Positions 1-64,000 of a stretch of DNA of 64,000 nucleotides are shown here, in pieces. Numbering within the stretch: the stretch's first letter is position 1; each line of letters opens with the position of its first letter. The position numbers and the translations under genes are program-made. Under the pieces are notes generated by a model that did not search any database, had not been told where the DNA came from, and saw only the letters and a list, made by a program, of their open reading frames with translations. The stretch comes from Escallonia rubra (taxonomy: Eukaryota > Streptophyta > Magnoliopsida > Escalloniales > Escalloniaceae). The stretch spans positions 248,001 to 312,000 of the forward strand of contig JAVXUO010000473.1 in NCBI GenBank assembly GCA_033065855.1, read 5' to 3'.

Positions 1-345
1 GGAGGCATTGCTCGGCCCTTCTTCATCATGACCAGGCATAGGGTTGAGATTAGGCCACGGAGTAGTAGCTTCGCCAACCGAGCTGCGTCCTTGACTATAA
101 TGCGGGGGGTCTTCATCAGGCGTGTATTCAAAATCTGGAATGTTTTGATTGAACTCCCAATTGGCTTGGGTATCTATCATACAGCCTGTACTCATTCGTC
201 CAGGAACGAATGGTTGTGTTGGTGCTTGGATTGGTGTTTGTAATGGCTGTGGCGCTGGCGCTTGTGCTGGTGGTGGTGCTTGCGATGATGATGATGTTTT
301 TCGTGATGACGATGCACACCTCATTTTTTTCAATAATCCAGCCAT
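1..345 (-). CDS. hAT transposase, N-terminal part (partial at window edge)
   Basis: Reading the minus strand from the ATG at 345-343 gives 115 open codons that run off the window start. The product begins MAGLLKKMRC and aligns with the N-terminus of the complete copy's transposase (MAGILKKMRR): a Ser/Lys-rich start, a Pro/Gln/Ala-rich stretch, then an acidic segment ahead of the BED zinc finger, which is not reached. No stop or frameshift is visible, so this copy could encode an intact enzyme. The catalytic region lies outside the window, so activity cannot be judged. Confidence 0.75.
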   Translation of the reverse strand, partial: MAGLLKKMRCASSSRKTSSSSQAPPPAQAPAPQPLQTPIQAPTQPFVPGRMSTGCMIDTQANWEFNQNIPDFEYTPDEDPPHYSQGRSSVGEATTPWPNLNPMPGHDEEGPSNAS

Positions 346-844
346 ATTTCACGTTAAACTTTGTAAGAGTAACTAAATACACAAGTATAAGAGTAGTAAT
401 AAGAAATAACAATTAAAAGAATGAACGAGTAACAAATATTAAAGAGTTAGTAATTAAAAAGAATTTAGCAAGACTAGTAATTAATAAACAAGAATACTAA
501 TTAGTAAATACTAGTAGTAATTAGCAAGAGTAGTAATTGGAGAGGAAAATAGTAGCAAAGCTTGTTGTGAGAGTAAGAAGAGAGTAAGAAGATTGGTGTG
601 AAAAATTAAAGAGAAATTGTGTGAATTTATAGATTTTAGAAACTTCACAAAAGACCAAAATACCCCTACAAACTATCCGTTTATAGTTGTTGGGGAGGGT
701 AAGAGTGTAAAGGAGTTGAAAAATATAGGTTAGACTAAAATACCCCCCAAACTAGCCGTTATATAGCTGTTGGGGGGGTAAAAGTGGAAGTTTGGAAAAA
801 GGGGTGGAAGAAAGGGGGGGAAAAGCAAAAGATTCAAAAAAGTG

Positions 845-1070
845 GGGCCAAACCCGGGCCGCAGACCGGGCCAAATAACCGGGCCGCAGACCGGGCCAAG
901 CCCGGGCCGGGCCGGGCCATTTTTCCAGATTTTGAAGGCCTGGTCCAGGCCCAGGCCCCAGGCCCTCTGCACGCGGGCCTCTACTGTTCATCGACGGGGC
1001 CGGGCCAGCCCGGGCCAGCCCGGGCCAGAACCGGGCCGGGTCGGGCCAGCCCGCGGGCCGCCCGGCCCGT
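845..1070. repeat. GGCCCGG-rich subterminal array of hAT copy 1
   Basis: A run of more than ten CCGGGCC/GGCCCGG words in an otherwise AT-rich region, directly inside the element end. The same arrangement occurs at both ends of the complete copy (23485-23660 and 27090-27290). In hAT elements, subterminal repeats are the usual binding sites of the transposase zinc finger. That role is inferred here. Confidence 0.75.
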
Positions 1071-1194
1071 TTGACATCTCTACCTCCACGGATTGTAAGG
1101 TATGATGGATTTTTAATGTTTATTGATGGTTATTTTTCTTTTATGGTGTAAACTTTTATATAGTGATTATTAATATTTTTTTTCCAAGAAACGA

Positions 1195-1795
1195 CTTACT
1201 CATGCAAAGCCATTGTCCTGAGGATTGATAGTGCTTATGGATGGTACTACATGTCATGCCCATGCCGAAAGAAGGCTGTTCAAAAGGAGTCCAAGTTATG
1301 GTGTGAAACATGCAATGCGGAAGTTTTATAGCCAGTTCCAAGGTAATTTTGGACATGAAATTTGTAACTATTTTGTCATTTAATATATGTAAGTTTATCA
1401 TAGTACGAATGCTTTTGGTCTTTGTAATTTTAGATATAGGTTAATACTTTAAATAGGTGACAAAAGAGATATTGCTATTTGTTCGATGATCGACATAGAA
1501 GTTGAAAAGTGGTTGAGATATTCAGTCACTCATCTAATGGATATGCATGAGAAGGTTAATTGTACATTATATTTACTTTCTTCACCACCTTAATTCTCTT
1601 TTTGTTTAACATAAATTTTTGTACTACTTTTTGCTATTAATTTACACAATTCAGGCACGAGAAAGGAATCCAAACTTGGTTCACAATCTATTGGAAGAAA
1701 GGTTCTTGGAAAAAAAATATTTGTCTTGATGACAATCTGCAACATGGAAACAAAAGACTAACTATTAGTAAGACCTTTGATGTCAAGAGGTAAGA
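1195..1795 (+). pseudogene. RPA1-like (replication protein A large subunit) C-terminal fragment
   Basis: Three exon-like blocks can be read. Block 1 (about 1200-1342) gives ...CKAIVLRIDSAYGWYYMSC followed by a C-x-C...WCETC zinc ribbon, then an in-frame TAG and a PVPR|GT border. Block 2 (about 1457-1556) gives DIEVEKWLRYSVTHLMDMHEK. Block 3 (about 1654-1795) follows a CAG acceptor and gives ARERNPNLVHNLLEERFLEKK. This is the order of the RPA C-terminal OB fold (Rep_fac-A_C): a WYY-SC core, a zinc ribbon, then the 'LFD-EVE' helix region. The TAG and further stops make it non-functional. RPA1-like genes are multicopy in plants and are often carried by Helitrons, but no Helitron end was recognised here. 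Confidence 0.7.
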
Positions 1796-2344
1796 AATAT
1801 TTTAAGAAGGTATATGTTTTTTTTAATACTTATTCCTTATAATCTTAAGTGGCATTACATGTACAAAATCTTATAGATTAAGATAATTAATGTCTACGAC
1901 GAATTGAGCAAAGTATGAAATGAGAACGTTTTATGGATGAATCCTCATAAAAAAAGGTATGCATAAAATGGTATTGCGTGTTCTTTTAAGAGTAGTAAGT
2001 GTATAAAACAATCAGTGTGATCGATTGAAACTCTAAAAAAAATTTCCTTTGAAGCTACTAGCATTGATGACCACGAAGACAAGTGTAACCTAAGTATGGA
2101 AGGAAGTGCACCACCAACCATCAATGAAAATAAATAGTAGTCATTAATGCTAACTCGTTGACGGATTGCAAGTTTGTTGTTCGTCAATTTACTGCTTTTG
2201 CTAGGCATTTTCATGTTTGTGCAGTATCACTTTTCTATTAAGAGTTGGATATATATATATATTTTTTGTACATAAAACTGTGGAAATCCCAAAATGTTTG
2301 TTTGAATAATTATCTTTTTTCTTTTTTTGGTCTATCACTACAAG

Positions 2345-2720
2345 AAAAAAAGCTTTTAGCGACGGGTAAATCCGTCGCTAAAATCCTAAAATCCATCACT
2401 AAATATTTTAGCCACGGATTTACCGTCGCTAAATATTTTAGCGACGGATTTATCGTCGCTAAATATTTTAACGACAGATTTACCATCGCTAAAAGTCCCT
2501 CGTATAAAAGCCCGTTATTAATAGTTTGCCGACGGAATTTTCAAATCCGTCGTTTAATATTTAAGTTTTGCTACGTATTTATTTTTAATTAGCGACGGAA
2601 TATTCGTCTCTAATTATAATTTAAGTATTTTAATTTGTATTCTTTTTTGTTAAATTAACGACGGAATATTCCGTCGCTAATTAAGCTTTTTAGCGACAGA
2701 ATATTCCGTTGCCAAAAGTC
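2345..2720. repeat. CACTA subterminal repeats (AGCGACGG / CCGTCGCT)
   Basis: About ten direct and inverted copies of a 12-16 base word (tttAGCGACGGaat and its complement) are spaced 15-60 bases apart just inside the CACTA end. Several are mutated (ACGACAG, GCCGACGG), which suggests an old insertion. Confidence 0.8.
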
Positions 2721-2995
2721 AATTTTTTTTTGAATTTTTATTTTTCTATTACCCAGACCTGTAATACAATTTTCATTTCTCAACAACAACGCGCAATAAT
2801 CAATACACAAAGAAATATATAATCAATCATAAAAAATGTTTATTATAAAAAAGACTCATTATGTACAAGCCGGGAACCGGATACAGCCGGTTAGGAGAGG
2901 GGAGAAGAGTACAAGCCGGGCGCGGGGGGGGGGGGGAGCTGGGACCGGGCATGAGAAGGGGCTCATCGGGGGTTACCGAGTCCCGGATCTGGATC

Positions 2996-3830
2996 CTACT
3001 GATCCGGGGCCGACTCGGCATGTCCAGCAGCGGTACCCTGCTCCCTGATCATCCTCACCACCACCGTAGCAATGTGCTGGATCTCCTCGTCATCCAACGG
3101 ACGCCAAGGAGCCGGTGTCTGTGGAGGGGTAGCGGGGGGAGAGGACGCTCTTATCACGGCACGTGCAGTCGTGCTAGGCAGGCCGCGTATGCAGCCTTTC
3201 GGCCGATTGACAACCTCCGGTGTATCCAGCAATCGCTTTAACGCCCCAGTACTCACACTCGTACTAGTGGACGTTGATGGCTGTCCGGACTGCTGCTCGG
3301 ACCCCCTAAGCTGTTCATACGAGGCCTGCAAAAATAGTGATTTAACGATATGTTAGGGCATTAATTAAAGCAACAGACATTGATGATATAAAGACAAAAA
3401 ATTAACAACTTAAACAAATTGACTCACATCGATCCGCCGGGCAATATCTGAAATATAGTCGCCCGCCCGGTGCTCCTCGTCCTTGTCCTTCTTCCGCACG
3501 TGCGTCTGACTATACGTCAGAGCTATGACCTCATCCTCCTCCAGATCTGGGTGCTCGACCGCGTTCATGTGTCGGACAATGTCGTGTGGCACCGACCCCC
3601 CCGTGTGCCTCGGATCTCTATTCTGTCTGTTCTCGGCCCCGCTCTTACTCTTGGTGTCCCAGCCTGGATCCACAACCCACCGATCTATCATATCCCCCAT
3701 ACACCGTGAGATATCCAATGTGGGGGATATCTCGTCATCTCCGTCATCGGGGCACCCTCGGGCAGCATCTTCTTTGCCCAGTCCCGTGCGTCATGGAGCC
3801 ATCAGCGGTAATTCTTGCGAAAATATTTTA
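2996..3830 (-). pseudogene. CACTA-encoded tnp1/Ptta (transposase_24-like) protein, broken
   Basis: Exon a runs from about 3830 down to 3428 and exon b from 3325 to the stop at 2996. They are joined by a clean GT-AG intron (donor GAT|GTGAGT at 3427, acceptor TTTGCAG before 3325). Exon a reads ...WLHDARDWAKKMLPEGAP..., then RDPRHTGGSVPHDIVRHMNA..., then LTYSQTHVRKKD. The HTGGS and THxRKKD words are typical of the plant Ptta/En/Spm family. Exon b encodes a Gln/Ser/Pro-rich tail. An in-frame TGA just upstream of WLHDAR and the adjoining palindrome remove the normal 5' part. This is an accessory CACTA protein, not the DDE transposase, which is not seen. Confidence 0.65.
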
Positions 3831-3902
3831 CAGTAATTGTTAGCTGAAATTAAAGCCATATATGGCTTTAATTTCAGCTAACAATTACTACAAAATATTT
3901 TC
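3819..3902. repeat. 84-bp near-perfect palindrome
   Basis: Two 42-base arms meet head to head with no spacer, between 3860 and 3861 (...AAAGCCATA|TATGGCTTT...). Only two adjacent positions mismatch (AC at 3830-3831 against AC at 3890-3891). It lies exactly where the recognisable CACTA ORF stops, so it may be an inverted-duplication breakpoint. Confidence 0.9.
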
Positions 3903-5255
3903 ACGTGATTTGATCAAATATAATGTCTCGCGTTCTAACATTATGTTTTCCTTTTTATTCAAGTATCAATTGCCAATATGCGCATATCGTTTCTATATTT
4001 ATGTTGTTCTCTAAAAATAATAAGTTTTTGTAACTTTATATCTTTTGTCTTCTAGGTCTTATTCAAATATGTGGCTTCGTAACGAGTGTCTTCGCATCAG
4101 TACGCTTTTGGAAAATTTTGACAATACTACTTTCAAGTCAACTACACCAATAACTAAGTATTAACTTACAAAAATTGAGCTTTGCCATCAATTATGAAAT
4201 TGTGGGTACGAAATTTTAGAAAATTATTTGATTCAGAAGATTGTTCGAGATCTTCTATCTTCCTAAATTGAGCAAAAATAAAATTAGATTTGAGAATCGT
4301 AACTTGCATGTTACAAGAAAGTTAGTAAACTATTTGGAAAATAGAGGAAGAAAGCTTTATCCCTTATGGATTCAATTAGAAAAATAGAATATGGATCCAA
4401 ACACCAATGTGAGATCTCACATGCAGGCAAAAGAAAAAATTTACCACGATCTCAAGCGAAAGGATTTAGTCTAGACGTAGCAACTTTGGTTCGTGTGTGG
4501 CGACATTCCCGCCTACATGGCCTATTGAAAGCATTCATCGAAAGTTAAAAAAGAAGTTCATTGACATTGAGAGATTTGACTGTTATGTTGGAAAAAATTG
4601 AAAGGAATTTTGTTGAAGATGTGGACAAACTGAGCTAAAACCCTTTGACACATGATGATGGGTACAAATAAATAATTTCTTGGGCCAGGTAAGTTATACT
4701 ATTTTGTTTGGTGCAGTGTCATTCTAATAAGCACTAAAACGTGACAATGTGAAATATCTTATAGCGTTGGAGGCATCAAAGTGAATGTTACTCATAGGAA
4801 ACTTTGTCGACTATTTTGCATTCTAAATTTTCTTTCTAAAATTGTTCACTCGATGATCATTAAATTAGTTGAAGCACCGGTAAATGTAACTCAAATTTTC
4901 TTGTTTAATTATGTTGCAATTGTTGCAACTCGCATTTGCGATCACTTTTACTATTTTTACTATCGTTGCCAATCATCATATATGACGTTCCTTAATCAAC
5001 AATTCACTAATAGTTATAAAATGTTCATGTGTGCAACGTAAGGGTTCAAAACTAGTTTTAAATAACACGAAAAGAAAAATGAAATGTTAAGGATGTGAAA
5101 AACTCATTATTAGTGGAGATGGGCAATTTTGAAGGGGGTGGATGGTGGTCAGTGGCGGTTTAGCAGGGGTGCATGGAGGTAAAGATGATTAAGACTTAAA
5201 AAGATAGTTCTAACCTTGTCTTTTCCATCACTTACAACATGGACAATATTACGAG
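3903..5255. other. AT-rich interval without a supported gene
   Basis: Only short ORFs are present. The longest (4781-5041, 86 codons) shows no domain I recognise. The segment 4366-4560 looks weakly coding (LVRVWRHSRLHGLLKAFIES) and may be a decayed transposon fragment, but I cannot assign it. Confidence 0.4.
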
Positions 5256-6350
5256 CTCCCTGAGTTTAGGGATAAATTATAGCCAAAGACATGTTTTTAC
5301 ACAGTAGACACTCGTATCCAAATTGTGAAACAATTGTATCAAGTTCTCATATCGTTAAGGTTCCATGATCCTAACTAACGAGTTTGGTTGACGTGGCCAT
5401 TTTATATTTTCAAAATGCCAATACTACCCTTACAGGTACATATATGTCTTCCCCTCCCCCTTCAACCACCACCCCTTCTCTGTCTTCTTTCCCATTACTT
5501 TCCATGCTCTTCCCCTTTTCCCCCGGCTCTCTTTCTCTATAGCCTCCACAATCACATTCTTCTTTCCCACTGCTCCTTTCTTGCCTTTTCCCTCTCTCTT
5601 TCTTTCTCTCCCTCTCTTTCGCCGCCATAATTACACAAAAGCTGCCCTCAACTACCACCACTAACCACTGCCCTCATCCACCACCACCAACTACTACATT
5701 GAAGCCACCCATCTATTACATTGGAGCCACCCATCTACGTGTGTGAGTGTGTACTGTACTTTGCCGATTTGCTAGTCAATTTGCATTTTTGATTAAGTAC
5801 TGTGCAACTTGTGGATGGGTTTGTGAAGGATTGAAACCCAGATTTGCTATGGGTGAGTGGGTATTGTGCATATTTGTTGAGTGTGTGTAGATCTATGTGG
5901 GTGGGAATATATGCATGTGAGTGCACATAAATTGGTGGTGGTGGCAGTGTTTGTTATGGTTGGTGGTGTTGGGGTGGTGCCGTGGTTGGTGGTTGATGGT
6001 GTTGAGGTGGTGTCATGGTGGTGGTGTTGGAGTTGAAGTCATGCTATGGTGATGGTGTTAAATTAGTTGAAAGGAGCAAATCAAGAGAGAGTGGTGAGGT
6101 ATGGGTGGGCGAGCTAATGATGGTGGCGATGGTTGCATTGCTGGTTAACGGTTGGTGGCGGAGGCTGGTGTCCTTTGTTTGGAATTTTTAGCAGAGAAAA
6201 GTGACACTGAGAAGACAAGATGGTTGAGGGCAACCATGTGTTTTCACATTAAATTTGTAATGCCATCACCATTTCGCCTGGTCAAAAGACACAAGTGATA
6301 TTTTGACAGAACACAATCATCGACTGTAACTTACTCATAAACTCAAGGAG
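5256..6350. mobile_element. Mutator-like terminal-inverted-repeat element, copy A
   Basis: The left end CTCCCTGAGTTTAGGGATAA... (5256 onward) and the inverse of the right end CTCCTTGAGTTTATGAGTAA... (6350 backward) form an imperfect inverted repeat of about 35 bases. The outer 200 bases match 62802-62995 near the window's right edge, including a shared GTTAGGGTTCC...CCTAACTAACG segment and ATGCCAATACTACCCT. The interior is CT-rich, then GGTGGTG-rich, with no recognisable ORF. No clear 9-bp target duplication was found, so the superfamily is inferred from the long degenerate TIRs and the gene fragment carried by the sister copy. Confidence 0.6.
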
Positions 6351-7598
6351 TTAGTGCTATTATTTCATTACAATAGTAGGCAAAATTTGGATTTTGAGAG
6401 TTAATATGATTGCAACCATACTGTTTACGTAAAGATGGTATCATTTTGCTTTCTTATCGAATGCCGATCTTTCTAAACGAGACCCCCCAAACAGGGAAAG
6501 AGCCAAAGTCAAGACAAACTAAGGTGATAGAGAGAATTCCTATTAGTTACCGTCCCTGGGCTCATTCCCTTTGAGTTAACTGAGCTAAGAGCATGGGATA
6601 TTTTCACAAGAGTTGATTCAACCGACGTAGTACCCCATACCCGAAAAGAAAAAATTGACGGTAGTCTCTACGGAAGGAAATAAAAAAATCCTCTATTATT
6701 TGAAAATTGTCCTTTCTTTCTCAACGCAATTTGGCTCGCGCTTAAAGAAGGCAAAATGCTGTCAACAGGGGCAGTGCCAGGGGGAAAGAAGCAGGGAGCT
6801 AGTCTTCCTCTTCTTAGACCCTTGTTTGTACAGAAATATGAGTTTTTCTTTCCTACTCTCCGATATGAAAGAGACAAGGAAAGTCCAAACTTTCAGAATC
6901 TAATAAGAGAACTTGATCACCTTTATGAATCAGATGCAACACATAGCCATTAAAAGAATGAACTAATGACTCGATCAAATTGGAATCTCTTAACTGCATT
7001 CCTAGAAAACTAGTTTTGATCCCATGAGTTACATACGGGAACAACAACTATTAAAGTACTGATTGAAATATATCGTATTTGTATGCCACCAAGAAAATAG
7101 TAAAGATATATAACAAATGATTGAAAATAAAATGAGAGAGTATAAACTCGTAATGAAATAAAAGGAAGGAGACTATATTAGCTAGCAAAAAAAGCTAATA
7201 GAGAATATGAGACTTCTCTAAACATAATAGAAAAGATTTAAGATTAAAGGGAATATATAGAGAGTTAATTTTGACAAAATCCTAGGAATGAATGAAATTG
7301 CAAAGATATAAATAAAAATTTTAAATGGGACATGTTGACATAGAAGAGAGAGAAATATGAAATATTTAATTGGTTGAATTTCAAATCAAATTGAATGAGA
7401 GAGAGGGAGAGAGAAAAAAATGATTCCAAATTATTGTTACAAAGGTGAATAAATCTAAAATGCTTTTAAAAAGTTAAAACAGGAAAGTCCATATGACGAG
7501 CTAAAAGAGTGTCCATGTAGGTGGTGACGTGGCTAATTTATCTCAGTTTCGACTTTCATATAGATATAATTACATGTGAAGGTTTTAGCTATAATATT
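6351..7598. other. Interval without a supported gene; possible organelle-derived patch
   Basis: 6480-6960 has more even base composition and looks unlike its AT-rich surroundings. It contains a 65-codon ORF (6756-6953, ...PLLRPLFVQKYEFFFPTLRYER...) that I do not recognise. It could be a nuclear copy of organelle DNA, but I cannot align it. 7040-7560 is AT-rich and featureless. Confidence 0.3.
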
Positions 7599-10500
7599 AA
7601 AGATGTCAATGGGTCGGGCTTGGGTCGGCCCGGGCCAGAGTGGAAGCACGGGCCAACCGGGCCAGGGCCAAAACTAGGATATTCAGGCCCTGTCCAAGCC
7701 CAAGCCTTAGGCTCTAACTTTAGAGCCGGGCTAGGGCCAAGCCCAGACCTGAATATAATTTTTTTTATTCCTGTTTTGTGATGCGAAAGTATTAATACAC
7801 GGAATAAATTTTTTCATAGGCCCTTCTCCTTTTATCCGGGCCTAGGACCGGCGCGAAGTTACTTATTATATATATATGTGTGTGTGTGTGTGTGATTCGT
7901 TTTTAAAAAAAAGTGAAGAAGAATATCTATTTTTCTCAAGTGCATTGTTTACTTTAGACACACTTAATTTGTTTGAAAATAATTTATACTAAAAACTTGA
8001 GAAAAGGAAAAGAAAAGAAAATTACCTAATCATCCAAAAATGTTTCGACGTCCGAATCACTGATCTTCCTATTATCAATCGGTTTTTCTTGCTCGCGGTA
8101 TTTTGCATTAAGATTATCCTTTCAACATACACATAACTCGAGTGACTCGGGGTTAAGACGTCTCCTCCTGTCATCCAACACCTTCCCGCTTGCTAAAAAT
8201 ATCGACTCTGAAGCAACCATGGCTTGTACCAGTAGTACATCCCCGACAATTTGGGATAAAATTTTATAAATTTTTTTATTTTGTTTCTAAAAAAATTAAC
8301 AAATCAAAATTTATCTGTTCTTCCATTGATAAAGCAGAATAATAATTAGTATTTGCAAACAAACCAATCTCATTAAAAGAGGAAAAAATAGACGAACCTA
8401 CCGAACTAGAAGTACATTCCGCTGGTAGTTATCTTGCTACTAGATGTTCAATGCCCTTAAGATATGACGCATAATATATTTCACCACTCAACGATGAAGC
8501 TGCGCACATAAGCGGAATTTTGATATAGGTTATACAGATCCTCAAATGTCGTGATCACTTTTTTTGTAAGATTGGTTGTGACCTCATCTGTCTAACACAT
8601 TAGATATTTCTACTATCGATACACTCGCGCCATGCCTAGGATCCAAACAAGTGGCTATAGCGAAAATAGTAGGCAATTCCGCCCAATATTTATTAAACCT
8701 AATATCCATATGTTTTACTATTTCCTGAAAGGGTCCTACATACTCAATTTCATTAACATTGTAGTCATTTTGAGAATTTCTACTATAACGATAGGAGAGG
8801 TGGGATAGTACATACCACATAATAAATTGGTAGACGTGTAAAATACCTCCAAAAATTCAGATAGCTGTGCAGCCATCTGGCAAACCTTGTGGGAACATGG
8901 TTAGTAGAAAATGTGTATACACTTCTTTGTATTCCAAAATATGTAAAAACATACGATATGTGGAGTTCCAACTATGGACGGCATCTGTAAGTAGTCTCAT
9001 ACGAGGCAAATTATATTGAACACACAAAGCTTTAAATTGTTATGGTCTCAGACCCGAACTATTAATAAACGCTGTCATACCCCTCATTTTGAGAAGAATA
9101 TCTCATGCATCAGCTAAATCATCTTGAACAATTAAATTAATTATATGACAAACATATAGAACATGAAATAACTCACCAGCAAGTAGAGGTTGAAGGCTTT
9201 CCTTGAAGCCTGAAATACCAGCTTTATTGTTAAAAGTATTATCAAAACTGATACTCATAATCTTGTTCTTAATTATAAACGTGGTACATGCATTAAATAT
9301 AATAATAGCAACGTTAGCTGTATCATCCGGATAATGAAAGAATTCAAAAGCGATGATTCTTTTGTTCATAATCCAATCAGAATTAATCAAATAGGCTGTC
9401 ACACAAGTATAACTAACAAAAGTAAAATGAGATTTCCAAACATCAGAAGTAAGACTAACTCTATCATCAAAATTATAAATAATAAATCAAGCGTGCTTTA
9501 TCAGTATTATATTGTCTAAGTGCATTGGATCTAGTTGTGTTTATATGAACTTTTTTGCAGAAAGGTTGCACGTAATTGTTCATATATCTAGAGTGCTTAA
9601 CATTATAGGTCAAAACTAAAAGCGTGTTCATCGTGACTAATAAATTCAGCAAGACCGTCTCTTTGGTCTCACTGATTACAAACAAATAACTTACCGTCAA
9701 AAGATAACTGCGTTTGACTAGGTTCGACATGATCTTGCTTAGGTGCACACAGATGATAATGCCTATTAAGATGTCCATTACCACTACTACATGAAAATAA
9801 TTTACCACAGTACTTACATTGAGCTTTTCGGACGCCGTCAACCATAATATCATCAAAATGATTTCAACACGCGACTTTCTTTTTCTCCCTTTTGGACTTC
9901 TGGCGGACTACCGGAAGGATTGCTCGGTCCTTCACCACGATGACTGCTCATGGGGGTAAAATTCTGCCCCGGAGTAGTAGCTTCAACAACTGAGCTGCAT
10001 CCTTGACTATAATGCGGAGTATCTTGTGAGGGTGTATATTCAAAATCTGGAATATTTTGGTAGAACTCCCAATTGGCCTGGGTATCTATACTCATTTGTG
10101 GCGAATCTTAAAAATCGAACAGTTGTGGTGGTGCTTGGAATAGTGCTTGTGGTAGCGATGGTGGTGGTGGTAGTGGTGGTGCTTGTGATGGTGCTCCACG
10201 TTTGCTACGTGATTTAAATAATTGAGACATATTTGACGCTAAATTTTTTGACAAGAATGAAAAATAATTGGTAAGAGTAACTAAATGCAAATGAATAAGA
10301 GTAGTAAATAATTAAATAATACTTGTAATTGAAAATTGGAGAGCGTTAGTACTTAGTAACAAATAACAATGGTAGGAAAGTTTGAAGAATTTAGTAAGAG
10401 TAACTAAATGTAAAGGAATAAGAGTAGTAAATAATTAATTAATACTTGTAATTGAAAATTGAAGAGGGTTAGTACTTAATAACAAATACAATGGTAGCAA

Positions 10501-11009
10501 AGCTTGTAGAAATTAGATAAAAGAGAGTGAGAAGATTGGTGTGAAAAATACGAAAGAAAGGGAGTGAATTTATAAATTTTTTAAAGTTCACAAAAAACCA
10601 AAATGTCTCTTAAAACTAGCCGTTTATAATTGTTGGGGAGGATAAAAGTGCAAAAAAGTATCAAAGAGTTGTTAGAAACTTGTTAGACGAAAATACCTCC
10701 CAAATTAACCGTGATATAACTGTTGGGGGGGGGGAGGGGGGTTAAAAGTGGAATTTTTCAAAAAAGAGGTAAAAGGAGGAGTCGTAAATTCAAAATTCTG
10801 TGGGGCCAGCCCTAAAAAACGGGCTGATTTCGGGCCGGGGCATGTTTTAGGCCTTTTTAGGGCCGGGCCAGGCTGGATTTTTTGGGGAAAAAAGTAGGCC
10901 TGGCCCTGGCACTAGCCCTCGGCCCTATGGTCCAGGGTCGATACTGTTCACATATAGGGCCGGGCTAGCCCGGGCCATTTAAAAGCCGGATCGGGCCGGC
11001 TATCTAATA
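7599..11009 (-). mobile_element. hAT transposon, copy 3 (old, degenerate)
   Basis: The left end AAAGATGTCAATGGGTCGGGC and the right end GGATCGGGCCGGCTATCTA are decayed versions of the complete copy's ends. The flanks carry the perfect 8-bp duplicate ATAATATT (7591-7598 and 11010-11017), although the right copy sits three bases beyond the expected TATCTA end. GGGCC-rich subterminal blocks occur at 7612-7745 and 10803-11000. The inside is a colinear, frameshifted transposase gene. Confidence 0.8.
8030..10230 (-). pseudogene. hAT transposase pseudogene of copy 3
   Basis: From a candidate start at 10230 (MSQLFKSRSKRGAPS...) the minus strand follows the complete copy's transposase through several frames. 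The pieces are SIDTQANWEF-QNIPDFEYTP, a broken BED finger near 9740-9850, LINSDWIMNKRIIAFEFF (about 9340-9400), IMSISFDNTFNNKAG (9200-9260), HVLYVCHIINLIVQDDLADA (9100-9170), and the hATC tail ASES-F-ASGKVLDDRRR (about 8150-8220). Multiple frameshifts and stops break it into ORFs of at most 127 codons. It is an inactive relic, far more diverged from the complete copy than copy 1 is. Confidence 0.85.
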
Positions 11010-11017
11010 ATAATATT

Positions 11018-12895
11018 CACGTAAACATCGAGTTCACGGCAAAATTAAACCCTAATCTTTATACCAATATTTATAGTATGAGATTACAGGAACTTGACAG
11101 CTGGCATTATGGGATGACAAAGATTCAGACCAAGGATCATTATTAGTCCTTTTTGTTGCCCACTTTTCTAATAGCACCGTTGACGCTTTCGTTTTCGGTA
11201 GGTTATCCTTTTAAGGCAAAAAGTTTTCCCCCCATGACCATGACCAATGCTAATCACTTATTAATTCACGTGTTTGAACATACTCATGCATATCCTTTTC
11301 ATACTTTTGAGTCAATATTAATTGCTAATCAGAAGAAAAGTAAAGCGAGGAGGAAGCACTTTACCTACTTTGTTCCTAACTTTCTAAAAAGCATCTTTCA
11401 TATTAAGATTTTATGGCAAGAAAATATAAACTTTGCCCTTGGGTCCAATCGAAGAGTGCCTTGTACCACCTTCACTTAAAAGATATAATTACATGTCTCT
11501 TTATGAAAAAGTAACACCATGTTTGCTTGTTTCTGGTATAAATTTTAAGGTAATTAAGTACATGAAAATATGAAGTAATCAATGGTAGACCTTAGAGACT
11601 TTGAAACTTGCACGCGATTTTACAAGCAATGGAAATTTGCTTTCCTTATTTTGGGGAGAGTGACGTAAACTAACAATATAAGCTAACTTAAAGCAAGCTT
11701 CAAATTTTAAAAAGGGGAAGAAAGTGGAGAGAAGGATTAGTGATTTCTCTTCATTTTTCTTGCTTGCGAGTTTTATAAATGGGGAAAGTAAGAGGAAATT
11801 GTCTTGAGAGTTGTTTGGGTTTAGAAGAATTTATGATTGTGTTTCCAAAAACAAAAAGCTCATTTTTACCTTCGTTTTTATATAATTTTTATTTTGGGTA
11901 AAGATGTCCTTAATTAATTTCTGTAAAAATAAGTTACTCTCCTAAGTTGGAAACAATTAGATTAAAGAATTCCTTACAAAGAAAAATGATCTAGCGACTG
12001 TGAAAGTTAAAATAGGAGCCGCGCTTGTGCTTCACTAACCCACTCCATGCTAAGTTATGAAAAACCCTATTGGCTCTTCAGTAACCTACTCACGCGTTTC
12101 ATCGCCAACGGGCTATAAAAATCCTATTTGCACAGCATTGATGATTCAAGTAGACTGTATAAAGCCACAACATGTTATCGGAGATAGAAAATTACACAAA
12201 ATTACGATATACAAAATATAACATAAAATTAAAAATACTCTCGAGTCGAAAAATACGAATACGTACACCAACAACTTTATGCATCAATCGAAACTAACTT
12301 CGCTCACCTCGAACAATCTCAAGAATGCATCCTTATCATTGACCGCGTCCGAGCACAAAAAGATCAAGAAAAAGAACAAACTGTCTTTGTAATTGGCCGT
12401 CAAATTGCTGACTTCAGAAACGACCGGACTCACGACAACAAAAGACCACTTTCGACGGCGTCACACGCGCGCTATCCGCCGGCTAGTAGTAGTAGCAGCT
12501 TTAGAAGACTTCCCCTCAAAGTCCAGCGAAGCGGCGCACGTGATGCTTCGTGAGCTGGCTGGCGTATGCTGAGAATCTAGCTACGCTCTTTGTCCCGGCT
12601 GAAAACGACGCCAGTCCTTGCCTTTCACTCACCTCTCCTCCCCCACTCCCTTCAAGATCCTCCAATCTCAACACAAACTCAAGTACACTACTAATCTGCC
12701 CTTCTCTCTTTGCTCTCTACTTTCTGGGGTATCTCGCGATCCCTAATGTTTTCATCAAGCAACATGCATTGTGTTTTGATCTGCTTCTGATGAGTGTTGA
12801 TCAACGTGGGTGTGATGGGTTTTCTTTGTTTTTGCTTTTGTTTTGGGTTTAGATCTACGGCTGCGGCAGCGGCTGTTGGGTGAGAGGCAAAAGGG
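11018..12895 (+). promoter_or_regulatory. Upstream region and leader of SMT1
   Basis: 1.9 kb lies between hAT copy 3 and the SMT1 start codon. A TATA-like TATAAAAA at about 12113 is far from the ATG. A CT-rich, T-rich stretch at 12600-12725 resembles a plant transcript leader. GT at 12729 and a T-rich tract ending TTTAG at 12852 could bound a 124-base leader intron, which is an inference. The 108-codon ORF at 11153-11479 has no recognisable domain. Confidence 0.4.
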
Positions 12896-15800
12896 ATGTC
12901 GAAAGCTGGAGCCTTGGATCTGGCAACCGGCCTCGGTGGAAAGATTGACAAGACCGATGTTCTCTCTGCCGTCGACAAGTATCTTTAACTTTCGCTCTCT
13001 ATACTCGTTGGAATCTGTAGTTTGCGTTCTCTATCTAGATCAATGCTTTTATCTCTCGCTATGCCTCTTGCATGCAAGATTTTTAAGTTTTTCTACGAGT
13101 AGTGCAGTACGTATTGGCAGATAGAACTTCTATGAATGAGGTTGAACTGATATATTTTTCTAATTAGCTGCTAATGTGGTTCCTAATCTGTGTTTCTATA
13201 ACTGAGTCATGAATGTATTAGTTCAATACTGCTGCTTTATAGCCTCATAATCTCATGATTTTGATCCCAAATCCTAGCTGACATGTTTTACCGGATATAA
13301 GACTGTGATTTGGAATAAATATTATGTTGAGACAAAGATGTTTATGCATGCTAGCAACTGTAGCAAACATTGTCTTTGACTTTGTGGGCTTTTTTAATGG
13401 ATTTTGATTTGCTTGCTTTGTTTGAGGTTATCTTTTTTTCTTTTTTTAAAGTTACACTTACCAGTTTAGATATTCAGGTATGAGAAGTATCATGTGTCTT
13501 TTGGAGGTGAAGAGGAAGCTAGAAAGGCCAATTACACTGACATGGTACTTTTGCCTTTTTTTTTTTTGTTTTATTTCCCTTTTTATCCTATATTGACTCT
13601 TTTGCCGGCCGCACTGGTTTCGAATGAAAGTTTAGATGTGATGATGATGCTGATTATTCTATCGACTCTGTGGTTATACTCTTTAGCCATTGTTTCTCTT
13701 TTTCAGTTTTATCGACTCTTCTTATTTCTCATGTCTGATTTTGACTGGGATCATATGATATCTTGCCTCACTTTAACTCTTTGGTTGGTGTCCTAATCAC
13801 GTATACTATGTTCAGTCTTGTAGTAGGTATTGCGAACTTCTTTCACTTTGAATCCCATTCTTGCGGAATATACGTTCTGATGAAAATGAAACTCATAAAA
13901 GTTTGTGATTTTTTTCATAGTTCCTCTGGATTTATCCTCAAACACTAATACGCTATTGGTTTACTCCTTTTGGAAATGTCAATAAATGATTTTGGGGTTG
14001 GGTAGGATTCATGAACTCGTAGTAATCTTGCATTTTTACAGAAGCACAAGAATTTTTAAGCACTTACACTCAAGCCAATCGTAGTCTACTATGTTTTTGC
14101 TACTTGATATCACCTACAAATTCACATAGCACTTGCTAAAATCACTTTGTGTGTCTTCAGGTGAATAAATATTACGATCTTGTGACCAGCTTCTACGAAT
14201 ATGGTTGGGGAGAGTCATTCCATTTTGCACACAGGTCAATGCTAAGTTCTTTATCTATGTTGTGTTGTTTCCTTGCCCTTTTCCCCAGATCTTTTAACAC
14301 TGCTTTGGACATGGATGCTGATAGTGGCTAATCATAAGCATCATATTTGGGCTTGCAGGTGGAAAGGGGAGTCTCTCCGAGAGAGCATTAAGCGTCATGA
14401 GCATTTCCTTGCTTTACAACTAGGCCTAAAACCTGGACAGAAGGTCTAATCTATTGCAACTTGCACCGATTAATTCTGTTCTTTGGGTTGATTTAGTGTG
14501 AAATATAATACCAATTTTCTACTGTCTGTAGGTGTTGGATGTAGGATGTGGAATTGGTGGACCATTGAGAGAAATAGCTCGATTTAGGTAGATGGCTACT
14601 CATATTTGGCTCTGTCGTTTGCTTAGACCTATTTGATCTGAATTTTCACTAATGAGCATCTAGTTATCATTATTTGGACTATATTATGACATATATTGGC
14701 AGGCCTTTTGGATCATAATTTTCACTTTTTCCTCCCGAATTTCCCTCTTTCTATATATTTACACCCCCTTTCCTACCTTTCTTCCATATAATTGTAAACA
14801 TATCTGTATAAAATAAAAGTGGACAAGGATCACTGGAGCATAATACGTGCCATTACCATGCAAATCTTGAAAGAATTGTATTTTCTTCAAATCCAGTATT
14901 GGACTCAAAGACATCTATATATACTTCCTAAGTATTTGGATTGAAACACCTTTCTTCAATGTGAGACATAATCGTGTACAATCTCTGTCGACATTAGTTC
15001 TTTAAGACATCGCCGTGAAACGACTGGCAAATAACAACTATAAATCCAGCTTAGAACGTTGCCTTGATGAGGTAGCTATTAATGCTAAATTGGTGTGGAA
15101 ATAACGACGAATATAGGAGAGTCATGCTCATGCAATCTGATGCTGCAACTGGAGTATGACACTTTACATATATCAATATGAAGGGTTTATACAAGACATT
15201 GTTGCAGCATATTGTTGAGCGTCATAGTTGAGTATTTATGCTTTAGCATTAGTATGTTACAGCTTTTTTTACATAGGACATTTCATTGCACACAAAACAT
15301 TACTAATTGTTAGCAACTAGATGCCATCCGCTACTATCTATAAAAGAAACACCAAAGCAAAAACGGAAAGCTATATAGCGTCTCTCTCATAAGCAGCAAT
15401 CAATTGTACCCCAGTTCATAAACAGGATCAAATTTACATAAAATCTGAGAAAAATATTTCAAGACATGAGCTTTCAGTTTGATCATAATCATCATATTTT
15501 AACCTGGTACCTAACACCATCAATTTGAGTAGCTTTCCAGCAAAAATCCTTGCGGTCTTTAGCCTATAGGTGGTGTATAGCGAACAGCTGTTTTTGTTTA
15601 GTTTCCTGAGGCAGGCCTCTAAGGTCCCTCCTTTACATTTTCGGTGGTCCTTTCTAGCTCCATCTTCCAAAGGCGAAGGATTCTGACTTACAAAATTTCT
15701 TCTAAGAATAGTCTGGTATATACAGCAGTATAGTGACATCAAAGTACACATGACAGATTGTTTCTTGACTAGTATTTCAAAGATCACCCACATTACCAAT

Positions 15801-18800
15801 TACCAGTTCCATCTTTTTAGTCAATCCTTAGCACTCTATCTGTTTTAATAAGTCGGCCACATCCTTTATGCTGTAAAAACCAGCCGTTGCAATGATATAA
15901 TGCACTGTTACACCCAATTATCTTTCTGACAACTGGCTTACTGGCCCATATGTTCCTTGATATAGATCTGAAAAAGGATAAGAAAAGGATGCTCCCTTCC
16001 AATCTTTTGTTCTTTCCCATTCATTTCACCAAATTTAACTCCTAACCCTTTATTAAATTTCCCTATGTTCTCAGTAAAAAAATAGTTAACACAGATACGT
16101 TATCTGGAAAAAATTAAAGTTACTTATCAGTCTTTCTTATGTTGGTATTCCCCCTTTGGTACCCTCTTTTTCCTTTTTATACTTATGTATATGATAAAAC
16201 AGCAAGCAGCAGTTCCAGGTCATATCTACATAGCTCAATGACTCATGCTATTTGTTACTGGTGTTAATATGCAAAGTGAGAGCTTTTCCTTGCCAAAGGA
16301 AAAACAGAAAAAGACAACATAATAAATGGCTTCTCTGCTAATTGTGGTGTCAGCTAGGTAAAGTCTCTTCGCATCGTAACAAGAGACTTGGGAGTGGTTC
16401 CCGTCTAAATACGGACCTTTTTTTTTGGGGGTGGGGTGGTGTCGGCGGTCAAGGGAGGGGAAAGGCTGCCCCCCATTGTGTAGCCCGAGTGGCCTCCTAT
16501 TGAGTCCCCTTACGCCGCACCCAAGGAAAAAAAAAACCTTGTCTGCTAATATGTGTATCTGGGGAGGTCTTCATTAAGCTGTTTACATCAATGATGTTTC
16601 AAAAATTGTTACCTAGAGTCTGACTTGGATTTTTATCTGGCAGCTTGGCATCCGTTACAGGCCTGAACAACAACGAATATCAGATAGCAAGAGGAAAGGT
16701 ACATGCTTCTGCCTTGCCAAAATTTTGAATTGAATAGCCGACTTCAGTGCATGCTCATGAGAACAAATCACTTTTGGTCTAGAAACTTGGTTCATTCTTA
16801 GTGAAACCCTACTTAGGGTGTTGGAACTGTGAACACTCTTAGAAGGTTAAAGTGTCTGCGTCAAACACACGACACGACATTAAAGTGTCCCAATTTCCCT
16901 TTTTTTTTTCTTTTTCTCTTACATGTTGGGATATGGGGACACTCTGAGACACCTCTGTTCTGTTTCTTACATATGGTTATTCTGATTCATATGTAATATA
17001 ATGGTCACGTTAGCTGTTTCTTTCTGTTGCTTGATAGGTCTTGAATCGCGTTGCAGGAGTGGACCAGACCTGCGACTTCATGAAGGTTGGTGGTCGTTAA
17101 AAGCCAACTTTTTTTCCGTTATGGACTTTATCTCTGCCTGCTAATTTCATAGTTATTTTATGATGATGCAGGCTGATTTCATGAAGATGCCCTTCCCTGA
17201 AAATAATTTTGACGCAGTCTATGCAATTGAGGCTACCTGCCATGCTCCAGATGCAGTATGTCTCTACGAAGCATCAAACTTCTGACATGATGTTTCAAAA
17301 ATACTCAGTAATTAGAATCAAATATCAACTGTCAAAAGTTCCTAACTTGCATCTTTACCTGAAGGTTGGATGCTACAAAGAGATATATAGAGTATTGAAG
17401 CCCGGCCAGTATTTTGCTGCATATGAATGGTGCATGACAGGCTCCTTTGATCCCAACAACGAAGAGCACCAACGAATCAAGGTATTCTAAGAGGCTCTCG
17501 TTAATTACTTCTATTTTTAAACTGAAATATGCTTGATAAAAAATTGATGCACGCAGGCAGAAATTGAGCTTGGTGATGGCCTCCCTGACATTAGGTCGAC
17601 TACACAATGTCTTGAAGCTCTTAAAAAAGCAGGTTTTGAAGTGAGTGAAAGATGCTACTCTTTCTTCTTATATGCTACCACCGTTTCAAAATTGTTGTTC
17701 CTTTGACCTTTTTGTAGAGTTATAGGACCTGGATCCCTTTCACTTTTTGCGGATACCAATTAAAGCTATAATAGTTACAAAAAAGGAAACAAAAATTGTT
17801 TTATAAGTTAAAAGATGTAGAAACATAGTTCGAGGCCCAGTGTAACCAGGAATCTTTCTAACTCCAGCGATTCGCGATTTGGAATGAGCCATCAGAATTA
17901 CACATCGTGGATTAGCTTTCACATTGGAGAAACCATGAGATTCTTGGTTAAGTAGCAAATGAATCGCCAGTGTTGGCATTTTGTATTTTGAATAGGCAGA
18001 CCGTTACTTAGGCACCCTTTAATTGTGACGCCTATAATAATGCTGAGATTCATGCTTGAGAACCCCAAAAATTTGCTACATATAACTTTGCTAGATTCAA
18101 GTCACTTTTCAAGTCATATAGATTTTTCTTGTAATTCAAATTGAGTCTAAAATGCCCCATGCCTATATATGTAGGATGAGATAATATTCTACAGATTAAT
18201 AACCTAACAAGTTTTCCCATTGGGGGTTGATCCACAACTAGCGTTAGGAAGCTGACCTGGGGCTGTCAATGTCACACAGTGGACAGCCCAGATCTTCTTT
18301 TTAAAGAACTCAGAGACCAACTGCTACTCTTTGTAGCGTTGGTGCAAATCAACATAACTAGCCATGTAGCAAAAAAAAAAAGAGTATATCGTGTGGAACA
18401 TCAACCGCCCCTAATTTGGCGGTTGGTAGAGAGAGAAAAACACATTGTTTCCTCTTTATATGCCCTTGATGGTGTCTTTCTATCTTCTTAAAGCGGTAGA
18501 TAGAAATATCTCATATATCTTACTTGACCAATTTTGCTTGTACATCTCTTACGTGAATCTTACAAGTGCCCATCTTGCTTCAACAAATTGAACTGATAGA
18601 GTTTTATCTAAGATCCCATGGTGACTCATCTTCGGTTGGTTAGGTTTTTCCAACTCTATCCTCTCCTAGTCCCCTTCCGCGTCTCTGATCCTTGTAGCTA
18701 GTGCACTTCTAGGTGAATGAATTTAAATTTCGGCCAATCTCGGTCACAAGTCAAATTGGTGCAAAGTCAAGTTTAAGCAAGTAGGCCTAGGGGAGTCGAT

Positions 18801-20592
18801 TTACTGTGTAATCTGATTTTATAGATCTGAATTTGCAGGATCTGGAATATGTTTTCGATTACTGAGATGCATTCTTAAATTTTTACATTCTAGTTCTAGA
18901 TTTGCAAACAAGATTCTGGTAGCACTTTCTAGCAAACTTTTCGTGCTTCGAAATCGTGAATGTTGCAGCAGATTGTTTCAGTTGTTTTGTTTCTTGTTTC
19001 CATGGGTGATTAAGGGAGATGATAATGATGATTAGTAAAGCAAGATATATGGAGGATTTGAGGAACACTTTCATGTGAATGGCAGCGGATCAGTAAGTAA
19101 GAACAGGAGTTGAATTTAAGTCCTATCCCCAGAAAATAAGCGGTTGTAAGGGTTGGTAAAGTAATATGAACCATTACTTCACTGTGTTTGAGGAAAGCAG
19201 TAATCCGAACCGTCCACTAAGTGACGTGGACTGCCCTGGTTCAGCTGGGAAACATGGGACTTTTCCAGCGCTAACTGTGGATCGGCCCCTTTCCTATTAT
19301 GCAACATCGAATTCTTCAAATTACTTGGCAAAATTACTTATTGTCGTCCAATATCGTATATGTGCTAGCGCTATATATGCGCGTTTTTATACAAAAAGCA
19401 TGTTGAAGAACAATTTAGGTTCCTAATACACTTTCTGCATTCCACTTTAGCGGTACGAATAAGCCTACTGCTAACCTACCGCGTTCTGTTAGTGTCCCAC
19501 GATATAGAACATGCCAGGTAACATTGACCAGGCCAAACTTTGGGTGTTCATGTTCTACGTAGGAATTCACAAAAGTGTCAAAGGGACAAACGTTGTGAAG
19601 CAAAGAGAGTAGATGCTTTCGAAATTATGAGAATGAGACAATAAGCAGAAAAAGGTACTAACTTCTTTTCGTGTCTCAAGGTCATTTGGGATAAGGATCT
19701 TACAGGGGGCTCACCCGTCCCTTGGTACTTGCCTCTTGACAAAAGTCACTTCTCACTCACCGGTTTTCGTCTGACAGCTATTGGACGTTTTCTTACCAAG
19801 AGCATGGTAGGATCTCTTTCTATACTGGTTCATTTTTTTATCAACCGTGTGTATTTTGTACGTTTGCGGGTGAAATTGACCAGTGCTTTGGCTTATTGTT
19901 CTGTAGGTTGTCGCCCTAGAATACACTGGACTTGCTCCGAAGGGAAGTCAAAGGGTTCAATCGTTCCTGTCAAAAGCTGCAGAAGCGCTTGTTGAGGGTG
20001 GAAAGTGAGCACCTTCTTCCCTATACTTTACTGTCTTCTATGTTAGCAATTTAAAACCCTCTCCTGAGTCAGATGTTCATATTCCTCATTTTTAAAAATT
20101 GGGCGCGAGGCACTTGATTGGTGTCGCCACATTCGCCATTTGGTTGGTACCATCGTTATGGATTATTATAGGTCCATACTTGTCACTGTTATGAATCTAA
20201 CTCTTTATCATGGCCATCTTCGTCGGCGTTGTCGTGATTAACTAAGCCTTTGTCCCGAACTAGTTGGGGCAGTTATACGTATCCCTTTTCTTCTCTTTTT
20301 TCCCCATCCTCTACTTGAAATGCTCGTCCTAGTTTGTCATAGAGAAATAAGTTTTTACCGAGGAAATTTGCTCGTATTTGTTGCCATAGATACCTTAAAT
20401 TTCTGAGTTTTCATTTACGGTTCTGTTATAAGCAATCCGTTTGCTCGAGCCAGTAAAATTACGAGCTTCTTTGTACTTCTCCTGTTTGTCTACGAGTAGC
20501 TACTAACAGAATCATATTACTGGTCTTCCAGGAAGGAGATTTTCACGCCAATGTACTTCTTCTTGGCTCGGAAGCCTCTGGATGGTCAGTAG
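12896..20592 (+). CDS. SMT1: Cycloartenol C-24 methyltransferase (sterol methyltransferase 1)
   Basis: Thirteen coding exons with GT-AG borders and matching phases: 12896-12978, 13478-13544, 14161-14234, 14359-14443, 14532-14587, 16644-16698, 17038-17085, 17172-17255, 17365-17481, 17557-17640, 19681-19806, 19907-20004, 20532-20592. Together they encode 345 residues, close to the family's usual 336-350. The protein starts [15 protein letters not shown]. Visible signatures are the sterol-binding region [12 protein letters not shown] (62-73), SAM motif [12 protein letters not shown] (104-114), IEATCHAP (175-182), YEWC (204-207) and the C-terminal sterol-methyltransferase domain ending [11 protein letters not shown]. 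The enzyme transfers methyl from S-adenosylmethionine to C-24 of cycloartenol, the entry to C24-alkyl sterols, at the endoplasmic reticulum. Introns 5 (2056 bases) and 10 (2040 bases) are unusually long. The cycloartenol rather than 24-methylenelophenol preference (SMT1 versus SMT2) is inferred from the N-terminus and the absence of an SMT2-type membrane anchor. Confidence 0.96.
14588..16643 (+). other. Long SMT1 intron 5 with repeat-like insert
   Basis: A 2056-base intron, against 75-620 bases for most neighbours. At 16376-16530 it holds a GC-rich patch (GGGGTGGGGTGGTGTCGGCGG...CCCCCCATTGTGTAGCCCGAGTGG) whose end resembles the 82-bp repeat at 22437-22683 (CCATTGTGCGCCC). No ORF in the intron looks real. 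Confidence 0.5.
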
Positions 20593-20797
20593 CGCGAAGT
20601 GAGCGTTATTATCCTGCTACTTTGTGTGGATTCTTCTTTTGTGGGGATTTCGACCGGTGGAAAATGTTTGAACTGGGTATGACCATGCTTAGTTGGTTTT
20701 CTGTTAAGTTGCTTGTTTGTGCTCTTAAGTGATCTCGTATTCAAACATGGCAACACAAGCTCTGAGAGTTCACCCTTTTAGTGGCATTATAAAGAGC

Positions 20798-20803
20798 AAT
20801 AAA
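20798..20803 (+). terminator. Candidate SMT1 polyadenylation signal AATAAA
   Basis: AATAAA lies 206 bases after the SMT1 stop codon and is followed by A-rich sequence. Spacing fits a plant 3' UTR, but plant signals are loose. Confidence 0.4.
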
Positions 20804-21832
20804 AAGGAAAAAAAAAATCAGAAATTAATGGTCAGCATTTGCTTGATATCAACACCATTCTGTTGGTTGGTCAACAAAATATCGCTGTGAAAAAAAGAGC
20901 TACTTTTGACCAGAAAAATCAATCAGAAAAGTAACCCTGTTACACCATATGACTCACTGTTCTCTGTTAGAAAGATTTTGGCCGCAACCCTGTTACACCC
21001 TCTCCCATCTACATAGTGACCGTTTTGTCCCTAAATATTGTAAAAGATAATTGTCGCAAAATTTCCCCTTCTTTTCTGCTGTCGAATGAAAAAAAATCGC
21101 ATTTATACTACACAAGAAGCATATCTAAACTCAATTTGTCTATGGTAATTGTGCATATATCTAATTGGTAAATGATTTAATTCTTTGAAGCAATGTTGGA
21201 TTTGAAAAACTAAGAAGTATGCCCCCGAGCTTGGGTCATGTTTGGCAGGCCAGGTTCTAGTAAATGGTTGAAGAAGTAAGAAATCTATGTCCGAGTCTCA
21301 TTTGGCTCATATTACTTGTCCCAAAAGCGATTAGAGAGACTGCAGTGGATTGTGAAATGAATTTTTTTCATAATCATTCCAGTAGGTTTTTTGAAAATGT
21401 TAGGTACGCTGAAGTAAAAAGTAGTTCACGCCACTCCAAACTGGGATTAATTGACCATAAAACTATGCAAAAACACTGCAGACCTTTTTTGACCTCCCAA
21501 AATTTTAATTTGGTGTCCCAATCACTAATTAACGATTGGATCCCTTCTTTTTGGGATGTCTCTTAGATTTTTAGGGTAAAATGCCATCATACGGACCACA
21601 ACTGATGCCACCTTCCACCCCCCTTTTCCCCGCAGGCCGTCGTCACCACCATCGCCACCGCAACACCACTCCATCAACCCATGAGCACCTTCTATCCATT
21701 ACCCCGACTAGCCAACCTTGGTCATGACCACCTCCAACACCATAACCACCATCAATTGTAAACATTCACAACAACTTAAAAGCACCAACCTCTGAAGTTA
21801 TCAAACTACGAGGCACAAAAATATCTACGGAC

Positions 21833-22263
21833 AGTGGCGGAGGCAGCACGTGGCACCGGCGTGCACGTGTATACCTACTACTCCCATATTTCACTATCCT
21901 GTATATTAGGCATTTTAGGTCATATGTACAAAAATACCCAGTTCAAATTTCTGGGGTTGCTTAAAATGGGATGTCATCTTGCATGTCAAAATTACACTAA
22001 TAAAGAAAAGTGATATTTGAGCTCCACGATCACCATTTGAGTTCTGCTTGCAATGCTAAAGGCCTTAAAGTGTCGCTATGTATCCACTTTAGCGGGAAAA
22101 AAAAATAGAGCTAAAATAAGGAAGTAATATTTGAGCTCCACTTTCGATTCTAGAGGTGTTAAAAGTGATGCAATATAGCCACTTTTCGTATAAAAGTAGA
22201 TCTAAAAAATCAATTTCCAAGTTTTAGCTTTTTATAGTAAGTGTTCCTGGCTCCCCCGCCACT
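21833..22263. mobile_element. MITE-like element with AGTGGCGG...CCGCCACT ends
   Basis: AGTGGCGGAGGCAGC at the left faces TTCCTGGCTCCCCCGCCACT at the right, a widespread plant transposon terminus (usual form AGTGGCGGAGCCAGG). The element is 431 bases with no coding capacity. A target duplication was not clear, so the superfamily is left open. Confidence 0.55.
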
Positions 22264-22436
22264 ATTGCCAGAGTTATTGTTGGCATTTGATACCTTTTCC
22301 TCTGTCTATTATGGTCACCATTAAAATCATTGGTAAAGGCATCGTAAGAGAGACCTCAAATTCGATCTAATTGGTGAAGTGTTTGCAAAATAATACTGCT
22401 CTAAAAAATTAGTCTTCACTGATAAGTTATACAAGC

Positions 22437-22683
22437 CAAAAGGCATCGAGTCTTATGACGGATGGGATATTTGAAATAAGGGAGGGAGCACTACAGGGTC
22501 TCTCCCTACTCTGTACTAGGTCAAAGGTTTGAGTCTCGCGGGGGTGAGATGTTTGGGGTAAGGGACGGACATGGAGAGGGTCTCTATATTTTCTCTGCAA
22601 GGTCAAAGATTCAAGTCTCACGGAAGGGTGGGATATTTGGGGTAAGCGAGGGGGAGGTCTATCTCCCATTGTGCGCCCCTTCA
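22437..22683. repeat. Three tandem copies of an 82-bp SINE-like unit
   Basis: Units start near 22437, 22519 and 22601. Each has a (G)GTCAAAGGTTTGAGTCTCG-like head, a GGGATATTTGGGGTAAG-like middle and a GGTCTCTCC tail. The head resembles a pol III B box (GGTTCGANTCC), so the unit may come from a tRNA-derived SINE. The first unit is the most diverged. Confidence 0.6.
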
Positions 22684-23464
22684 ATGGACCAAAAAAAAAA
22701 TTCTCATCCTACTAACTTAAGATGGTAGTTAAAAATAGAAGCACAAGGAAATTATCAAAATCGCGGTTGGTATTCTTAGCTAAACTACTATTTTGAGGCC
22801 AGTTACAATGTAACTAATCAAAAGACGACTTAAAGGGTGTTTGAGATTGATTTCATAAGGGTCAAACTTGATTAAGTGTTCGGCTATAAAAAGTAATATG
22901 TTTTAATGTACTCAGAACTGATTAAATTCAGTTTAATCAATTTTGGAGAATCAGGTTTGACCAAGAGAATACCAAAATATCCTCAAATATAATCAGAAAA
23001 TAAATACCCCATTTAGAACTGAATTCACTATGTGGTAATTTTATCACACTAAACTTACTTTCATCCCTTTTTATCCTTACACCGTAAACAACTTTTGATC
23101 AATTATGATTGAAGCTGATTTTAAAAATTTATTCCGATTTAATCAAAATCGACTTTTGATAGGTCTGCCTCGTTATCAAAATAACGAGGTTCAAACTGGC
23201 TGTTGAATACCAAAGTAATGAGGTTCAAACGGCATCGTCTTCTTGATAATGGGGTCACCGGCTGTTGAATACCAAAATATTATCAAACTTGGCGTTTGGC
23301 ATATATTTTGAAGGTTCAAACTGAGTTGAATCAAATAATTAGTTCTTGACAAAAAAAAAATGAAGTAATAGTAATTGGATCGGCTTCTAAAAGCTAAAGA
23401 GAAAAAAGTACACATGAATCTAGGAAAGTGTAGATTTCGGATTTAATAGTTCTTAGAGAATATA

Positions 23465-23472
23465 GTTTAACC
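23465..23472. repeat. Target-site duplicate (left) of hAT copy 2
   Basis: GTTTAACC is identical to 27305-27312 and immediately abuts the inverted terminal repeat. Confidence 0.95.
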
Positions 23473-24198
23473 TAGAGATGTCAAAGGGCCGGGCTTGGGC
23501 CGGCCCAGCCCAAGCCCATCAGGCCTGCTGTCGGGCCGGGCCGGGCCAGTGGGGCTGCCAACCGGGCCGGGCCGGGCCTGCCGAAGGGAAACCTAGGCCC
23601 AGTCCAGGCCCTGGCCCTAGGCCCAATATCTAGGGCCGGGCTTGGGCCGGGCCCGGGCCCAAAATTTTTTTTTCTTCTTGTTATTCAATTTTAAATTCCA
23701 TCTCTAGCCTCTAGGCAATATTCACAATTTAACGAACCTAATCTTTATCCTTTTATTTCATTATAAGTAATATACATATGTATGTATGTATATAATAATA
23801 ATATTTGTTAGCCATTATATTTTTTATTATATGTTAAACATTTTCATACTCTTCTTGGTGAGCTTTATTAATAAAATCTTAACACATAACAATTTATATA
23901 GAAAAATAATAAATGTGTTCATAGGCCCTCCTCCTTTTATCCGGGCTTGGGACCGGCTGCTTGTAAACAAACAGGCGAAGTTACCTATTTTTTTATATAT
24001 ACGAAAAAATATATATCTTGCTTGTAAAAAATTATTTTATATATATGGAAAAAAAGTATATTTTGTGAAAAAATTTATTCTTAAAACTTTAACAATCAAA
24101 ATAATAATGCATGTCTATCCAAAATATCAGCAATCAAAGATCAAGAAATCTGCAACGTCAACCAAAAGGATCAAAAGAGGAAAATAAAAACAAATTAC

Positions 24199-24495
24199 CT
24201 AATCATCCAGAAGTATTTCAATATCCGAGTCACTGCTCTTCCTATCATCAATCGGTTTATCTTGCTCGCGGTAATTCGCATCAAGATAATCCTTCCAACA
24301 TACACATAGCTCGAGCGACTCGGGGTTAAGACGACTCCTCCTGTCATCCAAAACCCTCCCGCTTGCTGAAAATGCCGACTCTGAAGCAACCCGTGAGGCT
24401 TTCACTGGCATTACATCCCGTGCAATTTGGGATAAAGTTTTATACATGTTTTGATTTTGTTTCCAAAAATTTAACAAATTAAAATTAACCTGTTC
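24199..24495 (-). pseudogene. Severed hATC dimerisation tail of the copy 2 transposase
   Basis: It continues in the frame of the upstream ORF: after TAA come EQVNFN and LLNFWKQNQNMYKTLSQIAR, then ASESAFSASGRVLDDRRSRL and a tail ending SDSDIEILLDD. The first part is the usual lead-in, and ASESAFS..GR is the core of the hAT C-terminal dimerisation domain. With the stop read through, the product would be about 758 codons. An internal ATG at 24477 is unlikely to be used. Confidence 0.85.
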
Positions 24496-26475
24496 TTACC
24501 TTGATAAATCAGAATAATGATCAGTATTTGAATATACACCAATCTCATTAAAAGAGGAAAAATTATACGAACCTCCCGAATTAGAAGTACCTTCACCTGG
24601 TAGTTGTCTTGCTACTAGATGTTCAAAGCCTTGAAGGTATGGCGCATAATACCTCTCAGCAGTGGATGATGATGTAGCTCGCCCGCGCACGTCAGCAGAA
24701 TTACGATAGAGGTTGAACAAGTCCTCAAACCTCTTGCTCACTTTTGCTGTGAGCAAGGTTGTGTCCTCTGCTGTGTAGTGCATTAATTTCGATATCTCTT
24801 GTATCGAGGCGTTCACGCCATGCAACTTTAACCTAGGATCTAAACAAGTAGCCACAGTAAAAATAGCAGGCAGTTTACTCCAATATTTATTAAATTTTTG
24901 ATCCATCACTTGTACTATTTCCCTAAAGGGTCCTATATATCTCCATTTTGTTAACATTGTAGCCATCTTCAGAATTTCTATTACAGCGAGAGGAGAGGTG
25001 GGATAGTACGTACTAGACAATAAATTGGTAGACGTGTAGAATACCTCCAAAAATTCAGCTAGGTATGTGGCCATCTGCCATTCCTCTTGAGTTGGCAAGC
25101 CGGCTGGGAACTGGGTTAGTAGAAAATGCGTGTAGACTTCTCGGTATGCCAGAATGTGTAAAAGCATGTGGTATGTAGAGTTCCACCTGTGGACCACATC
25201 TGTAACTGCTCTCCTGCGAGGCATATTATATTGAACACACAACGTTTTAAATTGTTGTGTTCTCAAACTCGAGCCATTAACATACGCTGTCATACCCCTC
25301 AGTTTGAGCAGAATATCTCCTGCAGCAGCTAAACCATCTTGAACAATTAAATTAATAATGTGACAAACACAACGAACATGAAATACTTCACCATGAAGTA
25401 CAGGTTGAAGCGTCTCCTTTAAAGCTGCAACAGCAGCTTTATTATTAGAAGCATTATCAAAACTAACACTCATAATCTTATCCTTAATTTTAAATGTGTT
25501 GCATGCTTTTAATATAAGAGTAGCAATGTTCATTCCATCGTGCGGATAAGGGAAGTGCTCGAAAGCGATGATTCTCTTGTGCATAACCCAATCTGCATCA
25601 ATCCAATGAGCGGTCAGACAAGAATAACTAACAAAAGTATAAGGAGATTGCCAAATATCAGAAGTAAGACTAACTTTACCGTCAAATTTATCGAAATAAT
25701 CGATAAGGCGTGCTTTAGCAGCCTTGTACTGTCGGAGTGCATCGGATATAGTTGTGTTTCTAGTAACCTTTTTGTACAAAGGTTTGACGTATGTGTTCAT
25801 ATATCTAGAGTACTTAGGATTATCGGCAAAAGAAAAAGGTTGTTCATCATGAATAACAAATTCAGCGAGACCGTCTCTTTGCTCTCGCTGATTATAAACA
25901 AATAACTTACCGTCAAAAGATAACTGCGTTTGGGTAGGTTCGACGTGGCCTTGTCGAGGTGCACACTGAGGGTAATGCCTGTTAAGATGTCCATTACCAC
26001 TACCAGTCGAAAATAATTTAAGACAGTACTTACATCGAGCTTTTCGGGTGTCGTCTACCGTAACTACGTCGAAATGATTCCAACACTCGGCTTTCTTCTT
26101 TTTCCCCTTCTGGACTTCTGGCACGTTATCGGAGGCATTGCTCGGCCCTTCTTCATCATGACCAGGCATAGGGTTGAGATTATGCCACTGAGTAGTAGCT
26201 TCGCCAACCGAGCTGCGTCCTTGACTATAATGCGGGGGGTCTTCATCAGGCGTGTATTCAAAATCTGGAATGTTTTGATTGAACTCCCAATTGGCTTGAG
26301 TATCTATCATAGAGCCTGTACTCATTCGTCCACGAACGAATGGTTGTGTTGGTGCTTGGATTGGTGTTTGTGATGGCCGTCGCGCTGGCGCTTCTGCTGG
26401 TGGTGGTGCTTGCGATGATGATGATTTCTTTCGTGATGACGTTACACGCCTCATTTTCTTCAATATTCCAGCCAT
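24496..26475 (-). CDS. hAT transposase, 659 codons, ends before the dimerisation tail
   Basis: The protein begins MAGILKKMRRV with a basic, Pro/Gln-rich N-terminus. A BED-type zinc finger spans about 131-171: W132, CKYC (148-151), H163 and H167. The RNase H-like catalytic core includes SLTSDIW (D273), SVSFDNASNN (D340) and HVRCVCHIINLIVQDGL (366-382), with a conserved RWNSTYHML downstream. The ORF stops after SDLSR at an in-frame TAA (24498-24496). The expected hATC dimerisation domain follows in the same frame (24495-24199) with no further stop. So the gene is intact except for one nonsense codon, or produces a truncated protein. The start is chosen because copy 1 shares it and the ORF is open from there. 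Transposases of this type cut and paste elements in the nucleus. Without hATC, self-activity is doubtful. Confidence 0.9.
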   Translation of the reverse strand: MAGILKKMRRVTSSRKKSSSSQAPPPAEAPARRPSQTPIQAPTQPFVRGRMSTGSMIDTQANWEFNQNIPDFEYTPDEDPPHYSQGRSSVGEATTQWHNLNPMPGHDEEGPSNASDNVPEVQKGKKKKAECWNHFDVVTVDDTRKARCKYCLKLFSTGSGNGHLNRHYPQCAPRQGHVEPTQTQLSFDGKLFVYNQREQRDGLAEFVIHDEQPFSFADNPKYSRYMNTYVKPLYKKVTRNTTISDALRQYKAAKARLIDYFDKFDGKVSLTSDIWQSPYTFVSYSCLTAHWIDADWVMHKRIIAFEHFPYPHDGMNIATLILKACNTFKIKDKIMSVSFDNASNNKAAVAALKETLQPVLHGEVFHVRCVCHIINLIVQDGLAAAGDILLKLRGMTAYVNGSSLRTQQFKTLCVQYNMPRRRAVTDVVHRWNSTYHMLLHILAYREVYTHFLLTQFPAGLPTQEEWQMATYLAEFLEVFYTSTNLLSSTYYPTSPLAVIEILKMATMLTKWRYIGPFREIVQVMDQKFNKYWSKLPAIFTVATCLDPRLKLHGVNASIQEISKLMHYTAEDTTLLTAKVSKRFEDLFNLYRNSADVRGRATSSSTAERYYAPYLQGFEHLVARQLPGEGTSNSGGSYNFSSFNEIGVYSNTDHYSDLSR

Positions 26476-26540
26476 ATTTCACGCTAAAATTTGTAAAAGT
26501 AACTAAATACACAAGTATAAGAGTAGTAATAAGAAATAAC

Positions 26541-26756
26541 AATTAAAAGAATGAACGAGTAACAAATATTAGAGAGTTAGTAATTAAAAAGAATTTAGCA
26601 AGACTAGTAATTAATAAACAAGAGTACTAATTAGTAAATACTAGTAGTAATTAAAAGAATGAACGAGTAACAAATATTAGAGAGTTAGTAATTAAAAAGA
26701 ATTTAGCAAGACTAGTAATTAATAAACAAGAGTACTAATTAGTAAATACTAGTAGT
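26541..26756. repeat. 108-bp tandem duplication in the hAT leader
   Basis: 26541-26648 (AATTAAAAGAATGAACGAG...) is repeated at 26649-26756 with hardly any change. Copy 1 has one unit only (about 411-518), so the duplication arose after the two copies separated. It lies between the transposase start and the subterminal array. Confidence 0.9.
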
Positions 26757-27304
26757 AATTAGCAAGAGTAGTAATTGGAGAGGAAAATAGTAGCAAAGCT
26801 TGTTGTGAGAATAAGAAGAGAGTAAGAAGATTGGTGTGAAAAATTAGAGAGAAATGGTGTGAATTTATAGATTTTAGAAACTTCACAAAAGACCAAAAGA
26901 CCCCTACAAACTATCCGTTTATAGTTGTTGGGGAGGGTAAGAGTGTAAAGGAGTTGAAAAATATAGGTTAGACTAAAATACCCCCCAAACTAGCCGTTAT
27001 ATAGCTGTTGGGGGGGTAAAAGTGGAAGTTTGGAAAAGGGGGAGAAGAAAGGGGGGGAAAAGCAAAAGATTCAAAAAATGTGGGGCCAAAACCCGGGCCG
27101 CAGACGGGGCCAGGCCCGGGCCAAAACCGGGCCGAAACCGGGCCGGGCCAAAACCGGGCCCGGGCCGTTTTTCCAGATTCTTCAGGCCTGGTCCAGGCCC
27201 CAGGCCCTATGTGTGCAGGCCTCTACTGTTCATCCACGGGGCCGGGCCAGAACCGGGCCGGGTCGGGCCAGCCCGCGGGCCGCCCGGCCCGTTTGACACC
27301 TCTA

Positions 27305-27312
27305 GTTTAACC
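27305..27312. repeat. Target-site duplicate (right) of hAT copy 2
   Basis: GTTTAACC is identical to 23465-23472. The perfect match shows a fairly recent insertion. Confidence 0.95.
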
Positions 27313-29584
27313 CAATGTCACGAGTACTTCTAAAGATGTCCAATGCTCTAGCTCTCAATCCTCGTTTTCGCTTTACGTTCTTACCGCTGGCTTCCACTTC
27401 AACATTTTTTTCAACCTAATTGTCAAACATTAAGGCTGTAGCCTTTAGTAAATTGTTTTTTATTTTATATAATACGACTCACAGTGGCACACGCGATGCG
27501 TGTGCAAAAATAAAGTTGATAACGTCATTCTCTTTTAAAAAAATCAAGAATCACGTATAAGTGTTTACTGTCACATTCAATAATACGAATCTTAAACTTT
27601 AGTAAAATAGTTAGTCATGCGTGTGGCAAAATAAGTTAGCAAAATATTTTCATCTTATCAAACTTAGATTTGATTTTTAACTACTGTTTTTTTAATGAAT
27701 TTAAAATTGTTAAAACCAAACATGTATAAAGATAAAGTTAGCAATATGTTATTTTTTAATATCAAGTTTGAACTTTTATAATTTACTTTAACTATACTTT
27801 TTTTTTATGAAGTTTAAATTATGAAAAATAAATATGTCTTTATAAGTAGATATTTATCATTTTAAGATTATAACTTATGTCATATTTTAAAAAATTTCTT
27901 AGAATATCACTTCTCACCATTCTAGATATAAATTTATGTAACACAAAAAATGTGATACACCGTCGAATCATATTTTCCCTTTATACACAGAGTATAGATC
28001 TATCATGCTTGCTAAAAAATTATGTAAATTTCACTTTAATGCAATATACACCATCTCTCACCAATTCCGTAGGAAACATACTACCATCCTTCCTTGGAAT
28101 CGTCCCATCGACACGGACAGCCGTTCTGACTGAGGGTCACATCGCGGGGTAATACCGGCTGTTTCCGGCAATTACAGCGACGAGGAGAAGGAGCATGTGG
28201 GCGCCGCGTGCTTTCGTCGTGCATTTGCTTGAAATCAAAAAAAAAAATAAAAAAAGTACCAAAAAAAAAAATTTGCTTGAAATCAACAACGTCGCATTTG
28301 TCAGCTTGACGCGGTTGGTGGTCCATCAATTCGATTTGCCCAAGTCAGTGAAAAAGACGAATCTCTCAGACGGAGGCACTCCGATTGGCGAAGATCAATT
28401 TTTGACCACAAAATATGCGGATTGCAATCAATAGCACAGAAGATTTCTATGTTTCGTTCGGAAGATCTTTTAGTGCACAGTTGGGCTTTGGCAAGGACAA
28501 AGGCGAGACTGGTAGCTGTGTATTGGCCAATGGCCATGAATTGAATCGGCTGTCACTCTAATTCAGCGGTCGGTGACCCCGTTATTCAAGAAGACTATTG
28601 GATGGGACAAAGTCAACAGTCCTTTTGGCAAATTGCACGTTCTCATTATTATTTTACACCGATATAAGGGCTTTAATATTGTGCAAATATTTCCTATCAC
28701 GAATGGCCTGCTTTTATGGCCCGAAAAGGTGAGAAAAATCTCCCATGTAACGATAAATAATGCTCTTCAAACTCGTAACATTTTATAAGTTACGCAAAAA
28801 CGGGCATCGTCAAGAATTGCCGTTACAAATACTACTCTCTTTTAGCAACAAACTATTGACGTTGATAGATGGGAGAGACAGACTCCAAAAAATTTGAATG
28901 GGAAAGCAAAATGCATTGAAATGGTCCCCTAGTCAATAGATGCCTTTTATGTGCTCTGCTCTTGACGTCCCCATCTACCTAATAATAAACAGCAGATCCC
29001 GACTACGATTTTTTAATACACAACACCACCACCAAACTATTTCTTGCCGGAATTCTTCTCATGCTTAAAAATCAAGATTAAGCTTTTGCTTGTACGAATG
29101 AACAAATTTGTCAAACCAGAGATTAGCATCAAATAAGAACCAGGTACCCACCCACGCCCCATAGCAATTAGTATGATAACATCATAAGGGAATAAAGCTT
29201 TCATAGCATACACGCTTTTTCATGTCTTTTTTGGTAGGTGCAAGGTTAAGGCGTAAAATGATAATATGGTTTTCGCAATGAATAAGGTGCACGCAATTAT
29301 GTTAGTTTGTGAAAATTTGATACCGAAAAGGTCAGTTAAGATCGTCGTTGCCAACTAACGGAGAGAATAGGACCTTAAGCACCTCATATTACCTCCAAAA
29401 AAAGGTACCGACGAGAAACTTTTAACTTTTTAGTGACGGAAAATAGAATGAAATGCACATAAGAAAAAAAAAAAAACAAAGATTGAAGACATAAAATAAG
29501 ATTTCATGAGAGAATCTGTCATGTGCCCGGTACATCTCAAGCCAAAAACATGTGATCATATATTGTGTCTAAACATTTCATCAT
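27313..29584. other. AT-rich intergenic region
   Basis: No gene can be supported. 27487-27505 is a short hairpin (8-bp arms GCACACGC/GCGTGTGC around GAT), in a style found in plant dispersed repeats. 28090-28560 is less AT-rich, but its ORFs (up to 91 codons) carry no recognisable domain. Confidence 0.5.
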
Positions 29585-29845
29585 TCAGACAACAGAACAA
29601 AGAATCAGATCAGTAGCGTCCAAGCCCACGACCCCCTTCGAACCGAAATGACCGGCACGGCCAGCGACCTCGCCGCCGGCGGCGTTGACGCCGGAGACGC
29701 CGCCTCCATGTGGGCCATGGTGGTCGTCGTGGTGGTGGCTTTCTCCGGGCGGGTGGTAGTACAACCGGGCCGTGTGTGGGCAGTGGGAATGAAATCTGGC
29801 CGCTATCCTCACCCCTGCATCCAACAACTCCATGTATTTGGCCAT
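29585..29845 (-). CDS. Small conserved plant protein ([21 protein letters not shown] type)
   Basis: Single exon, 86 residues. The N-terminus [20 protein letters not shown] is followed by [13 protein letters not shown], a His/Gly-rich middle (about 36-62: [15 protein letters not shown]...) and a hydrophobic end [12 protein letters not shown] recall plant hypothetical proteins of this length with the same N-terminus and a similar C-terminus, and know no function. The minus-strand TATATAAC at 30053-30046 and a CT/GA-rich leader (29846-29950) give it a normal plant promoter layout. The His-rich stretch could bind metal, but that is speculation. No signal peptide or membrane segment is evident. 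Confidence 0.75.
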
Positions 29846-30045
29846 CTCTCTCTCTCTCTCTGTGTGTCTTGATTTGCCTGTCTCCTTCTCCCTCTTAAAG
29901 ATTTTCTCGGAGGAGATATAGAGCCAGAGAGGAGGAGAAGGGGGAAAAATTGGGAGAGAAATGTTAGAAGACTGACCAAATTCCAGATCCCATGAAATGG
30001 GAGAGACGTATTGCTTGAGAGGAATGGAGAGGCGTTATATGTGCG

Positions 30046-30053
30046 TTATATAA
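30046..30053 (-). promoter_or_regulatory. TATA box of the small conserved gene
   Basis: The minus strand reads CTATTATATAACGC about 200 bases upstream of the ATG at 29845. A (GA)n-rich leader lies between them. Confidence 0.5.
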
Positions 30054-30056
30054 TAG

Positions 30057-33009
30057 CTGGCTTGTGCTCTTTCCATGGCCTCTCTCTTTATGTTTTCTTT
30101 AATTGCGTGATTCTCCCCCACTTATTTTCTTATGGTCCCCGTACTTTAGTGTATTTGCACTCACCCCACGGCTTTTCTTGCATTGAACTTCAAAGTCCAA
30201 TCCTCGCCCTTTCGGTAAACTCTGGTGCGCAAAATGTACGTCTTATTTTTTGTTATGCATGAGTGTGAGTGTCGATACCAAACTATGCTAAGGGTTTAAA
30301 AGTCAACGAGTTAACGTCTAAATAGCTTGACCTAATAACATAAGTAAAGAATTGTCGATTGCTCGGTATAAGCTTTATGATTGATGAGTTTGGGCTCACC
30401 ACCCAAAAGCTAGGTAAGCCAAACTCGATCATATTTGGCAATCCTATATATGATGCCTGCAACTCTTTTTATGAGAGTTGTGTATTGACAATTTTACGAC
30501 GTCTTTTGTTCAAAGTTGACGCTTTACAATTGAGTTCTATTCTCTTCCGTTTCAAGGTTAACATAATTTGTGAGCGTTACGCTTATCAAATTATTATGAC
30601 TTTGTGGTTGCCTATCAGACAATCTACCTCAAGTTTTCCTTCAGTCACATGGATGACAACTTTTTAGATTGAAGATTTTATAATGTTCAGGGAAAGAGAT
30701 AAACCCAACACTTGACTGAACGAACTTCATAGCAAAATCAACAAGGATCTTGGCCGACGAATTTTCATGTGGTAGCACTTTTGATTCTAAGACGCAAAAC
30801 TTGTGCTTCGGGCAATTAGTTTTATAGGGTTCAAAACAAGAATCTAGGAATACCGGGGCAAAAAAAGAAATATCAGGAAATGTTTGTGAAAACCATAAAG
30901 TCTTGTACAGTACTTGTAACGCATGCCCTTCTAGTTACATTGGACTCGCGTGAAATATTCCCCGCGTTTTAGGTGACGGGTTAAGCCGGTACTTGGACTT
31001 TTTTTTTTCTTTTGTCAATTTGACAAGTTAAGTCTCTTTATTACCAAGACCGTGTCCAAATCCTTTCCCACTTTAAGTTTGGTTTCCCGTTTAAATCATT
31101 ACATCATATTCATGTGAACGCAATCCTGATCATAATAGTATGATAGTCTTAACGAGTATATATGGTTTATCGTTCCAAAAGTCATTGAACGGGTAGTTAT
31201 AACGTTTCAATGTTCCGTTTTTTTAATATGGAACATACTAAAAAAATTTACAAAATTTGTCACGTTATATTTTGTCGTATTTCAGTACATATCTAAACTG
31301 ACTCATCAGGATTTCAGCAAAATACCCGAAAAGGGTTGAGTGGTGAAAATTTGCTTTTTTATTTATTTATAAAATTGAGTAGGATAAATAGACTAACTGA
31401 ACTGGGTGAACACGTAACATTTGTTAGAGCTAAACAACACGGTATCTACTCTGGCATATGTCTTCATTTGAAGGCTTCAACGGGGGTAAGTTGACATTTT
31501 CTTTTTCTATTTGTGAATAAGGTATGTTGTAATGTCGGAGGTGGTACATATTATCTTGAGATATCTAATAACTTAATAGCCTCCTTCCAGATGAATATTC
31601 TAAATTATACCTTACCAGCTAGTCGATAAAATATCAAATTATGTTAAGATGCCATGAAGTTTTACGACAATAATGGAACATAACTAGTGAATCTTTACCA
31701 ATTATTATGATTATTATACTCTCTAATAACAAGGTGGCATTTCTTAATTTATACTCTTTGAAACATATAGGATACTTAAAATGAAAATTTTCGTTCCAAC
31801 CTTTAGGCTCCATTTGAATAAGAAGTATTAGAGATGGAAATTGAAAATGACCAGGCCTGTTCGTGTAACATTTTTATTTTGTTTTTTCATTTTCATCATT
31901 TTCCTATCGAGTTAGAAAATATGGTTGTGTACTTTTATCACTTTGATAAAAAAAAAAAATTAACTATTTTTCTTTGACAATGGATACAAGGCGGTCAAGA
32001 AAAGGTATCCACTTAGAAAATATAGGTGTTTTCACATTTTCGTAATGTTTAGGCTAGATTTTTCAATATAAAAATAATAAATAATAAATGTACAGAATAA
32101 AAGGAATTTTTTTTTTTCATCATGGAAGAAACTGAAAAATGAAAATGATAAACGAACGGGGCTTTGTTCGCCTGCATTTGGTTAGCTTGGATAACAGTGA
32201 AGAAAATTATAATAATCTGTAACAAATACACTCACAATCATAGAGAGCATTTATTTCCTTACTTTTTCTTTGCAAGGAAAATAATGTGTCACTTTAGGAA
32301 AATTTTAACAGATGCAAGATATGTCCTTTTTCTTTTAATTATTGTTTGTTACTAACCGAGCTCTTGTAAAGTTCAAGAATTTCATTTCCTTCCATCTTCA
32401 TCGGTTTTCTAATACAAATCGAGCCTTGAAGATAAAATATTATAAATAAGAACGTGGGTTATGTACTTATATATTTCTCTATCTCTGCGCCATTTGGAGA
32501 TGATTATAACCAAAGTAGTTGACAATTAGGAAAATCGATAGTCGTACTCTATTCCTTACGACCGACACTCAAATTCTATCGCCAAAGATAATAAAAATAA
32601 AATTTAACAAAACATTTTAAAAAGTGTACTAAAAGTCTTATGTTCAAAAGCGGAGTTCGGTGAGCTGTTTCAAACAAATTGATTTAAATAATGAACACCG
32701 GTACAAATATCGCCATAAATTAAAAGAGAGAGGTCCCCTCACCCCCAAGCAAAGGAAAGAATAGAAAGAGCAGTGGGATGATGCCCCTTGCCACTAACTC
32801 AAACTTTGGTGGAAAAGTTTTATGCGGGGGCCAGCAACCGTTTACCAACAATTTGAGGTTACCCTTGACCTCTATGAATTCTTTGCTACAAAATTAGTCG
32901 AACATATATATATATATATATGTGTGTGTGTCTCAACATCAAGTGTGTATTCGATGCCGAATAGTAATACTAAGACTAGAACTCTGTTTAGCCATCATCT
33001 GGGGACGGC
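30057..33009. other. Intergenic region, one MITE and microsatellite
   Basis: It contains the MITE-like element at 31856-32163 (separate entry) and a (TA)n(TG)n tract at about 32904-32930. ORFs such as 30359-30667 have no domain I recognise. Confidence 0.5.
31856..32163. mobile_element. MITE-like element, copy 1
   Basis: The left end ...TTCGTGTAACATTTTTATTTTGTTTTTTCATTTTC and the right end GAAAAATGAAAATGATAAACGAACGGG are imperfect inverted repeats. The element is about 300 bases, non-coding and AT-rich. It shares layout and the TTTTTTCATCATxG word with 41787-42084. Confidence 0.5.
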
Positions 33010-33200
33010 ACTTTCTCTCGTTTGGGCGTAAAAAAGTCAGAGCATCTTTCATTTTGACTCGTGTTCATTCACAAATTTAACATTTCTCACTGATTTATGT
33101 GTTATCTTATTTCTTGACCTTCTAACTAGTAGCACTTTGTAAGAAGGCACTTGAAATTTCTCTTCACGTCATTAATTGTATTACATATCTTTTTTTTTTC
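33010..33200 (-). pseudogene. LINE-type RNase H fragment (3' half)
   Basis: The minus strand reads KICNTINDVKRNFKCLLTKCY, and the bases over 33108-33193 match 34036-34124 (CTTGACCTTCTAACTAGTAGCACTT...). It is the C-terminal half of the same plant RNase H-like (RVT_3) domain seen at 33930-34390, broken by stops. Confidence 0.5.
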
Positions 33201-33660
33201 TTTCTTGAGAGAAGATTAGAAATATATGACAAGGATTGGAAGAGAATTGCACCATGTCTAGATAGGCAAGTATAGACTCACAGATGACATCTCCTTCTGA
33301 TAAGTATGAGCAACAAAATAAAAAGCCTACATCAAAAGCGACAAACTAAAATAGGAAAAACATACAACAACCTACAAAAGATATATGATATTTTTTTGTT
33401 TTTGCTTTTTATGGAGATGCACTAACCAGCTAAATATAACCATCAAAAAAATAAAATAAAAACCAACTAAAACAGGATAACTATTAGCTAAAATTGGATA
33501 AGATTAAGTAAAACAACCAATCAAAAGATACAAGCATTATGTAAACCACTAGCCCAAGCCCTAAACACGTGTCTCCGTCGCTGATGCCAGAAACACCACC
33601 TTCTCTGGCTATCACACTGCTCCTAAACCCTTATCTAGACTCACCAACCCTTCTCCAACC

Positions 33661-33780
33661 TAGGAGTGAACATTTAAACCGTTGAAACCGATTCAACCGT
33701 AAAAATCGAACCAACCAATCCGTCTATTTTCAAACCGATCTAAAAATCAATCGGTTTGATTTTTTTCCAAACCGTACATT
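33661..33780. mobile_element. Possible hAT-type terminal fragment
   Basis: CTAGGAGTGAACATTTAAACCG followed by repeated AAACCGATT/CAACCG words and the inverse AATCGGTTT resembles the terminus and subterminal repeats of plant hAT elements. The opposite end was not found. Confidence 0.35.
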
Positions 33781-33929
33781 TGGGGACAGCAAGGTAATGT
33801 CCATTAAAGTAGGAGGTAGTACCATGAAACATATGTTTTTCTCCTAAAAGTTATATTACTATATTACTGTTTTTGTTCTTGTTCTTGTTCTTGAGAAGAA
33901 GCCATTTGTTCCTTAACATGGTGCGTTTA

Positions 33930-34390
33930 TATCTTTTAGGATGAACGACATAAAAAAATCCGGGAGGCTCTTCCATCCATGACTCAAACTCAATCACGAA
34001 ACTGGTGTTTCTAGCTCGCGAATTCATGTGCTTCTCAATTTCCTGACCTTCTAACTAGTAGCACTTCGTGAAAAGTAAGATGCATGAGAGTTCTCTTCAT
34101 GTAATTAGGGATATTACATATCTCATAATAGTCATCATTCAAGTTCTTCAGAGCTGTCACTGTGTTTGAAGAGTCACCTTTCAATTTGATTTTCTAGAAA
34201 CTGCAATAGCTTCGGCATTTTTCTGGTTTACATACGTTGCCAATTTGCTTGGACATACCGGCGTAAAAAAATTTCTTTTTCATTTCTGATCACAACTCCC
34301 ACACCCATTGAGTGAGCCGCTCTCTGTAAAGACCGCTGCATCCAAGTTCACCAGTAGATACTTGTTGGAGGAGGGACCCATGATGCCAAG
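33930..34390 (-). pseudogene. LINE-type RNase H-like domain (RVT_3), decayed
   Basis: Across frames on the minus strand one reads WVPPPTS, then VNLDAAVFTESGSLNGVGVV IRNEK, AEAIAV, KGDSSNTVTALKNLNDDYYEI, LVRRSGN-EAHEFA, and near the end W-EEPPGFF-YVVHP. This follows the order of the plant non-LTR-associated RNase H family (W-PPP...KLNVDAA, AEA-A, EGDS--V--AL, HVRRSGN--AHE-A). Frameshifts and stops make it non-functional. No reverse transcriptase was found next to it. Confidence 0.65.
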
Positions 34391-35821
34391 AACGTGCTTA
34401 GAACTGGTGAAATCTTATTGCTAAAATCTTTGTTACATAGTTCCTTCAAAATGCATGAAATACCGTGTCGGGGCATTGGATACTCGGACATGTGTATGGT
34501 ATGGGCCCAACACTTCACTGCCATTAAAAGTATTATCTTAAATGTTTCTTTTGGTTAATTATTGCTACAAAGTTTCAGTTTTACATAAAAATGTCATTTC
34601 AGTGTAACTAATCAAAAAACAGTAAAAAGACGTTTCTGTGTCCTGGGTTCAAAAAATTGAACGAATCCGACACGTATTCCAATTCCCTGCAACATAAGGC
34701 TAAAACTATATGGCGCAACGTAAAGAAGAATGCAATTGAATCATTTGAATTATCGTACAGTGTCGAAAAATTATCGCTACAATAGCGTCATTTGTGGGGG
34801 GATATGCTCACCCTTTGGTATAATTCAATAGTATCCCTAGATTCATCGTACATAACAAGAATAAATTATTATTATTATAGTAACAACTGTCATCACCTTT
34901 CAAAAACAAATAAAACCTTTAGTTTATAACAACCGTACAAAAGAACAACTAATTGTATGGACATCGTGTTGGCAAGTCGTGGACATCGTTGTTGTGTGGT
35001 TCATGCATTATTTAATTTTCCATCAAATCCTGTGACTTTTTCATTTGTTACATATATATGATATGATGATCATCTACCCACATGTAATCAGCGTGCGTGA
35101 TAAGATGCAATATTTCTTATTCGTAATTTTCTCAGTGTGATTCGTAAATATGCCTCTGAGCTTGTCCAAGGGGCTCCCGAACCAATATAGCAGCATTTAA
35201 TGTTGTTCAACGAGCATAATCTAGGTGGTATATGCAAATAATACGCACTTGTAAAAGTTTTGGCCGCAACGTGAACGGTAGGAATAGCCTGCAAATCCCT
35301 TATTGCAACGATGGCTACCATAAATACTCTTAGCAGCTTTTAACTAGTCCAGCTAGAAAGTGCCACTAAAAACCGTCGCTAATAATATCTACAGAAATAA
35401 CACTGACTATATTTAGCGACCATTAAGAAATACTATATAGAGGGTCATCGGCCATTCTTACTACTTGAGTTGCAGCGAAAAATCTGCTTAGAGTCTTGAA
35501 ATGGTACTTGGAAGTGGAAATATATTTTAAACTCGAACCGGGGTTCAGGAAAACAGAACTAAAAGCTCTTAATATTTTGGGAGTACGTGGTAGTTTATTT
35601 GCTTTCAAGATGTTCCAAGAGCTGCTAACAAAATGATCACCCAAAAAGACTGTACACACTTATACACCCGCGTTACAAAATAGACTTAGATTGAGTTCAA
35701 AGGAGTAACCTCGTCCTCACTCAATACATCAACAAGAACCAGATCTGGAACACTGTCTGCTTCACTTTAGGCCCCAAAAACTCATACTATATTTATACAG
35801 TCATTCTTGCTCACATCGAGG
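34391..35821. other. Intergenic region downstream of the NPH3-like gene
   Basis: No gene is supported. 35363-35415 has a short CCACTAAAAACCGTCGCTAA ... TTTAGCGACC stretch resembling the CACTA subterminal repeats at 2345-2720, probably a small relic. Confidence 0.45.
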
Positions 35822-38800
35822 TCACGATACCGAGTGACGCCTCCTCTTCTGAAACAAAAACCGGCTCTCCGAACTAGCCCTGCCACCCATGGGCTTCATG
35901 TCTTTGATACGGAACAAGGCGTTGAGCTTGTTTAATTTCTTGGTGAATGACTTGAATAACTTGTTGGCAGGGTGTGTCTTTACAAGCTCCTGTTTCATCG
36001 AAACATGGTCTTTTTCCAAGTCAGTCAGCCTCATTCTCATCCTTGCGACTTCGAGCTTCAGTTCTCGGTTTTCCCTTCTCACCGATGCATAGTTATCTCT
36101 TGGTGAGATGCATCCACTTCCTGCGCCGCTGCTTGACCGTTGCGGGAACTGGCCATTCATTGAGCCAAAGAATAGCTGATTGTTCCCCCCATTCATTGCA
36201 TTCCGAAGTCTGATTTGTTCAAAGTATAGAACCTGGACTGCCATTTGCACAGGTAAGCGTTCATTCTGGGCCGCGTGGCTGCAGGCTTCTTGAGACAGTT
36301 TCTGGCAATCAATGGTTTTGCAGAGTCGGTAGCGTTCAGAGTCCTTGATGTTTGGATGAACCTTCAGGATAACCACAAAATGTAGTTCAAAACAGCTGAC
36401 AATCTAGAGAGATCATACTCCCTTCGTCCCTGGAAAAGAGTTTCTTTGGCTTTTCTGACAAATCCTAGACTAGCTATTTGAACACATAAATATTAGTTTT
36501 GTTGCCCTTATCAACCCGCCAAGTAATTTTTATTCAAATTGCACTTACGAAATGGAGGAAAATGCATCTCAAACACTCCAAGAATCTATCCAACGTTTTG
36601 TCAAACAAAGGATTCTTTTTGGCGAGACAAATAGTATCAAGAATATCATAGCTTGCATTATACTGCTTGTAAGTTTCTCTTTGTGATATTGAGAGAGTAG
36701 ATTACCTTGAGAAAGATATCAACAGCTCTGTACAATCCATCGTTCACTAGTCGAGCATGATCAGGCAGTAACTCTGCAAGTGCTATGAACTTTGATGGAG
36801 TCAAGTTTGAATCCAGTGCAACTTCTGCAAGATAATTGTCCAAGAGCTTTGACACCTTCAGAATTGCGCTTTGTTTTGGTGATCCAGGGCTGTCAAAGTC
36901 ATAAACCATTTCATTCTCAGCCCTCATTTGATTATCCTCATCGTCATCCTCATCCAAATTCAAGAAGATAGAGAAGATCCTCATGATGGAATCCGTGTCA
37001 TACATTGGGCTGTGGTTGTTTCCATGTGGATTAGCAGGAACAAGTATATCTTCAAGAATTGCCTGATCTAGTTGCAAACCGATTCGCCTCTCCAGATCAG
37101 ATCTGCAAGAAGTGGATGCCGATGCTGCTATTGCAGATTTCAGCAAACTTGAAAGAAATGCCATTGGAACCGTGCTCTTCCTCGACTGACTTGGTAGTAA
37201 ACTAATTATAGCTTCAACGATGACCCTTTGTTTCTTCTGCAGTTCCAAGTCTAATAAACTTCCTTTGCCCAATTGAGAATCCCTCACTACAAGTCCTTGA
37301 AGAGAATTATGGGCATAGTTTATCAAAATTCTACTGATCATATCCTGTTTCAGCCCCTTCGTTTTCACTGCAGATAGAACTCTTTGGAAGAAATCGAGAT
37401 TAAGCACTGTCAGCGATTTCCCCCACCAGTCCGTGGGTGTTACTGTTTCCGCACTTGGGACAGGTTTGGAAGAAAATGTATACTCTAGTTTGGACAAGCC
37501 AGATGTGAGCTGCTCTTTACATGCATTATTTGCAATTGCAGTGATGATCCTAGTGACCAGGTTGATATCTTCTGATATGGGCAGTAGGCTTTCACAATGT
37601 TGTAAAACTGCTATTGAATTTGATATGTTTGAAAGTACCGTCTCCTTTATATAAGCCTCAGTTCTTGTTTCCAGGTTCTTATCGGCAAATTCATCTGTCA
37701 TTTCCAGGAAGTGAGCTGCACAGCGTAGCTTAGCGACATTTGATAGTGTAATCTCAACGTTCACTCCATAACAGAACTTGGCAGCGAGCTCAAACGCCTC
37801 TGGTCCACCAGGCACACCCGAGAGATTCAGTCTTGAAACTTTTGAATCTTTGGCTTCAAGCAACGCCTTTCGTATTCTTCCACTCCGAGAAACTAGAGGG
37901 AACTGCAAACAGAACTGATGGTGTTATAAACGTTCTCAGTGAAGTTCTTTTACTTCCTTCTGCATTTACTTCTTGTTGCGGCAATTACATGTTAACCTTC
38001 ATGTCATAGAACCAAATTGCCAGATGATTTTTCCCTACGCAGTTTTTGTACTTCATGTTGAAGATTAATTTGCAATACCAATGAGACAACTGAATTCCCT
38101 TCAAAAGATTTTAGCATCTTGAAGGAAATAATGCACTTACTGGCAATGTCAAACCAGAAGAATTTTTCAAAAAAGGCAAGACACTGCAAAGATAGATATC
38201 AGCCTGGCAGCTATTTAGAATGATGACAACAGTTTCTGAACTTAAGGAAACAGTTTAATTACCAAACAGATTTTCCTTACTTTATGAAGTGCGAAACTAG
38301 CAGCTCCTACTTCAATGGTAAGATCACTGGAGACATCAGATATCGGCCTGTAAGATGAAGGAATTGTCATATTAGAATAGCTGTGATCCCAGAGAAGTTA
38401 TCAAAAACCACTACAATAAGATAAGTTGAAGGTGCCACTTCTTTGTCACATCTCCATCACAAATGACTGAAACTCGGAAGGCATGCTCCGGGTATGGTTC
38501 AATTTGTCAATTTTCTTATCTGGATGGACATGTTGGGACAACATGCGACTATTTGGCTTTTGGTTTTTGTGAAGAATTCTGTTTTTTTTTTCATGTGGTA
38601 CTCTATCAATGCAAAGCTGTGGAAGGTGATCACATTCAACCAGCTACTATCTTCTACTGTCCGTACTTCTTTGAGGGCCACTAGATAGGAGAATTACGCG
38701 CATTATTGCAGGCAAAACATGGATGACAGTTCACAAAATTTATGGCAGTGGTTGAAATAAGAATGAGCAGCAGTCATGCCTCGTGCCTCTGTCGATTGAG

Positions 38801-39338
38801 CACAAGTTTTAAGGTTTGATATGTCATATTCAGTTTTTGCTGCCTTAATGAGTGTCATTCCCTTTTATTAAAAATGGCAAAAACCATTTTGGTAAAAGGC
38901 TTGATCATGTAATTTTTAGGAAAATCATACTTTTCTTTCTTTGGGCGGTCAGGCAAAATCCTACCAAATTATAGGAATTGGGATCTCTCTCTTAGTCAGA
39001 AATGTCATAAGCTACCGTAGTTGCATTGCATGATTCTTTTCCCAGAAGGGGAAACTTACCTTCAATTTGGTTAGTAATGCCATCTTAATTAGTTTACTTC
39101 TGACCCAAATTGCAGAACTTAACAATCCCTCAGATTGAAGTTCAAAACAACCTCCCAAGTGTCAAATATAAGCTTTCCAAAATTATGTTTAATGTAGAAT
39201 AATGGAGGTAACAAAGAAATTTTAAGAGGAAGAAGAAGAACATTACCATTCAGTGACATGTCTTGTACTTGAACTTGGACGAAAAGCCCTCTTTCCTGAT
39301 ATGCTTGGCTTCAGTTCACCAACAGTAACAACACCCAT
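35822..39338 (-). CDS. NPH3/RPT2-like (NRL) BTB/POZ protein
   Basis: Four coding exons on the minus strand: 39338-39247, 38347-38281, 37902-36706 and 36361-35822. GT-AG borders and phases agree, giving 631 residues. The protein starts MGVVTVGELKPSISGKR. A BTB domain begins at about 35-60 (EWPISDVSSDLTIEVG, then LHKFPLVSRSGRIRK) and runs to about 135. The NPH3 domain starts at DWWGKSL (about 211) and continues into the last exon (DCQKLSQEACSHAAQNERLP). A coiled coil follows at about 546-570 (RRENRELKLEVARMRMRLTDLEK). The C-terminus RRRHSVS carries the antepenultimate serine that binds 14-3-3 in NPH3. Family members are plant adaptors at the plasma membrane, often CUL3-linked, in phototropin or auxin-transport signalling. 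I infer the same broad role and do not assign a specific ortholog. Confidence 0.93.
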
Positions 39339-39402
39339 CTCCTCTATAAACCTCAAAACTGAAATATGGGAACTGAAAACCTCTCTTCACTCCCAACTGC
39401 TC

Positions 39403-39424
39403 TGTGTGTGTGTGTGTGTGTGTG
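39403..39424. repeat. (TG)n microsatellite in the NPH3-like 5' region
   Basis: Eleven TG units lie about 65 bases upstream of the start codon, probably in the transcript leader. Confidence 0.8.
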
Positions 39425-42400
39425 CAGGAGGGAAAGAGAAGGATGGAGTGGAGTAAGGAGAAAGTCACATGAACCCATATGCAAGATTAAAGGGTGGAAT
39501 TATACTTTCTATGAGTGTTTCCGATTTGCTTAATCTAAAGTCAAGAACATGTTAGTCCTTTTGTGTTACTTTTCGGTGAAAGTTGGGGGGTAGTGGCTTT
39601 TTCACTATGTTTTGTTTTATAGAGATGGCATGATTCCTGAAGGTTTGCAGTGCTTTTGGGGGGTGGTAATCATAGCTACTGAAAGCTACCCACAAACAAG
39701 AGATTAGTCTAAAAAAGCTCCACATTAATTATGTGTAAAGCTTCATTTAAAATGGAAATTTTAAGAAGATGGGTGGTTGCATTACCTGTTATAATGAGAA
39801 CCACCATTAGCTACTCTCCAGTTGGGGGGCAGTGGGGGCGAGATACAGGGTTGGCACTCATTGAAAAATAAACTTTTCAATTTAAAGTGGGCAAATCTTC
39901 ATTGCAGCATGCATTCATCCCATATTTTTAAGAAAAAAAATTTCTTTTTATTATACATGTAAAAACTGAATTGTCCAAATATCAAGGTGGGTAATTGCCC
40001 ACTTTGCCAATCATGAGGACAGATAGATACATCTGCATGTGACCACGCGCATCCAGAAAATCTTGTTTTTGAGTTGATAAGTTAATTTTTTATGGTTAAT
40101 TAAGACTAATTAGTATATATATAAAAAAATAAAAAAAAACCTAATTCGATTCTGATTATCCAATTGGGCTATCCAATCTACAAAATCCCGAAGACTAATT
40201 TATATGGTGAAAAGATTTACGTTAGACACCTCATCGTACCCTAAAATGATTTTTACTCGTTTTTAGTGACTTTATTGATTTATTCAAACACAAATAAAAT
40301 AAGAACAAACCCCAAGTTACACCTGATTTTTTTGTTTGAACTCAACAACGGATATGAAGTGGTCTACATTCCAATTAGACAAATCATGATCAAAACCATG
40401 TTGTTCGGATCTTAGGAAAGACAGCCTAAATCTTACTCCGTGATTTTGAAATGCGAATTCTAGCAACTATTCTCATTGAATGCTAGAAAACTTTTATTTA
40501 TTTTTTCACCGACAAAATTTGATCGCGGAGAGGGGATCTAATCTAAAGAAAGAAAAGACAAAGGTAGAAAGATACACCTTTCGGTTCTGTTTCGGATTCA
40601 CGAACAGAAGTGAATGGACATTTAAGTGTATGGGAGAAAGGAATTTCAAGGCTATTTACTCTCTCTTGCTAAACTATTCTCACAAAAAAATATCAGCCAG
40701 GGGACTTTATATAGAGCTCTGGGGTCTAAGGTTTCCAAAAAGATGCACAAAGAGAATAAACCGCAACTCTAGTAGCCACAGAGAAAGTGTAAATGTACCA
40801 AAATACTGTAATCGGCTGGTACACTTTGGGCGTAACCGTCTGGTTCACATGTGTACTGGCCTCTACTTTTTTCCTTACAAAATTTACAATTTAATCATTT
40901 TCTAGAAGGAAAAGTTCACCTACAAAAAAAAGAAAAAAAATACAAGTAACATAAAAATGGGTCAGATACCGAATTAAAGTAAATTTATTAATTTAACTAT
41001 CAGTTCCTGACTTGGCTTAAGCCCAACATAGACACACTGACTGGACTAGACTGATATATAAGATAAAGCCTACAAAAATGGATCAGTTTCAATATAGATG
41101 GTAGATTTAAAACGATATCTTTGCTTCCATCCGTTGAACATAGGAAACTCGAGTCGATATGAATGATAATGTGCAAACGTTCTTATGAAATGGCGTAGCC
41201 ACATGCTCTGACCATGCAGATAGCAACTGACGCTTTTCATTTCTGGCCACTATTATTAACAAATCGTACTTCTCGATTTATCAAAAGTTTGTAGAAAGCA
41301 GTTCAGATGCAGTGAATTTAAAGAATTTCAGTCAGATTCTAAATTTTGGGTCTAGGCTTCAACCTCTATCGAAGTACAAAAATGTCATTCAGATGCAGTC
41401 TTAGCTACGATAAGCAAAATCCTCCTTGTATCAGGCGATAACACCAACAGCTGCACCATTTACCAATGCTACGATAGGTCAAAGCAAAGGGTCAAAACCC
41501 TCTAAAGGGGTGCAAAGTCCTTCCCGTTGGTAATGCAGACATGCACAAGCTGCTCAATTTCGTTTAGGAGAGAAAATTTACATCTTCTTCATTTTAGACT
41601 CCATATGCATCTCAGAGCTAGTTTCAATTACAAGAGCTGTCTCAATACCAAAGCAATAAGATTACTTCAGACTATTTACAACTTAGCAAAAATATTGATG
41701 TTGGACTTGAATGGGCTGCGCCAAGACAAAGCTACAGTGCATTAAGGCCAGAGTCCAGTAACAAGGGCTCGGAGATGTCTACCATGATCGTTTTCTGTTT
41801 TCATTTTATGTTTTTATTTTCATAATTTTCATATTCAGTTGAAAAATACGTTCATGTAGTTTTATTATTTTTACAAAAAAAATTCAATTACTTTTCTTAT
41901 GTTGGGTTAAGTTTGGGTCAAAAAAGCTAAAAACATCTCGGAGGTATTTTCAGTTTTTGTCACTGTTTGAATAATTTTACCTAAAACGAAAAAAGAAAAT
42001 GGCAGAAGTACACAAAAAAAGAATTTTTTTATCATCATTGCAAAAAACAGAAAACGAATATGGTAAACGTACGAACCCACTCAAAAAAACTTAAATACTC
42101 CGTATAATATATCATGTGAGCCTTTGGTCCATATATTACACTTGATTTTAGCCAAAAGGCTGAGAAATGAACGCTTTTTAACAGCTTGGTCCGTCCTTTT
42201 AATGTTGAATTTTTTTTTGTATACTTGTACAGAATTCTAATTTCGAAAAGTACTAAACATACATAATATATAAACTTTCTAAGCGCATTTGTTGGCATGA
42301 AAGGTTGTAACTTTTCGGAAAAAAATTACTTAAATATATATAACTTATTTATTTAAAATATTTTAGTCCCAAAGAAATAAAACACGTTGGGCCCAATCAC

Positions 42401-43189
42401 TTGACACCAATCGGACTTGGACGGGCCGGGCCACGAGAGCGGGATTTAGGTCAAATCAGGTCCTCCCTTCTTACAAAACTTACAACTGGATTTGGACCAT
42501 GATAATGAATGGTTACACTGTGACATATCAAAAGCGAAGTGTCAAAAATCCTGTAAAAGGGGTCTAAAATGTTTCAAATCAACAATTTTTGCCTTGTTGT
42601 GGTTGTATAGATCGGTTTAAACCATGCATGAAAGATCTAGTGTAATCCTGGTGCAAGTGTTGTGTGCTTTGCTTCTGTGTCACTGTTGACACAAAGCGCT
42701 TTAGTTTTCGCAGTAGAACGCCTACTTTTCCATCTTAATTAGGCACAAATTATGCACTGCCAACTTCTATCTTACAGCAAGAAAGGAAAACTTCATTGGC
42801 TTTAGTTTCCGGGAGAACCCAAACGAGTATTTTTGGAGATTGCATGAGGAATTACGAATTTCAAAAGTAAGGAACTAAGATGGATGGAACCTCTGGACAT
42901 GGGAAGCAGTTGCTCTTTCTGTTGTTTCTTTGTGTTCTTGTGGTGAAAATCTTACTACAATGCTTCATTCTTATGTTTGCAACAAAGACTTTGTTGAGTT
43001 GGGTCTTTGTTTTCACGTCAATTATCAAAGTAGATGACCGAATTGGATCGCAAGTGAAACTACAGAATGGTATAATTATAGAGACTAAAGTGGCGGGAAG
43101 CCGCTGCATAGGAGCCAGTAACCGCCATGTGCCCCATCCATTTTGGGGTAAAAACACAAACGGTGGGGAACTAACAGCCAATCAAGCAA
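39425..43189. other. Shared intergenic region between divergent NPH3-like and fibrillin genes
   Basis: The flanking genes point away from each other, so both promoters lie here. A MITE-like element sits at 41787-42084. The 141-codon ORF at 40480-40905 has no domain I recognise. The region at 42700-43189 next to the fibrillin gene lacks a convincing TATA. Confidence 0.45.
41787..42084. mobile_element. MITE-like element, copy 2
   Basis: TCTACCATGATCGTTTTCTGTTTTCAT at the left faces the inverse GTTTACCATATTCGTTTTCTGTTTTT at the right, inverted repeats of about 25 bases around an AT-rich non-coding core of about 300 bases. It shares layout with 31856-32163. Confidence 0.6.
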
Positions 43190-46100
43190 ATGGCCGTCTG
43201 TTTTTCACACTCTCTACCCACTACCATCACTCCAAAATCACTTCCCTTGGTACCCAGAAAGCAATGCAAAAGTTTCCCGCTAATCGATTGTTTACTCGCT
43301 ACCAGACCCTTGAAAATAGGCGGGTCTTGGAAATGGAGAACCCGGATTTCTTTCTTCTCATCCGTATTCGCAAGAACTCAAGACAGCGAGAGCCTCAAGG
43401 AGGAGCTTCTTGAGGCCATAGCTCCCCTTGATAGAGGCGCTGACGCCACGCTTCAGGACCAAGAGCGCGTCGAGGAGGTACATGAGCTTATTTTAGGTCC
43501 GATTTTCCTTTCTGGGCAAATTAAATTGATGCTTTACTTTAGTTACCAAAGTTACCAAGTTGATTGAATAATTTGGGTTCAGTAACTGTATGTGAGCTAT
43601 TAGATACGAAGTACTTCGTTTTGTCAAATTTGGGCAGCTTTAGAGCACAATTATTATCCTGAATCTGCAAAGGAAAGGGAAATAGCTAGTAATTGGGGAG
43701 TCTAGGGAAATAGCCTATTTAGGGCTTTTTTTCCCATATAGGAGGAGGGTTGTGACAGGTTGATGGCCCACATATGACATAATCATTTACTGTTACCATG
43801 AAGCCTTAGAAATTGAAGAAAAAGATTCATTTAGCCGACCCCAAGTAGTTTAGAGTTTAGACAAAGGCGTAGATGATGAAAATATCGTTGTTACGATACG
43901 CCAATAAACCATCTCTTTGATTAACAGCAAATCACGGCCGGTTTCGTAGCAAACCATGGTTAAAGATGTTAATTTATCTGGTCCCTGGGAATTTAGCGTT
44001 TTAAAGTGGCAGCTATCTACCAACTTAATGTGGAAAAATGTCGGAAATGGGTGATGGAGAGGAGCGGAATCTAATTTTTCAGGTTTATGTGCTGACTTGC
44101 TAGTGTTTGTGAATTGTCGTAGATATTTCGAGAATCATCAAATCAAATGGTAGTAAATGAGAAGATAATGAATTAATTAGGATGATTGCTTTGGGTGTTT
44201 TGAGAATTTGGAAATGTTTGTGCATATATGAACTTTTCCCATAGGGAGTATGGTTAAGGAGCATGCTTATGCAGAAAATGAACTTTATTTGTATGTTTAT
44301 AAAGTTGGAAGTAAGTTTTTCTACTCCCTTCTACTTTTTTCATTGTGCATCTTTACTAAGGCTAAAGGCTCGATTTGTTAATAGACTCATAACCACAACA
44401 TACCAATGACATCATGTGCATCTTTGCTTATAAGGCTCATATTGTTCCTTATGGTCAGTAGATGTTCGACTCTATTTCAAAAACGTGCAATGTCATACCA
44501 ACTGCCATTGTTTCCTTTACTGGAACAATTTTTCAACAAATCCAGAATTTGTTCCTTACATGTGCGCATTATCTGTGTTTGAAACGCATCTTATTGATTT
44601 AGGTCCATTCTGGTTAATTGAAGTTGATATTGAAATATGTGTTTCTCATTGGGTTATATTCGTTTCCTGCTATCTCCTTCTGGTTAAACTTAAAGTTGAT
44701 ATTGAAATATGTGTTTCTCATTGGTGATTTTCCAACCATGTTCTTAAAGTATGGCTCCCGTAGTAACCAACCATGTTCTTACTATATGCCCCCTGGTTAG
44801 TACTGTCTATATGTTTTTCTCGTTGGTGATTTCCCAACCATGTTCGTACTGCATTGCTCCCCCGGTAACCACAAAAGCGGGAAACTTTACACAGTAAAAG
44901 TGGACAGAAGGCAGTTATTTCCTCAAGCTGAATTTTTTATTATTGTTCAGATTGCTCGTAATCTTGAAGCAACAAATAAGTTGAAGGAGCCACTCAAGTC
45001 TGATTTGCTGAATGGAAAATGGGAGCTTCTATATACAACATCCCAATCAATTCTCAAAACACAGGTCTGTTCATATCCCAATTTTCTTTTCTGGGATCCA
45101 AATTTTAAATCGCACGGCAGTATCAATGATGCTCTTTTTTTCATACTAATAGAGATTATCTTCTGCTACTCACACTTAGTTTTACAAACGATGGATTGAG
45201 GATAAAATCTCCGGCTAGAGGGCAAACAGGCATTTCTATAACATGATGACTTTTGCAGGTTAACCATTTCTACGAGGAGTTCTAGAGCAGCTCAGGGAAG
45301 CAGTACCAAAGCACCCACCCCCCCACCCCAGCCGTCCCCCTCTTTTCCAAAAAATAAAATAAGATAAATAAATGCAGAAAAGGAAGTTATGGTAAGGGTA
45401 GACTGCAAAAATCCCATAAATATCTGGTCAAAACTTATATGTAGTGGAAGTCCTTTCTCTTGCCTAAAGACATTTGTCCAACTACGTAGGCCATGTCACA
45501 AACTGAATCGATCCCCCTCCCAAACACACACATTATTGTCAAAAGTTTCGCAATTATGTGCCTTCTGAGTTCTCTGAACTATGCAAGCTAGAAACTGGCA
45601 AAGGAGTATGTTCTACCCTAAGCCAATGATTGGCCTCACCAGTTCCCTCAGCCTAAATAGCTGGACCAATATATCAACTGGCTTTTCTCTCTTTAGCTAT
45701 TTTACCAAGGCATGTCCCTGATTTTTTTAAACCCCATGCCGAGCTCATAACTTGGCCATCATGCTGTTGTCATTTCTCATCTCCATCTTCCCTTCATAAG
45801 ACCAGGAAAACATGTATTAGAGATGCTGTCAGTGGGCTGCCTCTTGATACTCTGGACTTGCCCCCATTTATGTGGATTCCCAAACCTCCACATCTCAATT
45901 ACCTAGTTAAATTTTATTAGTAGGTGCTTCACACTCTTGGAGTATCTTCATACTTCCTTCTCTTCACTTAATGCAATCAGGTAGTCGTCCTTCAAGATAG
46001 CTAGTAGCATGTAAATACCACAATTCTCTTTTTCTGACAATGCCAAAAAACATCAGGTGTGTGATCGAAGATGATATCTTGAATCAGTCATCCCTTTGTC

Positions 46101-48646
46101 GATCGTTTTCACGACTATAGCAACCATTGATTTTGTTCTTCTCTATCTTTTGCTTCTAATCAATTTAAGAATGCGCTATAAAATGTTGCAGAGGCCCAAA
46201 CTATTAAGACCCAATGGAAAGATCTACCAGGCAATTAATGTGGATACTTTGAGGGCTCAAAATATTGAAACTTGGCCGTTCTTCAACCAGGTGCTCTTCT
46301 GATTTAGAAAAAAACAAAAGTGACTTTGTCATTTACTAGTATATTTGAGTTTTTTGTTTTCTTATAGTCGATGCATTTTGAGAAGAAAAAATAGGCTTAT
46401 ATCTGATTTGAGCATTCTTTCTCTCTAATCTTGTGAGGATATTACGAGTCATTGGAGTTGTGGCATCTTAGTAACTACATTACTTTTGTACTCCAGTTCT
46501 TCCATGTAGTTGAAATGTAAGACAAATAACTAAAGCTTAAGACGAAGGCAGCCTCTGCACACTATCCTTCTTATGTGATTAAGAGTATTAAGTTTGGAGT
46601 AGTGGAATTAGAATCGGCAGTGCATTACTACCTTTAAGTGATGGAATTCACATAGTTTAGGTCCTGATTAACTTAGCCACCCTCGGAAAATGACCAATAT
46701 AGCCAGAGGTAGTGATATATGATTGTCTTTACTAGATGGTTCGTGATTTTTTGATGCAACCAATAGTTATATGTAACACTTAGGCATTCTAAGCACATCT
46801 ATCATTAAAGAAACATCTCCTTGTTGGCAATTAGAACCCAGATTTTGCTAATGGAGGTTATTGTCTTTGTTATTTTCCTTTTTTTTGGTCACGACGACAT
46901 AAATCAAATACCAAATCGTCCCACCTCCCATGAAACTTGGTCTCTTTGTTAAAAGAGGTTATATGCTCCAAAGATCATCGTAAGTTGAGTACTTCCCTGA
47001 TTGAGTACAGTACACCAATGTGACTTTAAGGGGTATGCTTTGACTTGTTGTCTTCTGGAAAAAAAATTTACTTCAATTCTCCTTTAGAGAAAATTCAAAA
47101 AAGTAGGTAATGCAGACCTTTTTCTTTTATCCTATTAAATTGTGTGATGGCTGTTTTTTAATCTGGACATTCAATGCAATTTCTTTACTATCTGGTCTTT
47201 GTGACTGAATCAACGAAAAAAAAAGGAGAGCACCAACACAAGAAATTGACTATTGATCCATCTTTGTTGTATGTAGCTTCATGCTGAATTGAGATTCTGA
47301 TCCAGAGTAGTTAGGCCAGTGTGCAACTGTTCCATCACGAGTCTAATCTTAAACATGAATTTCATGGAATGAAAACTTCCACCCGCCTCTTGTTTTGGTG
47401 CCAATTATTCTTTCTTGTTTATTGTAAACCCTAATGTTATTAAGCATTCCAACGAGGTCAAGATTTATAGTCAATATCTCTGCAGGCAACGGCTAATCTG
47501 GTGCCTCTAAATTCAAGGAGGGTGGCTGTCAAATTTGATGCTTTCAAAATTGCTGGTCTGGTAGGTGAAATTCTGTACCTGGGGTGTGGGTGGGTGGAGA
47601 AGAGCTTATGGACTATGAAGTTTTTTTCCATGCACTCTTCTGATGCATGACAGTTTTTTCTGTAAATAAGCAGACAAAATAAAAATAATTCTCTTTCACC
47701 TTGTTGCTGCTTTTGCTCTCACTTCAGTTTTTTGTAAGTAGGTATTCGACGTGAAGTAACGGCTAGGAGCATCCTAAGACCCTTTTATCATTTTGTTTAT
47801 GATTCCAAAATGACTTGAAGCTCCTCAATGGCACAGATACCTATAAAATCGCGTGGGACTGGTCGTGGTCAACTGGAAGTCACGTACTTAGATGAGGAGC
47901 TGCGGTAAGAAACATAAAGCCTTTTAATTTAACTGGTTGTTGTCCAACTGGTAGTAGCCTTAAATTATAAGAAAACTGTTTGCTGGAAATTTTTGCTGCA
48001 TAGAAGCTTATATGCTGAAGAAAATTCATTCTTATGAAGCCAAGAATTTAACCAATGACAGTGTCAATGATAAAACTCAGTAACGCATGTTGAGCTTTCT
48101 TGTTTAGCAGCCTTAGCTAGAGAATTGTTATTTGATACCATTCGTTGATCGACACATTCATTTTCTGTTTCTGTTTTCTTTTGCCTTTTCTTTCTATTCC
48201 ATTTTTCTTTTTCATATCTGATACCTAGCAAATTTGGCATTTGCATTATTGCCTCTTCATATAATGTATTGGACTGCTGATACTCATTCGTAAGTACAGA
48301 TGCGAAATCGTCAAAAGACAATCTCAGAAGACAATTTGAAGCAATTACACATTGCACTTGTCATTCATACTTTTAGCCTTTTTTAGCTTGAAAATTCATC
48401 ATTTTCATTTTTTGGTTTACAGACAGTATGATATTGCCCTTTCTTTCACTTCAAGGAACAGAGGATAGATATTGCATATATTCTCTCTCTCTTTGTTTAG
48501 AATAAGCGTTAATTGGTAAACTATATCCATTGTTAGCATGCTTTTACTGCGTTGAACTTACATCTGTTTGCAGGCTATCTAGGGGTAATCAAGGAAATTT
48601 CTTCATTTTGCGGATGGTGGATCCCTCCTACAAAGTCCCTCTTTGA
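43190..48646 (+). CDS. FBN6: Plastid-lipid-associated protein / fibrillin 6, chloroplast
   Basis: Six coding exons: 43190-43477, 44951-45064, 46192-46290, 47486-47560, 47837-47904 and 48574-48646. All have GT-AG borders and consistent phases, giving 238 residues. The first 60 or so residues are Ser/Lys/Arg-rich with few acids ([17 protein letters not shown]...), fitting a chloroplast transit peptide. The PAP/fibrillin domain follows: [15 protein letters not shown] (about 74-88), [56 protein letters not shown], then the lipocalin-like closing strand [18 protein letters not shown]. It ends DPSYKVPL, the normal end for this clade. Fibrillins bind lipids in plastoglobules and thylakoids. The FBN6 clade (Arabidopsis At5g19940) is assigned from remembered similarity. 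The exact ligand is unknown. Confidence 0.93.
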
Positions 48647-49744
48647 GGTAGCTTGGACAATAAAATAATTCTCGAGGCCCCCGAACTGGGAATGAAGCAA
48701 GCAAAGGGTGGTGTATAATGCATTGTGAAAGGAAAAATAGCTTACTGTTGGACCTTTTTTGTCAATTGCTGTAAATAGGTGTGTATATATATAGTCATGC
48801 ATTTTGGAAGAGCTAGACCAGTGAACTATTACGGTCTCTTCAAAGGATCTTCTTTGGTACGCTCCCGAAAAACATACTACCTTCTATAAATTGATAAGAA
48901 TCCCTCTAGTGTTCACTTTTTTTACCCTAACATTGAGGTGGGGAATAAATCGTAGTAAGCAAAAGCTCGTCAACAAAAGAATGCCACAAGGAGCGAGACC
49001 TGTGACAAAAATAAAATATAAGAATATTTTCTCTTTTTTTTTTTAGATAACGAAACGATTTTTCTTCGTACATCTATGCGTACATCATTAGGAGGATGGA
49101 ACGGGTACTAAACTTACGAGCTTCCTCCACCCGAAAGTTACAATTGTCTTAACACTAATAAATCTAATCATGTAACATATTCAATCATAAGGAGTGTTTT
49201 ATAAGTTGAAGTACATAAAACACCACCATATTCATCACGGGGAGGGAAATGCCTTAACTGCCGACCAATAAGCTTTTAGAGGGGATCTAATGGCCTACTT
49301 TACAGTTCCTACTCCTTAATCGGACAACAAGGGTAAGGAACCGCACGACAAGCACACCAAACAAAGCTCACATCAATACACTAAGAACGATTCAACTGTT
49401 GAAAGTGATCGAGTACAAAAGTTTGAAAAGAAACATGCGCGTGACTCTAGTGGTTAAATCAGTTAGTGAGATGCTTTATTGAGCGAGTCTGATTTACTAA
49501 ACCACCATATCTAATACCTAACGATGGAAGCCAGCCAACACAAGCAACACGATCTACCACACACGTATACGACCACTAATATACCATCTATGGAGGAACA
49601 TATATCAGTCAATTTTCAAATGCGGATGGCAGTACACAAGATCTAATTTGTCGATTGCGAAGAACAAATGAAAAATTGTAAGGAAACATGGGGGACAAAA
49701 GCGATTAAAATGGGGGCGAGAAGGTCTCTCACCGGTAAAGGAGA

Positions 49745-49763
49745 CCCCCCCCCCCCCCCCCCC
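49745..49763. repeat. Poly-C tract
   Basis: An uninterrupted run of about 19 C. Its length may be an assembly artefact. Confidence 0.8.
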
Positions 49764-50348
49764 AATATCATATGTGGCAGCTAGGTTTTAAAAGCTGATT
49801 AATTTATGGAAATTCCTAAAGTTACTTGTGATTTATCAAGTAGTATAAAGCACTGTTAAGTTGCCTGAGATCATCAGAAGATAATAATTTAACCAAATAA
49901 AGCAAAATTTCAATTACGATAAATGTTAGTTAAATCTATGTTTTCATGTTCTTTTTCAAATGCATAGAATTCTTAAAATGAATGTTTTTCATAAGAGTTA
50001 GCTAACTTTTTTTTTGGTGCAAGCAAGAGTTAGCTAACTACTCGTATAAAAGAGTAATCATGTGGGGAATTCATTAGCCAGCGTGATATTGACAAGTTGT
50101 TCTGCTCATTAGTAACACCAAGGGGTGTTTCCTTGGGATATATTTGCGCACGAGTATGGTGTATTCTTGAAACAACTGGGCATGTCAGCTTCTTTTTCTG
50201 ACTCAATGGATATAGTTTTTGATGTCTTGAATAACATCCAAAAAGGGAAACCATAATTATCCATGTTACATAAATTCCTTATTAAAATTCCTGAAAATCT
50301 TTATATCAGATACTGCTCCATAGCTAAATTCTTCGTTATGGAATGCAT

Positions 50349-50640
50349 ATGCTCGAGTTGATGAGTAACAGTTAACCCCTTTGGAAGGAGCGATATGGCC
50401 GACTCGACGAGCAAAGGTTGACTCATTTGGAAAATGTGTATATGCTTAACTGGACGAGAAAATGCTGACTCCTTTGGAAGGAGCACATATGTTCGGCTGG
50501 ACGAGTAAGGGTTGACTCTTCTGAAAGGAGAGGATAAGCTGGACGCTTAAGGATTGAATCCTAAATGAGCAAATGCTTGCACATTTGACTCCTTCAGAAG
50601 GAGTGCATATGCTAGACCGTTGAAATCTATCATCCAACTT
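50349..50640. repeat. Minisatellite, 46-47-bp unit
   Basis: Units begin near 50349, 50395, 50442, 50489, 50534 and 50609 (the fifth is expanded). The consensus is roughly ATGCTCGACTGGACGAGTAA then GGGTTGACTCCTTTGGAAGG then AGCACAT. Units differ by 20-30 percent, so the array is old. The short ORFs through it are not coding candidates. Confidence 0.8.
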
Positions 50641-51920
50641 GGCTCGTTCAAAAGTAAGCAGCCGCTTATGGTAAAAACCGACCAGGTCGAGACCTACGTA
50701 TGGCAGAAAGTAGGATATATCAAGCTAACACTCTCTCATGGTCACAGATCTCTCATATTGAATTAAGTCATGTGATAAGATAGAGAAGAGATCAGAGAAG
50801 TGTATTTTGTGAAAGATCACAGTCGGCTGCGAGGGGATTAATAATCGCAGCCTACTTTTGCCCCTAAAACTTAAATTTGTGACTAGTTGTCATAAAAAAG
50901 TATCACTAAAGATATTCAACAATCAAAATAAAGTTGAAAGCGTTGAAAAATGGGATGTAAATATCAACTACCCGGTTACAATCAGATAATGAATTGATGT
51001 ACACAACTTATGATGATTTTAGAGATGACAATGTCACATATCGTGAGTGGTAGTTGAGATCTAACTGCAAGTGTGCAATTAGTCGCTAAATAACATATTA
51101 AGAAATAAGATCATGAAATGCATTACTTTAAAGTAATTCATCCCTTTTCTATCAAGACAGATTAAAGACTTTTGCCGCTTAGACCTTTTTAGCGACCAAC
51201 TGAACACCTGCCCTATGTTTGGTATTGTTGGTGCAACTTGATCGTAATGTATAATGATTCTTTTGTATATACTTATACTTAAGTAAATAATGCTCAAACT
51301 TACGAAAGTAGTCTAGCGTTAATCTACATCTATACTTTTATACTATATATAAAGGGAAAACATAATTTGGTGTAATACTTTTTTGGTATTACATAATTAC
51401 CTATCTAGAATATTGACCAGTGACATTCTATAATTTTTTCTTAAAAAATTCACACAATAAAAGTTTAAATAGTGAATAACTACTTTTAGTTTTTATATCG
51501 TACAATTAATTTTAACGAGCGTCATAATAATATTTATACATGATTTCATTTTATCGAATGTGATAAGAAATATTTATACATGATGAAAATTTTATATTAT
51601 TAATTTTATTTTTACATACGCATAACGGCCACTCGTTTCACTAAAGCCATAAATGATATCCTTTCAGCTATTCGCAACGAAGAATTAACTTCAAAATATA
51701 ACCAAAAAAAAAACAAAGAAGAATTAACTTCAAAGTTAATGAGACAAAAACTTGTTTAATTTGTTTGCTTGTCCCTCGTCAACTGTTAGTTTCTTGTTTA
51801 ATTTGTTTAATAAAGTGACAAATCCACAAGCTAGAAAGAGGAGAAAGTAATCTCACTACCTCAGTTCGTTTGAGGTAGCAACTGCTTCGAATTTTGGGTC
51901 CATAACAGAGAGACAAAGAT

Positions 51921-54900
51921 ATGTTGCAGTGTATATTTCTTCTCTCGGATTCTGGGTACGTTCCAAAGCTTCTGATTCTGCCTATAATATGGTTGTTTCC
52001 ATAGAAAAGACATTATAAATCGTGAAGAAACCCAGATCTTTAATCTTCTTATTCTCTGTTCCTTGTTGCCCAAAATCTTAATCACGCTGCATTTGCGTAA
52101 TCCCATGTTTAGATAATTCTGATGAACCTTATTCTCATAGATTTTCATGAATCAAAAGATTTTAGTACTTCTGATTGCGAGTTGGGAAGGAAAAATGCCA
52201 ATAAAGGGTTCTTTAATTTTACCTTTGCATAATTTTCTTTCTTACATCATTCGGCAGTGAACTGTGGAAGAGATTTGGCAAAAAAAATTATATCTTGGGA
52301 GAGAGATAGTAGTTGATTTTTCAATATTAGTGACCCAATTTAAAAGATTAGAAACATTTCAATTTCTTCAATCACTTGGAGAATAGGAAAAGGGTGTCTA
52401 TCAAACTTATGCAAAACGAAGCACAGGACAGAGTTACACTTGTTCCAGAAAGCTGTCTCGCTAGCATTACCAAAGGAAAAGAAAGGAATTAATCTCTTTT
52501 TTTCAATTCCCCTAAAGAATCATATATCATTAAGGAACAGAAATGCCCGTGCTTTCTTTGCATCGTGCACCATTCTGTGGTTAATAAGAAAAGGTGATTT
52601 CTTGATCACAATGACGGGGAGGTAATGCTGGAGAAACAGCTTACTGGACGTTGGGTTGTATCCTGTTTAGTTGGGTGGGAAGATGGCCACAAGAATAGCA
52701 TGCCATTTGGGAACAGAAAGAGCTCGTTTTCTTTGCATCATGCACCGCTGGGTAGCGAAATTAATGATCTTTTTTTTTTAATCACAATGAAGAGAGGTAA
52801 TGCTAGAGAGATAGCTTAGTGGACATTGGGTTATATCTTGTTTAATTGGGTGGGAAAATGGCCACAAGAATAATATGCCATTTGGGAATAGAAAGGGCTC
52901 GCTTTCTTTGCATCACCCACCGCTTGGTAGGGAAATTGAGGAAAAGATGATTTTTTTTTAAATCACGATGACAGCAAGGTAATGCTTGAGAGTCAGCTTT
53001 GTGGACATTGGGTTGTATCTTGTTTAATTGGGTGGGAAAATGGCCACAAGAATTATATGCCACTGGGGAATAGAAAGGGCTCGTTTTCTTTGCATCATGC
53101 ACCTCTGGGTAGCAAAATTGAGGAAAAGATGATTTTTTTTTTTATCACAATGACAGTGAGGTAATGCTAGAGAAACAGCTTACTGGGCATTGGGTTGATC
53201 GGAAAATTTGTGCTTGGTTCTGGGAACAATCAATTGCTCAAGGTGATTCCTTCAAGGTAACTTTCATATAGTACATATCCTACGGTGGTTAGGCTACATA
53301 CAATTTTTTCTTCAGACATTCGAGTCTTGAGCTAATATTGACATTGTATATAGCTTTTGCCTGTAATTGCTTCACCGACGCATTACCTTTTCCAAATTGT
53401 TCGCGAGGGGATCACGTTCCTAGCTTGCACCCAAGTAGAAATGCCACCGTTGATGGGAATCGAGGTGAGTTTTGAATTTAGACGTTGTTTGCATTCACTT
53501 TTTAAAGGTTCCTAATATCTGACAAATGGACCTGGCTTTGGGTGTGAATTGCACTAAAAGTTTGAAGTTGGAAATTTTACTTATGGATCCCCCCTTGTCC
53601 ACCCCTTAGTCTGTAGTCGAAGATGTTGACCTAACATCGCTAATGGACCCAAATATGAGATTGCACAAACACTTGATAACTTGCATTTAATTTATTTTAC
53701 ACAGATCTTACTACGTCAGGGCATATTTTTTTATCTTGTGTAGGTATCAGATTTGTGCAGTCTGCTGTCTTTTTTTGTTTGGCTTTTTTATCCCCACAAT
53801 GCTCTAATAAGGTGTTTATTTGATATCAAATTATCAGTTACTTGCAGAACATCTTATCAAGTAAGCAACCGGCTCAACCAAGTTACATTCAGTTTCGGTA
53901 TGGGGGGAGGTTCACTCGCGATTTTGGTCTAGGAAGGCTACATGCTCATCTTTCAAATTAGAAAATAAGTGGATGTGCTGATGTTTGTAATATTGAAATG
54001 CTAAATAGCCTCTTTGTGTAAATTGAGAATTAGTTCGAACTTAATGTTAGTGTCGATAGAGGTGTGTGATGAGTGCTTTAACAATGGAGGCATGACTAAC
54101 AGTCATATAGGGGTTAAAAAATACGGGTAGGAGGGTAAAAGAGCGGTCGAGTGGAAGTCAGTACTGAGACAAAATTGACAGTCCTCCAGTTTTGTGATTG
54201 TTGATGAGTTTTGCAAGCTACAATGTGTTGTGAAAGCTTTTCAAAGATGGTTTTTAGCCATCTGTGATAAATATTCACGTAACGGCACCATTAAGAAAAT
54301 CAAGGTGGAAGCAATTTAAGATAGAAAAAGTAACACAAGATTGGAGCATGTATGCATGTACTGGGGTAGGAGGGGAGCTTCCCCAACCCCCCCCCCCCCC
54401 CCCCCCTCCTCCTCCTCCTCCTCCTCTGTGTGTGTCTCTCTCTGGTTAGGGCACAATGCTGCTGAGGATATGGGATTGTGTTATGGATGATGTTATACCA
54501 ATTGCCATGGCACCAAGCTTTTGGAGTTAGTGCTTTGTGAATATCTATAAGTATTCAGCAAATTACATTGGACTCCTTGGCCTTTGACTGGTTAATGTCT
54601 AGTTCCTTTGCAGAGTAGCTGATGTCCTCTCAGATTATCTTGGAGGGTTAAACGAAGATTTGATAAAGGACAACTTTGTCATTGTGTATGAGGTATGTGA
54701 GATTATTAGTATTCTTTTTGTTTATTATTAGCAAGTATTTCAGCATATGTGAAGTTTTTCTTCCTAAAGTCAGAGATATTTCTATGAAACTTGTCAGCAA
54801 TAACCTATGGTTTCTATATAATGGTTATTGAAAGTATGTTCTTTGCTACTTTTAAGTCTTTGAAAACTAGCTCTCCTGCTAGTAATAAAACAATTTTCTT

Positions 54901-56987
54901 AGTGCAGAATGCAATTTGTGGCTGGGAGGTCAACTTTTTATTTGGAGTTGAAGAAAGTCATCTTTGCTTCTTAAATAAAGTATGGATCTTGAGGTTGAGA
55001 AAAATCAGAGAAAAATGCCATGAGGGATAATCTTTGAAGCAGTTAAACATAAATTATTACGTTTTCATTGCATTAGGCAAGCTGGGATCTTAATAGCTCA
55101 TTCGTGCGAACCTCTCCACATTCATAGAGATCAGGTTGCAGATTGCACCTGCCTCATTATAATATCAAGAAACTTCAGGGTGGTCATTTTTTTTCTTTCT
55201 GGGGTTTTTATTCTGTGCGGTCAGGGTGGATCTAAAGGTGCTAATTGGTTCTTGTGCTGTTGTGATTTTATGCTATTAAAACTGAAGGAGAGGCAATGCA
55301 AAATGTGTTACAGCATTGTTCAGAAGTTGGATGATGAAAACAGAATCACAGGAACTGAGGGTTCATTATGAATTGTTCGAAATGCAGAACCACGGGGACT
55401 AAGGATTTTTACATTAAATGGTAGAGAAATTGGGAATCTCTATGAGGCTCATTGGGAACGTCGTATAATCAACTTTAGTCAAGTCTGATCTTGTGTGCGT
55501 ACTTTTAGGTTATGACACCAATGATGTCATAATCTGTGTAGTTGCAACATTTTTGAAAAGTCTGAGGGTTTTTCAGAAAAGTATTTAATATTGATAGACA
55601 TGGCTGATTTCATGGTTTTTCAGGCTCAGCTTCATTATACGAGTTATGTATGAACTCTATTGAGGTTTTGAGGCGCACTTGTGTAGATGCAATGGTACTT
55701 TTTAAGCCTCTCTTTTAGATCCTAAACATTATACTTTAGTAAACTCAACTCTCGTTGTCAATGAGGATTCAATTCTAGCCACCCAAAGCCACGATAATGA
55801 TTCTAGGTACTGCTATTCATAGAGTCGGTTTTTTAATCGTTATAATCGCCCATATACCCAAGCAAGCTCAGTGCATGCTTTATGGTCTAACCCCCCTCCT
55901 CGCCTTTTCTTCAAACATCACCCTGACACTTGGACTAAATGCTGTCGAATGTGTAGACTTCCATGCATCCTACATCTTCGAAGGCAAGAATTGCAACACA
56001 TTCTTAATCTCTAAACCCAACCAATATATTCACCTTTAGAAGCTGTAAGCTAAATGCTTCTACCCACGGCCCACCCTTAATCTCTAAACCCAACCAATAT
56101 ATTCACCTTTAGAAGCTGCAAGCTAAATGCTTCTACCCATGGCCCACCCGTATAATCAATTGTAGCTGCCATGACTATGTGCTTTATGCTAGTTTCTCAT
56201 ACCGGATGAGGACGAAGAGATTTAGGCTTGTAGCCATAGCATGGACCACAAAATTGAGACATGGCAAAGGGAAGAACCTAAAAAGTGGCAAAGGTCTAGG
56301 GCTCCAAGGAAGCTCTACTGAAAACACTACAAACAAAAGCAGGGTCACCCCCGATAAAAATGTATCAACATCTCATCGCATCTCCAAGACAAAACTCATC
56401 GATGTAATCTGCGTAGACTTCGGAGTGTGATTTTGATCATTACCCACATCCTTCAACAAGCTATTAGCATCTCTCTTTACTTTCTTTACACACTTTAAGG
56501 AATATCTTCTCATTGGACTGAGCTGCAACATGATGATGTTATCAGTTTTTTATGGGTAAATTCACTGTTGAAAGAATAGACAACATAAATTCGGGAAAAC
56601 AGTCTTTATAATATATAAAGAAACGTTCCCCCCCCAACCCCCCGTCCCTCCGCCGAATTCTCTTAATTTTGGGTTTGCGTTACATTAGTCTTACTAGAAT
56701 GCAAAATGACTGTTATGGTTGGTTGTCGCAATTTTGCAGCTTCTAGATGAGATGATAGACAATGGCTTCCCTCTCACAACAGAACCTAATATCCTGAGGG
56801 AGATGATAGCTCCTCCAAATATTGTTAGCAAAATGTTGAGTGTTGTAACTGGTAACAGTTCTAACATGAGCAACACCCTTCCAGTTGCGACAGCATCTTG
56901 TGTCCCATGGAGAACTACAGACGTGAAGCATGCAAATAATGAAGTTTATGTTGATCTTGTTGAAGAAATGGACGCTATCGTTAACAG
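51921..56987 (+). CDS. AP3M: AP-3 complex mu subunit, exons 1-5 (3' part not visible)
   Basis: Exons 51921-51955, 53157-53256, 53354-53464, 54603-54692 and 56740-56987 join in phase to 194 codons plus two bases. The protein reads MLQCIFLLSDSG|EVMLEKQL, then VDRKICAWFWEQSIAQGDSFK, LLPVIASPTHYLFQIVREGI, FLCRVADVLSDYLGGLNEDL, and EEMDAIVNR at the end. This is the longin-like N-terminal domain of AP-3 mu plus the linker. The family is about 415 residues, so the mu homology domain that reads cargo tyrosine signals is missing. The last donor seen is GC (AACAG|GCATGT), so intron 5 would be GC-AG. AP-3 sorts cargo from the trans-Golgi or endosomes to the vacuole. Either the 3' exons lie beyond 64000 behind an intron of over 7 kb, or the locus is truncated. 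Confidence 0.85.
52534..53193 (+). repeat. Tandem array of about 180 bp spanning the AP3M exon 2 border
   Basis: The word GGTAATGCTNGAG with its flanks recurs at 52622, 52797, 52979 and 53161 (spacing 175, 182, 182). A partial unit lies upstream from 52534. Each unit has a T-tract, ATCACAATGA, a copy of the first 36 or so bases of exon 2 (EVMLEKQLTGHWV), then TGTTTAATTGGGTGGGAAAATGG and TCTTTGCATCATGCACC. Only the last unit keeps a GACAG|TGAG acceptor and runs into the real exon. Confidence 0.9.
54387..54425. repeat. Poly-C and (CTC)n tract in AP3M intron 3
   Basis: About 20 C followed by seven CTC-type units and a short (TG)n/(TC)n run, next to the pyrimidine-rich part of intron 3. Confidence 0.8.
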
Positions 56988-59900
56988 GCATGTCTTCAAC
57001 TTTCTTTCATGAGATCTCTTGTTGTAGATTTGTAATTAAGCATCATATATCGGCATAAGTCATCCTAGCAATATCACTAATCCGCCGTGCTGCAAAGAAA
57101 AAGATATGGAACTAAGCCAAGAAAAGTAGAGAAACAAAACTTTATTATGTCATTCAACGAGGATGGTACTGGTGTATATGTTTTCCAAGTAGTAGCTCAG
57201 CAGTTTGGGAACCCAAGAGAAGATATTGTCAACTTCCGAAATTCGTTTGACATTTTACTTCTGGAGTTGCATCTCCTTGAGGCTCTGAGAAGGTTCTCTT
57301 ATACAATTTGACGCTAATAGGTAGGAAATTTCCTTTTGCACTGAATACAGACCCATAGACTGGCACTTTCAACCAGACAATCCTTAGAAGACCACATGAA
57401 GCGGTTAAACTAGCCATTTGTTGGACATAACAGATAGGGTTTCCAAGTGCAGTTGGAGCCTGTTTGATGTCATGTTCAGTAGCATTTTGAGAATGCAAGC
57501 TGATGATTGAATCTAGTGCAGGAAATTTGTTCTTCTTTGTTCTTGAAGGCAAGGAATCCTACAAAAAACAGTTAGTTAAAATGCTTTTCTTGAAGAAAAA
57601 TGTTGAAAATGACCTTCAGACCACTGTCAACAGTAACAGTGGCAGGCTTTGATTCTAATTCTTGTGTAGAGTAACCAATGATCTGCTAAGTGGCATATTG
57701 TAGATGGGGATGATTAGAGCAAACCTATTGATATTAGCAGTAATTCCAGTCAACCCTGTGGTCGTTGTAAAGGTTGCATGTGAGTGCAGAATCGTGAAAT
57801 TTTGTCGCAAATATACCCAACTGTTGGGGTTCCATTAGATCTAATACGGCATTGTAAAGTCTCGCCACTACTTCAGTTTCATGAGAAACACCAAACATAG
57901 CCAACACCTCACCTCACTACCTCACTAGCACCGCAGGCAATCTCATGTCACTGCCTTATTGTTAAACCTCGCCTCTTCACAGACCTCATTGATACTCACT
58001 TTGGCCAATACCGCTCCATTTAATTCATGAAATTACATGAAGCACAAAAATATCTTCTATTGAAACTCCAATGAAAAACTGAAATCCCAATCAAATCTCA
58101 TCCGTCAATAGCCACCAGCCATTCACATTTGAAGTTTTTCTTCTTCTCGGTGGAGATCTAGGAATTGGTGTGTTTGTTGCCTTTTGACGATCAGATTTTT
58201 GGTGCAAGAGTGTTCGCTTGTGTGAGGGCTGATTAATGGGTTGTTGTTTGATGTGTTCGCTTGAATTTGGGAGATTATTTAGATTTGAGAGTGGTGGGCA
58301 TGAGGATAGAGGTGGGTAGCCGGGTGTGGAGGTGGATGCCACTAGTATGATCTTTGTCCCAGTGGGAGATTGGCGGAGGTGGTTTGCACTGGAGAAACTG
58401 TGGTAAATAGGTGGGATGGTGGAGCAGGAAATTTGGTGATGCAAATTTAATTTTTACAAGGGATACTTCAATTCTTTTTCTTTGCGTTTCCTATCATTGA
58501 CAGTTAGTTTGAAGGCAGTGTGTGTCTGTGGAGTGTGAACACCTATTCATTTTACATAAGTGCTTTTTGTTGGTGAAAAGCCAGTTTGCATAAGCTTATG
58601 TAAGAATATCGGTGACTTCATGGATTTGCGGGTTTGGTTCCTCGGGAAGACAATGTAAAGTAGACAGAAGAAGAGGACGAGTCAGGTAAGTGGAGAAGGG
58701 GTAGTTGTCATTTTGTCAAAACCATCTCTTCTGTCCGTGTTCCATCTGGTCATACAAAGAAATTGATATTTGCCTTAGGTAGTGGATGGGATAAGAGTAC
58801 TGCCAGTCAAGAATTTCCCAATGTACATCCTAGTGCACGACAACATAGATGATCATGACTGACATGGTTAATTGGCATTTTGTTGAGAACTGTTGTTCAT
58901 GTTGGTAATAGTCTGAAATTAACAAACAGAGATGGATCTTCGTTCGTTTCTTTTCTAGATACGTTAGCTGTAATTTGCCATCACATGCCTTATGCTGCTT
59001 CTAACATATTCTCGGAGACAGATCTTATCTTGTATTTGAAGTTTTCACTCTTGTATTGTGGGAGTTGGTGGCTCTAGCTGACCAGTGAATTCAGGTTTCG
59101 TTGTCATTATGACAGTCATCAGTAGGAACATGCTTTTCTGAATGTCTTTCACTATACTAGTAAGAACCACGTGCTTTGCACGATATATAGTGATTTAAAA
59201 TAAGAATATTCTAAATCTTGGTTAAAAAAATAATTAAAATTAATCAATACGACTATTATAATTAAACGACAATAACAAATCAGTTGTTAACTACTAATTA
59301 AATATGAAAAGTTCATTATCCAAAACATAGTCTTTCAAACCCGAATTTTTCACACCAATTATCACCAATATTTTTTACTATTTATCATACTTATTTTTTT
59401 CGTCACATCAAATTGCCGCTGAACAGAATTCTGACTGTTCCATATTATATCTAGTTATCCAAGGTACACTGGCATTGCAATTAGTCTCAAACATCTCCCA
59501 CAAGTATCTAACTCTCACGAAACACTACAATTTTGATTATACAGTGATAGAAGTGAAGAATTTTTTTAGAAATAATTAATATTAAGTGTTTATATTGGAG
59601 TTGTCTATTGTCATGCATTATGTTTTAATGGCATATATATGTCTAGCAAGTGAAATTGATAAGAAGTTTGAATTATAATTAAGTTGTATTACGAAAGTTT
59701 AATAATCAACCTGAAAAGGATTGTCGAAAATAAAATGCCTAACATGAAGAAGTTATTATTAATAAATGTATAACAACGTTTGCAAGATGAAATGGGTTAG
59801 GAGCTTAAATCTTGCATCTTTAAAATCAAGTTCAAGAGATCTATCAGGACAAATATAGAAACTAAACTGCTTATGCAACAAATTTAGTAGCCCTTACTTT

Positions 59901-60126
59901 CAATAATCTTTCCAAAGTTTTTCTATCATTCACTTTTAGAGTTTTGACACTTTTCCTGCAAGCATCACTACTAAAGTTCAAAATATCATCACTTATAATT
60001 TTCAGTATCATTCATTACCTATCATTTTCCTTTCTACCCAGTTATGGCCATTTCTTGTAGCGATGATTATTGGGGGTCAAAATATCCCTTGCAGTTTATT
60101 TGCTTTTGGTAATGATCTATTCTATA
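56988..60126. other. Region after the last visible AP3M exon
   Basis: No AP3M 3' exon (expected to start DGELVKCEIYGEVQ) was found. The minus-strand ORF at 57552-57229 (107 codons, ...ALGNPICYVQQMASLTASC...) looks more coding-like than its surroundings, but I do not recognise it. 57780-58800 faintly resembles the Mutator-like elements A and B (TATACCCAACTGTTGGGGTTCC; GTTGTCATTTTGTC). Confidence 0.4.
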
Positions 60127-60421
60127 ACTCCCTCAATCTAAAAAAAAATGATTATTTTTTTTGGGCTGTCCTAAAAAAAATGATCAGTTTTCAAATTAAA
60201 AAAGATTTTGTAGCTGTTTTTACATGTTTACCCTTTGTAGACATTTTTTTATTCTACTTCTCTCTCCACATTTAGTTATTTACCAACCCATTTTTCTCTA
60301 CTGAATCTATTTCGTCCTACCCCTTTCTCTCTTAGGATAGAATGGGAAACTCATAAAATAATTCTTATATCGTAAATAAACGTGTGTCACATATGATCAA
60401 ATAATTTGGGACGAAGGGAGT
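60127..60421. mobile_element. Stowaway-like MITE
   Basis: ACTCCCTCAATCTAAAAAAA at the left faces the inverse of TTTGGGACGAAGGGAGT at the right. The CTCCCTC...GGGACGAAGGGAGTA ends are the familiar plant Stowaway (Tc1/mariner) form. The 295-base non-coding, AT-rich core fits. Confidence 0.75.
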
Positions 60422-62799
60422 ATAAGTTTCATGTATCTCTTATTTTAGGATTAAAGTATAAATCAAGTCTTTTTCAACTTTTTCTATCTTTAAGTTCCAA
60501 CGTTCGAGTACAATTTGTTTAAAATGACGCTTAATCTTAATTATACTTTCTTTTTTCTACTTTTCAATTAAAAAATCTATAGTGTAGTCCTTAGTTGCAG
60601 GAAACTCCTAATATAGTGACGTTTCTCTCTCGGAAACTCGCTTTTGCGATCCCAAGTTAGGAGCTCCATGGGATCTCGTCCCAAGCTAATATGGGAACTC
60701 GATCCCGTTAGCTGGATAGAGATGCATGGAACAAGTGAGAGAGTACTTGAAAATCAAGCCATTTTCAACTCAATTCCTTGTTTCTCTCTTCCTTCAAGTC
60801 CTTAAAACCTCCTTGTTTGTTGTTGCTGGCTATGTAAACAATACTAAACAAATGATAATACTCTTTACGCATTTATTTATTCAAGTCGCTCCCAACCTCA
60901 AATTCTTCTTGGTGCTTACGCTCCCCAGTTCCCATTCCCTCTCCCGCCCCCGCCCCTGCCCCCGCTTTGTGCAACTAAGGTGTAGTCTAAGTTTCTCTTG
61001 ATAGTGTACTCTAAAGCTCTCTTTTATATTTATCTAGCATGACATTGTTCATCGTAGTAGTAAAATAAGGCTATTAATTTAGTTGTAGATGTAATTTAAC
61101 ACATATTTTCCTTAAGATTTTTATTTTTAACATAGACTTTACTTACTCATCTAAAAAGTATATATACATGTGTCTGTGCGTGTCCTTTTGAAATCCATAC
61201 TACAAAATGTATGTGCGAAGTTGATATCAGATAGTAATAAAGAACTAAGTAATTTTAATATAGATACAAATTCAACAAAAATTCGTCAAGAATAATTTGT
61301 AACCCAGATCATTTATTAAATAAAAACCTGTATCATCAAAATAAAAAGAAAAAAAAACATATTACCTATGGCATAAGGTTTTGAGAGTTAAGAAAATTAT
61401 GGGGTTAATTACATCCATGACCTTGAGGTTAGGGTAAAATTACAAGTATGCCCATTAGTTGGAACAAATAACACTTATTCTGTTGACTGAACGAAAATAC
61501 TAAAAGGATATAAAGATCAAAATGCCCGTCACTTAGGAATGTAATTCTTCAAATGTCATTCTTCATCCCTTTATCTCATCCATACAGCCCCACCACCACC
61601 ATAATCCATTTAGACTTTTGAGCTCCAACACACACAAAGACAACATATACATGCATCCACACACACATAGACGATATGCACACATACCCACACATACACG
61701 CCCCTCCCCCCCCCCCTCCCCCAAAACCGGCCACCACCAGAATTACATCCCACCATCATTGTGTTCTTTAGCCTTTTCACTTTTCTTCGGCCTTCTCACC
61801 CCAATCAACTTTAAATTTGTAGTTATATGCAATAGTTAATAGAGGCAATAGCTGGTCACCCTAATTTATAGGAAAAAAAACATGATAATACCTGGACTTA
61901 GGAACGGTTCTCTAAGAAGTAGGGACATTTAAGGTGCTCATTTTATCGATTTTGATGTTGATAATTTTTAAGGTTATGTTTTGATAAGGTTTTCTTTAAA
62001 GGTGGACAGAGACTTAGTATCATATTTATACGATTGGGCTAGATTGACTTCCACAATTTTGTCACTTAAAAATACATTAGTGAACTTTTAACCTCTTTCA
62101 GCCGCAAATTGTTTATGATTAACCAAAAATATTGTAGTTTAGTCTCACCTTCTTAAAAGTAAAAATACATTTAAGTTTAGTAAACCTTTTATTTCTAAAA
62201 GGGTATTTTTAATGAAAAAATCTGTAGCCATTTTAATCGCTTGAGATTATTTTGTACGCTGGGGCGAGATCCTTACCCGTTTTGATTATATTAATAGTCT
62301 TATGTCACTAAAAGATGCATTAATGAACCTCTGTAGTGTCAAAATGTTTAAAGTTAGCCAAAACAGTAGTAATTTAGCCTCACCTTTTAAAAATTTAGAG
62401 AACTTTTTAACTTAAAAAGAATATTTCCAGGAAAAAGAATATTTAGTTGTTTAAGCCCTTGCATATAACAACTTGAGAGTTTTCAAGTTAAAAAAAGTTA
62501 TTAATCATTTGAGCCGGAATAAATTGGAATCTTTATTAATTGGGGTTCATCTAATCCTATCACTTTATAAGAGTGAAATATGTAAAGACAATAGCCATAT
62601 GAAACATGTTATCATGTAAATATATGATACCTCGGGATACGATGCATCATATAAAAATAATAACCATATGAAGAATATGTTGTCATGAAATAGGGTATTC
62701 CAATAACTCTAATACAAATATAGGATTATGTACTTGTCACGAACTCAAATTATAATTAGGAACAAAATTGTATGATAAAATCAAGGGATAATATCAATT
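60422..62799. other. AT-rich region without a supported gene
   Basis: 61395-61540 (TTAGGGTAAAATTACAAGTATGCCCATTAG...) resembles the outer part of the Mutator-like elements and may be another relic. A poly-C/CA-rich stretch lies at 61640-61725. The rest is AT-rich with no coding signal. Confidence 0.45.
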
Positions 62800-64000
62800 A
62801 TATCCTTCAGTTTAGGGGTAAATTACAGTCAAAGACGTAAGTTTCAAAATTTTGTACTCGTATCCAAAATGTGAAAATTTGGTATTAGATATGCCCACCG
62901 TTAGGGTTCCGTGACCCTAACTAACGGTTTCTGCTAATGTGGCAATACCGTATTTTAAAAATGGCAATACTACCCTCTCCTTCTTCCAATTTCCTGTACA
63001 TCCTCTCGCACAACCACTGCACCACCCCCGCATCACAACCACTGCAGAACCCAGTCAATCTGTCCCAAGAATCCCACCCCAACATCATAGCTGCACACAG
63101 ATTCACAAACACACGCACACAGCCTCCGCCTCGTCGTTATCACCATACCACCGCAAGCAATATGTCTTCACCACCCCACTGCTCCACCGTACTCAAAGTA
63201 GCCCCATCACACTTCAACTCATCACCAATTTTCACCAACAACTATCCCAATCAAACAAATTCAGGAAGAACTTCAAATCGGCAGCCCTACTGGCGGTGCC
63301 GAACCTCACAACGGGATCAGGGCCTTGGTCATGCCGTCTTTAAGGAGGATAGCCTTGCATCCGCTGTTGGTGCTGGCCACCAAACACCCATCGGTCGTGG
63401 CCATGGGGACAGAATATTCCCTGTCGTCTAGGAAGAGCGGCACGACGATGCCCATGGGGATCTAGACGTAACCAACGGGCATCTCACAGCACTGCCCCAA
63501 ATAGAATCGTAATTGAAGCCCAACCAAAGGCAGCCCATCGAGGGACTTGCCAGTGATCCTCTGCAAGGCCTCCGTCCTGATGGCGTCGGCACGGTAGTAG
63601 TCGCCGAGCTTAGATTCAAGGGAGTAGAAGAGAGTGATGGCAGCGATGATGGCCTTGACAACCTCCTCGTCTTCCTCGAAGGGGAGAGGGGCCGATGCGA
63701 CCACGGGTCAACGACCTTCTTGTGTTTGGGAAAAGGGGCGGCGACACAAGGAGCCAAGCGGGTGACCTCCTTGCGCGCATATGAGGTCATTGACGTCTTC
63801 CTCGTCGTCCACGGCAGATTTGGTGGTCATGGTTATTCGATGTGGAAATGGGTTTGAGACGGTGGTAGAAGGTGAATGACAATGGTGGTTCAATCGATTT
63901 GAGAAGGGATAGAAAAAGAGAAGGGGAAGAGAGAGACGAGTGATTTGTTGTAGAGGGCAATTATGTCATTTTACACGAAAATTTAACATCATCCGTATTC
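62800..64000. mobile_element. Mutator-like element, copy B, carrying an HMGR fragment (cut by window end)
   Basis: The left part (CCTTCAGTTTAGGGGTAAATTACAGTCAAAG...) matches copy A (5256-5460), and the right side (GTAGAGGGCAATTATGTCATTTTACACG) matches 6230-6270. The opposite inverted repeat is expected just past 64000. Between them lies a host-gene fragment encoding part of HMG-CoA reductase, the Pack-MULE arrangement. Confidence 0.7.
63236..63710 (-). pseudogene. HMG-CoA reductase fragment captured by a transposon
   Basis: Reading the minus strand: [14 protein letters not shown], then [35 protein letters not shown], a one-base frameshift, [12 protein letters not shown], a TAG, then [34 protein letters not shown] and, after another frame change, [17 protein letters not shown]. 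These are successive landmarks of plant HMGR from the linker into the start of the catalytic domain ([27 protein letters not shown]). The remaining catalytic residues and membrane segments are absent, and at least two frameshifts and one stop are visible. The fragment cannot make mevalonate. It reads without an intron, consistent with lying in HMGR exon 1. Confidence 0.85.

Follow-up and report, generated by a model that had tools for sequence, protein, structure and literature searches.

Comparison with Known Gene-Capturing Elements

The capture of gene fragments by mobile elements is a known kind of event in plants. According to the portions of previous reports drawn on here, Pack-MULEs include multicopy cases and take up GC-rich sequences selectively, and Mutator-like elements (MULEs) are associated with 24-nt small RNAs (PMC8277862, PMC4858842, PMC3310237). 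Like the Pack-MULEs of rice and tomato, as far as those portions describe them, the element reported here has Mutator-type ends, a 9-bp duplication, a GC-rich host fragment, and no transposase, and its parent gene lies elsewhere. Compared with tomato, more copies are present here; the excerpt on tomato gives 29 copies (one tandem-TIR type) and 1–14 copies (non-autonomous elements with single SLMULE46 ends) (PMC3310237). Animal Pack-TIR elements (gap filling, FoSTeST) also hold their cargo between terminal inverted repeats (TIRs), with template switching proposed and multicopy cases recorded (PMC8277862); unlike these, the present family is made up of plant MULEs and has a relative with a MuDR-like transposase. 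A literature search combining HMG-CoA reductase (HMGR) with Pack-MULEs or MULEs, in a coverage that left out most subscription journals, returned no title on HMGR cargo. The present case is a further instance of gene-fragment capture, while its less usual aspects are the copy number, the two apparent captures from one gene by elements with different ends, and an antisense intronic copy.

The Window Element and Its HMGR Fragment

The DNA analyzed (the window) is a stretch of 64,000 nucleotides from Escallonia rubra, located in contig C1786 (569,735 bases), and the search space was the 566-Mb genome. The initial annotation had proposed a Pack-MULE-like element near the right edge and predicted a right inverted repeat and a 9-bp duplication beyond position 64000. 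Both were found when sequence beyond the edge was fetched: the window copy is a whole element of 1,309 bp at 62785–64093 (extended coordinates), with ends defined by a 20-locus alignment, and its left 1,216 bp (62785..64000) lie in the window, with the remaining 93 bp beyond it. The element starts with GGGATAATATCA, ends with TGATATTATCCC, and is flanked by a perfect 9-bp target-site duplication in direct repeat, TAAAATCAA, at 62776..62784 on the left and in the nine bases following 64093, outside the window, on the right. The left TIR is imperfect and about 52 bp long (62785..62836, plus strand, placed by end alignment of the consensus of the window's subfamily, A1), and the inverted ends of the window locus (L009) match each other at 90.6% over 53 bp. 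A 548-bp tandem duplication (95.6%) with a third copy of ~77% adjoins the right side of the element (L009 2595–4207, extended 64094–65706).

Between the ends, a filler at 62977..63261 leads from the left element end, where similarity to a related 5.8-kb element ceases at about consensus 192, to the captured and degraded HMGR exon-1 fragment (63262..63809, minus strand), and a second filler (63810..63953) connects the fragment with the right end. At 63821, the window copy lacks 65 bp that are present in 20 of the 24 aligned A1 loci and absent from the other four, itself included; this absence is a derived deletion, because the sister subfamily A2 has those bases. No transposase-like frame was found in the three minus-strand frames of the 1.3-kb A1 consensus.

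The fragment aligns with an HMGR gene on contig C2782 (L029 1282–1848) at 83.5% over 577 columns with six gap openings (E printed as 0.0), while the same gene locus gave no match at E 1e-3 or better to window positions 1–62700. A 51-residue translated piece of the fragment matched Pfam PF00368 (E 5.7e-15), and an 81-residue piece, for which the Pfam search returned no match, matched the solved HMGR chains 8ecg and 7uli at ~1e-23 in a PDB search. The cargo of family A (A1 and A2) comes from exon 1 of the gene only. These matches bear out the earlier identification of a host HMGR fragment; the frameshifts and stop read at that time were likewise recovered, as frame breaks, a 27-bp deletion, and an in-frame TAG. 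Of the limits first given, 63236–63710, the right one falls ~100 bp short.

The ends had also been described as shared with an element at 5256–6350. This is true, but the similarity to the A1 consensus is distant (left end, 73.6% over 174 bp; right end, 69.2% over 143 bp). The element is a distant relative rather than another copy. It occupies 5241..6363, with limits and a 7-of-9 target duplication read by eye, and contains no HMGR sequence. Beside this older relative, positions 6440–7000 give the impression of organelle-like DNA.

Copies in the Genome and Their Parent Gene

A DNA search of the genome with a 1,001-base query identified at least 40 places among 165 candidates, the window included, with main pieces 93–100% identical. 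A Pfam scan for HMGR scored all of its 82 candidates and yielded 70 matches, which were split into 9 in three gene loci, 42 in A1, 14 in A2, and 5 in a different element, B, making 61 element-borne matches. Forty of the 42 A1 matches were also obtained in the DNA search and two were assigned by match range alone; 4 of the 14 A2 matches were fetched and checked and 10 were assigned by match range alone, so that 12 of the 56 assignments to A1 and A2 are by range.

Perfect 9-bp duplications were detected by script in 15 of 20 A1 loci, and one more (L013) by eye; L020 has two mismatches, L021 has three, and L019 and L024 have common flanks and no duplication. A further five A1 loci all carry perfect duplications, one of them (L051) being the same place as L028. 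Identical duplications were also found in L053 and L028 and in L055 and L047. After dropping L051, L024, L053, and L055, 21 A1 insertions were treated as independent. The pairs L019/L024, L028/L053, and L047/L055, each on different contigs with flanks or duplication in common, are read as uncollapsed haplotypes or segmental duplications in the assembly. In A2, three of four loci have a perfect 9-bp duplication.

The C2782 gene (L029, C2782:207142–208380) is complete-looking, with a predicted product of 604 aa and one GT-AG intron, within which the stops in its Pfam match appear, by reading of the sequence, to fall. It gives a single match, while the other two HMGR loci, C2176 and C2886, match in four pieces each, the first C2176 piece containing one TGA. 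The C2782 gene may have lost introns.

Copies differ from their own consensus by 0.7–3.9% in A1 (24 rows) and 1.2–2.5% in A2 (4 rows). In both subfamilies the fragment stops at one inner limit (parent 1848) and carries the same TAG, and the element ends are similar; a tree of 31 rows places the two subfamilies on a common branch, separate from the parent, with support of 98/94. For these reasons, the family-A fragment was most likely captured once, ahead of the A1/A2 split. The A1 and A2 consensus sequences diverge by 15.7% in the HMGR part and by 3.3–11.5% in the other six segments. Selection or separate captures as the cause of this difference were set aside in view of the shared limit, the TAG, the tree, and the equal rate of CG deamination within and outside the HMGR part (p 0.54); the extra divergence points to the higher GC content of that part.

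In the tree, the branch to the parent measures 0.01 and the stem common to the elements 0.029, followed by 0.056 for A1 and 0.11 for A2. Common neutral rates in plants are ~0.7–1.5% per million years, which would roughly place the capture several million years ago and the A1 burst one or two million years ago. Polarized by the parent, and with seven sites omitted at which all three sequences differ, changes at codon positions 1/2/3 number 7/14/6 on the A1 branch and 16/12/22 on the A2 branch (together 23/26/28, p 0.78), and this even distribution shows no codon constraint on the fragment along the two branches. The 16 changes common to A1 and A2 relative to the parent are distributed 4/2/10 (p 0.04), a lean that could stem from constraint, either early on or on the parent, or from a source gene that was a diverged relative of C2782.

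Among the 21 A1 insertions, C-to-T/G-to-A differences amount to 3.9% at CG (105/2,711), 3.6% at CHG (79/2,170), and 1.2% at CHH sites (107/9,205), with odds ratios of 3.4 and 3.2 for CG and CHG. Such an excess is the trace expected of methylated cytosines, and the elements were therefore probably methylated. On these sequence patterns, the HMGR fragment looks like a silenced passenger.

An Apparent Second Capture from the Same Gene

Element B is present in five copies (L030–L034) of 1,421–1,443 bp with inverted ends of ~194 bp. By eye, its ends have the outermost 12 bp alone in common with those of family A, and neither A1 nor A2 matched L030 at 1e-5. The cargo of B consists of 490 bp of C2782 exon 2, 98.4–99.0% identical, together with an inverted 58-bp piece that takes in the end of exon 1 and part of the intron of the same gene; since this piece crosses the exon-intron junction, the capture probably drew on genomic DNA. 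Perfect 9-base duplications flank four of the five copies and L030 has one mismatch; that of L033 is uninformative, because it sits in an AT repeat. The copies lie 0.4–1.6% from their consensus. The same HMGR gene was thus apparently captured twice, by MULEs with different ends, and the second capture appears to be recent.

The inverted piece of B starts at parent position 1846, at most 3 bp from the family-A limit at 1848 (L029 1846–1848), and the closeness of these inner limits may be chance. The flank to the right of B in L030 contains a long open frame from ~2668, which we take to resemble a hAT-type transposase.

Candidate Driver and Sibling Elements

Genome-wide, the end pattern GGGATAATATCANTTATATCCNT has 168 forward and 171 reverse occurrences, against 0 and 0 for a reversed control. 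At least three inverted pairs of it are 5.7–5.8 kb apart. One such pair, L063, spans 5,801 bp, has TATATAATA duplicated on both sides, and contains a frame of 797 aa with matches to PF10551 (MULE transposase, 3.5e-19), PF03108 (MuDR DNA-binding, 1.7e-16), and SWIM (2e-7). Its ends match those of A1 at 83% over 193 bp and 85% over 140 bp, and those of A2 at 79% and 91%. L063 is accordingly placed here as a candidate autonomous driver of the HMGR-bearing family, and a closer driver may exist, because its ends are just 79–91% similar to those of A1 and A2.

Three shorter pairs (L064, L065, and L066; 1.2–1.35 kb) have the same ends and no HMGR fragment. L066 carries at 700–1100 a stop-containing fragment resembling a CAF1/POP2 deadenylase, which matched PDB chain 2p51 in two pieces (E 9.2e-10 and 8e-4) and gave no match in the Pfam search. 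L064 contains a GC-rich coding-like stretch; a presumed resemblance to a trihelix factor was dropped when Pfam and PDB searches lent it no support. In L065, no cargo was recognized. Given the different cargos, the family seems to pick up diverse host sequences.

Origin of the Fragment and Possible Effects on HMGR

Mutator-type TIRs, duplications of ~9 bp at many distinct sites, a host gene fragment, a complete-looking parent outside the elements, two subfamilies with one capture limit, and a relative that contains a MuDR/MULE transposase frame are all present in this genome, and they uphold the Pack-MULE reading of the initial annotation. Very probably, a Pack-MULE took part of a host HMGR gene and then spread to many sites with the help of a transposase acting in trans. 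A non-autonomous Mutator-like element would have acquired the GC-rich 5' part of the C2782 gene, or alternatively of a close relative since lost or unassembled, perhaps through template switching during gap repair; it would then have multiplied at many sites with transposase supplied by L063 or a close relative, and the copies, presumably methylated, would carry the fragment as a passenger without a coding role.

An ordinary HMGR pseudogene or retrocopy that lies by chance near transposon ends would also be degraded and lack an intron, as is expected of any sequence from within exon 1. However, many sites carry this fragment within the same ends and differ in their duplications, and the inverted piece in B suggests a genomic DNA source, which makes this origin extremely improbable; for the window copy, a pseudogene or processed retrocopy is ruled out by the TIRs and 9-bp duplications at its boundaries. 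It is also very unlikely that the fragment encodes, or formerly encoded, a selected peptide. The third-position lean of the changes common to A1 and A2 (4/2/10, p 0.04) would fit such a role, as would open frames of up to 190 aa in family-A copies, one A1 match (C681) without an internal stop, and a 200-residue frame kept in all five B copies, but the frame of the A1 consensus is broken and contains a stop, 41 of the 42 A1 matches have an internal stop, changes along the A1 and A2 branches show no preference for a codon position, and B, at 0.4–1.6% from its consensus, is too young for an open frame to say much.

The window element lies inside a 9,241-bp GC-AG intron (56988–66228, extended) of the gene for the AP-3 complex mu subunit (AP3M). 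The exon on its left (56740..56987, plus strand) was found by tblastn with an AP3M protein, its start being set by eye, and scored 24.9 bits against PF00928, below the cut-off of 31.6, while the next exon scored 94.4. The tandem duplication beside the element falls in the same intron. Because the gene is on the plus strand and the HMGR fragment on the minus strand, AP3M pre-mRNA would contain HMGR antisense sequence. The HMGR-bearing elements could then act in trans on their parent, with antisense RNA, e.g., AP3M pre-mRNA, feeding small RNAs that tune HMGR. Exact 21-mers in common with the parent locus would permit this: all 28 family-A copies compared have 15–59 (the window copy 34), with longest runs of 29–40 nt, and all five B copies have 331–382 direct and 29–35 inverted ones, with longest runs of 124–254 nt. 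The antisense position within the AP3M intron and the CG/CHG deamination excess, consistent with methylation of the elements, are in line with it as well. Against it, the 16 sites at which A1 and A2 agree against the parent include none of the type expected from a change of C or G to T or A in the parent; together with the short parent branch (0.01), this leaves no mutational trace of methylation in the parent. Moreover, intron RNA is normally degraded. The 21-mer matches and the antisense position thus amount to conditions for trans-acting small RNAs, not evidence of their existence, and we regard such an action as improbable.

Unless the 61 matches carried by elements are set aside, the number of HMGR genes in this genome could be overestimated. 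In its broadest form, the history would be that two MULE families with different ends captured one HMGR gene on at least two occasions, one old and one recent, that both families amplified, that one copy came to lie antisense in AP3M, and that the pool of 61 matches supplies RNA acting in trans against a sterol-pathway gene, to the benefit of the elements or the host; taken as a whole, this is a little less probable even than the trans action by itself. The case brings together cargo and parent, two subfamilies, a candidate driver, and an apparent further capture of that gene, which allows the capture, amplification, and silencing of a host gene fragment to be ordered in time within a single genome.
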